A stretch of DNA of 38,116 nucleotides from Oscillospiraceae bacterium (GTDB lineage Bacteria > Bacillota > Clostridia > Oscillospirales > Oscillospiraceae): NCBI GenBank assembly GCA_017410425.1, contig JAFQQV010000071.1:1-38116 (forward strand). Reading direction: 5' to 3'. A model generated the notes under the pieces. The model was not told the DNA's origin and ran no database searches. It saw nothing but the letters and a program-made list of their open reading frames with translations. Each line of letters opens with the position of its first letter. Position 1 is the stretch's first letter. Below are positions 1 through 38,116 of the stretch, piece by piece. A program made the position numbers and the translations under genes.

Positions 1-623
1 ATTGCGACATTGGCATCTTCGCCCTTCTTGATGAAGTCCATCATCTTGCCGAGGCTGACGAACTCGTAACCGGTGATCTCGTTGTCTGCATTCAGAGCGA
101 GGCGGGTGACGTAGCCTTCGGTGAGTTCCAGGTAACGGGGGCCCTTTTCCTTGGTGGCGAACATGGTACCGACCTGAGAACGCAGGCCCTTACCAAGGTC
201 TTCCAGGGAAGCGCCGACAGCCAGACCGTCTTCGGAGAAAGCGGACTGAGAACGGCCGTAAACGATCTGCAGGAACAGCTCGCGCATTGCGGTGTTGATA
301 GCGTCACAGACAAGGTCAGTGTTGAGAGCCTCAAGCAGGGTCTTGCCGATGAGGATCTCAGATGCCATTGCTGCGGAGTGGGTCATGCCGGAGCAGCCCA
401 GAGTCTCAACGAGAGCTTCCTCGATGATACCGTTCTTAACGTTCAGGGTCAGCTTGCATGCGCCCTGCTGGGGTGCGCACCAGCCCACACCGTGGGTGAA
501 ACCGGAGACGTCTGCGATTTCCTTGACCTGTACCCACTTGCCCTCTTCGGGGATGGGTGCGGGACCATGGTATGCGCCCTTTGCTACGGGGCACTGATGC
601 ATAACTTCAGTAGTGTAGATCAT
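1..623 (-). CDS. NifU-like iron-sulfur cluster assembly scaffold protein (3' end outside window)
   Basis: About 207 codons are visible; the C-terminus lies beyond base 1. The translation begins MIYTTEVMHQCPVAKGAYHG and contains a NifU_N/IscU-like core. Cysteines at residues 11, 49, 56 and 77 (the last in LGCSGM) are candidate cluster ligands. It resembles the clostridial scaffold-protein family usually encoded beside a GGGtGRT protein, which would then lie just outside the left edge; that neighbour is inference. Presumed role: assembly or delivery of Fe-S clusters in the cytoplasm. The start is fixed by an AGGAGG site at 634-639 on this strand. The gene has its own sigma-A promoter (674-702), so it is probably not a plain extension of the glycolytic operon. 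It is distinct from classical IscU or SufU. Confidence 0.8.
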   Translation of the reverse strand, partial: MIYTTEVMHQCPVAKGAYHGPAPIPEEGKWVQVKEIADVSGFTHGVGWCAPQQGACKLTLNVKNGIIEEALVETLGCSGMTHSAAMASEILIGKTLLEALNTDLVCDAINTAMRELFLQIVYGRSQSAFSEDGLAVGASLEDLGKGLRSQVGTMFATKEKGPRYLELTEGYVTRLALNADNEITGYEFVSLGKMMDFIKKGEDANVA

Positions 624-673
624 GGCGGATCTTTCCTCCTAATGTTTTTTCTATGTTTTTGCTTAACAGGGAT

Positions 674-702
674 ATTATAAAACCAAAGGGTATAATGCGC
701 AA
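674..702 (-). promoter_or_regulatory. Sigma-A promoter of the NifU-like gene
   Basis: On the minus strand TTGCGC (697-702) is followed by a 17-bp spacer and a perfect TATAAT (674-679). The -35 begins 3 bp after the gpmI stop codon and no hairpin separates the two genes, so read-through from gpmI is also possible. Confidence 0.7.
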
Positions 703-705
703 GAC

Positions 706-2217
706 TTACTTTATCAGGGATACACCGGTCATCTCTGCAGGCTGCTCCAGACCCATGAGCTGGAGGATGGTGGGAGCGATGTCGGCCAGTCTGCCGTCAT
801 TGAGCTTGATGCCTTCCTTGCAGACAGCAAAGGGAACGGGATTGGTGGTGTGAGCAGTGTTGACCTTGCCGTTTTCGTCGAACATGCAGTCGGCATTGCC
901 GTGGTCTGCAGTGACCAGCAGAACGGAGTCAGCATGCTTTTCCATCTCAGCCATGATCTTGCCCATGCACTCGTCAACAGTCTCAACAGCTTCGACTGCT
1001 GCTTCCATGATGCCGGTGTGGCCGACCATGTCGGGGTTTGCAAAGTTGCAGACGATCAGCTGATACTCATCGGAGGCAATAGCCTCAACGCACTTTTCGG
1101 CAACTTCTCTTGCGCTCATGCTGGGCTGCAGGTCATAGGTTGCAACCTTGGGAGAGGGAACGAGGCAGCGGACTTCGCCCTCGGCTTCCTTCTCAACGCC
1201 GCCGTTGAAGAAGAAGGTGACGTGTGCGTACTTCTCGGTCTCGGCAACGCGGAACTGCTTGAAGCCCTTTGCGCTGACGTAATCGCCAAGAGTGTTCTCA
1301 ATAGTCTCGGGGGGATATGCGATGGGCAGAGGCAGAGACTCGTCATACTGAGCGGTGCAGACAAAGCTCAGGGGGCAGACAACTTTCTTTCTCTCAAAGC
1401 CATCAAAGTTCTCAAGATTGAGAGCCCAGGTCATTTCGCGGGCGCGGTCGGGACGGAAATTCATGAAGATGACACTGTCGCCAGCGTTGATTGCGCCTTC
1501 TGCGCAGGCAACGATAGGCTCGACAAATTCGTCGGTGACATCGTTTGCGTAGCTTGCCTCAACAGCTGCAACTGCATCGGAGTTCATGATGCCTTCGCCG
1601 CAGACAAGAGCATTGTAGCCCTTCTCAACGCGGTCCCAGCGCTTGTCGCGGTCCATGCCCCAGAAGCGGCCCTGGACAGTGGCGATGCGGGCATTGCCCA
1701 CTTCCTCGCACTTGTCCTGCAGCTGCTTTACAAAGCCAGCGCCGCTCTTGGGAGCAACGTCACGGCCGTCCAGGAAGCAGTGGACAAAAACCTTCTCCAG
1801 GCCGCGCTGCTTTGCCATGTCCAGTGCGCCGAAGATATGGTTGATGTGGCTGTGAACGCCGCCGTCAGACAGCAGACCCATGATGTGCAGGGCCTTGCCG
1901 TTATTCTTGGCATCGTCCATGGCCTTGATGTAAACTTCGTTTTCAAAGAACTTGCCGGTCTCGATCTCGTGGGTGATCTTGGGCAGGATCTGGAATACGA
2001 CGCGGCCTGCGCCGATATTGGTGTGGCCGACTTCGGAATTGCCCATCTGGCCTGCGGGCAGACCCACATCCATGCCGGATGCGGACAGAGTGCTGCAGGG
2101 GTTGGAAGCGAAGAGCTTGTCCAGATTGGGGGTCTTGGCTACGGAAACTGCATTGCCTGCGCCGGCATTTGCAAGACCGTAACCGTCAAGGATTATAAGA
2201 ACTGCTTTGTTTCCCAT
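706..2217 (-). CDS. gpmI: 2,3-bisphosphoglycerate-independent phosphoglycerate mutase
   Basis: Interconverts 3- and 2-phosphoglycerate in glycolysis. At 503 residues it has the usual iPGM length. It starts with the metal-binding DGYG motif (Asp11), has the catalytic serine in GQMGNSEVGH (Ser61), and later HCFLDGRDVAPKS, RFWGMDRDKRWDRV and VTADHGNAD, the alkaline-phosphatase-superfamily metal ligands. The start is supported by AAGGAGC upstream. It lies last in the minus-strand series pgk-tpiA-gpmI, 67 bp after tpiA, with a hairpin between the two. Nothing is missing or unusual in the protein. The Mn-dependent type without cofactor is typical of Firmicutes. Confidence 0.98.
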   Translation of the reverse strand: MGNKAVLIILDGYGLANAGAGNAVSVAKTPNLDKLFASNPCSTLSASGMDVGLPAGQMGNSEVGHTNIGAGRVVFQILPKITHEIETGKFFENEVYIKAMDDAKNNGKALHIMGLLSDGGVHSHINHIFGALDMAKQRGLEKVFVHCFLDGRDVAPKSGAGFVKQLQDKCEEVGNARIATVQGRFWGMDRDKRWDRVEKGYNALVCGEGIMNSDAVAAVEASYANDVTDEFVEPIVACAEGAINAGDSVIFMNFRPDRAREMTWALNLENFDGFERKKVVCPLSFVCTAQYDESLPLPIAYPPETIENTLGDYVSAKGFKQFRVAETEKYAHVTFFFNGGVEKEAEGEVRCLVPSPKVATYDLQPSMSAREVAEKCVEAIASDEYQLIVCNFANPDMVGHTGIMEAAVEAVETVDECMGKIMAEMEKHADSVLLVTADHGNADCMFDENGKVNTAHTTNPVPFAVCKEGIKLNDGRLADIAPTILQLMGLEQPAEMTGVSLIK

Positions 2218-2249
2218 AGATGCTCCTTATTCAGAAAATAAGCACATGT

Positions 2250-2274
2250 ACGGCTCCCGTTTGCCGGGAGCCGT
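2250..2274 (-). terminator. Intercistronic hairpin between tpiA and gpmI
   Basis: A 10-bp perfect stem (ACGGCTCCCG with CGGGAGCCGT) and a 5-nt loop lie between the tpiA stop and the gpmI start. In the minus direction the U-tract is weak, so I read it as a partial terminator or mRNA-stabilising element that could lower gpmI relative to tpiA. The T-rich run is on the plus-strand side, where no gene needs a terminator. Confidence 0.55.
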
Positions 2275-2284
2275 GTTTGATTTT

Positions 2285-3061
2285 TTATGCACCCTGCTCG
2301 GTTGCCTTGACGATGGTGGCAAAGTCTGCAGGCTTGAGGGATGCGCCGCCGATGAGGCCGCCGTCAATGTCGGGCTGGGCCAGAAGCTCTTCGGCGTTGG
2401 CTGCGTTCATGCTGCCGCCGTAGAGGATGCTGACAGCTCTTGCAGGACGTGCGCCGTAGATGCCGCGGATGACAGCGCGGATACCCTGGCAGACTTCCTG
2501 TGCCTGCTCAGCGGTAGCGGTCTTGCCGGTACCGATGGCCCAGATGGGCTCGTATGCGATGATGCAGCGGCGAAGCTGGCTTGCATCGATGCCGCTGAGA
2601 GCAGCCTTGACCTGGTATGCAATGTGCTCCATGGTCAGATCCATCTCACGCTGCTCAAGGCTCTCACCGACACAGATGATGGGAGCGATGCCCTTCTCAA
2701 GCAGGGCCTTGGTCTTTGCGTTGATGAGCATATCGTCCTCACCGTGGTACTCGCGGCGCTCGGAATGGCCGACGATGCAGTACTTTGCGCCGATGTCTGC
2801 CAGCTGGCTTGCAGAGATCTCACCGGTGTATGCGCCCTTTTCGTGCTTGGAAACGTCCTGAGCACCGGCTGCAACCTTGCAGTCCTTGCCGGCCTTGAGC
2901 ATTGCGGGGATCATAACTGCGGGAGTGCAGAGAACGACGTCGCAGGGACGGGTCTTGGGCATGTTCTCCTTGAGCTGCTCCATGAAGGGCTTGATCTCGG
3001 ATGCCAGCATGTTCATCTTCCAGTTGCCGGCAATAACAGTCTTACGGTACTTTCTGTTCAT
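2285..3061 (-). CDS. tpiA: Triosephosphate isomerase
   Basis: Interconverts dihydroxyacetone phosphate and glyceraldehyde 3-phosphate. The 258-residue protein is a complete TIM barrel: substrate-binding Asn13 and Lys15 in AGNWKMN, electrophile His99 in GHSERRE, catalytic Glu171 in AYEPIWAIGTGKTA, the mobile loop 6, and the phosphate-binding GGS and GGLIGGASL segments. It lies 33 bp downstream of pgk on the same strand, consistent with one transcript. It is a few residues longer than the average bacterial enzyme (about 250), with no sign of an inserted domain. Confidence 0.98.
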   Translation of the reverse strand: MNRKYRKTVIAGNWKMNMLASEIKPFMEQLKENMPKTRPCDVVLCTPAVMIPAMLKAGKDCKVAAGAQDVSKHEKGAYTGEISASQLADIGAKYCIVGHSERREYHGEDDMLINAKTKALLEKGIAPIICVGESLEQREMDLTMEHIAYQVKAALSGIDASQLRRCIIAYEPIWAIGTGKTATAEQAQEVCQGIRAVIRGIYGARPARAVSILYGGSMNAANAEELLAQPDIDGGLIGGASLKPADFATIVKATEQGA

Positions 3062-3094
3062 TTTTATCTACTCCAGTTCTCCGGTTGTTTATTA

Positions 3095-4363
3095 TTACTT
3101 ATCGAGAAGGCATGCTACGCCGGGAAGCTCCTTGCCTTCGAGGAACTCGAGAGAAGCGCCGCCGCCGGTAGAAATGTGGGTGATCTGCTCGGCAAAGCCC
3201 AGCTTCTCAACTGCTGCTGCGCTGTCGCCGCCGCCAACGATGGTGGTAGCGCCGGACTCAGCCAGTGCCTTGGCCATTGCCTTGGTGCCGTTTGCAAACT
3301 TGTCAAACTCGAAAACACCCATGGGGCCGTTCCAGACAACAGTGCCTGCCTCTGCGGCTGCAGCGGCAAATGCCTCAACGGTCTTGGGGCCGATGTCCAT
3401 ACCCATCATGTCTGCGGGGATATCGTCGCCTTCGGTGACAACTGCTTCTGCATCAGCGGAGAACTCTGCTGCGCAGACGTGGTCGCTGGGGAGCAGGAAC
3501 TTGACGCCCTTGGCCTCTGCCTTGGCGATCATTTCCTTTGCGTAGTCAATACGGTCAGCCTCGAGGAGGGACTTGCCGATCTCAAAGCCCTGAGCCTTCT
3601 TGAAGGTGTAGGCCATGCCGCCGCCGATGATGATGGTGTCAGCCTTCTCAAGGAGGTTGTTGATAACAGCGATCTTGTCGGAAACCTTTGCGCCGCCCAG
3701 AACTGCAACGAAGGGGCGCTTGGGATCATCAAGAGCCTTGCCCATGATGCTCAGTTCCTTGTTGACCAGCAGACCGGAGTATGCAGGCAGATATGCAGCA
3801 ACGCCAGCGGTGGAAGCATGTGCTCTGTGAACGGTACCGAATGCATCGGAAACAAAGATCTCAGCCATGTCAGCCAGAGCCTTTGCGAATGCGGGATCGT
3901 TCTTGGTCTCGCCCTTGGCAAAGCGGAGGTTTTCAAGCAGCATTACCTGACCGGGCTGGAGAGCAGCGGCCTTGGCCTGTGCGTCCTCGCCGATGGTGTC
4001 GGAAGCGAAGGCAACATCCATACCAAGCAGCTCGCTCAGGCGCTTTGCAACGGGAGCCAGAGTCAGCTTCTTGAGGGACTTCTCCCACTCTTCGCGGGTG
4101 ATGTCAGCTTCGTTCTTGCCCTTCTCAACCTGCTTCTTTACATAGCTGTCGAAGGTGGCAACGGGCTTGCCCAGGTGGGAGCATGCGATAACGGCAGCGC
4201 CCTGCTCGAGCAGGTACTTGATGGTGGGGAGGGCTGCAACGATACGCTTGTCGCTGGTGATCTCGCCGGTCTTCTTGTCCTGGGGAACGTTGAAGTCGCA
4301 GCGGAGCAGAACCTTCTTGCCCTTAACGTCAACATCGTAAACGGTCTTCTTGTTGTAGTTCAT
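3095..4363 (-). CDS. pgk: Phosphoglycerate kinase
   Basis: Transfers phosphate from 1,3-bisphosphoglycerate to ADP. Visible signatures are RCDFNVP (residues 21-27), [32 protein letters not shown] and the C-terminal [14 protein letters not shown] hinge and nucleotide region. At 422 residues it is some 25 longer than typical bacterial PGK. The extra length sits after SHLGKP, where a charged segment with [20 protein letters not shown] precedes the conserved [13 protein letters not shown]. The start codon follows a strong AGGAGGATC site. It lies 56 bp downstream of trmL and leads tpiA and gpmI. Confidence 0.98.
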
Positions 4364-4419
4364 GGTGATCCTCCTAAAAAAATTTCAAATCAAGCTGGGG
4401 GTCAGTCTTGCTGTGTAGA

Positions 4420-4908
4420 TTACTGGGTTTTGGCCATGGAGCCCGTCTCCAGCAGGCCGGGAAAGCCCTGCTGTTTCAAAGCTTCATAAGCCAATATAGC
4501 AACGGAGTTTGAAAGGTTCAGACTCCGGGCTTCACTTATCATGGGGATGCGGATGCAACGGTCATAGTATTTTTCCCGCAGAGCTTCCGGCAATCCCGCC
4601 GTCTCCTTGCCGAAAAGAATGGCCACATCACCGCTCATATCCACCTCATGGTAGGCATGGGGCGCTTTGGTTGTGGCAAGGAAAATATTCTTGTCGCCGT
4701 GCTTCATGAAAAACTCATCCAGGTTTTCATAGACCGTGATATCTACCAGATACCAATAATCAAGGCCGCAGCGCTTGACCATTTTATCAGAAATATCAAA
4801 GCCCAGCGGCTTTATAAGATGCAGCCTAGCCCCGGTGGCGGCGCAGGTTCTGGCGATTGCGCCGGTGTTATGGGGTATCTCAGGCTCCACGAGAACAATA
4901 TCGAGCAT
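4420..4908 (-). CDS. trmL: tRNA (cytidine/uridine(34)-2'-O)-methyltransferase
   Basis: A 162-residue SPOUT-class methyltransferase of the TrmL (YibK) family, which methylates the wobble ribose of some leucine tRNAs using S-adenosylmethionine. The trefoil-knot motifs are all present: PEIPHNTGAIARTCAATGA near the N-terminus, LFGKETAGLP, and RIPMISEARSLNLSNSVAI. I chose the ATG at 4908 over the one at 4941: AAGGAG lies 7 nt ahead of it and the family normally begins MLDIVLVEPEIP. The C-terminal SPOUT knot is intact. Its place ahead of pgk suggests co-transcription with glycolytic genes, although a promoter inside the 56-bp gap cannot be excluded. Confidence 0.93.
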   Translation of the reverse strand: MLDIVLVEPEIPHNTGAIARTCAATGARLHLIKPLGFDISDKMVKRCGLDYWYLVDITVYENLDEFFMKHGDKNIFLATTKAPHAYHEVDMSGDVAILFGKETAGLPEALREKYYDRCIRIPMISEARSLNLSNSVAILAYEALKQQGFPGLLETGSMAKTQ

Positions 4909-4973
4909 TTCGCGACTCCTTTTCAGGCTGTCTGCTGCCAAAAATTGATTATCTCAATCTAAAGTTCGACTTA

Positions 4974-4982
4974 ATTTTAGCA
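4974..4982 (-). promoter_or_regulatory. Possible extended -10 of the trmL-pgk-tpiA-gpmI operon
   Basis: On the minus strand TGCTAAAAT (extended -10, TGnTAAAAT) lies 66 bp upstream of the trmL start within AT-rich DNA. The matching -35 17 bp further up is weak (ATGATT), so the assignment rests on the extended -10 alone. Confidence 0.4.
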
Positions 4983-5028
4983 CAAAAAATTTAAAAATCA
5001 TGTACTTTTTTCTATTTTTTTATTATTC

Positions 5029-5057
5029 TTGCATAATATACAAAATAAAGCTATAAT
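5029..5057 (+). promoter_or_regulatory. Sigma-A promoter of the radical SAM gene
   Basis: TTGCAT (5029-5034), 17-bp spacer, perfect TATAAT (5052-5057), with the gene start at 5140. Confidence 0.75.
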
Positions 5058-5139
5058 CAGTAGCTGTAAGTGGCTTTTTGTGGTCATTTTGCATATGTCA
5101 GTTATTTATCAATCAATCTTTTTCCGAAAAGGAGAACTT

Positions 5140-6036
5140 ATGGAGCTCAAATGCAGCCTTTGTCCGCGAAAATGCCGTGCCTTAAGAACTGAGCAGATTT
5201 CCGGTGGAATGTGCCAAAGCACCCTGCTGCCCACTGTTGCAAGGGCTGCAGCCCACTTTGGAGAGGAGCCCTGCATCGCCGGTGAGCGCGGTACAGGCGC
5301 TGTTTTTTTCACCGGCTGCAATCTTAAATGTGTGTTCTGTCAGAACCGGGATATAAGCCGCGGTCAGGGCGGAATGGTATTAAATGTTCAGCAGCTGCGG
5401 GACACAATACTCAGGCTGCGGGATTCCGGCGTTGACAGCATTGACCTTGTGACCGGCACTCATTTCATCCCTGCCATTGCCGAGGCGCTGAGCGGCCTTG
5501 AGCTGGGTATACCCGTGGTGTGGAATTCCTCCGGCTATGAGAGCATTGAAGGGCTCAAAATGCTGGAAGGGCTGGTGCAGGTTTATATGCCGGACTTCAA
5601 ATATTGGGACAAAGCCCTTGCCGGAAAATACAGCAAGGCAGAAGATTATCCGGAGGTGGCCGCTGCCGCCATAAAAGAGATGTACAGACAAGTTGGCGCA
5701 TACGAGCTGGATGAGCGCGGCATAATGCAGCGCGGTATGCTCATCCGCCATCTTATTCTGCCCGGTGAGAAGTTCAACTCCATGGATGTGATAGACTTCG
5801 TTGCTGATGAATTTCCCGAGGACAGCGTGCTTTTCTCCCTGATGAGCCAGTATACCCCACCCGCTGAGGGTCTGGAGGATTATCCGGAGCTGCAGCAGAC
5901 ACTGGAGGCGGACACAAACTCCCGCCTCATCCGCTATATGCAAAAGCGCGGGCTCTCCGGTTACTGGCAGGAGCTGAGCTCCGCCACGGAGGAAATGCTG
6001 CCTGAGTGGGATCTCAGCGGTCTTCAAGAGCATTGA
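5140..6036 (+). CDS. PflX-like radical SAM protein (COG1313 type)
   Basis: 298 residues. The radical SAM cluster motif CNLKCVFC supplies Cys60, Cys64 and Cys67. An N-terminal cysteine set (Cys5, Cys8, Cys12, Cys25) in MELKCSLCPRKC may hold a second cluster or a zinc ion. THFIPAIAEAL, VWNSSGYES and VQVYMPDFKYW are hallmarks of the PflX-type proteins, which resemble pyruvate formate-lyase activase but have no established substrate. The ATG at 5140 is preferred to upstream in-frame starts because AAGGAG lies just ahead of it and the family begins at the Cys motif. It has its own promoter, and the next gene's -35 overlaps its stop. A glycyl-radical activase role is possible, but no glycyl-radical enzyme is nearby. 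Confidence 0.85.
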   Translation: MELKCSLCPRKCRALRTEQISGGMCQSTLLPTVARAAAHFGEEPCIAGERGTGAVFFTGCNLKCVFCQNRDISRGQGGMVLNVQQLRDTILRLRDSGVDSIDLVTGTHFIPAIAEALSGLELGIPVVWNSSGYESIEGLKMLEGLVQVYMPDFKYWDKALAGKYSKAEDYPEVAAAAIKEMYRQVGAYELDERGIMQRGMLIRHLILPGEKFNSMDVIDFVADEFPEDSVLFSLMSQYTPPAEGLEDYPELQQTLEADTNSRLIRYMQKRGLSGYWQELSSATEEMLPEWDLSGLQEH

Positions 6037-6061
6037 CATATTCCTGATTTTGTCAGATAAT
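6033..6061 (+). promoter_or_regulatory. Sigma-A promoter of the FMN-dehydrogenase gene
   Basis: A consensus TTGACA (6033-6038), 17-bp spacer and GATAAT (6056-6061). The -35 overlaps the TGA stop of the radical SAM gene. Confidence 0.7.
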
Positions 6062-6099
6062 ATATTAGTTAATAAATACATATTAAAGGAGCGATCACT

Positions 6100-7116
6100 A
6101 TGAACTATAATGAGATCCTCGCCGCCGCAAAGGACCAGGTTGGCCCTTACTGCAAGGCCTGCCCCGTATGCAACGGCAAAGCCTGCGGCAATTCCATGCC
6201 CGGCCCCGGCAGCAAGTTCCCCGGTAACGGCGCTGCAAGAAACTATGAGAAGTGGCAGGAGATCTGCGTGAACATGGACACCCTCTGCCCCAATGCAGAC
6301 CCCGACGTATCTTTCGAGATGTTCGGCAGAAAGTTTGTGGCCCCCATCTTTGTCGCTCCTCTGGGTTCCATTGACCTGCACTATGGCCCCAAATACAAGG
6401 ACATCGAATATAATAAAATTCTCATCAAGGCCGCATATGAATACGGTCTGATGGCTCTCACCGGTGACGGCGTTGACCCCGCAATCATGCTCTCCTCCGC
6501 CGAGGATATGACCAAAGTGGACGGTGTTGGCTGCCCCATCATCAAGCCCTGGAACAAGGAAGCTGTTTTCGAAAAGCTGGATGTTCTCAATGAGAAGAAC
6601 ATCTTCTCCTGCGGCATGGACGTTGACGGTGCAGGCCTGCCCTTCCTCAAGGCTATGAACCCCAACGCCGGCAGCAAGAGCGTTGACGAGATGAAGGAAA
6701 TCATTTCCTATGCCAAGATGCCTTTCATCGTCAAGGGTGTCATGACCGCAAAGGGCGCACTCAAGGCCGTTGAGGCCGGTGCTGCAGCCATCGTTGTCTC
6801 CAACCACGGCGGTCGTGTTCAGGGCGCTGTCCCCTCCACCGCTGAGGTTCTGCCTGAGATCGTCGAGGCCGTCAAGGGCAAGACCGTTATCCTTGTTGAC
6901 GGCGGCATCCGCTCCGGCGTTGACGTGTTCCGCGCTCTGGCTCTGGGTGCAGACGGCGTGCTTATCGGTCGTCCCATCCTGCCTATGATCTACGGTGGCG
7001 GAGCCGAGGGCTTCAATGTCTACATGGACAAGATCATTGCCGAGCTCAAGGGCACCATGACCATGTGCGGCGCAGCTACTCTTGCAGACATCACCCGTGA
7101 CAAAATCAGAGTATAA
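6100..7116 (+). CDS. FMN-dependent alpha-hydroxy-acid dehydrogenase/oxidase family protein
   Basis: 338 residues with the (beta/alpha)8 FMN fold of the lactate/glycolate oxidase family. The active-site base is His236 in SNHGGR, followed by LVDGGIRSGVDVFRALALGA and VLIGRP, the FMN-phosphate site. The conserved PIFVAPLGS strand and the lysine in PFIVKGV are present. Unusual is the N-terminus, where Cys18, Cys21, Cys24 and Cys29 form a CxxCxxCx4C pattern before the barrel; classical lactate oxidases lack this. A 2-hydroxy-acid substrate such as lactate is inferred from the family, and an anaerobe would need an electron acceptor other than oxygen. SD AAAGGAG is 7 nt ahead. It ends at a strong terminator shared with the convergent STAS gene. 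Confidence 0.85.
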   Translation: MNYNEILAAAKDQVGPYCKACPVCNGKACGNSMPGPGSKFPGNGAARNYEKWQEICVNMDTLCPNADPDVSFEMFGRKFVAPIFVAPLGSIDLHYGPKYKDIEYNKILIKAAYEYGLMALTGDGVDPAIMLSSAEDMTKVDGVGCPIIKPWNKEAVFEKLDVLNEKNIFSCGMDVDGAGLPFLKAMNPNAGSKSVDEMKEIISYAKMPFIVKGVMTAKGALKAVEAGAAAIVVSNHGGRVQGAVPSTAEVLPEIVEAVKGKTVILVDGGIRSGVDVFRALALGADGVLIGRPILPMIYGGGAEGFNVYMDKIIAELKGTMTMCGAATLADITRDKIRV

Positions 7117-7123
7117 GAGCAAA

Positions 7124-7154
7124 AAAATCCCAACTCCTTTGGAGTTGGGATTTT
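7124..7154. terminator. Bidirectional intrinsic terminator
   Basis: A 14-bp perfect stem (7124-7137 with 7141-7154) and TTT loop, A-rich on the left and T-rich on the right. It lies between the convergent FMN-protein gene and STAS gene and can serve both. Confidence 0.93.
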
Positions 7155-7162
7155 GTTTTTTA

Positions 7163-7492
7163 TCAGTGAGTAATATGATTCTGTGCCTTTTCGACCTTGA
7201 TGACACTGGTAAGGCCATTGTTGCTGAGAGTCTCGTAAACATCGTTAGAGACGTTGAACAATCTCAGGCTCTCTTCGTTCTTTCTGATACGCATCAGAAC
7301 ATTCATGCCGGCACCGGTGATGCCGTCGAGCACACTTGCGTCAATAGAGAGAGTTCCGGCAGGATGTGCTGCACGCAGAGTCAGCAGACCGCCCTCAACA
7401 CTCTGTGAATTTTCAGCATTCACACAACCTCTCAGTGCAAGCACGGTGCCTCTTTCATCTGCACTGACAAGAGCGTAATTGGTATTTTCCAT
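7163..7492 (-). CDS. STAS-domain protein (anti-sigma-factor-antagonist-like)
   Basis: 109 residues forming one STAS domain: beta-strand TVLALRGCVNAEN, then LSIDASVLDGITGAGMNVLMRIRK, then LRLFNVSNDVYETLSNNGL. In SpoIIAA-type proteins the loop after the Asp strand holds the phosphorylated serine. Here the aligned stretch is I58-T-G-A-G62, so the serines of the usual (S/D)SxG motif are replaced and classical kinase control looks unlikely. The ATG at 7492 has AAGGAG 5 nt ahead and gives the normal domain length, so the longer upstream reading is not used. It is monocistronic, with its own promoter. No partner anti-sigma factor or sigma factor is nearby. Confidence 0.8.
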   Translation of the reverse strand: MENTNYALVSADERGTVLALRGCVNAENSQSVEGGLLTLRAAHPAGTLSIDASVLDGITGAGMNVLMRIRKNEESLRLFNVSNDVYETLSNNGLTSVIKVEKAQNHITH

Positions 7493-7563
7493 TTGGACTC
7501 CTTTCTGAAGCGCTTCCTTCGAGCACTCCAAACGAATTACATTCATTTTCTGAATACGGCTGG

Positions 7564-7592
7564 ATTGTAGCATCATCCCGTCAAATTGTCAA
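7564..7592 (-). promoter_or_regulatory. Sigma-A promoter of the STAS gene
   Basis: On the minus strand a consensus TTGACA (7587-7592), 17-bp spacer and TACAAT (7564-7569). The rest of the gap, 7593-7763, is AT-rich and I see no gene or structured RNA in it. Confidence 0.75.
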
Positions 7593-7763
7593 TGAACATT
7601 TTGTTAACGTAAATTTATTTGTAGATTATGCTACAAACACCAGTCAACATGCACATAACAGTATCCGGTTTTTAGGTAATGGCGCACAAAGTATACAAGA
7701 CTTTAAATCGCCATTTTATGAATAAAAAATGAATGCAGATCTAATATATGCAGAACATATACA

Positions 7764-7795
7764 AAAGATGCACCTTATTTTTAAGGTGCATCTTT
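7764..7795. terminator. Hairpin terminator at the 3' end of the DUF4298 gene
   Basis: A 14-bp stem (7764-7777 with 7782-7795) around a TTTT loop. The stop codon of the minus-strand DUF4298 gene (7781-7783) lies at the loop, so the last codons form one arm of the stem. The better T-tract is on the plus strand, the weaker one on the minus strand. Confidence 0.75.
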
Positions 7796-8020
7796 ATTTT
7801 CAATATTGTGCAGAAGATCATAAAGCCCGTCCTGGCTCAGCACGCCGCGTCTGAGATCACGGGGCAGCTCACCCCGCTCGTCCGCCTCATAGTCTGAAAG
7901 CCAGAGCCCGCTGTCCATGTATTCCCGCAGCAACGATATATTTTCCAGCTCACCCGCACAGCAGGCATTATAATGTTTTTCCATTTCAATAACACGATTT
8001 ATACGCTTTATGTCTTGCAT
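7781..8020 (-). CDS. DUF4298 domain protein
   Basis: 79 residues matching the small DUF4298 family by the run YMDSGLWLSDYEADERGELP and the following RRGVLSQDGLYDLL. The N-terminal half (KRINRVIEMEKHYNAC and onward) is predicted helical, probably coiled-coil, as in relatives. The function is unknown. It lies divergent to the EFR1-type redox gene (8102), with an 8-bp perfect inverted repeat between them, which suggests shared control. The start is preceded by AGGGG at somewhat long spacing. Cys20 and Cys21 are adjacent; whether this matters is unclear. Confidence 0.8.
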   Translation of the reverse strand: MQDIKRINRVIEMEKHYNACCAGELENISLLREYMDSGLWLSDYEADERGELPRDLRRGVLSQDGLYDLLHNIENKDAP

Positions 8021-8037
8021 TGGCGTTTACCCCTGTT

Positions 8038-8060
8038 TATACTGAGTTTACATCAGTATA
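8038..8060. promoter_or_regulatory. Perfect inverted repeat, probable operator
   Basis: TATACTGA, 7-bp spacer, TCAGTATA. It sits in the divergent region between the DUF4298 gene (start 8020) and the EFR1-type gene (start 8102). The spacer holds the TTTACA that could be the -35 for the plus-strand gene (8047-8052), so a bound protein would block that promoter. The regulator is unknown. Confidence 0.55.
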
Positions 8061-8101
8061 ACATATTATATTATAAAATGGAAAGCTGGAGGATCCTTGC
8101 C

Positions 8102-8881
8102 ATGGTTTTATACTACTCTGCCACCGGCAACACCGAATACATAGCACAGGAAATCGCAAAGCGGCTGGATGACGAATGCCTGAATTTGCTGGACAGAATA
8201 AAAGCAAAAGACAATTCTTTGCTTCGCTCCAAAAAGCCTTTTGTTATCTGCGCGCCCATCATCGTATGTGAGATGCCCAGATTTTTAAGCGATTATCTTG
8301 AAAATCAGAGCTTTCTTGGCAGCCGTGAAGTTTATTTTATCTTTACCAGCGGCGGTTACTGCGGAATAGCCGGCGTTCTAGCAAAGAAGCTTGTTGAAAA
8401 GAAGATGATGACTTACTGCGGTCACGCAGAATTCCGCATGCCCAGAAATTATGTTGCAAGTGATGCTTACTCTCAGCACACCCAAGAGGAAATTGAGGAG
8501 CGTATACTTGAGTCTCACTCAAAACTTGATGATGTGGCAGAGCTTATAAAGTCCGGTCAGGAGCTGAGCGCAAGAAAAGTACAGCTTTGGGAAACCGTGG
8601 TCACCGTCCCCTTTAACCCCGTGTGGGTAAAATACAAGCTGACCGCAAAAGATTTCTATTCCACCGATAAGTGCATTGGCTGCGGCATGTGCGAAAGACG
8701 CTGCCCACTTAACAATATAAAGCTCAAGGATAAGCGACCCGTATGGGGCAACAGCTGCACCCACTGCATGGCCTGTATAGGCAACTGTCCCGTGGAAGCC
8801 ATTGAGTACGGAGACATCACCCAGAAGAAAGAAAAATACAATTTCTCCAAGTATCGTCACCTGGTAAAGGATCTTGATTAA
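8102..8881 (+). CDS. EFR1 family flavodoxin-ferredoxin fusion protein
   Basis: 259 residues. The N-terminal half is flavodoxin-like: LYYSATGNTEYIAQEIA is the FMN-phosphate loop (residues 3-19), followed by APIIVCEMPRF and FIFTSGGYCG. The C-terminal part carries two 4Fe-4S motifs, Cys191/194/197/201 and Cys219/222/225/229, each CxxCxxCxxxC followed by Pro, as in bacterial 2[4Fe-4S] ferredoxins. This is the EFR1 arrangement common in anaerobic Clostridia and suggests an electron carrier between flavin and Fe-S partners. GGAGGA at 8088-8093 is 8 nt ahead of the ATG at 8102, so I prefer that start to the one at 8078. The specific partner is unknown. Confidence 0.9.
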   Translation: MVLYYSATGNTEYIAQEIAKRLDDECLNLLDRIKAKDNSLLRSKKPFVICAPIIVCEMPRFLSDYLENQSFLGSREVYFIFTSGGYCGIAGVLAKKLVEKKMMTYCGHAEFRMPRNYVASDAYSQHTQEEIEERILESHSKLDDVAELIKSGQELSARKVQLWETVVTVPFNPVWVKYKLTAKDFYSTDKCIGCGMCERRCPLNNIKLKDKRPVWGNSCTHCMACIGNCPVEAIEYGDITQKKEKYNFSKYRHLVKDLD

Positions 8882-8886
8882 AATCC

Positions 8887-8916
8887 AACGCGCCATCTGC
8901 AAGAAGATGGCGCGTT
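8887..8916. terminator. Bidirectional intrinsic terminator
   Basis: A 12-bp GC-rich stem (AACGCGCCATCT with its complement at 8905-8916), 6-nt loop, then TTTT. It serves the EFR1-type gene, and the convergent zinc-ribbon gene ends 2 bp away. Confidence 0.92.
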
Positions 8917-8918
8917 TT

Positions 8919-9149
8919 TTATCCTATCTTTTTGCCGCAGTAAGGGCAGAAGTCGCCTGTGCTGCGGTCGAGATATTTGCCGCAATGGGGGCAGCGGTAC
9001 ATAAGCACTTTGACCAGAAGGCCCCCCATCATCAGGGCGATGCCCATCATTGCCATCCACTGAATACCCTCGGTGGAACCGATACCGCTTATCAGTGCGC
9101 CGGCTATAAGCATAATCCAGAAAATAATATTGGCTTTTTTAGCGTTCAT
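8919..9149 (-). CDS. Small membrane protein with C-terminal zinc ribbon
   Basis: 76 residues. Two hydrophobic segments (about residues 8-23 and 29-49) are followed by a zinc-ribbon tail, CPHCGKYLDRSTGDFCPYCG, with two CPxCG knuckles. The topology suggests a hairpin in the membrane with the ribbon in the cytoplasm. Function unknown; such two-helix zinc-ribbon proteins are common in Clostridia. A GGAG site lies 8 nt ahead of the ATG. It starts 3 bp after the GNAT stop, so it is the last gene of the YgjV-GNAT-zinc-ribbon operon. Confidence 0.8.
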   Translation of the reverse strand: MNAKKANIIFWIMLIAGALISGIGSTEGIQWMAMMGIALMMGGLLVKVLMYRCPHCGKYLDRSTGDFCPYCGKKIG

Positions 9150-9152
9150 ATT

Positions 9153-9731
9153 TTACACTCCAAATCTGTCTCTGATTTCATCAAACGTCCTTATGGGAGC
9201 CATGTTATCCCTTGCCTCGGAAATAAACTTATCCATAATGGCAGTAGTGTACCAGCAGCCGAACTTATAGCCGCAATTTTCAAATCTGCCTGCCAGCTTA
9301 AAGCCCATACGCTCATGAAACCGGAGGCTGCCGAAATCGGAATACCCATCCTTTGGCATGGTGATACTGGCCATAAGCTTCACCACGCCCTGAGCCCGAA
9401 GCAGCTCCTCCAGCCGGGTATAGAGCATCTTGCCAGTTCCCTTTCCGCGGGCATCGGGATGCAGGTACACGGAAGTCTCCGCGTTCCAGGCGTAGGCCTC
9501 CCGCTCACGGTACTTTGAAGCATAAGCATAGCCAAGTATTTCTCCGGCCTGCTCTGCCACAAGGTAGGGGTATTGCTTCATTATATTAATTATTCTGCCG
9601 CGAAACTCGTCCTCGGAAGGCGCGGCGTATTCATAGCTCAGCGCAGTATTTTCCACATACCAGGCGTATATATCCAGCAGCGCCGCCGCGTCATCTGGCC
9701 TTGCTGTGCGGATAAGGATATCTCTGTTCAT
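9153..9731 (-). CDS. GNAT family N-acetyltransferase, PAT-like
   Basis: 192 residues with one GNAT fold. It resembles the phosphinothricin / methionine-sulfoximine acetyltransferase subfamily: RTARPDDAAALLDIYAWYV at the start, the acetyl-CoA pyrophosphate loop in YLHPDARGKGTGKMLY, and SLRFHERMGFKLAGRFENCG with a following FGCWY. The true substrate is unknown; detoxification of an amino-acid analogue or modification of a free amino acid fits the family. The start codon overlaps the stop of the YgjV-like gene by 4 bp (ATGA), indicating translational coupling. The protein is some 15-20 residues longer at the C-terminus than a minimal PAT. Confidence 0.87.
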   Translation of the reverse strand: MNRDILIRTARPDDAAALLDIYAWYVENTALSYEYAAPSEDEFRGRIINIMKQYPYLVAEQAGEILGYAYASKYREREAYAWNAETSVYLHPDARGKGTGKMLYTRLEELLRAQGVVKLMASITMPKDGYSDFGSLRFHERMGFKLAGRFENCGYKFGCWYTTAIMDKFISEARDNMAPIRTFDEIRDRFGV

Positions 9732-10249
9732 TTTTCCTCTCCCAGATTCGCCCAGCCAAAGCGGAAGATAGAAACGACAATGGACATAAGGGTCATAGCC
9801 TCTGTGCAGGCGCCGCCCCAGGAGCCGATGAGAATATCATACACCAGCGTGCAGGGCGATGCAAAGAGCTGGGAAAGTCTTATCTTCTGGGCATTGTTAG
9901 TCCAGTAGCCTATGCTGCTGATGGCAACGGAGGCAAAGGGCAGAAGGCTCATAGGGCCTGCCCAGGTGTAGAGCGTTATAAGCCCCAGCAGAGCAATGAC
10001 CGCAGCGAGAGTCAGCTTGTTCTTGACCCACTTCCAGCTATCTACTTTCAGCAGAAGGACGTTTCGAAGGATATTAACCAAAAGGCTCAGCGAGCCGCTG
10101 AAGGCACCCAGCAGAGCCATCTGGACACTGAAGATTATGCAGCCAAGAAGCTGGAACAGGAACAGAACCCGGTTCGACCTTATCTGATATGAGACAAGGA
10201 AAAACAAAAGGCCCACATAGCCTATGGCCTGTATAAAGAATTCGCTCAT
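9728..10249 (-). CDS. YgjV family inner-membrane protein
   Basis: 173 residues of mostly hydrophobic sequence with about five to six membrane helices. It opens IQAIGYVGLLFFLVSYQIRS and continues with FQLLGCIIFSVQMALLGAFS and ISSIGYWTNNAQKIR, the typical pattern of the Imp-YgjV family. The biochemical role is unknown. AGGAGG is 8 nt ahead of the ATG. It is the first gene of an operon with the GNAT and zinc-ribbon genes, and overlaps the GNAT start by 4 bp. Confidence 0.85.
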   Translation of the reverse strand: MSEFFIQAIGYVGLLFFLVSYQIRSNRVLFLFQLLGCIIFSVQMALLGAFSGSLSLLVNILRNVLLLKVDSWKWVKNKLTLAAVIALLGLITLYTWAGPMSLLPFASVAISSIGYWTNNAQKIRLSQLFASPCTLVYDILIGSWGGACTEAMTLMSIVVSIFRFGWANLGEEK

Positions 10250-10278
10250 TGCTGTACCCTCCTGTTGATTGCCAAACG

Positions 10279-10287
10279 ATTATAGCA
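10279..10287 (-). promoter_or_regulatory. Extended -10 promoter of the YgjV operon
   Basis: TGCTATAAT on the minus strand is a full extended -10 (TGnTATAAT), 29 bp before the YgjV start. The -35 region (TGTGTT at 17 bp) is poor, as is usual with extended -10 promoters. On the plus strand the NUDIX gene has its own TATAAT at 10346-10351, so the region is a divergent promoter. Confidence 0.6.
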
Positions 10288-10367
10288 CACATTTCAGGGA
10301 AAACACAGTTTTATTTTCCCTCTTCCATTTTGGCTTTTCGCGTATTATAATCCCTGCGGTGATTAAT

Positions 10368-10832
10368 ATGAGAAACACAACTTTATGCCACATTGAGCGT
10401 GAGGGCAAATACCTGATGCTCCACAGGGTAAAGAAAACAATAGACGAGAACAAGGACAAATGGATAGGCATAGGCGGAAAGTTTGAAGAGGGCGAAAGCC
10501 CGGAGGACTGCCTGCTGCGCGAGGTAAAGGAAGAGACCGGGCTTACGCTCCATTCCTGGAAGTACCGGGGCATCGTCACCTTCGTGTCCGACGAATGGGG
10601 CACGGAGTACATGCACCTTTTTGACAGCAATGATTTTTCCGGCGAGATCAAAAAGTGCGACGAGGGCGAGCTTGAGTGGATAGACAAGCAGGCGCTTCTT
10701 GACCTGCCCATCTGGGAGGGAGATAAGATTTTCCTCCGCCTGCTGGATACGGACGAGCCCTTCTTCTCTCTCAAGCTGCGCTACATCGGCGACAGGCTGG
10801 TTGAGGCCGTGCTCAATGGAAAGGCGATATAA
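10368..10832 (+). CDS. NUDIX hydrolase (8-oxo-dGTP diphosphatase-like)
   Basis: 154 residues. The Nudix box is complete at residues 37-59, G-x5-E-x7-RE-V-x-EE-x-GL (GKFEEGE ... REVKEETGL), giving a magnesium-dependent pyrophosphohydrolase. The flanking IDENKDKWIGIGGKFEEGES and the later WIDKQALLDLPIWEGDK resemble bacterial MutT/MTH1-like 8-oxo-dGTP diphosphatases; the substrate remains inferred. I chose the ATG at 10368 because the domain begins there; its ribosome site is weak, and the upstream in-frame extension is low-complexity and covers the promoter. The stop codon directly abuts the ATG of the permease gene, so the two are co-transcribed. Confidence 0.85.
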   Translation: MRNTTLCHIEREGKYLMLHRVKKTIDENKDKWIGIGGKFEEGESPEDCLLREVKEETGLTLHSWKYRGIVTFVSDEWGTEYMHLFDSNDFSGEIKKCDEGELEWIDKQALLDLPIWEGDKIFLRLLDTDEPFFSLKLRYIGDRLVEAVLNGKAI

Positions 10833-11939
10833 ATGGCACATATAAAAGACTTTGTTAAAAGAGAGCCCACGCTCTGCGTGGCCTTCATCGCGGCGCTTTT
10901 CAGCTGCATCCTTGTCCCCATCGACAGCGAGTACATCGGCTATATTGACTTTCGCACGCTGGCACTGCTCTACTCATTGATGGTCGTTGTCAGCGGTCTG
11001 CGCCGGGCCGGCGTATTCGGTTACCTTGCCCACAAGCTCTGTGAGAAGGCGGACTCTGCAAGAAAAATCGGCATCATTCTGGTGTTGCTGTGCTTCTTCA
11101 GCTCCATGCTGGTTACAAATGATGTGGCGCTGCTGACTTTCGTACCCTTCGCCGTTGTTGTGCTGGGCCTTGCCCATCAGGAGAAGGAGCTTGTGTGGGT
11201 GGTGGTTCTCCAGACCGTGGCGGCAAACCTTGGCAGTATGCTGACCCCAGTGGGAAATCCCCAGAATCTTTTCCTCTTTTCCTATTATAATTTCAGCATG
11301 TTGGATTTTATCAAGGTCACCCTGCCCATCTGGGCGCTGTCCCTTGTGCTGATCCTGCTGCTGTGCATGAAGCTGCCCCATGCCCATGTGGACATTTTCC
11401 TCGGTGAGGAGCCCATACTGCGTGTGAAGCAGCTGGCAATGTATCTGGCTCTTTTCGTGCTGTGCATGCTGGAAGTGCTGCACATGATACGTTGGGAAGT
11501 AATGCTGCTTGTACTTATGATTGTGCTGCTGATCTTTGACCGGAAGCGGCTCAAGCATGCGGACTTTCTGCTGCTGTTCACCTTTGTGTGCTTCTTTGTT
11601 TTTGCCGGCAATCTTGCAAGGCTGGAGCCGGTGGAAAGAGCGCTGAGCGCACTGCTTAATGGGCGCGAGCTTTTTTGTGGAATTGCAGCAAGCCAGGTGA
11701 TAAGCAATGTGCCGGCGGCGCTGCTGCTCTCCGGCTTTACCGAAAACGGCAAAGCCCTGCTGCTTGGCGTGAACATCGGCGGTCTCGGTACCCCAGTGGC
11801 AAGCCTTGCAAGTCTTATAAGCATGAAGCTCTACAGCCATTCTGAAAATGCAAGCCTCGGCGCCTTTATGAAGTGCTTTCTTGCAATGAACTTTGCGCTG
11901 CTTATTGTGCTGACTCTGGCGGCAATGCTGCTTATTTGA
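10833..11939 (+). CDS. SLC13/ArsB-type anion permease
   Basis: 368 residues with about ten membrane helices. It belongs to the ion-transporter superfamily that includes CitM, ArsB and SLC13. The two inverted-repeat signatures are visible: SSMLVTNDVALLTFVPFAV with LTPVGNPQNLFLF in the first half, and SNVPAALLLSGF with GGLGTPVASLASLIS in the second, which form the two re-entrant hairpins around the substrate site. The substrate cannot be read from sequence; an inorganic or dicarboxylate anion is likely. It is shorter than ArsB (about 430), with a compact N-terminus. It starts one base after the NUDIX stop and has no separate ribosome site beyond the preceding gene's end (GGAAAGG). Confidence 0.85.
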   Translation: MAHIKDFVKREPTLCVAFIAALFSCILVPIDSEYIGYIDFRTLALLYSLMVVVSGLRRAGVFGYLAHKLCEKADSARKIGIILVLLCFFSSMLVTNDVALLTFVPFAVVVLGLAHQEKELVWVVVLQTVAANLGSMLTPVGNPQNLFLFSYYNFSMLDFIKVTLPIWALSLVLILLLCMKLPHAHVDIFLGEEPILRVKQLAMYLALFVLCMLEVLHMIRWEVMLLVLMIVLLIFDRKRLKHADFLLLFTFVCFFVFAGNLARLEPVERALSALLNGRELFCGIAASQVISNVPAALLLSGFTENGKALLLGVNIGGLGTPVASLASLISMKLYSHSENASLGAFMKCFLAMNFALLIVLTLAAMLLI

Positions 11940-11949
11940 TAGCTTTTCA

Positions 11950-11979
11950 AAAAGCCTCTGATTTTCATCAGGGGCTTTT
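11950..11979 (+). terminator. Intrinsic terminator after the permease
   Basis: A 12-bp stem with one GU pair (11950-11961 with 11968-11979) ending in TTTT, 10 bp after the permease stop. Confidence 0.88.
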
Positions 11980-12026
11980 CGTCATTTTGTCAAATTCTTG
12001 GCAGAGTTTATTAGTCAGTTTACCGC

Positions 12027-12056
12027 TTGTTTAAGGATGGCGCAAAGTGGTATTAT
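12027..12056 (+). promoter_or_regulatory. Probable promoter of the CoA operon
   Basis: TTGTTT (12027-12032), 18-bp spacer and TATTAT (12051-12056). The leader holds a GC-rich hairpin at 12089-12106 (GGGCGGC, GGGT loop, GCTGCCC) 31 bp ahead of the first gene. It is not followed by a T-tract, so it is more likely to stabilise the mRNA than to terminate it. Confidence 0.55.
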
Positions 12057-12137
12057 ATTTAACAGTGAATTCGGTATTGTAATTTAGTGGGCGGCGGGTG
12101 CTGCCCCCGGAAAATATTATTTTTATGGAGGAAAATT

Positions 12138-12932
12138 ATGGAACTCAAAAAGCTGATCTATACCGTTGAAGACGGCATTGCAGTCATCACCATGAACTAT
12201 CTGAAAAACCTCAACGCCATCGACGAGCAGATGGCTGACGAGCTGATGTACGTGGTTGACGCAGCTGAGAAGGACCCCAACGTCAAGATTGTTGTCCTCA
12301 AGGGTACTCCCAAGGCATTCTCTGCCGGCGGCGACATTGGCTACTTCTACCAGCTGATCCAGGCCGGCGGTGAGGTCAACATGGACGGTCTGATTGCAAA
12401 GGTCGGCGTTGTTGCAGACGGTCTGAAGAAGATGAGCAAGATGGTCATCACCTCTGTCTGCGGCGCAGCTGCAGGTGCAGGCGTGTCCCTGGCTCTGGGC
12501 GGCGACTTTATGATCTGCGCTGACAATGCAAAGTTCATCCTTGCATTCGTTAATCTGGGTCTGGTTCCCGATACCGGCGCAACCTACCTGCTGTGCAAGG
12601 CCATCGGCACCAGCCGCGCAATGGAGCTGGCTGCTACCGGCCGTCCCGTAGGCGCAGAGGAAGCCAAGGCTCTGGGTCTGGCATACAAGGTATGCGCTCC
12701 CGAGGAGCTGGACGAGGTCACCATGAAGTTTGCAAAGAAGCTGGCTGCAGGTCCCCTGCTCTCCTACAAGAATATCAAGAAGCAGATTTACAACACCGTC
12801 TATGCAGACTACAAGCAGTGGCTTGAAGAGACTGAGATTCCCACTCAGCGCGAGGTTGCCGCTTCCATGGACTTCCAGGAAGGCTGCAAGGCATTCATGG
12901 AGAAGCGCAAGGCTCAGTTTGAAGGCAAATAA
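12138..12932 (+). CDS. Enoyl-CoA isomerase/hydratase (crotonase superfamily, PaaG-like)
   Basis: 264 residues of the crotonase fold. The oxyanion-hole elements are present (FSAGGDI around residue 61 and CGAAAGAGVSLAL around residue 108). The two catalytic glutamates of classical hydratases are not: the position in the GxGxEL helix is Ser, and the QPEI position is AFVN. Instead Asp145 in GLVPDTGA matches the acid residue of PaaG-type enoyl-CoA isomerases. I therefore favour an isomerase over a true hydratase; the family name alone would say hydratase. GGAGG at 12127-12131 sets the start. It leads an operon with two CoA-transferase subunits and so probably acts on the acyl-CoA they produce. Confidence 0.88.
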   Translation: MELKKLIYTVEDGIAVITMNYLKNLNAIDEQMADELMYVVDAAEKDPNVKIVVLKGTPKAFSAGGDIGYFYQLIQAGGEVNMDGLIAKVGVVADGLKKMSKMVITSVCGAAAGAGVSLALGGDFMICADNAKFILAFVNLGLVPDTGATYLLCKAIGTSRAMELAATGRPVGAEEAKALGLAYKVCAPEELDEVTMKFAKKLAAGPLLSYKNIKKQIYNTVYADYKQWLEETEIPTQREVAASMDFQEGCKAFMEKRKAQFEGK

Positions 12933-12975
12933 AATTTAAATTGAACGATATATCTTACTGAAAGGTGGAAGAGAT

Positions 12976-13707
12976 TTGAAAAATAAGGTATCTACACTGG
13001 AACAGTGCGTTGCCAACGTCAAAGACGGACAGACCATTCTGTTCGGTGACTGGCACGGCGAGCTTTCCGCAGAAGAGGTCATCACCGGCGTTCTTGAAAA
13101 GGGCGTAAAGGACATTGAGGCTATCGCAGTTTCCGGCGGTATGCCCGATCAGGGCGTTGGCAGACTGATTGTCAACAAGCAGGTAAAGACCCTGCGCACC
13201 ACCCACATCGGCCTTAACCCCGTAGCCAAGGACCAGATGTTCGCTGGCGAGCTGGAGGTTGAGTTCATCCCCCAGGGTACTTTCGCTGAGCGTATCCGCG
13301 CAGGCGGCTTCGGTCTGGGCGGCGTTCTGACCCCCACCGGTGTCGGCACTGACGTTGCTGAGGGTAAGCAGGTCCTCAACCTCAATGGCAAGGACTATCT
13401 GCTTGAGATGCCCATCCACGGTGATGTAGCAATCATCAAGGCATGGAAGGGCGACGAGTACGGCAACATCAAGTTCCGTCTCACCGCAAACGCCACCAAC
13501 TACTACATGGCCTTCGCTGCTGACACCGTCATCTGCGAGGTCGAGGAACTGGTTGAAGTAGGTGAGCTGGGTCCCGACGATATCGACGTTCCCGCTCCCG
13601 TTATCGACTATATCTACGTCCGCAAGGGCGAGAAGAAGCCTTTCTGCCCCATGTGGCAGAGAGCCAAGGCAAAGGCTGAAGCAAAAGCTGCTGAAGGAGG
13701 AAAGTAA
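12976..13707 (+). CDS. 3-oxoacid/acetate CoA-transferase, subunit A
   Basis: 243 residues of the family I CoA-transferase alpha subunit (AtoD/ScoA type). Signatures are the glycine-rich VKDGQTILFGDWHGELSAEE at the start, GLNPVAKDQMFAGELEVEF, QGTFAERIRAGGFGLGGVLT, TGVGTDVAEGK and a LEMPIHGDVAIIKAWKGDEY core. The start is a TTG at 12976 with AAAGGTGG 7 nt ahead; no ATG is available near the domain start. The C-terminal KAKAEAKAAEGGK tail is alanine/lysine-rich. It pairs with subunit B one base downstream; together they move CoA between carboxylic acids. The acyl substrate (acetoacetate, butyrate or similar) cannot be fixed from sequence. Confidence 0.92.
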   Translation: MKNKVSTLEQCVANVKDGQTILFGDWHGELSAEEVITGVLEKGVKDIEAIAVSGGMPDQGVGRLIVNKQVKTLRTTHIGLNPVAKDQMFAGELEVEFIPQGTFAERIRAGGFGLGGVLTPTGVGTDVAEGKQVLNLNGKDYLLEMPIHGDVAIIKAWKGDEYGNIKFRLTANATNYYMAFAADTVICEVEELVEVGELGPDDIDVPAPVIDYIYVRKGEKKPFCPMWQRAKAKAEAKAAEGGK

Positions 13708-13708
13708 T

Positions 13709-14368
13709 ATGGCATTAACCGGACGTGCTCTCATAGCTTCCCGCTGTGCAAAATTCTTTAAGGACGGCGACCTTGTCAACCTCGGTATCGGTCTTCCCGT
13801 TCAGTGTGTCAACTATCTGCCTGAAGGCGTCGAGGTCTGGCTCGAGGCTGAGATAGGCATTGTGGGTTCCGGCAAAGCTCCCTCCTGGGCAGATGCTGAC
13901 CCCGATATGATCGACGCAGGCGGCCAGCCCACCTCCGCAATCAAGGGCGGCTCTGTTGTTGAACATTCCGTATCCTTCGGTCTGATCCGCGGCGGTCACG
14001 TTGACGCTGCTGTTCTTGGCACCCTGCAGGTTGACCAGGAAGGCAACATCGCAAACTGGATCGTTCCCGGCAAGGTCGCTCCCGGCATGGGCGGCGCAAT
14101 GGACCTTTGCGCAGGCGTCAAGAGAATCATCGTCGCTTCCGAGCATTGCGAGAAGAACGGCGAATCCAAGATCAAAAAGCGCTGCACCCTGCCTCTGACC
14201 GGTGCAAAGTGCGTCACTGATATCGTCACTGAGAAGTGCTACTTCCAGGTCACTCCCGAAGCTCTGGTTCTCAAGGAGATCGCAGAGGGTCTGACTGTTG
14301 AGGATATCCGCGCATGCACCGATGCAGACTTCGTTGTTGCTGACGATCTCTGCACCATGGTAGGCTGA
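13709..14368 (+). CDS. 3-oxoacid/acetate CoA-transferase, subunit B
   Basis: 219 residues of the beta subunit (AtoA/ScoB type). The catalytic glutamate that forms the CoA thioester is Glu48 in EAEIGIVGSG, where classical enzymes have SENG; the Asn is Ile here. Further motifs are VNLGIGLP, FGLIRGGHVDAAVLGTLQVD, GNIANWIVPGKVAPGMGGAM and CTLPLTGAKCVTDIVTEKCYF. AGGAGG ahead of ATG 13709 overlaps the end of subunit A, so translation of the two is coupled. With the enoyl-CoA isomerase upstream this suggests an acyl-CoA fermentation branch (butyrate-like or amino-acid-derived), which is inference. Confidence 0.92.
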   Translation: MALTGRALIASRCAKFFKDGDLVNLGIGLPVQCVNYLPEGVEVWLEAEIGIVGSGKAPSWADADPDMIDAGGQPTSAIKGGSVVEHSVSFGLIRGGHVDAAVLGTLQVDQEGNIANWIVPGKVAPGMGGAMDLCAGVKRIIVASEHCEKNGESKIKKRCTLPLTGAKCVTDIVTEKCYFQVTPEALVLKEIAEGLTVEDIRACTDADFVVADDLCTMVG

Positions 14369-14383
14369 TAACTCAATACAACA

Positions 14384-14417
14384 AAAAACAGCTGTGGTAA
14401 AAACCACAGCTGTTTTT
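14384..14417. terminator. Bidirectional intrinsic terminator
   Basis: A 15-bp stem (14384-14398 with 14403-14417) and AAAA loop, 15 bp after the CoA-transferase B stop and 1 bp before the convergent AEC gene's stop codon. Confidence 0.93.
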
Positions 14418-14418
14418 T

Positions 14419-15351
14419 TCATGCGTAATAAAAGGCCACCATAAGGGGCATGGATATTGCAAGACACAACATGCTGATTACATTTATTGCGCCGGCGTAT
14501 TCCGAAAGCTCATGACTTCTGTAAATCTGAGTCATCTGCATAACGGTGGCGCCGCTGGGCCCTGCAAAGGAAAGCAGGCTAATAAGCAGCACAGTTTCAC
14601 CATTGGGCACAAGGGCCGCAAGGCCGCTGTACTTGGCGATAAGAACCATTACACCGGGTGCCACAATCAATCGCAAAAACACAATCAGCCAGACTCTTTT
14701 CATCCCCAGCAGCCTTTTAAGCGGCATACCGCCAATTATCATACCGGTTATCATCATCCCCACCGGGCCAATCATTCCGGCCACATCGTCAATGGCGCTG
14801 CTGATGGGGCCAGGAAAGCGAAAGCCGCTGAAGAGAATGAACATGCCCAAGGCAATGGCGATTATATTTGGGTTCAGGAGAATTTTCTTAGGCTCAATCC
14901 TGTTTTCGCCAGAGATAAGGATGCGGCAATGGGTCCACAGAAGGCAAAGCTGCACCGCATTATATGAGCAGGTGTAGATAACCCACTCCGGCCCCAGTAT
15001 GGCAGTTACAACCGGGATCGCAATCATACCGGCATTTGAATAGATAACGGATGCCCGCTCAATCTCATTGAGCTTCAGCGGTCTTTGCAGCAGCTTGACA
15101 CCGCCAATAAATATCACATGGGTCAGCACCGCGAAGAACGCCGCCAGAAGAAGGCCGCTTATAACCTCGCTTGTGGGCTCCACTTCAAAAGCATTGACTA
15201 TCGCAACAGGGCCAACCACATAAAGGGACAGCAGGGACAGAGCCTTGCTCTCCTGTGATTTCAGCATCCCGGAGCGCACAAAAATCCAGCCTACTGCAAT
15301 CAGCAAAAACATTGACAGCAGCTTATTGAAAAGAATCAAGGCCATGTCCAT
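14419..15351 (-). CDS. AEC (auxin efflux carrier) family transporter
   Basis: 310 residues with about ten membrane helices in two inverted halves. The conserved crossover helices carry VIYSNAGMIAIPVVTAILGP in the first half and SLLSFAGPSGATVMQMTQIY in the second, as in AEC/MdcF permeases. Such proteins move malonate, malate or other organic anions; the substrate here is not determinable. AGGAG lies 9 nt ahead of the ATG at 15351. It starts 12 bp after the AlkD gene and is the last gene of the ICMT-AlkD-AEC operon. The C-terminus ends at the shared terminator. Confidence 0.88.
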   Translation of the reverse strand: MDMALILFNKLLSMFLLIAVGWIFVRSGMLKSQESKALSLLSLYVVGPVAIVNAFEVEPTSEVISGLLLAAFFAVLTHVIFIGGVKLLQRPLKLNEIERASVIYSNAGMIAIPVVTAILGPEWVIYTCSYNAVQLCLLWTHCRILISGENRIEPKKILLNPNIIAIALGMFILFSGFRFPGPISSAIDDVAGMIGPVGMMITGMIIGGMPLKRLLGMKRVWLIVFLRLIVAPGVMVLIAKYSGLAALVPNGETVLLISLLSFAGPSGATVMQMTQIYRSHELSEYAGAINVISMLCLAISMPLMVAFYYA

Positions 15352-15363
15352 AAAATACAGCTC

Positions 15364-16044
15364 CTATAATATTCTCAGCGTCCTGAGATGTGCCTTCTGC
15401 TCATCCGTCACACGGTAGCTCTCGATGGCTTTCTGGATAGTCTTATTATGCACCCACTTGTCAAGCCCTCGCTTTTCGATATAAGGCAGCGTGGCCTCCC
15501 ACTGCTTTGCAAGGGCGGTGGCATAGTACCAGGCCAGCATCATGTTTACATAATATTCCTGGCTGCGTATTTCAGCAAGCCACTCAAGGTACTCGGCATT
15601 GAAATCCTCGTCCAGAAAATGGACCATCAGCATTTCCATGGCAAAGCGAAGAGTGTATGTATGTTCCGAGCGCAGCCAGAGCTTTATCTCCTCCAGAAGC
15701 TCCGCCCGGTGCTTTTTGAAGCTTACAGGGCGCAGCAGATCGCAGGTAGCCCAGTTGTCAAGGTATGGCAGAAAAGCTTTTACAGCCTCCAGCCCCTCAG
15801 CATAGTCCTTGCTGGACATGATGAGAAAAGCGTGGAGATTGTTTTCATCGTAATATTTATGGGGCAAATCACTGAGAAAGGCGGAAACATCCACATTTTT
15901 CAGTTCCTTTGCATAGGCCTTCAGCGCAGGTGTACGCACGCCGATTACTGTATCCGGGTCCACGTTGGGAATAAGCCTGCAGTGAAAAGCCTTGTATTTC
16001 ATGTCCTGTAAATCGTACAGATGCTCTCTTATAATCTCTACCAT
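15364..16044 (-). CDS. AlkD family DNA alkylation repair glycosylase
   Basis: 226 residues built from HEAT-like helical repeats. The DNA-binding and catalytic residues of AlkD are all present at the expected spacing: Trp98 and Asp102 in LDNWATCDLL, Arg133 in LRFAMEML and Trp172 in LAWYYATAL. The predicted activity is excision of N3- and N7-alkyl purines without base flipping. The N-terminal GVRTPALKAYAKEL matches the family. The start at 16044 has GGTGAT upstream and lies 4 bp after the ICMT-like gene, so the two are translated from one message. Alternative function: none likely. Confidence 0.92.
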   Translation of the reverse strand: MVEIIREHLYDLQDMKYKAFHCRLIPNVDPDTVIGVRTPALKAYAKELKNVDVSAFLSDLPHKYYDENNLHAFLIMSSKDYAEGLEAVKAFLPYLDNWATCDLLRPVSFKKHRAELLEEIKLWLRSEHTYTLRFAMEMLMVHFLDEDFNAEYLEWLAEIRSQEYYVNMMLAWYYATALAKQWEATLPYIEKRGLDKWVHNKTIQKAIESYRVTDEQKAHLRTLRIL

Positions 16045-16048
16045 AGCA

Positions 16049-16714
16049 TCACCATATTCCGGGGATAAGCCGGTATTTTACCTTGTTTTTGTATTCTTTA
16101 TAGCCCTCAAGGCCCTTTTCCAGCACTTGCTCCTCGTTTTTTATCCTCAGAACAATCACCAGAGGATAGACAAGAAGCAGCGCAAAGGAAATCCATGAGC
16201 CCAGAACCAGAGGCATGGAGAGAAAAAGCAGTATGGTAACAGCATACATGGGATGGCGCACGATGCCATAAAGCCCGGTGTCAACCAGCTTCTGTCCGGC
16301 CTGCACTTCCACTGTGCGGGAGAGATAGGCATTCTCACGCATAACCTCGGCATAAAGGCCGTAGGAAACAAGAAGAATAACAGAGGCCGCAGCCACAAGC
16401 CAGGCAGGCACATGGGTCCAGCCAAAACGATGGTCAAGACCCGCCAGCATAAAAGCGCCCACAAAGATCAGCAGAGCGGCAAGTACAACGCCCTTCTGGG
16501 CATTCTCCTTTTCCTTGCTGTTAAGCCGCTTCTGAAGCAGCTCCGGTGCCTTAAGAAAAAGCACAAGCCCCAGCAGAAACATGGGTACAAAAAGCAGGGC
16601 GATAAAAAGCCAGGCATTCATATAGTCAAAGCCGCCAGCTGCCGGAAACAGCAGCAATCCCACCAGCACAAGGCCGGCCAGATATTTTGTCATGGCATTA
16701 ATAAGCAGTTTCAT
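16049..16714 (-). CDS. Isoprenylcysteine carboxyl methyltransferase-like membrane protein
   Basis: 221 residues with about five membrane helices. The C-terminal cofactor region of the ICMT/PEMT fold is clear: VDTGLYGIVRHPMYAVTILL around residue 141 and RIKNEEQVLEKGLEGYKEY around 188, followed by KYRLIPGIW. These membrane enzymes use S-adenosylmethionine to methylate lipids or lipid-linked groups; bacterial members have no assigned substrate. GGGGTGATG ahead of ATG 16714. It is the first gene of the operon with AlkD and AEC, under the promoter at 16732-16760 and downstream of the 14-bp repeat array. Confidence 0.85.
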   Translation of the reverse strand: MKLLINAMTKYLAGLVLVGLLLFPAAGGFDYMNAWLFIALLFVPMFLLGLVLFLKAPELLQKRLNSKEKENAQKGVVLAALLIFVGAFMLAGLDHRFGWTHVPAWLVAAASVILLVSYGLYAEVMRENAYLSRTVEVQAGQKLVDTGLYGIVRHPMYAVTILLFLSMPLVLGSWISFALLLVYPLVIVLRIKNEEQVLEKGLEGYKEYKNKVKYRLIPGIW

Positions 16715-16731
16715 ATCATCACCCCGGGCTC

Positions 16732-16760
16732 ATTATAGCACGGCATAATCTAAGGCACAA
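16732..16760 (-). promoter_or_regulatory. Sigma-A promoter of the ICMT-AlkD-AEC operon
   Basis: On the minus strand TTGTGC (16755-16760), 17-bp spacer, TGC-preceded TATAAT (16732-16737), so it also has an extended -10. The 14-bp repeat array ends 12 bp upstream of the -35. Confidence 0.8.
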
Positions 16761-16772
16761 GCGCGGCTTTGG

Positions 16773-16940
16773 TTTTCATAATTTCATTTACATATTCTTA
16801 TTTACCTATTTTTGTTTACTTAATTTTATTGACATATTATAATTTACGCATTTTAGTAAACTTAATATTATTTACATATTACTGTTAACTTTATATAATT
16901 TACTTAATATAATTAACGTATTATAATTAACATAGTTTTA
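16773..16940. repeat. AT-rich tandem array, 12 units of exactly 14 bp
   Basis: Twelve head-to-tail units begin at 16773, 16787, 16801 and so on every 14 bp to 16927. The consensus on the plus strand is TTnACnTAnTnTnA. Position 1 (T), position 5 (C) and position 10 (T) are the same in all twelve; positions 2, 4, 7, 8 and 12 are kept in eleven of twelve, while positions 3, 6, 9, 11 and 13 vary freely. The period never slips, and a decayed thirteenth unit may follow at 16941. It fills the gap between the hsp20 terminator and the -35 of the minus-strand operon. No reading frame or CRISPR-like spacer structure is present. Function unknown. Confidence 0.93.
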
Positions 16941-16954
16941 TTTGCAAAAATTAT

Positions 16955-16974
16955 CCCCGGGTAAAAACCCGGGG
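16955..16974 (-). terminator. Terminator of hsp20
   Basis: A 7-bp GC stem (CCCCGGG with CCCGGGG) and TAAAAA loop, 34 bp past the hsp20 stop, followed on the minus strand by ATAATTTTTG. Confidence 0.8.
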
Positions 16975-17008
16975 ATTTCGGAATTAAGGAGAGGATTAAG
17001 GAAGATTT

Positions 17009-17440
17009 TCAGTTAATTTCGATTCTGCGGCTTTCGGGGACAACAGGCATCTGCTTGGGCAGTCTAAGGCTGAGAACACCGTCCTCATAGCTGGCCTCAA
17101 TACCATCGGAGTTGATACCCTCCAGACCAAAGCTGCGGCTGTAAGAACCGTAGTAGCGCTCACGCTTTACAAAGTTGGGCTTTTCGTCCTCATTTTCAAA
17201 CTTGCGCTCGGCAGAGATGGTCAGGCGCTCGTCCTTGATGTCAATGCTGATGTCTTCCTTCTTGAAGCCGGGCAGCTCTGCCTCCAGCTTGTAAGCATCA
17301 CCAATGTCGCTGACATCAGTGCGGAAAGCGGAGACGGCTCTGGTGGAGGGCTGGCCAAAGAAGCTGCGCTCCATATCTGCCATCATGCGGAAAGGATCAA
17401 AGTTTGCCATACGGCGCTCCATAGGAATAAGTTCGAACAT
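17009..17440 (-). CDS. Small heat-shock protein, Hsp20/alpha-crystallin family
   Basis: 143 residues. Hsp20 proteins hold unfolding proteins in soluble form until ATP-dependent chaperones act. The alpha-crystallin domain runs from about residue 40 to 130: FRTDVSDIGDAYKLEAELPG, then the ISIDIKDERLTISAER core and the YEDGVLSLRLPK motif near the end. A short C-terminal IEIN can serve as the IxI tail anchor that mediates oligomers. The start at 17440 is chosen because GGAGG lies 9 nt ahead; the in-frame ATG at 17455 overlaps that site. A perfect CIRCE operator upstream points to control by HrcA. Confidence 0.95.
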   Translation of the reverse strand: MFELIPMERRMANFDPFRMMADMERSFFGQPSTRAVSAFRTDVSDIGDAYKLEAELPGFKKEDISIDIKDERLTISAERKFENEDEKPNFVKRERYYGSYSRSFGLEGINSDGIEASYEDGVLSLRLPKQMPVVPESRRIEIN

Positions 17441-17532
17441 AATATATACCTCCATTTTTTATTAACACATTAAGTTTTGAACGATGATTTATAACTTTCG
17501 TTTCGTTCTGTATATAAGATACCCAACAAATG

Positions 17533-17561
17533 TTAATAAATATAGCAATGATTATGAACAA
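17533..17561 (-). promoter_or_regulatory. Possible promoter of hsp20
   Basis: On the minus strand TTGTTC (17556-17561), 17-bp spacer, TATTAA (17533-17538). It lies 10 bp downstream of the CIRCE element in transcription order. An alternative -10 (TAATTT) overlaps the downstream CIRCE arm; sequence alone does not decide between them. Confidence 0.45.
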
Positions 17562-17571
17562 AATATTAAAA

Positions 17572-17598
17572 TTAGCACTCGCGATATACGAGTGCTAA
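17572..17598. promoter_or_regulatory. CIRCE operator (HrcA-binding site)
   Basis: A full consensus CIRCE element, TTAGCACTC, 9-bp spacer, GAGTGCTAA, with no mismatch. It lies upstream of hsp20 and 5 bp after the alr stop codon. HrcA binding here would repress hsp20 until heat stress. Confidence 0.97.
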
Positions 17599-17603
17599 TA
17601 ATT

Positions 17604-18722
17604 TCAGTATTTATAAACTCTGGCCACGCGGGGAGAGAGTGCAGATGTCAGGCCGCAGCCCTCATCATCATTTACCATTGCGGCAATATCCTGAGAGGAG
17701 AGATAGTTACCGGCTGCATCATAGCCAAAGAAAGTTACCTCATCCCCTACCCTGCAGTCAATACCACTGACATCGATCATACATTGATCCATACAGCAGG
17801 CGGTGTAATGTGCAGTTTTGCCATTAACCAGCAGCGGGGCCTTTATCTTCACCAGATCCTGATTGAGCCCGTCGCCGTAGCCTATGCCCACGGTGGCAAT
17901 CACGCTGTTCTTATCAAGCTTTACGCCATCACCGTAGCCTATGCTGTCGCCAGCCTTGCGGGCTTTGATGTTGCTTATGTGGCTGCGCCAGCTTGCAAGT
18001 TCTTTGATATTGCCCAAGGGCTTTGTGGGATTATCCATATAAAGCCGGCGGCCGATGCGCACCGCGTCCATATTGTATTCAGGGCAGCTTTCAGAAGTGG
18101 CAGAGCTTGCCATATGGCAGAACGGAATTTCAATGCCGGATGCTCTTATCTTCTCCACAGCAGCACAGAACAAGCCGTGTTCACTGTGGCTAAGCTCAGC
18201 ATTGGATGAATTTGAGAAGTGGGAGAATGCGCCGCCTATCTTCAGGTATTCCCCATTTGACTTCAGCTCTGAGATAAACTCATCCAGTTCTTCTGCCTCG
18301 ATGCCGATACGGTGCAAACCGGTATCTATTTTAATATGTATATTGGCTTTCATGCCAAGCTGTTTTGCAGTCTCCGCAAGCTCATGGGCCAGACCCAGCC
18401 TGCCGCAGGCAACACTCAGCCCCGCTTCAACCGCACTCTCCAGCTGGAAAGGCAGAGCAGATGCCATAATGAGGATTTCCCTGTCAATCCCCGCCTGCCG
18501 CAGGGCAAGGCCCTCGCTCACATGAGAGACGGCCAGAGTCGTAATTTCCTCAATGGAACAAAGCTGCTTTGCCACCGGCACAAGGCCAAGACCATAGGCA
18601 TCGTCCTTGAGCACGGGGATAAGCTTGCAGCCCTCTCCCAGGCCCTGGATTATTGCCCCGGCATTGGCGAGCAAAGCCTGCATATTCACTTCAATATACG
18701 AATTATTCATCTGATTATTCAT
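17604..18722 (-). CDS. alr: Alanine racemase
   Basis: 372 residues, pyridoxal-phosphate-dependent, making D-alanine for peptidoglycan. Lys39 in VLKDDAYGLG is the Schiff-base lysine at its standard number; the usual (K)ADAYGHG is KDDAYGLG here. The second active-site region SIGYGDGV and the CMDQCMIDVSG loop are present, and the protein ends in SPRVARVY. The barrel HIKIDTGLHRIGI motif is intact. Two ATGs are possible (18722 and 18710); the ribosome site is poor for both. Its own promoter lies at 18788-18816. A related serine racemase activity cannot be excluded from sequence. Confidence 0.92.
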   Translation of the reverse strand: MNNQMNNSYIEVNMQALLANAGAIIQGLGEGCKLIPVLKDDAYGLGLVPVAKQLCSIEEITTLAVSHVSEGLALRQAGIDREILIMASALPFQLESAVEAGLSVACGRLGLAHELAETAKQLGMKANIHIKIDTGLHRIGIEAEELDEFISELKSNGEYLKIGGAFSHFSNSSNAELSHSEHGLFCAAVEKIRASGIEIPFCHMASSATSESCPEYNMDAVRIGRRLYMDNPTKPLGNIKELASWRSHISNIKARKAGDSIGYGDGVKLDKNSVIATVGIGYGDGLNQDLVKIKAPLLVNGKTAHYTACCMDQCMIDVSGIDCRVGDEVTFFGYDAAGNYLSSQDIAAMVNDDEGCGLTSALSPRVARVYKY

Positions 18723-18787
18723 TTTTGCATCTATCTCTTCACATGCATTTTGCGGTGCAGCGTTCTTCCACTGAATACCGCCATGAT

Positions 18788-18816
18788 ATTATAGCCTATT
18801 CATCAGATAACTGCAA
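18788..18816 (-). promoter_or_regulatory. Sigma-A promoter of alr
   Basis: On the minus strand TTGCAG (18811-18816), 17-bp spacer, perfect TATAAT (18788-18793). The 311-bp gap 18723-19033 holds this promoter, the divergent promoter of the ABC importer, and AT-rich DNA between them in which I see no gene. Confidence 0.75.
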
Positions 18817-18945
18817 GATTTATTTACATTTAAGTGTCATTTTTAATCTTTTTTTATTTTAGGCCCGGTCATCCCATTGGTTTTACAGCCTATATGCACA
18901 GATTGGACGCCGAAAGAATTATATTTTATTATGAATAATTATCTG

Positions 18946-18974
18946 TTGACATTGAATAGGATTAGAGTTATACT
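18946..18974 (+). promoter_or_regulatory. Sigma-A promoter of the amino acid importer, with adjoining palindromes
   Basis: Consensus TTGACA (18946-18951), 17-bp spacer, TATACT (18969-18974). Immediately downstream is the palindrome CTTCGCGAAG (18975-18984) and an overlapping GAAGC-TAAG-GCTTC hairpin (18981-18994), well placed for a repressor or leader structure. Confidence 0.8.
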
Positions 18975-19033
18975 CTTCGCGAAGCTAAGGCTTCCACTAA
19001 TCTGCCTATAATATTTATTGAGGAGATAATAAA

Positions 19034-19849
19034 ATGAAAAAGATAATCGCACTGGTTCTCGCACTGGTCATGGTTTTTGCCCTGTGCGCATGCGGCGCAA
19101 AGGAAGAGGCTGCTCCTGCTGAAGAGGCTGCTGCAAAGCTGATCCTCGGCACCTCTGCCGACTACGCTCCCTTCGAGTTCATGTACCCCGATGAAAACGG
19201 CGAAATGGTTTACGGCGGCATCGACGTCTCCGTTGCAAAGTACATCGCTGAGTTCACCGGCAAGGAACTGCAGGTCGAAAACATGGGCTTTGACTATCTG
19301 CTGGCCTCCCTGCAGAAGGGCGACTTCGACATGGTCATCGCTGCAATGGAAGTCACCGATGAGCGTCTCAACGCTGCTGACTTCTCCGACCCCTACTACA
19401 CCGACTATCCCCCCATGGTTCTGGTAAAGGCTGCAAACGCTGCTGAGTACACCACTCTCGAGTCCTTCGAGGGCAAGTCCGTCGGCGCTCAGACCGCTAC
19501 CACCAAGGAAGACATCGTCAAGAACGATATGCCCGGTGCAAACCTGGTTTCCCTGCAGAACGTTAACGACATGGTCAACCAGCTGGTCAACGATAAGCTG
19601 GACGCCATCGTTCTGGACGGCGCTGTTGCTCTGCAGTACGCCGAGTCCAACGCTGACCTGGTTGTCGCTGAGTGCGACCTGGGCGAGGCTTACCCCTACT
19701 GCGTTGCAGTCGCTAAGGGCGACCCCAAGGGCCTGCTCCCCGGCATCAACGAGGCTATTGCTGACATGCTGGCAAACGACAAGGTTACCGAGTTCATCGC
19801 TGAGGCTGACGCTCTGGGCGATGTTGCAGTCGAAGTTACCGCTGAGTAA
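19034..19849 (+). CDS. Amino acid ABC transporter, substrate-binding lipoprotein
   Basis: 271 residues. A type II signal peptide ends in the lipobox LCAC with Cys20 as the probable lipidation site, followed by an acidic, alanine-rich linker. The mature part is a family 3 solute-binding protein: ILGTSADYAPFEFM, GGIDVSVAKYIAEFTGKEL, FDYLLASLQKGDFDMVIAAM, DERLNAADFSDPYY and VGAQTATTKEDIV. The pocket suggests polar or basic amino acids; the exact ligand is not determinable. SD GAGGAGA lies 7 nt upstream of the ATG. It is followed by a large hairpin and then permease and ATPase genes. Confidence 0.95.
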   Translation: MKKIIALVLALVMVFALCACGAKEEAAPAEEAAAKLILGTSADYAPFEFMYPDENGEMVYGGIDVSVAKYIAEFTGKELQVENMGFDYLLASLQKGDFDMVIAAMEVTDERLNAADFSDPYYTDYPPMVLVKAANAAEYTTLESFEGKSVGAQTATTKEDIVKNDMPGANLVSLQNVNDMVNQLVNDKLDAIVLDGAVALQYAESNADLVVAECDLGEAYPYCVAVAKGDPKGLLPGINEAIADMLANDKVTEFIAEADALGDVAVEVTAE

Positions 19850-19873
19850 TATGCTCTGCGCTTAATGCGAACG

Positions 19874-19899
19874 GTGCAAAGCTCAATTGAGCTTTGCAC
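19874..19899 (+). terminator. Large intercistronic hairpin in the importer operon
   Basis: A perfect 26-bp palindrome, GTGCAAAGCTCAA and its complement, with further pairing outside (GCGAA at 19867 with TTCGC at 19901). The following tract is only partly T-rich. Such stem-loops after a binding-protein gene typically give partial termination or protect the 5' message, raising the binding protein above the membrane subunits. Confidence 0.75.
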
Positions 19900-19956
19900 T
19901 TTCGCGCGTTTATTTGTAGTTTACAAGAGAGTTTATAGAGAAAGGAATCCGCGCCT

Positions 19957-20688
19957 ATGTGGTGGAGCAACCTCTTTGCAGACATGAGTCCTGCAAGCTT
20001 TTTCAACTTTTCCTTCCTGCCCAAATACGGCCTGTTCTTCATACAGGGTATAGAATACACCCTGCTGCTGGCTGTGTTTGCGGTTTTGCTGGCAGTAGTC
20101 CCCGCACTTTTGCTGGCCCTGATGAGACTGAGCAAAAACAGACTGATACGCGGACTCTCCGGCGCTTACATAGCCGTGTTCCGCTCTACTCCCCTGCTGG
20201 TTCAGCTGAGCATTATCTACTTTGGTCTGTTCAGCGTTATCAGCATTCCCCGCATCACCGTGCTGGGCTTTGTGGACATAAGCCGTTTTATCCCCGGCGT
20301 TGTGGCTCTGGCGCTCAACTCCTCCGCCTACGTGGCTGAGATTTTCCGCGCCGGCATTCTCGCCGTTGACGCAGGCCAGATGGAAGCTGCCCGCTCCCTG
20401 GGCCTGAGCAAGTGGAGCTCCATGCAGCTGGTAGTTCTGCCCCAGGCCATCAAGAACGTTCTGCCCGCTCTGGCAAATGAGATCATCACCATGGTCAAGG
20501 AGAGCTCCATCTGTTCCATGCTGGGCATGGCAGAGCTGATGTTTGCCGCAAAGGCTGTTGCATCCGCAACCTACATCACCCTGGCTCCCTACACCATCGC
20601 AGCACTGATTTACTTCTGCATCAACTACCCCGCTTCCAAGGGCATTGAAGCTATCGAAAGGAGGATGCGTCGTGGAGATAAACAATGA
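19957..20688 (+). CDS. Amino acid ABC transporter, permease
   Basis: 243 residues with about five to six membrane helices of the HisM/GlnP type. The EAA loop that docks the ATPase is clear: [20 protein letters not shown] then [17 protein letters not shown]. The N-terminal [20 protein letters not shown] and RSTPLLVQL segments are typical of polar amino acid permeases. SD AAAGGAA lies upstream. Its 3' end overlaps the start of the ATPase gene by 17 bp. There is one permease, which probably works as a homodimer. Confidence 0.95.
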
Positions 20689-21421
20689 TATTATCATCAG
20701 CGTTGAAAACCTGGTAAAGGAGTTCAACGGCGGCCAGATCAAGGCTCTCAACGGCTGCAGCCTGGACATTTACCACGGCGAGGTTGTTGCAATCATAGGC
20801 CCCTCCGGCTCCGGCAAATCCACCTTCCTCCGCTCCCTGAACCTGCTGGAGGAGCCTTCCTCCGGTACAATCAAGTTCAAGGGCATCGACATCACCGACA
20901 AGAAGGTCAATCTTGACCTGCATCGCCAGAAGATGGGCATGGTGTTCCAGCACTTCAACCTCTTCCCCCATATGAGCGTGAAGAAGAACATCACTCTCGC
21001 CCCTGTAAAGCTGAAGCTCAAGACTCAGGCTGAGGCTGATGAGCTGGCAATGAAGCTTCTGGATCGCGTAGGCCTTGCAGACAAGGCTGATGCATATCCC
21101 GCTCAGCTCTCCGGTGGTCAGAAGCAGCGTATCGCTATTGTGCGCGCACTGGCTATGGAGCCTGAAGTAATGCTCTTTGACGAACCTACATCTGCACTTG
21201 ACCCCGAGATGGTCGGCGAAGTTCTGGACGTTATGAAGGAGCTTGCCCACGAGGGCATGACCATGGCAGTCGTCACCCATGAGATGGGCTTTGCAAGAGA
21301 AGTTGCAGACCGCGTAATCTTCATGGACGAAGGCCACATCATTGAGGAGAACAAGCCCAACGAGCTTTTCGACAATCCTCAGAACCCCCGCACCCAGGCA
21401 TTCCTTGCCAAGGTGCTGTAA
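20672..21421 (+). CDS. Amino acid ABC transporter, ATP-binding protein
   Basis: 249 residues. Walker [10 protein letters not shown] (residues 43-51), Q-loop in [10 protein letters not shown], signature LSGGQKQR, Walker [13 protein letters not shown] and the H-loop VVTHEMGFA are all present, as in GlnQ/HisP ATPases. The start is the GTG at 20672: AAAGGAGG at 20657-20664 is 7 nt ahead, and the family begins just before the [10 protein letters not shown] strand. An ATG at 20645 is in frame but lacks a ribosome site. It overlaps the permease gene by 17 bp and ends at a strong terminator, completing the three-gene importer. Confidence 0.95.
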
Positions 21422-21430
21422 GAAGATTAA

Positions 21431-21462
21431 AAAACTCCCGATGCAAAAGCATCGGGAGTTTT
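21431..21462 (+). terminator. Intrinsic terminator of the importer operon
   Basis: A 14-bp perfect stem (21431-21444 with 21449-21462), AAAA loop, TTTTCTTG tail. Confidence 0.95.
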
Positions 21463-21540
21463 CTTGTCTGTCCAATGTTTCTTTTCTGGCTCTCCTTGTC
21501 ATACCCTTATGAGGCACAGTAAGACTGAGGGGTAGTTGCG

Positions 21541-21604
21541 AAGGCTTCTCTCCCTCCGTCATTTGCTTCGCAAATGCCACCTCCCTCGTCAGAGGGAGGC
21601 TTTA
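21541..21604. repeat. Dispersed palindromic repeat, type 1 (MITE/REP-like)
   Basis: A two-hairpin element: ATTTGC-TTC-GCAAAT (21561-21575) and CCTCCCTC-GTCA-GAGGGAGG (21580-21599), framed by AAGGCTTC and its partial complement CTTT. Sequences of this form are among the commonest dispersed intergenic repeats of Oscillospiraceae and related gut Clostridia (from memory; not checked here). It lies in the gene-free stretch 21463-21706. Confidence 0.75.
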
Positions 21605-21634
21605 AATTGTGCTGATGTTCAGATCCACACACAT

Positions 21635-21660
21635 CGTAGGGGCGGATATTATCCGCCCGT
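21635..21660. repeat. Dispersed palindromic repeat, type 2
   Basis: CGTA followed by GGGCGGAT-ATT-ATCCGCCC (21640-21658). This is a second short palindrome of the kind repeated across gut Clostridia genomes, 30 bp from the type 1 element, so the two may form one composite mobile unit. Confidence 0.65.
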
Positions 21661-21675
21661 GGGTAGATCACAAAA

Positions 21676-21701
21676 AAAGCTCCCTCTGTTGAGGGAGCTT
21701 T
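21676..21701 (-). terminator. Terminator of the ArsP_2-type gene
   Basis: AAAGCTCCCTC, TGTT loop, GAGGGAGCTTT, followed on the minus strand by a T-tract (21672-21678). Its GAGGGAG arm resembles the type 1 repeat nearby and may derive from it. Confidence 0.88.
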
Positions 21702-21706
21702 CTAAT

Positions 21707-22576
21707 TCAGAATATGAGTCCGATAAGAATACCGGATATGGCGCTGAGAATGCAGGAGAGAGCAACAATGGTGATATTCTCCTTCATGTTTGCATTGCTG
21801 CGGAAGAGCACCAGCAGGCCAATACCGGCGTTGGAGAGAAGGCCGGCGAAAAGGCCGCCCAAGCCCACTATACCGGAGAGGTAAGCCTCGGTAATTACAA
21901 CAGAGACAGCGCAGTTAGGGATAAGGCCCACAATGGCCAGAATGATTTCAGACACCACAGGCACGGAAATAATGGAAGCCTTCAGCCATTCTTCACCGCC
22001 CAGCTCCATAACAAGGGTGAGCAGGAAGTTGACCACAACCAGCATAATGGCAATCTTGATGGTGTGGACAAAGGCGGAGTGCCAGACGCTGCCTTCCTCA
22101 TCCTCACACTCACAGTGCTCCCGCTCACAGAAGGAGTGGATATCCTTATGACCGAAGAGTCTGGAGGCAAAAGCATCAACGATATAGCCAAGCACAATGC
22201 CGAGGCCTGCCTTGCCGACGAGAATCCCCACAATCTGCCCGGCGGAGATGGAGTTTGCCCCGCTCATGCTGGAGAGCATGATGGGCAGCATCTCATCACT
22301 CGTTGCAAAGAAAACCGCCAGCATGGTACCGACAGTAATAGAGCCGGTGGAGAAAAGGCTTGCTGCCGCGCCGGATATGCCGCACTGGGGTACAACACCC
22401 AGCAGGCCGCCCACGGCGGGGCCGGCTTTTTTGGAATAAGCATGGAGCATGTCCTCATTGAGCCTGCGGCTGCGCTCAAGAATCTCCATAAAAAGATATG
22501 CAAGAAACAGCACAGGAATACCCATTGCGCTGTCTTTTAAGGCATGAATTAAGCTGTGTACAAGAAATTCGGGCAT
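21707..22576 (-). CDS. ArsP_2-type putative manganese/heavy-metal exporter
   Basis: 289 residues with about eight to ten membrane helices of the 10TM heavy-metal exporter family (ArsP_2, often named putative manganese transporter). Conserved runs are GLLGVVPQCGISGAAASLFS and IVGLIPNCAVSVVITEAYLS, two repeats each with a P-x-C core, suggesting an internal duplication. Between them is a hydrophilic loop with CEREHCECEDEEG, three Cys and acidic residues that could bind a metal. The ion is not certain. GAGG lies 8 nt ahead of the ATG. It has its own promoter, divergent from the LOG gene, and no riboswitch in its short leader. Confidence 0.83.
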   Translation of the reverse strand: MPEFLVHSLIHALKDSAMGIPVLFLAYLFMEILERSRRLNEDMLHAYSKKAGPAVGGLLGVVPQCGISGAAASLFSTGSITVGTMLAVFFATSDEMLPIMLSSMSGANSISAGQIVGILVGKAGLGIVLGYIVDAFASRLFGHKDIHSFCEREHCECEDEEGSVWHSAFVHTIKIAIMLVVVNFLLTLVMELGGEEWLKASIISVPVVSEIILAIVGLIPNCAVSVVITEAYLSGIVGLGGLFAGLLSNAGIGLLVLFRSNANMKENITIVALSCILSAISGILIGLIF

Positions 22577-22608
22577 TTATTTACCTCATTTTAAAAAATA
22601 GCAAAATT

Positions 22609-22637
22609 ATATTAGCGGCTGAATTTTTCTTTGTCAA
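22609..22637 (-). promoter_or_regulatory. Sigma-A promoter of the ArsP_2-type gene
   Basis: On the minus strand TTGACA (22632-22637), 17-bp spacer, TAATAT (22609-22614). Confidence 0.75.
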
Positions 22638-22647
22638 GCATTTTTGC

Positions 22648-22676
22648 TTTGCATTTTAAAAAATAAGTGCTATACT
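22648..22676 (+). promoter_or_regulatory. Sigma-A promoter of the LOG gene
   Basis: TTTGCA/TTGCAT (22648-22654), 16- or 17-bp spacer, TATACT (22671-22676). It begins 10 bp from the divergent ArsP_2-gene -35, so the two promoters abut. Confidence 0.7.
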
Positions 22677-22711
22677 GGGTTTATCTATGATTTTTTTGGA
22701 GGGCATTAGCC

Positions 22712-23293
22712 ATGAATATATGTGTATACTGTGCATCCTCAGACCAGATCTCCCCTGAATTTTTTGACGCTGCAAGAGAGCTTGGCGCTCTGATTGCAAA
22801 GAACGGCCACACTCTTATTTTCGGCGGTGGCTCCGGTGGCCTTATGGGCGCTGTTGGCAAGGGCGCGCTGGAAAACGGCGGCCATGTTATAGGCATTGCC
22901 CCCAAGTTTTTCGATGAGCCCGGCGTTCTTATGAAGAACGAGGCTGAGTTTATCTTTACCGAAACCATGTCTGAACGCAAGGCCATCATGGAAGAAATGG
23001 CTGATGCATTCATCGCCCTTCCCGGCGGTATCGGCACCTTTGAAGAGTTCTTCGAAGTGCTGACCCTCAAGCAGCTGGGCCGCCACTCCAAGAGCATCTC
23101 CCTGCTCAACACCCGCGACTACTATGATGACTTCAACTCCATGCTGATCCTCACCGCAAAGCGCGGCTTTATGAGCGCTGCATGTCTTGATCTTTATAAG
23201 ATGTGCGCCACTCCCGAGGAAGCTCTGGCACACTGCCTGGATGTTGAGGCAAATGTCGGCAGCATAAGGAAGCTTACCGACTACAACAAGTAA
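22712..23293 (+). CDS. LOG family nucleoside-5'-monophosphate phosphoribohydrolase
   Basis: 193 residues, Rossmann-like. The family signature PGGIGTFEE is at residues 104-112, with the paired MSERKAIMEEMADAFIA (arginine and lysine in the site) and the nucleotide loop LIFGGGSGGLMG around residue 35. LOG proteins, long mislabelled lysine decarboxylases, release base and ribose 5-phosphate from (modified) AMP; in bacteria they are thought to act on nucleotide salvage or cytokinin-like molecules. It is monocistronic with GGAGGGC ahead of the ATG and a terminator behind. The physiological substrate is unknown. Confidence 0.92.
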   Translation: MNICVYCASSDQISPEFFDAARELGALIAKNGHTLIFGGGSGGLMGAVGKGALENGGHVIGIAPKFFDEPGVLMKNEAEFIFTETMSERKAIMEEMADAFIALPGGIGTFEEFFEVLTLKQLGRHSKSISLLNTRDYYDDFNSMLILTAKRGFMSAACLDLYKMCATPEEALAHCLDVEANVGSIRKLTDYNK

Positions 23294-23303
23294 AATATTT
23301 CCA

Positions 23304-23335
23304 GCCTGTTATTGTTTGTTCAAACAATAACAGGC
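23304..23335 (+). terminator. Intrinsic terminator after the LOG gene
   Basis: A 14-bp perfect stem (23304-23317 with 23322-23335), short GTTC loop, then TTTTTATTTT. Confidence 0.95.
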
Positions 23336-23364
23336 CTTTTTATTTTCTTCAGTGCCTCAGGCTA

Positions 23365-23393
23365 TTGAACAAAGCATGAAATTTTGATATTAT
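23365..23393 (+). promoter_or_regulatory. Sigma-A promoter of the recJ-relA cluster
   Basis: TTGAAC (23365-23370), 17-bp spacer, TATTAT (23388-23393). Confidence 0.65.
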
Positions 23394-23431
23394 TAATTAT
23401 TAAAAATAAAAAGAAAAGCTGATTGATAAAC

Positions 23432-25441
23432 ATGAAGAATAAGGACTGGAAAATTCCATACGCCAGGCCCTGTGTCCCCCATGAACTGAGCGAAGCTGGA
23501 TATCCGCCTCTGCTGAGCCAGGTGTTGGCGCTGCGTGGAATAAAAACCGCCGATGAGGCGGAGCTTTTGCTGCGCGGCGGCGAAGAAGAGCTTTTTGATC
23601 CCCTGCTCATGCTTGACATGGACAAAGCCAAGGAGCGCATTCTCCGTGCCATCGAAAAAGGCGAGATAGTCTCGGTCTACGGTGACTATGACGTGGACGG
23701 CATCACATCCACCTGTCTGGTAACGGACTATCTGAGAAGCAAGGGGATTGAATGCCACCCCTACATCCCTGACCGCAGTGATGAAGGCTATGGTCTTAAT
23801 ATGGCAGCGTTGAAGAATCTGCGGGAAAAGGGCGTAAGCCTTGTGATCACTGTTGACTGCGGCATCACCGCAGTTGAAGAAGCGGAGTATGCAAAGAGTC
23901 TCGGCATCGACATGGTCATCACCGACCACCATGAATGCAAGCCCGATTCTCTGCCCAAAGTTTCGGCGCTTATAGATTGCAAGCGCGAAGGGGATACTTA
24001 TCCAAACAAGGACCTGTCCGGCGTGGGTGTTGCGCTGAAGCTGGTGTGTGCCTGCGAGGGCAGCAGCCGTGAAATGCTGCACCGCTATGCTGATCTTGTG
24101 GCCATCGGCACCATTGCAGACGTCATGCCCCTGGTGGGTGAAAACCGCTTTCTTGTCCGCTACGGCCTTAAACGCATTGTGGAGGCCCCTCGCCCCGGCA
24201 TCGCCGCTATGCTGAAGGAGTCTTCGGTAGATATAAAAAAGCTCAACGCATCCACTGTTGGCTTCAGCCTTGCCCCACGCCTTAACGCTGCCGGCAGACT
24301 GGGCCAGACTGTCACCGCCGCAAAGCTTATAATGAGCGAGGATGAGGCTTCTGCCTCCGCTCTTGCCCATGAGCTCTGTGAGCTCAACCGCAAGCGGCAG
24401 AGCATTGAGCTTGAAATCTGGAAGGAAGCCAATGAGCTGATGCGCAGCCACAAGCCTGATGGCCCCATCGTTCTGGCCAGCGACAAGTGGCATCAGGGCG
24501 TTATAGGCATTGCTGCCTCCCGCCTTGCGGAGCAGTACTCCATGCCGGCAATTATCATCTGCCTCAACGGCGACATTGGCAAAGGCTCCTGCCGCAGTCA
24601 TGGCGGCTTCAACCTTTTTGAAGCGCTCTCCGCCTGCTCTGAACATCTGCTGGGCTTTGGCGGTCACGCACTGGCTGCCGGCCTCAACATCCACAGGGAT
24701 AAGCTGGATGATTTCCGTCAGGCCCTTAAGGATTATTACTACAGTAACAAACCTCAGCCTGTTGCCGAGGTGCAGTGCGACCTGCTTATTACAGAGCCTG
24801 CAATGCTGAGCATAGAAAATGTCCGCTCCCTCGATCTGCTGGAGCCTTACGGCAACGCAAACCACAAGCCTGTGCTGTGCCTTAGCGGTGTGAGGGTGGA
24901 TGCCCTCAACGAAGTTGGGGGCGGCCGCCACCTGCGTATGCGTATTCGTCTGGGCGGCAGCGCCTTTGAATGTATATACTTTTCCCACAATGCCGCTGAC
25001 TGCGGCATAAGCGAGGGCGATATAATAGACCTTGCCTTCAGCCCCCAGATAAATGAATTTCGGGGCAACATCTCGGTGCAGCTGGTAGTTTCCGCTGTCC
25101 GCCTTCACGATCCCAGTGCCCTTTGCGCAATGATTCTCGAGGGAGACGAGAGCGCAGAATGGGCCGCCTCCGGATACTGCCCGAACCGGGCTGACTTTGT
25201 AAAGCTCTGGCGCTCCATGCCGCAGAACTTTACTGTCGGCAAGGACACGGGAGAGATTTTGTCCCAGTGTCTTTGCGGAATGGAACCGGAAAAATACTGT
25301 CTGTGCCTGATGGTGCTGAGAGAGACCGGACTTTTAAGCAGCGCCAGCGGCGATATTTTCTGCGCCAAGTGCGCCCAGATTTCCGGCAAGGCAGACCTTG
25401 AAGCCACAAGGCTCATAAAATCGCTGAGAAGTTTCAGATAG
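23432..25441 (+). CDS. recJ: Single-stranded-DNA-specific 5'-3' exonuclease RecJ
   Basis: 669 residues. The DHH phosphoesterase motifs are VYGDYDVDGITS (residues 82-93), DCG (142-144), DHH (165-167) and DLSGVGVALKL; the DHHA1 motif GFGGHALAAGL follows, then an OB-fold region (LEPYGNANHKPVL) and a C-terminal Firmicute extension. Acts in recombination and repair by degrading 5'-ended single strands. The ATG at 23432 is preferred to an in-frame TTG nine bases earlier; neither has a good ribosome site, which suggests low expression. It lies 19 bp ahead of relA, as in many Firmicutes, although the apt gene often found between them is absent. Confidence 0.96.
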   Translation: MKNKDWKIPYARPCVPHELSEAGYPPLLSQVLALRGIKTADEAELLLRGGEEELFDPLLMLDMDKAKERILRAIEKGEIVSVYGDYDVDGITSTCLVTDYLRSKGIECHPYIPDRSDEGYGLNMAALKNLREKGVSLVITVDCGITAVEEAEYAKSLGIDMVITDHHECKPDSLPKVSALIDCKREGDTYPNKDLSGVGVALKLVCACEGSSREMLHRYADLVAIGTIADVMPLVGENRFLVRYGLKRIVEAPRPGIAAMLKESSVDIKKLNASTVGFSLAPRLNAAGRLGQTVTAAKLIMSEDEASASALAHELCELNRKRQSIELEIWKEANELMRSHKPDGPIVLASDKWHQGVIGIAASRLAEQYSMPAIIICLNGDIGKGSCRSHGGFNLFEALSACSEHLLGFGGHALAAGLNIHRDKLDDFRQALKDYYYSNKPQPVAEVQCDLLITEPAMLSIENVRSLDLLEPYGNANHKPVLCLSGVRVDALNEVGGGRHLRMRIRLGGSAFECIYFSHNAADCGISEGDIIDLAFSPQINEFRGNISVQLVVSAVRLHDPSALCAMILEGDESAEWAASGYCPNRADFVKLWRSMPQNFTVGKDTGEILSQCLCGMEPEKYCLCLMVLRETGLLSSASGDIFCAKCAQISGKADLEATRLIKSLRSFR

Positions 25442-25460
25442 TTTTTCACAGAGAGACAAG

Positions 25461-27710
25461 ATGAGGGAAGATATGGAAAATCAGGAGAAACAAGTAAATA
25501 CTCCTCTTGATCCCGACCAGATGTTTGAGGAGCTTGTAAAAAAGATAAAAGCCACCGGGCATCCCATGAACCTTGAGCGCATAAGAGAGGCCTACGAGCT
25601 GGCAAGGGATGTGCACGCCCCGCAAAAGCGCAAAGACGGCTCCCCCTATGTTACCCACTGTGTGGCCGCGGCTGATATATCCGTGGACATGGGTCTGGAT
25701 GAGGACTCCATTGTGGCCGCACTGCTGCATGACGTGATTGAAGATACAGACATGGTGCATGAAGATGTGGCCAAGCGCTTCGGCACAGCAGTAGCCGATA
25801 TTGTTGAAGGTGTCACCAAGCTCACCCGAGTGCAGTACACCAGCAAGGAAGACGAGCAGATGGAGAATCTGCGCAAGATGCTCATGGCTATGGCCAAGGA
25901 CATCCGCGTTATTCTTATCAAGATTGCCGACCGTCTGCACAACATGCGCACCATGGACTACCAGACCCCGGAAAAGCAGCGCTCCAAATCCCTTGAGACT
26001 ATGGAGATCTACGCTCCGCTTGCCCACCGCCTGGGTATGCAGCGCGCCAAGTGGGAGCTGGAGGACCGCTCACTGCAGTACCTGGATCCTGCCGGCTACA
26101 AGGAGATAACCGATGCGCTGGAATCCAAGATGCAGGATCTTGAAGCTTTCATGGACAACATGAAAAACAAGATACAGGCGCGCCTTGACCACGACAATGT
26201 CAAGGCCACCATATTCTGCCGCATAAAACACATCTATTCCATATACAGAAAAATGTACGCCCAGAAGGTGAGCATTGACGGTATATTTGACCTCTGCGCC
26301 TTCCGCGTAATTGTGGACGAAACCCACAGCTGCTACGACGTGCTGGGTATAATCCACGATATGTTCAAGCCTGTTCCCGGCAGATTCAAGGACTATATCT
26401 CCACCCCCAAGCCCAACATGTACCAGAGCGTACACACCACGGTCATCGGCTCTGAGGGTATCCCCTTTGAGGTTCAGATTCGCACATGGGACATGCACCA
26501 TACCGCCGAATACGGTATTGCCGCCCACTGGAAGTACAAGATGGGTGCAAGGGGCTCTCAGGTTGTGCACAGCGGTGACGAGGACAAGTTTGCCTGGATA
26601 CGCAGACTCCTTGAAAGCCAGCAGGAGTCTGACGCACAGGACTTCTTCCACAATCTTAAGATAGACATGTTCGCCGACGAGGTTTTCGTCTTCTCCCCCA
26701 AGGGTGACGTTATTAATCTGCCCGCCGGCGCAACCCCCATAGATTTTGCATACTCCATCCACTCTGACATCGGCAACCGCATGGTAGGCGCCAAGGTCAA
26801 CGGAAGAATAGTCACCTACGACTATGTGCTGAAAAACGGTGACATTGTTGAGATCCGCACCTCCAAGTCTGCTCCCGGTCCCAGCCGTGACTGGCTCAAT
26901 GTGGCCAAGAGCGGATCTGCCCGCACGAAGATAAAGCAGTGGTTCAAGAAGGAACGCCGCGAAGAAAACGTAATGCGCGGCCGCGATATGCTGGAGAGCG
27001 AGCTGAGACACAATGGTCTGGCGCTGGATGAAATGCTGGACGAGGCCATTATATCCCCAATTCTCAAGCGTCTGGGTCTGACCCAGGTGGACGACCTCTA
27101 TGCCGCCATAGGCTACGGCGGTGTCACCGCAACAAGGGTTGCAAACCGCATGAAGGACGAGGCCAAGGCCCTCAAGCCCGAAAAGCGCAGCGCCCTGGAC
27201 AAGCTGAGCGAGGCTGCAGAGCGCCGCGAGATTCAGGCCAAGAAGGAAGGCAAGGCTGTCCACGGCATACTGGTGGAAGGGCTTTCCAACTGCCTTATCA
27301 AGTTCTCCCGCTGCTGCACGCCTGTACCCGGTGACGATATTGCAGGCTTCATAACCCGCGGTCAGGGTGTATCCATCCACCGCAGGGACTGCGCCAACTG
27401 CCAGCAGCTTCTCAGCAACGCCGAAAATGATGGCCGCTGGGTGCAGGTCAGCTGGGCCAGCGTCATCACCGACAGCTATGTCACCACTATCACCGTTGCA
27501 GCCAAGGACCGCTCCGGCCTTGTTATGGACATTGCCACCGTGCTCAACTCCGTCAACGCCAAGGTGCGTTCCATGGCAGCCCATGAGCTTAGCGGCACCG
27601 GTATTGTGACTGTGGGTCTTGAAGTCAAGAACGCTGCAGAGCTGAAATATATAATGGGCAAGCTCAGCTCCATCCCCGGAATAATCAGCGTCAGCAGAAA
27701 CAGAAAGTAA
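25461..27710 (+). CDS. relA: Bifunctional (p)ppGpp synthetase/hydrolase (RSH)
   Basis: 749 residues, full-length Rel. The HD hydrolase domain has His66 and His90-Asp91 with the EDT motif (LLHDVIEDTD); the synthetase domain has RFKDYISTPKPNMYQSVHTT and EVQIRTWDMHHTAEYGIAAHW. Then come the TGS (DEVFVFSPKGDVINLPAG), helical, zinc-finger-like and ACT domains (ending ELKYIMGKLSSIPGIISVSR). Both catalytic halves look intact, so it both makes and degrades the stringent-response alarmone. Start: ATG 25461 or 25473; the second has GAGGGAAG ahead, so the shorter form is possible. Confidence 0.97.
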   Translation: MREDMENQEKQVNTPLDPDQMFEELVKKIKATGHPMNLERIREAYELARDVHAPQKRKDGSPYVTHCVAAADISVDMGLDEDSIVAALLHDVIEDTDMVHEDVAKRFGTAVADIVEGVTKLTRVQYTSKEDEQMENLRKMLMAMAKDIRVILIKIADRLHNMRTMDYQTPEKQRSKSLETMEIYAPLAHRLGMQRAKWELEDRSLQYLDPAGYKEITDALESKMQDLEAFMDNMKNKIQARLDHDNVKATIFCRIKHIYSIYRKMYAQKVSIDGIFDLCAFRVIVDETHSCYDVLGIIHDMFKPVPGRFKDYISTPKPNMYQSVHTTVIGSEGIPFEVQIRTWDMHHTAEYGIAAHWKYKMGARGSQVVHSGDEDKFAWIRRLLESQQESDAQDFFHNLKIDMFADEVFVFSPKGDVINLPAGATPIDFAYSIHSDIGNRMVGAKVNGRIVTYDYVLKNGDIVEIRTSKSAPGPSRDWLNVAKSGSARTKIKQWFKKERREENVMRGRDMLESELRHNGLALDEMLDEAIISPILKRLGLTQVDDLYAAIGYGGVTATRVANRMKDEAKALKPEKRSALDKLSEAAERREIQAKKEGKAVHGILVEGLSNCLIKFSRCCTPVPGDDIAGFITRGQGVSIHRRDCANCQQLLSNAENDGRWVQVSWASVITDSYVTTITVAAKDRSGLVMDIATVLNSVNAKVRSMAAHELSGTGIVTVGLEVKNAAELKYIMGKLSSIPGIISVSRNRK

Positions 27711-27721
27711 GGATTTAAGAT

Positions 27722-28165
27722 ATGAGAGCAGTATTAACCCGCGTCAAGTCCGCCTCTGTGGAAATTGACGGCAGCATTTACAGCAGCATCGGCAGTGGAT
27801 TTCTGGTACTGCTGGGCGTCCATCAGGAGGACACTGAGGCCGAGGCCTTGAAGATTGCAGACAAAATTTGCGGTCTGCGTATCTTCGAGGATGAAAATGG
27901 AAAAATGAACGTAAATCCCGCAGATGCAGGGGCAGAGCTGCTGATAATCAGCCAGTTCACCCTCTTTGCAGACTGCAAGTCCCGCCGCCCCGGCTTTTCC
28001 AAGGCAGCCCGTCCCGAAACCGCAGTCCCGCTCTACGAGCTGGTGATTGCAAAGTGCCGGGAAAAAGGCTTTACCGTGGGCACCGGCGTCTTCGCCGCAG
28101 ACATGAAGGTGGCCTCAGTAAACGATGGCCCCGTGACCATAATTCTTGATACAAAGGAGCTTTGA
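27722..28165 (+). CDS. dtd: D-aminoacyl-tRNA deacylase
   Basis: 147 residues. Removes D-amino acids wrongly attached to tRNA. The family motifs are both present: SQFTLFADCKSRRPGFSKAA around residue 78 and NDGPVTIILDT near the end, whose Gly-Pro turn shapes the chiral pocket. The N-terminus MRAVLTRVKSASVEIDG is standard. It lies 11 bp after relA and 3 bp before an MBL-fold gene, within the conserved recJ-relA-dtd series. A D-alanine-producing alr elsewhere in the window makes its proofreading job plausible, but no special link is implied. Confidence 0.96.
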   Translation: MRAVLTRVKSASVEIDGSIYSSIGSGFLVLLGVHQEDTEAEALKIADKICGLRIFEDENGKMNVNPADAGAELLIISQFTLFADCKSRRPGFSKAARPETAVPLYELVIAKCREKGFTVGTGVFAADMKVASVNDGPVTIILDTKEL

Positions 28166-28168
28166 AAC

Positions 28169-28780
28169 ATGCTTGTTAAAACTCTTCCCGTAGGTCAGCT
28201 CGAGACCAACTGCTACATTGTCAGCAACGAAAACACTCTGGAATGCGTTGTCATCGATCCCGGTGACGAGGCAAACCGCATCCTTGACTATATTGAGGAC
28301 AACAAGCTCAAGTGCGTTGCAATTCTGCTGACCCACGGCCACTTTGACCATGTGGGCGCTGTGGATGAGGTCTCTGAGGAGACCGGCGCCCCCGTATACA
28401 TGCACGAGCTGGACGACGCCAAAGTCAGCTATATGTACATGATGCGCTACCGTCTGCCTGAAAGCGGCATTTATCTCAAAGACGGCGATGTGCTGAATCT
28501 GGCCGGCCTGCAGTTTCATGTTATGGCCACTCCCGGCCACACTCTGGGCGGTGTTACCTTCCGCTGCGAGGATGCGCTCTTTACTGGCGACACTCTCTTC
28601 AAGGGCAGCTGCGGCCGCGTTGACCTGCCCGGCGGCGACATGATGACCCAGATGGACTCCATCAAGCGTATCTGCCAGCTCCCCGGCGACTATGAGGTAT
28701 ACCCCGGTCACATGGACTCCAGCACTCTGGAGCGCGAGCGCATGTTCAACTACTATTGCAGACTTGCACTGAGAAACTGA
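28169..28780 (+). CDS. Glyoxalase-II-like MBL-fold hydrolase
   Basis: 203 residues. The metal site THGHFDHVGAV has His56, His58, Asp60 and His61; further ligands lie in ATPGHTLGGV and FTGDTLF, and VYPGHMDSSTL. This is the short glyoxalase-II-like MBL protein found after dtd in many Firmicutes. Its substrate is unproven; thioester hydrolysis or detoxification of a glyoxal-type product is the usual guess. It starts 3 bp after the dtd stop. The ribosome site GGAGC lies within the dtd C-terminus. Confidence 0.88.
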   Translation: MLVKTLPVGQLETNCYIVSNENTLECVVIDPGDEANRILDYIEDNKLKCVAILLTHGHFDHVGAVDEVSEETGAPVYMHELDDAKVSYMYMMRYRLPESGIYLKDGDVLNLAGLQFHVMATPGHTLGGVTFRCEDALFTGDTLFKGSCGRVDLPGGDMMTQMDSIKRICQLPGDYEVYPGHMDSSTLERERMFNYYCRLALRN

Positions 28781-28792
28781 ACGCTGATCAAT

Positions 28793-28813
28793 GGCCCCCT
28801 CCGGGAGGGGGCC
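28793..28813 (+). terminator. GC-rich hairpin after the MBL gene
   Basis: GGCCCCCTC, 3-nt loop, GAGGGGGCC, 12 bp after the stop. There is no T-tract, so it is at most a weak terminator; the downstream MBL gene may be read through. Confidence 0.5.
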
Positions 28814-28846
28814 TTAAAATATAACGATATACTGCGGAGATTTACA

Positions 28847-29821
28847 ATGGTCGAAAAGGTCTATAAAAACATATATAAGATTCTCATTCCCCTGCCTGGC
28901 AATCCGCTCAAGAGTCTCAACTCCTATGTGATTGAGGCCGAAAACGGCGGCAGACACCTGCTGATAGACACCGGTTTCAACCGGCCCGAGTGCTTTGACG
29001 TGCTGATCGAAGGGCTCCGGGAGCTTGGCATTTCTCCGGCGGATACTGACGTTTTCCTAAGCCATCTGCACTCTGACCACGCAGGCAATGCAGGAGCACT
29101 GCAGGAGCTTGGCGCCAGAGTTATAATGAGCTCCAAGGACTACCACGACATCTGCACCGTAGACTGGGACAAGCGCGGAAAATGGTACATCACAGAGGGT
29201 ATGCGTGAGGAAGTCTGCCGCGAGGTGCTGGCAAACAACCCCGCCATTCTCTTCCGGCCCCGGCCTTTTGATGCTATCACCGTGGAGGATGGAGATGTGC
29301 TGGAATACGGCTGGATGAAGCTTCGGTGCATTGAAGTCCCTGGCCACACCAGAGGGCAGATCTGCCTTTACTGCGAGGAGGAAAAGCTTCTTTTCTCCGC
29401 AGACCATGTGCTCTTTGACATCACCCCCAACATCTGCTCCATGGGTCCCGGCACCAATATGCTGGGCAGCTACCTGAAAAGCCTTGAGAAGATCCGCAGT
29501 CTGGAGCCTGAAACCGTTCTGCCCGCTCATCGGGGCATGGGCGGCATAAGTCTGCAGGAGCGCATTGAGAGTCTGCTGCTGCACCACCAGCAGAGAATTG
29601 ACGAGACCGAAAGCATCGTGCGCCGTCAGCCCGGCCAGACCGCTTACGACATTGCGGGGCAGATGAGCTGGGCCATACGCAGCAGAAACTGGGAGGATTT
29701 CCCCCCGGGTCAGAAGTGGTTTGCCATGGGCGAAGCCCTTGCCCACCTGGATCTGCTTGTGGAAGAGGGCAGCATAAGACGTGTGGAAAAAAACGGCGTT
29801 TTCGTCTACAGTCCTGCATAA
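28847..29821 (+). CDS. MBL-fold metallohydrolase with C-terminal winged helix (LACTB2-like)
   Basis: 324 residues. The MBL site is LSHLHSDHAGN with His73, His75, Asp77 and His78; other ligand motifs are EVPGHTRGQICLY and FSADHVL. After about residue 230 comes a helical domain and a winged-helix-like end (QTAYDIAGQMSW and MGEALAHLDLLVEEG) as in the LACTB2/BLACT_WH group. The substrate is unknown; relatives include RNases and phospholipase-like enzymes. It is not closely similar to the MBL protein upstream. The start is ATG 28847 with CGGAG ahead. It precedes pfkA but has a separate message. Confidence 0.87.
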   Translation: MVEKVYKNIYKILIPLPGNPLKSLNSYVIEAENGGRHLLIDTGFNRPECFDVLIEGLRELGISPADTDVFLSHLHSDHAGNAGALQELGARVIMSSKDYHDICTVDWDKRGKWYITEGMREEVCREVLANNPAILFRPRPFDAITVEDGDVLEYGWMKLRCIEVPGHTRGQICLYCEEEKLLFSADHVLFDITPNICSMGPGTNMLGSYLKSLEKIRSLEPETVLPAHRGMGGISLQERIESLLLHHQQRIDETESIVRRQPGQTAYDIAGQMSWAIRSRNWEDFPPGQKWFAMGEALAHLDLLVEEGSIRRVEKNGVFVYSPA

Positions 29822-29838
29822 AGTTAATAATTTGTCTA

Positions 29839-29867
29839 TTGCAATCTTAAGGTATTTATCGGATAAT
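29839..29867 (+). promoter_or_regulatory. Sigma-A promoter of pfkA
   Basis: TTGCAA (29839-29844), 17-bp spacer, GATAAT (29862-29867), 36 bp before pfkA. Confidence 0.7.
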
Positions 29868-29902
29868 CTTTCCTGTGAAACAATCCCAAAGGAGGACACA
29901 CT

Positions 29903-30988
29903 ATGAAGCGCATGACCAGAGTTGGTCTTATAACCAGCGGCGGCGACTGCCAGGGTCTGAACGCTGCCATCCGCGGTGTAGGCAAGGCTCTTTTCAACAA
30001 GCTGGACAATGTTGAGATTTACGGTTTCTATGACGGTTACCGCGGCCTCATAGAATGCGACTATAAATACATGGAGTCCAAGGACTTTTCCGGCATCATC
30101 ACTGAGGGCGGCACCATTCTCGGCACCTCCCGCCAGAACTATGTGCCCGGCAAGGACATAGTGGACGATGAGGGCAACAGCGTAATTCCCAAGATGCTGG
30201 CAACCTACAACCGTCTGAATCTTGACTGCCTTGTCATCATGGGCGGCAACGGCACTCAGAAGAGCTCCAAGCTCATCGCCGACGCCGGCATGAACGTTAT
30301 CACCCTGCCCAAGACCATCGACAACGACATTTACGGCACCGACACCACCTTCGGCTTCCAGAGCGCAGTGGACATCGCCACAAATGTCATCGACTATATT
30401 CATTCCACCGCCAGCTCCCACAGCCGCATCTTCGTTATTGAGCTGATGGGCCGTGACGCCGGATGGCTCACCCTGCACGCCGGTATCGGCAGCGGTGCCG
30501 ACGTTATCCTCCTGCCCGAGATTCCTTATGATATCAACAAGGTAGCAGAGCTTATCGAAAGCCGCCGTAAGAAAGGCCGCAGCTTCTCCATCGTCGCCTG
30601 TGCTGAAGGCGCGGTTTCCATTGACGATATTAAGCTGGACGAAGAAGCCAGCCGCCGCAAGAAGGAAAACAGCAAGCACTCCGCCGTCTGCTATGAGATA
30701 GCCGATGAGCTGGAGCGTCTGACCGGTCAGGAAGCCCGCGTAACCATTCCCGGCCACTATCAGAGAGGCGGTCCTCCCTGCCCCGCTGACAGAGTGCTGG
30801 CCACCCAGTTCGGTGCTGCAGCAGCTGAGCTTATCCTCAAACAGCAGTATGGCCGTATGGTGGCAATAAAGGATGGCGAAATTACTTCCATCACGCTTGA
30901 GGAAGCCGCCAGCCAGACCAAGTTCCTGCCTGTGGACCACCCCATGATTCAGATGGCCCGCGATATCGGCATCTGCTTTGGCGACTGA
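29903..30988 (+). CDS. pfkA: 6-phosphofructokinase (group III type)
   Basis: 361 residues. Phosphorylates fructose 6-phosphate. SGGDCQGLNAAIRG opens the fold. The phosphoryl-donor residues are GGNGT with Gly117 (Gly104 of the E. coli enzyme) and PKTIDND with Lys137 (its Gly124); Asp140 is the catalytic base. Classical ATP enzymes have Gly/Gly and PPi enzymes Asp/Lys; the Gly/Lys pair matches group III PFKs, several of which use ATP. The substrate motif MGRDAGWL and the PGHYQRGGPP sugar site are intact. AAGGAGG ahead. With pgk, tpiA and gpmI in the same window it covers much of glycolysis, but they are not in one operon. Confidence 0.94.
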   Translation: MKRMTRVGLITSGGDCQGLNAAIRGVGKALFNKLDNVEIYGFYDGYRGLIECDYKYMESKDFSGIITEGGTILGTSRQNYVPGKDIVDDEGNSVIPKMLATYNRLNLDCLVIMGGNGTQKSSKLIADAGMNVITLPKTIDNDIYGTDTTFGFQSAVDIATNVIDYIHSTASSHSRIFVIELMGRDAGWLTLHAGIGSGADVILLPEIPYDINKVAELIESRRKKGRSFSIVACAEGAVSIDDIKLDEEASRRKKENSKHSAVCYEIADELERLTGQEARVTIPGHYQRGGPPCPADRVLATQFGAAAAELILKQQYGRMVAIKDGEITSITLEEAASQTKFLPVDHPMIQMARDIGICFGD

Positions 30989-30999
30989 TTTGAATAACA

Positions 31000-31029
31000 A
31001 AAAACCCGGAACATCTGTTCCGGGTTTTT
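31000..31029. terminator. Bidirectional intrinsic terminator
   Basis: A 13-bp stem (31000-31012 with 31017-31029) and ATCT loop. The convergent minus gene's stop codon (31028-31030) lies inside its outer arm. Confidence 0.93.
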
Positions 31030-32338
31030 ATTCTGTCAGCCTTTTAAATGTGTATATATCAAGCTCACAGGGCTTTGTCCTGTCGCCAAGGGCCCAGTGC
31101 AGCACGCCCATGCCCATGGCATCGAGGGTGATGCGGACATGCTCATCATAGCTGCAGCCCACAAGGATCACGTAATTTCCGGTCTCCACCATGCGGCGGA
31201 TGGCTGCTCTGTCTGTACCTACCCAAGGGCTTTCGAAGAGATAGAACTCGGTGCCCATTGCAGCAGTGCCAAGACACTGGCTTTGGCTCAGACAATATGG
31301 GCTGTTCCAGTCATCCCCCGCATCAAGGGACAGTACACAGGGAACCCTGATGCCGTAAAGCTGAGGGATGTACACCGCACTGTGCATGGCGGGATAGGCC
31401 CCAAGGCTTGAGCCGCAGCTGACGATCTCATCAATGAACACACCGCATTCCGCCGCTGTGCGCTCCATGAGCTCAATAGCTGCACGGCATTTGGAGGGAA
31501 TGTCATAAATACCGTTTGTGCGCAGAAACACCGCAATGGTGTCCGGCGCGGGATTCATAAGGTAATAATAAAGAAAATCAATGTTGATCTCATCATCCTT
31601 GCCGCCGGGAAAGTACAGCAAAAAGCGGCAATCCACGCTGCAGTTTTCCGGCACAATCACATAGGCAAGATCGCTTACATAAACTTCCTCATAATAGCTG
31701 TTGGGATATTTCTTGCTCTCATCCAGTATCCTGCTCCGGGATGAATTGAGCCAGTCTTCCATGCGCCGGGCCTGGGCCGCCAGCTTATCCGCGCCGCCAA
31801 GTGTGCCGAGAGAAAACAGCAATTCTGCCGCCTCAGGGGCAGAACCGGATAGCATAAGCTCCTTCGCCCTGTAAATCATGTGCTGAGCACAAGTCTCAAT
31901 AAGCTGCTCCTTGCCGGGATAATCTTCCAGTGCATAGGCAAGCTCCATGGCCTGATCAAAGTCACCCTCCTGCACCAGCTCCTGCGCCCGAAGATAGCAG
32001 CAGGCATCCGCCAGATTTCTGCTGTCCTTATAATCGCCAAGATTTATAAGGATCTCCAGTGCGGCTTCATAGTCTGCGCTCTGCAGCTTCCGTCTGGCAT
32101 CCAGATAGCTCTGCTCGGTATAAAGCTCATAGCATTGCCAGTACATATCCATGTCGCCCATTTCCAGATATATCTCCGCCGCCTGGGGATAATCGCCCAC
32201 CGCCATCAGAAGTTTGGCCCGCTTTGGCGCAGAACGCTGGATTGTAGCATAGAAAAGCAGCGAAAGGATGGCCAGAAGCAGCAAAATGGCCGCAAAAATT
32301 CGGCCCGGATATTTAGTTTTATCAGAGCCGAATTTCAT
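31028..32338 (-). CDS. Membrane-anchored TPR-like plus alpha/beta-hydrolase-like protein
   Basis: 436 residues, no known name. A single membrane helix at about residues 13-31 leaves a short positive N-terminus, so the bulk is probably extracytoplasmic. Residues 38-195 are repeats of the GDYxxA / LGDYKDS type, resembling the TPR-like repeats of many clostridial envelope proteins. The C-terminal part looks like an alpha/beta hydrolase: the strand RFLLYFPGG, the nucleophile elbow SCGSSLGAY (GxSxG, Ser311 as candidate), acids at 339-343 and His400 or His414. An esterase or peptidase-like role is inference. It starts 9 bp after the rhomboid-like gene; no ribosome site is visible, so translation may depend on coupling. 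Confidence 0.7.
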   Translation of the reverse strand: MKFGSDKTKYPGRIFAAILLLLAILSLLFYATIQRSAPKRAKLLMAVGDYPQAAEIYLEMGDMDMYWQCYELYTEQSYLDARRKLQSADYEAALEILINLGDYKDSRNLADACCYLRAQELVQEGDFDQAMELAYALEDYPGKEQLIETCAQHMIYRAKELMLSGSAPEAAELLFSLGTLGGADKLAAQARRMEDWLNSSRSRILDESKKYPNSYYEEVYVSDLAYVIVPENCSVDCRFLLYFPGGKDDEINIDFLYYYLMNPAPDTIAVFLRTNGIYDIPSKCRAAIELMERTAAECGVFIDEIVSCGSSLGAYPAMHSAVYIPQLYGIRVPCVLSLDAGDDWNSPYCLSQSQCLGTAAMGTEFYLFESPWVGTDRAAIRRMVETGNYVILVGCSYDEHVRITLDAMGMGVLHWALGDRTKPCELDIYTFKRLTE

Positions 32339-32347
32339 ATCAAAAAA

Positions 32348-33178
32348 TTATTCAGTAAAATGTATGTGGTTGTTTATATGTTCGCTGCAGAAGCAGTGGT
32401 AGCCTTCACAGCGGGAGCAGTAACGAAACTCAAGATCAGGATAGTCCACATCGGTCTTGCCGCAGACTGCGCACTTATGATTATAGAGCTTACTCTGCTG
32501 CTCGTATCTGATGCGGGCAGACTCCTTGCGGAAGTTGATGGTGCTCTGGCTCTTTTTCCGGGGCAGAAGAGCCTTCAGGTCATCGCCGCAGAAAATGAAG
32601 AAGTTGAGCAGGGCCACCAGCGGCAGGAGATTTACAGGGAAGGGATTGCCCAGCACGCTGATAACAAAGAACACCGCGTCAACAAGAGCGAGAAACTTCA
32701 TGCGCACAGGGATAATGAACATGAACAGCACCTGCATATCAGGATACATCGCCGCGAAGGAGAAGAACATCGAAAGATAGATGTAGCTGGAATCCAGCAT
32801 CACGCGGGTGTTGAATGCAAAATACATCACAAAGCCGTAAATCACCGTCAGCAAAACACCGGAGAAAAAGAACACGGTGAAGGGACCGCTGCCCCATTCC
32901 CGCTCAAGGATGCTGCCTATCCAGTAATAGAAGTAAAACACCAGCAGCGCCAGAAGACCGGTGTTGGGCGGGAAGAACATGAAGCTGACAATACGCCAGA
33001 CCTGACCGCGCATGATAAGTGCCGGGTCAAAGACAATGTACTGCAGGAACATGGGATTGACCACATTCATCAGCCAGAAGGCCACATTGGCTATGGCCAC
33101 ATATTTCATAAGATTGCTTATGCCAAAGTTGGGGTGATTATAGCAAAAGCGCTCAATTTTATTTCTGAGATTAAACAT
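32348..33178 (-). CDS. Rhomboid-like membrane protein with C-terminal zinc finger
   Basis: 276 residues. About six membrane helices with rhomboid-type order (QVWRIVSFMFFPPNTG, then ILEREWGSGPFTVFFFSGVLL) are followed by a cytoplasmic tail with KCAVCGKTDVDYPD, RYCSRCEGYHCFC and a late His-rich stretch (Cys236, Cys239, Cys254, Cys257, Cys264, His267), a probable zinc ribbon. The rhomboid catalytic GxSG is not visible (Ser130 and Ser131 occur in LDSSYIY), nor is the catalytic His, so protease activity is unlikely. AGGAG lies 8 nt ahead. It is the first gene of a pair with the TPR/hydrolase-like gene. Confidence 0.72.
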   Translation of the reverse strand: MFNLRNKIERFCYNHPNFGISNLMKYVAIANVAFWLMNVVNPMFLQYIVFDPALIMRGQVWRIVSFMFFPPNTGLLALLVFYFYYWIGSILEREWGSGPFTVFFFSGVLLTVIYGFVMYFAFNTRVMLDSSYIYLSMFFSFAAMYPDMQVLFMFIIPVRMKFLALVDAVFFVISVLGNPFPVNLLPLVALLNFFIFCGDDLKALLPRKKSQSTINFRKESARIRYEQQSKLYNHKCAVCGKTDVDYPDLEFRYCSRCEGYHCFCSEHINNHIHFTE

Positions 33179-33330
33179 TGCAAGTCTCCTGAGTTCAATA
33201 TGTGATTATAACTATAGCCTCTATAAAAAATAAAGTCTACAATTTTTTGTAAATTTCCATTAAGGGGCTTTTATATTTTAGAATTGTATGTTAATATGTA
33301 AACCAATAAATTATGCATGGAGTTTTTAAA

Positions 33331-34101
33331 ATGGATAATAACACCATTAATCATAAAGAAGAATACAAAAACGAAATCATTGAGGGCAGAAATGCCGTCA
33401 TCGAGGCTCTGCGCGCGGGCCGCAACATCGACAAGATTTTCATCGCTAAGGGTGATGTGGACAAAACCCTCGGTCACATTGCATCCAAGGCCAGGGACAA
33501 GGGCATTGTAGTAGTAGAGGCTGACCGTCGTAAGTTGGACTTCATGAGTCAGACCAAGGCACATCAGGGCGTTGTGGCTCTGGCTGCCGTACGCGATTAC
33601 TGCGAAATCGCAGACATTATCGCTCTGGCCCGTGAGCGTGAGGAGCATCCCTTTGTCATCGTCTGCGATGAGATCAGCGACCCCCACAATCTGGGTGCCA
33701 TCATCCGTACCGCAGAATGTGTCGGTGCACACGGTGTCATCATCCCCAAGCGCCGCAGCGCCGGCCTTACTACCATTGTGGACAAGGCCTCCGCCGGTGC
33801 AGCAGAACATATGCTCATCTCCAGAGTGCCCAATATCTCCGCTGCGCTCAAGGAGCTGAAGGAGGAAGGTCTCTGGGTTTACGGCACCGCCGCAGATGGC
33901 AATAACGGCCTCTGGAGCACCGATCTTAGCGGCCCCATAGCACTGGTCATCGGTTCCGAGGGCGACGGCATGGGCAGACTGGTCAAGGAGCACTGTGACT
34001 TTATTCTCAGCCTCCCCATGAAGGGCCGCCTCAATTCCCTCAACGCTTCCGCTGCAGCAGCCGTCACCATGTATGAGGTGCTCAGACAGCGCAGCAAATA
34101 A
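33331..34101 (+). CDS. rlmB: 23S rRNA (guanosine-2'-O-)-methyltransferase, TrmH/RlmB family
   Basis: 256 residues. The N-terminal substrate-binding domain opens EIIEGRNAVIEAL and is followed by the SPOUT knot: EISDPHNLGAIIRTAECVGA, ALVIGSEGDGMGRLV and LPMKGRLNSLNASAAAAVTM. These are the three motifs of the RlmB/TrmH group, which methylate a ribose in 23S rRNA. The start at 33331 is preferred to the one at 33313: GGAG lies 8 nt ahead, and relatives begin with a short charged lead. The gap to the following 1018-residue gene is 42 bp with no terminator, so they may share a message. Confidence 0.94.
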   Translation: MDNNTINHKEEYKNEIIEGRNAVIEALRAGRNIDKIFIAKGDVDKTLGHIASKARDKGIVVVEADRRKLDFMSQTKAHQGVVALAAVRDYCEIADIIALAREREEHPFVIVCDEISDPHNLGAIIRTAECVGAHGVIIPKRRSAGLTTIVDKASAGAAEHMLISRVPNISAALKELKEEGLWVYGTAADGNNGLWSTDLSGPIALVIGSEGDGMGRLVKEHCDFILSLPMKGRLNSLNASAAAAVTMYEVLRQRSK

Positions 34102-34143
34102 AGATTAACAGAGAAAGTTCCCGCAAAGCAGGAGAACAGGAAT

Positions 34144-37100
34144 ATGCAGAAAAAATTCATAGATAATGAATATGATGCTCTGGATTTGGATTTGTTGGAC
34201 CTCAAGTTAGACAATATCCTCAATGAATTTAACATTGACCCTGAGTTTAGCCTTGCTCCGGAAGCAGAAGCTGCCGGGGCTTTCGGTGCGTCTGCAGAAG
34301 AGTTTCTGCCTGAGCCGGAGTTTGACTATACTCTGGATGAAGATTACACCGCAGATGATGATTTCTTGGCAGTGGATGAGCTTCCTGAGCTTGATTTTGA
34401 CGAAGCTGCAAGCTTTATCGAAGCTCCTTACTACACCGATGATGTGTATAATGAGTCTGGCTACTACAGCGAAGACTACGCAGAAGCAGACTACGCCGAT
34501 GAGGACGAATATTACGAAGAGCCTGCTGTAAAACACAGCAAGACCAACAGAACCGGCCTCTTCGGATTTTTCCGTTCCCGCCGCCGCGGCAGCAGCGTAA
34601 GCGCCATGGAGGACGAGGCACGAAACATTGCTCAGCGTCTGCGCGAAGAGGAAGACGTGGAAGAGGACAAGCTGCCCGAGCCGGAGCTTGATCTCTACAG
34701 CTACATGGACAGCAAGGCCTACTTTGAAGCTCAGGCCGAAGACTATGACGAGCAGCCGCTTGAAGATGAAGCTTACACAGAAGAGGACTACGAAGAAGTA
34801 GCCGAGGATGTGGAAAGCTACGAGCTTGAAGATGACTTCACCGAGGAATACACCGAGGAAGATTTTGAGCAGGAGTTTTCCGGTCTGCCCGATCTGGACG
34901 ATGATGAGCCCCATTATTACGAAGAGCCCGAAGAATACTACCACGAGAGTGGTAACTACGAATACGGCGTGGACATGGGCTCTGAGCCGGATTACGAGGA
35001 ATACGAAGAGGATAAGCACCGCAGTGTTTATACTCCCGGCGGCGACGATGCCATAGAGATCGACAGCCGCTTCAATCTCAGCGGCCGCAAGAAAAAGGGC
35101 CGCATGGTCTACGGCAGTTCCGCCGTTGACCTGAGCGCTGACGAAAGCTACGAACACACTCAGCAGAGCGAATATGCCCCCACCCAGTGGACTCCGGATT
35201 ACGATGATCCCGTTACCAATACCGGCGAAGTCATAGAGCCTGAGCGCAAAAAGCATAAGTTCGTCTTCGGCAAAAAGAAGAACAAGAAAAAAGCTGCAGA
35301 GCGCGTAGCCTATGATCCCTACGGCGGTACTGCTCCGGCAGACGGCGAAAAGCTGGAGAGCTTTGACGATCTTGACGCCGCCCCATCCGATTATGCTGAG
35401 GCCGGCGAATACGGCGAGGGCAAGCGCTATGAAGAGGAGGAAATGTACTTCCCTCCCACCTTCAGGGAATACGTGCTGAGCATTTTTGCCTCCATGTTCC
35501 TGCGCATCCGCGGCACTGTCCGCGGTGACACCGTCGGCACCATGGACGACACTGAGGAAGATCTGGGCCCCGAGCTCAGCCCCGCCGCTGCCAGCAAGTA
35601 CTATGGTTCCTTTGTAAAGACCCTGAAGTTGCGCCTGCGCATTGCAGCGGTACTGCTGTTCGTGCTGTGCTACGTCTCCCTCGAGCTGCCTGTTCCCGGT
35701 ATGCTCAAGTATCTGCCTGTGGCTGCAGCCTTCTGCTTTGCACTGCAGTCTGCCATCATGCTGATGGCGCTGGATGTTGTCACCACCGGTGTGCTCAACG
35801 CATTCCGCCTCAAGATAGGCGCAGACAGCCTTGCTGTACTGGCCTGCATTATAACAGGTCTGGACGCCGCAGTTGTGGCCCTGTCCAAAACCGCATCCCT
35901 GCACATGCCCCTTTGCGCCATCTCCTCTTTCTCCATGGTCGGTCTGCTGCTGGCAGCCTTCCTCAATGCAAGAGGTCTGCGCAAGAGCCTGCGCGTGCCT
36001 GCCATCGGCAAGCGCTTCTACGCTGTCACCGGCGAGCTTAAGCTGAAGGCCAAGGAGCTGACCCTGCTCAAGTCCCTGCGTTCCTACTCCGGCTTTGTAC
36101 GCCGCAGTGAGGAAGCAGCCCCCGACGAGACCGCTTTCATCAAGCTGGGCCCCGTCATCATTGTGCTCTCCCTGCTGCTTGCCATTATCACCGCCGCAGT
36201 TAAAAAGAGCTTTCCTGACCTTATCTACATATACTCTGCAATACTCTGCGCCGCGGTTCCCTTCACCGCGCTTATCTCCTACACCCTGCCCTTCTTCCTG
36301 GGCGCCACCCGTATCTTCAAGTACGGCGCTGCCATTGCGGGCTGGTCCGGCCTTTGTGACATCGGCACAAGCCGCAACATCATTGTCACTGACCGCGATC
36401 TCTTCCCCGAAAGCGCCATCACCATGGAGAGCGTGCGCATCTTCGCCGATGAGGATGCAAGTAAGGTTATCTCCTACGCAGGCTCCATGATGCAGGCCTC
36501 CGGCTCCTGCTCCGCAGCATGCTTTATTGAGCTGATGGAAGAAAACTACTGCGAGATGAAGCAGGTGGACGGACTGGAATTTCTGCCCGGCGGCGGCATG
36601 ACCGGCGTCATTGAGGGCCACAAGGTCCTCTGCGGCAGCACCGAGCTTATGCGCCTTATGAATGTGCGCATTCCCTACAAGCTCACCGACAAGACCACCG
36701 TGCTGCTGGCTATTGACGGCATACTCTACGGCATATTCTCGCTGTATTATGAGCCTCTGCCCCAGGTGCGCCGCGCCCTGGTTGATCTGGTGCGTTCTTC
36801 CCGGCACCCTGTTTTCGCAGTGCGTGATTTCAACATCAACCCCGAGATGCTGCACAACACCTTTGACATTTCCACCGATGGCTACGACTTCCCGCCCTAC
36901 ACCGAGAGGCTGGAGCTGTCCACCCCCACCGATGACAAGAAGACCCGCAACATTGCCGCCATCATTTGCAATGAGGGTCTGGGCCCCCTGACATCCGTTG
37001 CCGATGTGGGCCGCAGAATGTACGTCTCTGCCCGAAACAATGTGCTGATAAACGTCATTGCTGCAGTATTCGGTATGTTCTTCGTGTTCTTTAAACTCAT

Positions 37101-37200
37101 AACAGTAGGCAGCCTGCCCCTTGGCGCACTGCTGGTATTCATGCTCTTTGCATCCTTGCCGGTCATTCTGGTGAGCCTGTACGTAAACATCAAAAGCTAA
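34144..37200 (+). CDS. Degenerate P1B-type ATPase-like membrane protein with long acidic N-terminus
   Basis: 1018 residues, unnamed. Residues 1-430 are very acidic and tyrosine-rich, with basic patches near 135-150 (GLFGFFRSRRRG), 312-322 (GRKKKGRMVYGS) and 366-385 (KHKFVFGKKKNKKK). Then follow eight membrane helices: about 500-515, 523-550, 562-582, 588-609, 669-687, 693-720, 966-986 and 991-1016. The order is that of heavy-metal P1B-ATPases, with a nucleotide-like domain at 740-965 (GGGMTGVIEGHKVLCG matches the GxG loop). But DKTGT is D750-R-D-L-F754, the CPC motif is AVPF (704-707), TGD is VRD (D895) and GDGxND is CNEGLG. Catalysis is therefore very unlikely; a pseudoenzyme. AGGAG is ahead of the ATG. 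Possibly co-transcribed with rlmB. Confidence 0.8.
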   Translation: MQKKFIDNEYDALDLDLLDLKLDNILNEFNIDPEFSLAPEAEAAGAFGASAEEFLPEPEFDYTLDEDYTADDDFLAVDELPELDFDEAASFIEAPYYTDDVYNESGYYSEDYAEADYADEDEYYEEPAVKHSKTNRTGLFGFFRSRRRGSSVSAMEDEARNIAQRLREEEDVEEDKLPEPELDLYSYMDSKAYFEAQAEDYDEQPLEDEAYTEEDYEEVAEDVESYELEDDFTEEYTEEDFEQEFSGLPDLDDDEPHYYEEPEEYYHESGNYEYGVDMGSEPDYEEYEEDKHRSVYTPGGDDAIEIDSRFNLSGRKKKGRMVYGSSAVDLSADESYEHTQQSEYAPTQWTPDYDDPVTNTGEVIEPERKKHKFVFGKKKNKKKAAERVAYDPYGGTAPADGEKLESFDDLDAAPSDYAEAGEYGEGKRYEEEEMYFPPTFREYVLSIFASMFLRIRGTVRGDTVGTMDDTEEDLGPELSPAAASKYYGSFVKTLKLRLRIAAVLLFVLCYVSLELPVPGMLKYLPVAAAFCFALQSAIMLMALDVVTTGVLNAFRLKIGADSLAVLACIITGLDAAVVALSKTASLHMPLCAISSFSMVGLLLAAFLNARGLRKSLRVPAIGKRFYAVTGELKLKAKELTLLKSLRSYSGFVRRSEEAAPDETAFIKLGPVIIVLSLLLAIITAAVKKSFPDLIYIYSAILCAAVPFTALISYTLPFFLGATRIFKYGAAIAGWSGLCDIGTSRNIIVTDRDLFPESAITMESVRIFADEDASKVISYAGSMMQASGSCSAACFIELMEENYCEMKQVDGLEFLPGGGMTGVIEGHKVLCGSTELMRLMNVRIPYKLTDKTTVLLAIDGILYGIFSLYYEPLPQVRRALVDLVRSSRHPVFAVRDFNINPEMLHNTFDISTDGYDFPPYTERLELSTPTDDKKTRNIAAIICNEGLGPLTSVADVGRRMYVSARNNVLINVIAAVFGMFFVFFKLITVGSLPLGALLVFMLFASLPVILVSLYVNIKS

Positions 37201-37203
37201 TCA

Positions 37204-37232
37204 AAAAAGACGCAGCGCTGCTGCGTCTTTTT
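37204..37232 (+). terminator. Intrinsic terminator of the pseudo-ATPase gene
   Basis: A 13-bp perfect stem (37204-37216 with 37220-37232) and 3-nt GCT loop, 3 bp after the stop, with TTTTTCTT tail. Confidence 0.95.
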
Positions 37233-37248
37233 CTTAATCAATTCTTAA

Positions 37249-37277
37249 TTGAAAGCAATATAATTTTATCTTAAAAT
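37249..37277 (+). promoter_or_regulatory. Sigma-A promoter of the next membrane-protein gene
   Basis: TTGAAA (37249-37254), 17-bp spacer, TAAAAT (37272-37277). Confidence 0.65.
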
Positions 37278-37298
37278 ATAGCGGAAAGGAGGATGAAT

Positions 37299-37937
37299 AT
37301 GAAAACCAACAAACACAGCTTCAGTTATCTTTGTTTTATATTTATTTTCGCATTCCTGCATTTTCATCTGGAGAGACTTAATGTTATCCTGAGCTTTGTT
37401 TTTCTTTGCGCATGTGCTTTTCTGGCTGCAAACTATACCGGATATTCCAAAGCATACAAAAAGCCCCTGAACCTTGCAATCATAATCATTTCAAGCTTTC
37501 TTTTTGCCTGCGCCCTGCCATTTGTGGAAAGGTTTATTTTCAGCCTCTGCCGTACAGGGGATTTCAGAATACAGGCCTTTGCTTCAATTCCCGCACTTGT
37601 ATTGTGCGTTATCGCTTCTTTGATTTTATGTAAACTATTTTATTTTGGTCATAAAATAGTTTTCCCTCGCTGGGCTTTTCTTGTTCTCTGTTTTATACCG
37701 CCCTTTGTCTATATGATTCTGGGCATCTTTCTTTCGCTTATCGATGTTTCTGCATTGGAGCTGGCGCTCAATAACTTCACCACCATATACAGCGGTAAAA
37801 TTGTGCTGCTGTATAACTTTGAGCTTTACCCGCCTATGAGAGACATCAGCATCGGCTGGAGCGTTTTCTGCATGATGAAATACAACCAGAGCATGAAAAT
37901 CAAAAAGCTGCTGGAGATGCAGGCCGGTTTATTATGA
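37299..37937 (+). CDS. Hypothetical integral membrane protein
   Basis: 212 residues, not recognised. About five to six hydrophobic segments run through most of the protein (SYLCFIFIFAFLHF, VILSFVFLCACAFLAA, LAIIIISSFLFACALPF, ALVLCVIASLILCKLF and WAFLVLCFIPPFVYMILGIF), followed by a short C-terminus ending YNQSMKIKKLLEMQAGLL. No motif suggests a function. AAAGGAGG 37285-37292 is 6 nt ahead of ATG 37299; the ATG at 37293 overlaps the ribosome site and is rejected. Base composition is more AT-rich than most neighbours, and it has its own promoter. Confidence 0.7.
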   Translation: MKTNKHSFSYLCFIFIFAFLHFHLERLNVILSFVFLCACAFLAANYTGYSKAYKKPLNLAIIIISSFLFACALPFVERFIFSLCRTGDFRIQAFASIPALVLCVIASLILCKLFYFGHKIVFPRWAFLVLCFIPPFVYMILGIFLSLIDVSALELALNNFTTIYSGKIVLLYNFELYPPMRDISIGWSVFCMMKYNQSMKIKKLLEMQAGLL

Positions 37938-37943
37938 AAATAA

Positions 37944-37974
37944 TAAGCTCACCGCTTGCTGTCCGGTAAGCTTA
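37944..37974 (+). terminator. Imperfect hairpin after the membrane-protein gene
   Basis: TAAGCTCACC pairs with GGTAAGCTTA with one mismatch across an 11-nt loop; there is no long T-tract. Weak candidate only. Confidence 0.35.
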
Positions 37975-38001
37975 ATTCATTAAAATAATAACAAATTTTT
38001 G

Positions 38002-38030
38002 TTGCCAAGCTATAGGAGATAGTGTATAAT
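38002..38030 (+). promoter_or_regulatory. Sigma-A promoter of the last gene
   Basis: TTGCCA (38002-38007), 17-bp spacer, perfect TATAAT (38025-38030). Confidence 0.75.
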
Positions 38031-38089
38031 AAGGCAGATTGCTGATAACTTTTTTATTTGCATATAAATCAACAGAGAGGAAAGTTCAA

Positions 38090-38116
38090 ATGAGTTTCGA
38101 AACCAAAAACATTCGC
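38090..38116 (+). CDS. 5' end of a gene cut by the window edge
   Basis: Nine codons (MSFETKNIR) follow GAGAGGAAAG, with a strong promoter 60 bp ahead. The fragment is too short to assign. Some clostridial elongation-factor-G-like proteins begin similarly (a short lead ending in NIRN before the P-loop), so that is a guess to test, not a call. Confidence 0.6.

Follow-up and report, generated by a model that had tools for sequence, protein, structure and literature searches.

A conserved P1B-ATPase-like protein of Oscillospirales that has lost its catalytic motifs: a candidate membrane scaffold or regulator

P-type ATPases are a textbook pump family, and the heavy-metal (P1B) ATPases among them, such as CopA, CopB and ZntA (NCBIfam TIGR01525), share with the protein described here an eight-helix membrane core, a cytosolic head, the N-domain fold and a 4+2+2 order of helices. 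The protein differs from these pumps in lacking the TGES half of the actuator (A) domain and the DKTGT, CPC, GDGxND and HP motifs, and where many of them carry an HMA domain it has an acidic tail with no Pfam match. KdpB, a P1A ATPase, gives the next-best fold matches, weaker than those to P1B, and is an active pump subunit, in contrast to the predicted loss of pumping in our protein. A degenerate relative of another branch is known from Plasmodium, where guanylate cyclase beta is reported (PMC6592433) to contain a P4-ATPase domain in which most signature residues are not identifiable. A search of the open literature yielded no stand-alone bacterial pseudo-P-type ATPase. We describe such a protein, hereafter the pseudo-ATPase, from a stretch of 38,116 nucleotides of an Oscillospiraceae bacterium (GCA_017410425.1, contig JAFQQV010000071.1), all of which was analysed and which we call the window. 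The gene, its parts and its nearest surroundings are these:

33313..34101, plus strand: rlmB, 23S rRNA Gm2251 methyltransferase (TIGR00186, 1.7e-70, above cut-off), 42 bp upstream of the pseudo-ATPase
34144..37200, plus strand: pseudo-ATPase, P1B-type, 1018 aa, ATG start
34144..35595, plus strand: acidic N-terminal tail, about residues 1-484, rich in Glu, Asp and Tyr by composition
34207..34230, plus strand: tail motif LDNILNEF, residues 22-29, of the [FY]x(L/V)DDILxE[FY] kind
35608..35979, plus strand: TM1-TM4 region, residues 489-612 (hydropathy, model helices, profile alignment)
35980..36120, plus strand: actuator-domain stub, residues 613-659, TGES half deleted, 63 template columns absent
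36121..36309, plus strand: TM5-TM6, residues 660-722 (hydropathy), AVPF at the CPC place, P706 kept
36391..36408, plus strand: DRDLFP, residues 750-755, new conserved motif at the DKTGT-loop place
36415..36750, plus strand: N-domain, residues 758-869, GxG glycine retained, HP gone
36823..36843, plus strand: RDFNINP, residues 894-900, at the TGDN place (D895 in 83/84, N897 in 76/84 relatives)
37024..37197, plus strand: TM7-TM8, residues 961-1018 (hydropathy, model helices)
37203..37233, no strand assigned: 14-pair hairpin immediately 3' of the pseudo-ATPase stop codon (terminator scan)

The preliminary description of this DNA, made from its letters, had proposed an intact frame of 1018 codons and hydrophobic segments in 4+2+2 order, and both hold: the frame is open from the ATG at 34144 to 37200, and the segments are recovered by hydropathy and as helices of a structure model. 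The window's pseudo-ATPase has no Pfam match at E<=10. Its tail is 16.9% Glu, 12.4% Asp and 8.3% Tyr, and would lie in the cytosol if the protein has P1B topology. In the terminator scan the hairpin is terminator-like on the minus strand only, and it is possible that it is used on the plus strand as the end of the pseudo-ATPase transcript. Divergent from rlmB lies a Rhomboid/Der1-like membrane protein with weak Pfam and NCBIfam matches (32348-33178, minus strand), and past the hairpin there is a 214-aa ORF with hydrophobic stretches (37293-37937, plus strand) for which searches of Pfam and NCBIfam at E<=10 and of PADLOC at E<=1 gave no match.

Across its membrane-plus-head region the pseudo-ATPase is homologous to P1B ATPases. 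A profile-profile alignment (hhalign) covers this whole region with a Prob of 99.92 and E 2.8e-35 over 536 columns, TIGR01525 finds the window protein at E 1.6e-9 (37.2 bits, far below its cut-off of 346.25), seven of eight distant relatives match a P1B model at E<=5e-4, and every one of the 24 PDB fold matches at E<=0.001 is a P1B ATPase, all of which bears out the earlier view that the resemblance is beyond chance. The N-domain fold of a P1B-type ATPase is present, the predicted domain superposing on that of CopB at 2.3 A over 111 residues. The two structure models, each built from a ten-sequence alignment, have mean pLDDT of 52 and 58 and are weak outside the N-domain, so that the P-domain is not established by them; structure prediction does recover a P-type fold, where its failure to do so had been named as evidence against the idea.

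What has been lost from this fold is clearest from its relatives. We scanned 84 of them, the distinct ones among 120 full-length matches of 140, a set drawn from the retrieved loci alone and leaning to the window's genus. The strings DKTG, CP[CH], TGDN and GDGxND are found in none of these 84 distinct full-length proteins. [ST]PC occurs in four, three times in the N-domain and once in the last helix and never at the CPx position, and TGE[ST] in six, within the stub ahead of the TGES position. Proteins that do bear DKTGT or CPC are separate, genuine P1B pumps, two of which are encoded elsewhere in the window's genome; none of the 84 relatives keeps either motif, which speaks against a recent wreck among intact siblings and, together with the recovered fold, supports the pseudo-ATPase reading. 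The profile alignment has a 63-column deletion where the TGES half of the actuator domain should be, confirming the suspicion that this domain is short, and another, of 32 columns, that takes in the GDGxND segment; CPC is replaced by AVPF, DKTGT by TDRDL and TGDN by VRDFN, and the HP pair is gone. The motif-by-motif reading of the preliminary description thus stands for CPC as AVPF and TGD as VRD, but its equation of GDGxND with CNEGLG does not, as CNEGLG aligns after the 32-column deletion, and much of the loss is deletion rather than substitution. Its VADVGRRM, offered as a match following the hinge, aligns instead with the stretch preceding TM7 and not with ADVGIAM. Similarly, the claim that every catalytic motif is lost is right for the motif strings but too strong for single residues: the CPx proline P706 is retained in 76 of the 84 relatives, the TGD-loop Asp D895 in 83 (with N897 in 76), and D750, whose place is that of the phosphorylated Asp or the one beside it, in 72, being absent in 12. 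In the gapless profile alignment the catalytic Asp is matched by T749 rather than D750, which leaves a one-residue uncertainty in the register at this point.

The family also has signatures of its own. DxDLFPxG and RDFNIT occupy the places of DKTGT and TGDN, with D752 in 70/84 (and Glu in 11 more), F754 in 74/84 and P755 in 75/84, and G818 (83/84), G831 (84/84) and Y869 (83/84) are nearly or fully invariant across the same 84 relatives. Such fixed signatures indicate a head that has been rewritten, not a random wreck. Because the parts that phosphorylate, dephosphorylate and hinge are missing, P-type pumping is not expected, and the pseudo-ATPase should not run the P-type cycle.

Nor is this a local curiosity of one genome. 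A best match at E<=1e-46 is present in 276 of 295 sampled genomes of the order, Oscillospirales, spanning 24 of its 26 families, and 219 of the 225 good genomes have a strong match; for the matches listed in this order-wide search, full length is seen. Within the window's genus, the first relatives search had given a strong match in 29 of 37 genomes. In a sample of 245 genomes of the class, the nine that belong to the order all match at 3e-87 or better, and none of the 236 outside it exceeds 5.8e-38; among the matches listed outside the order, cover is partial (about columns 145-490), as genuine pumps would give. The 13 further genomes of the 295 that lack a strong match are all less complete; two of them (G061, G069) have no rlmB match, and one (G040) is cut. 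A FastTree phylogeny puts a single branch between the 84 members and 29 genuine pumps, with support of 100 in the group table and 94 as printed after re-rooting; the tree comes with several long-branch warnings, one of which names L043 with the pumps. Some families hold highly divergent copies on long branches (L043, L036, L038, L047, L050).

Our alignment of cores comprises 46 of 49 (L028, L029 and L049 were omitted as short, and L044 was excluded as a genuine pump). Selection was estimated on the core. The six distinct close pairs, with dN up to 0.11, have NG86 dN/dS values of 0.045, 0.089, 0.149, 0.162, 0.168 and 0.195, while the 405 usable of 435 pairs have a median of 0.39 and reach at most 0.83; we think that the high values in distant pairs come from a putative underestimate of dS, and we give those pairs no weight. 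The dN/dS comparison that had been suggested therefore gives low ratios in the six close pairs and ratios up to 0.83 in distant ones. Broken copies do occur: G057 and G312, among the matches listed, each have one in-frame TGA, and the copy in G016 is split over two frames. The earlier statement that this is a kept protein and not a decaying gene agrees with its presence in 276 of 295 genomes, its fixed new motifs and the low close-pair ratios. Distribution, dN/dS and motif counts together give one mark of a pseudoenzyme, catalytic residues lost from a gene under selection, and this one would be a pseudoenzyme of the P-type family, unusual in its near-universal conservation across an order. From these sequence comparisons we consider it fairly probable that it is a conserved pseudo-P1B-ATPase that acts as a non-pumping, membrane-anchored scaffold or regulator. 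Early in the order, as the sequences show, a heavy-metal pump lost the GDGxND segment together with the dephosphorylating half of its actuator, and the catalytic loops were rewritten into the new fixed motifs. By the P-type mechanism, the protein should be unable to cycle through autophosphorylation; what remains of it is a long acidic tail carrying the short motif, an eight-helix body in the membrane and, in the cytosol, a head that includes an N-domain.

The upstream neighbour of the gene is nearly fixed as well. In all 40 loci chosen by the pseudo-ATPase, from 18 families, rlmB lies directly upstream on the same strand, at a spacing of -4 to +69 bp in 35 loci; in the remaining five the differing distance probably reflects which start codon was chosen. 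The arrangement also appears when rlmB is sought first: rlmB is present at E<=1e-40 in 57 of 59 genomes of Oscillospirales, and in 52 of these 57 a pseudo-ATPase core lies directly downstream on the same contig and strand (44 found by comparing positions and eight by reading the DNA). In two of the remaining genomes (G063, G091) the contig breaks within the tail ORF, and in two (G040, G084) it ends too early after rlmB to tell, leaving G037 as the one clear exception, in which the pseudo-ATPase is on another contig than rlmB, behind other genes. ORFs upstream of it there look, by eye, like dnaX and recR. When all neighbours in the 40 loci are compared by one method, rlmB and the pseudo-ATPase both score 40/40, the best other upstream family is rhomboid-like, beside rlmB on the opposite strand (9/40), and the best other downstream family is EF-G-like, named by eye (14/40); a control by BLAST clusters, which split divergent families, gives at most 3/40 upstream and 11/40 downstream. 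As gene order, then, the link to rlmB is firm, with one exception, and it may be only co-transcription.

Could the two genes instead form one functional unit, with the pseudo-ATPase as a translation-linked factor that anchors RlmB or pre-ribosomes at the membrane? The adjacency in 40/40 loci and 52/57 genomes is what one would expect of such a unit, as is the EF-G-like gene (by eye) just downstream in 14/40. We checked 14 genomes without a full copy, six good ones of the order and eight of the genus, and rlmB likewise went undetected in 11, which fits joint loss but may also be an assembly gap, because the two genes adjoin; in the other three the contig stops shortly past rlmB, inside an ORF at whose beginning stands the tail motif, in its usual or a variant form. 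RlmB of other bacteria, however, works with no pseudo-ATPase, the single long frame that we read (L085) holds no fusion, and the two genes are apart in G037, so that we regard this explanation as unlikely. An apparent rlmB/pseudo-ATPase fusion in L085 was rejected, its extra length being rlmB read out of frame.

The acidic tail offers a second lead. The pattern [FY]x(L/V)DDILxE[FY] is present in the tails of 55 of 82 relatives, where 200 shuffles give 1.1 on average and never more than 4, although the expression was written after the motif had been seen and some tails are cut by the end of the locus. A looser, terminal form picks out 20 ORFs among all ORFs of the 40 loci, and all 20 are pseudo-ATPases. 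Searched as a DNA pattern in 41 genomes of the genus, the motif has 71 places, against 3 for the reversed pattern. We read 66 instances, from part of these 71 places, and grouped them by BLAST cluster. The C-terminus of signal peptidase II accounts for 27 (LspA; three are fragments assigned by their ending, and Pfam Peptidase_A8 was confirmed on one), the pseudo-ATPase for 12 and the N-terminus of an NAGPA-type protein for 10 (PF09992 confirmed on one); two are VanW-like (by eye), two are small single-helix proteins and 13 are other places. LspA of the window's genome (L218:1498-2592) and of the genus has a long C-terminal tail ending in FxLDDILxEF, which in nearly all copies stops one residue short of the stop codon. 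Another protein encoded in the window's genome (L211:1384-3021), with a single helix and an NAGPA domain, has this motif close to the N-terminus, and small single-helix proteins and others that look VanW-like by eye (L252, L259, L263 and L266) bear it within the first 16 residues. Outside the order, 115 genomes contain the pattern 79 times against 24 reversed, so part of its abundance is background, and a narrower form has 25 places in 23 of 197 genomes of the order, most of them pseudo-ATPase tails and several chance places in other frames. No paper containing the motif strings was found in the open literature. Mimicry of the FtsZ tail by DDILxEF was considered and is not supported: in the window's genome 70 of 627 C-termini score at least as well as the FtsZ tail, and over nine genomes the ranks of FtsZ tails by motif-matrix score run from a best of 9/627 to a worst of 507/627.

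By their usual topology we take the motif-bearing ends of LspA and of the NAGPA-type, VanW-like and other such proteins to face the cytosol, which suggests a single docking partner common to these proteins. The near-fixed rlmB neighbour and a tail motif that recurs on envelope proteins would lead toward the scaffold, sensor or regulator role named in the preliminary description. On the scaffold or regulator reading, the tail motif would dock a cytosolic partner to which LspA and further envelope proteins of the genus dock as well, the head, through DxDLFP, GxG and RDFNIT, would bind a ligand or a protein rather than turn over ATP, and the supply of the pseudo-ATPase would be tied to ribosome maturation through co-expression with rlmB. 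We speculate further, and with considerable doubt, that it might be the membrane hub of an undescribed organising system of Oscillospirales, in which the rebuilt head senses a small ligand, the tail gathers envelope enzymes and supply is set via rlmB. Here a common cytosolic partner would serve LspA, which acts in lipoprotein maturation, and the NAGPA-type and VanW-type proteins alike.

Two other functions would draw on the residues and helices that survive. The conserved D750, D752 and D895 leave room for other chemistry, and the head might be a rewired enzyme, a HAD-type P-domain with a nucleophile Asp in DxD, now serving as a phosphatase, as a phosphotransferase or as a hydrolase of another kind. 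HAD enzymes usually have DxD as their first motif, and in most of the 84 relatives a DxD lies at about the HAD nucleophile position, where the register is uncertain by one residue; the Asp residues are widely conserved (D750 72/84, D752 70/84, D895 83/84). The pseudo-ATPase differs from HAD phosphatases, however, in that the equivalent of motif IV, the acidic Mg2+ site at GDGxND, is deleted; D750 is missing in 12/84, and the profile register places T749 on the nucleophile. An enzyme of this kind seems to us unlikely too, if anything a little more so than a translation-linked factor. The other function is that of a passive channel or facilitator, whose eight helices conduct or bind an ion with no ATP drive. 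All eight helices are indeed retained, and P706 persists in 76/84, but the CPx metal site of the sixth helix is absent (AVPF in the window protein, CP[CH] in 0/84 and [ST]PC never at the CPx position) and the tail, having no Pfam match, shows no HMA domain, which makes a conduit improbable. A decaying pump gene, which lost catalytic motifs and a few broken copies might have brought to mind, is scarcely credible for a gene that is conserved across the order, has new motifs that are fixed and shows low dN/dS between close relatives, and we reject it as the general case while accepting that single copies are broken.

If the scaffold or regulator reading is true, a P-type fold can turn into a pure regulator or scaffold in bacteria. 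The pseudo-ATPase is near-universal in its order, yet the window protein goes unmatched in Pfam, and the motif that its tail shares with other proteins is a direct experimental handle. The nearest precedent that we found comes from Plasmodium: in the degenerate P4-ATPase domain of its guanylate cyclase beta (PMC6592433), as in the pseudo-ATPase, a P-type ATPase fold is reported although most signature residues are not identifiable. That domain is eukaryotic, of the P4 type and fused to a cyclase, whereas the pseudo-ATPase is bacterial, stands alone, derives from P1B ATPases and has undergone large deletions and acquired new fixed motifs.
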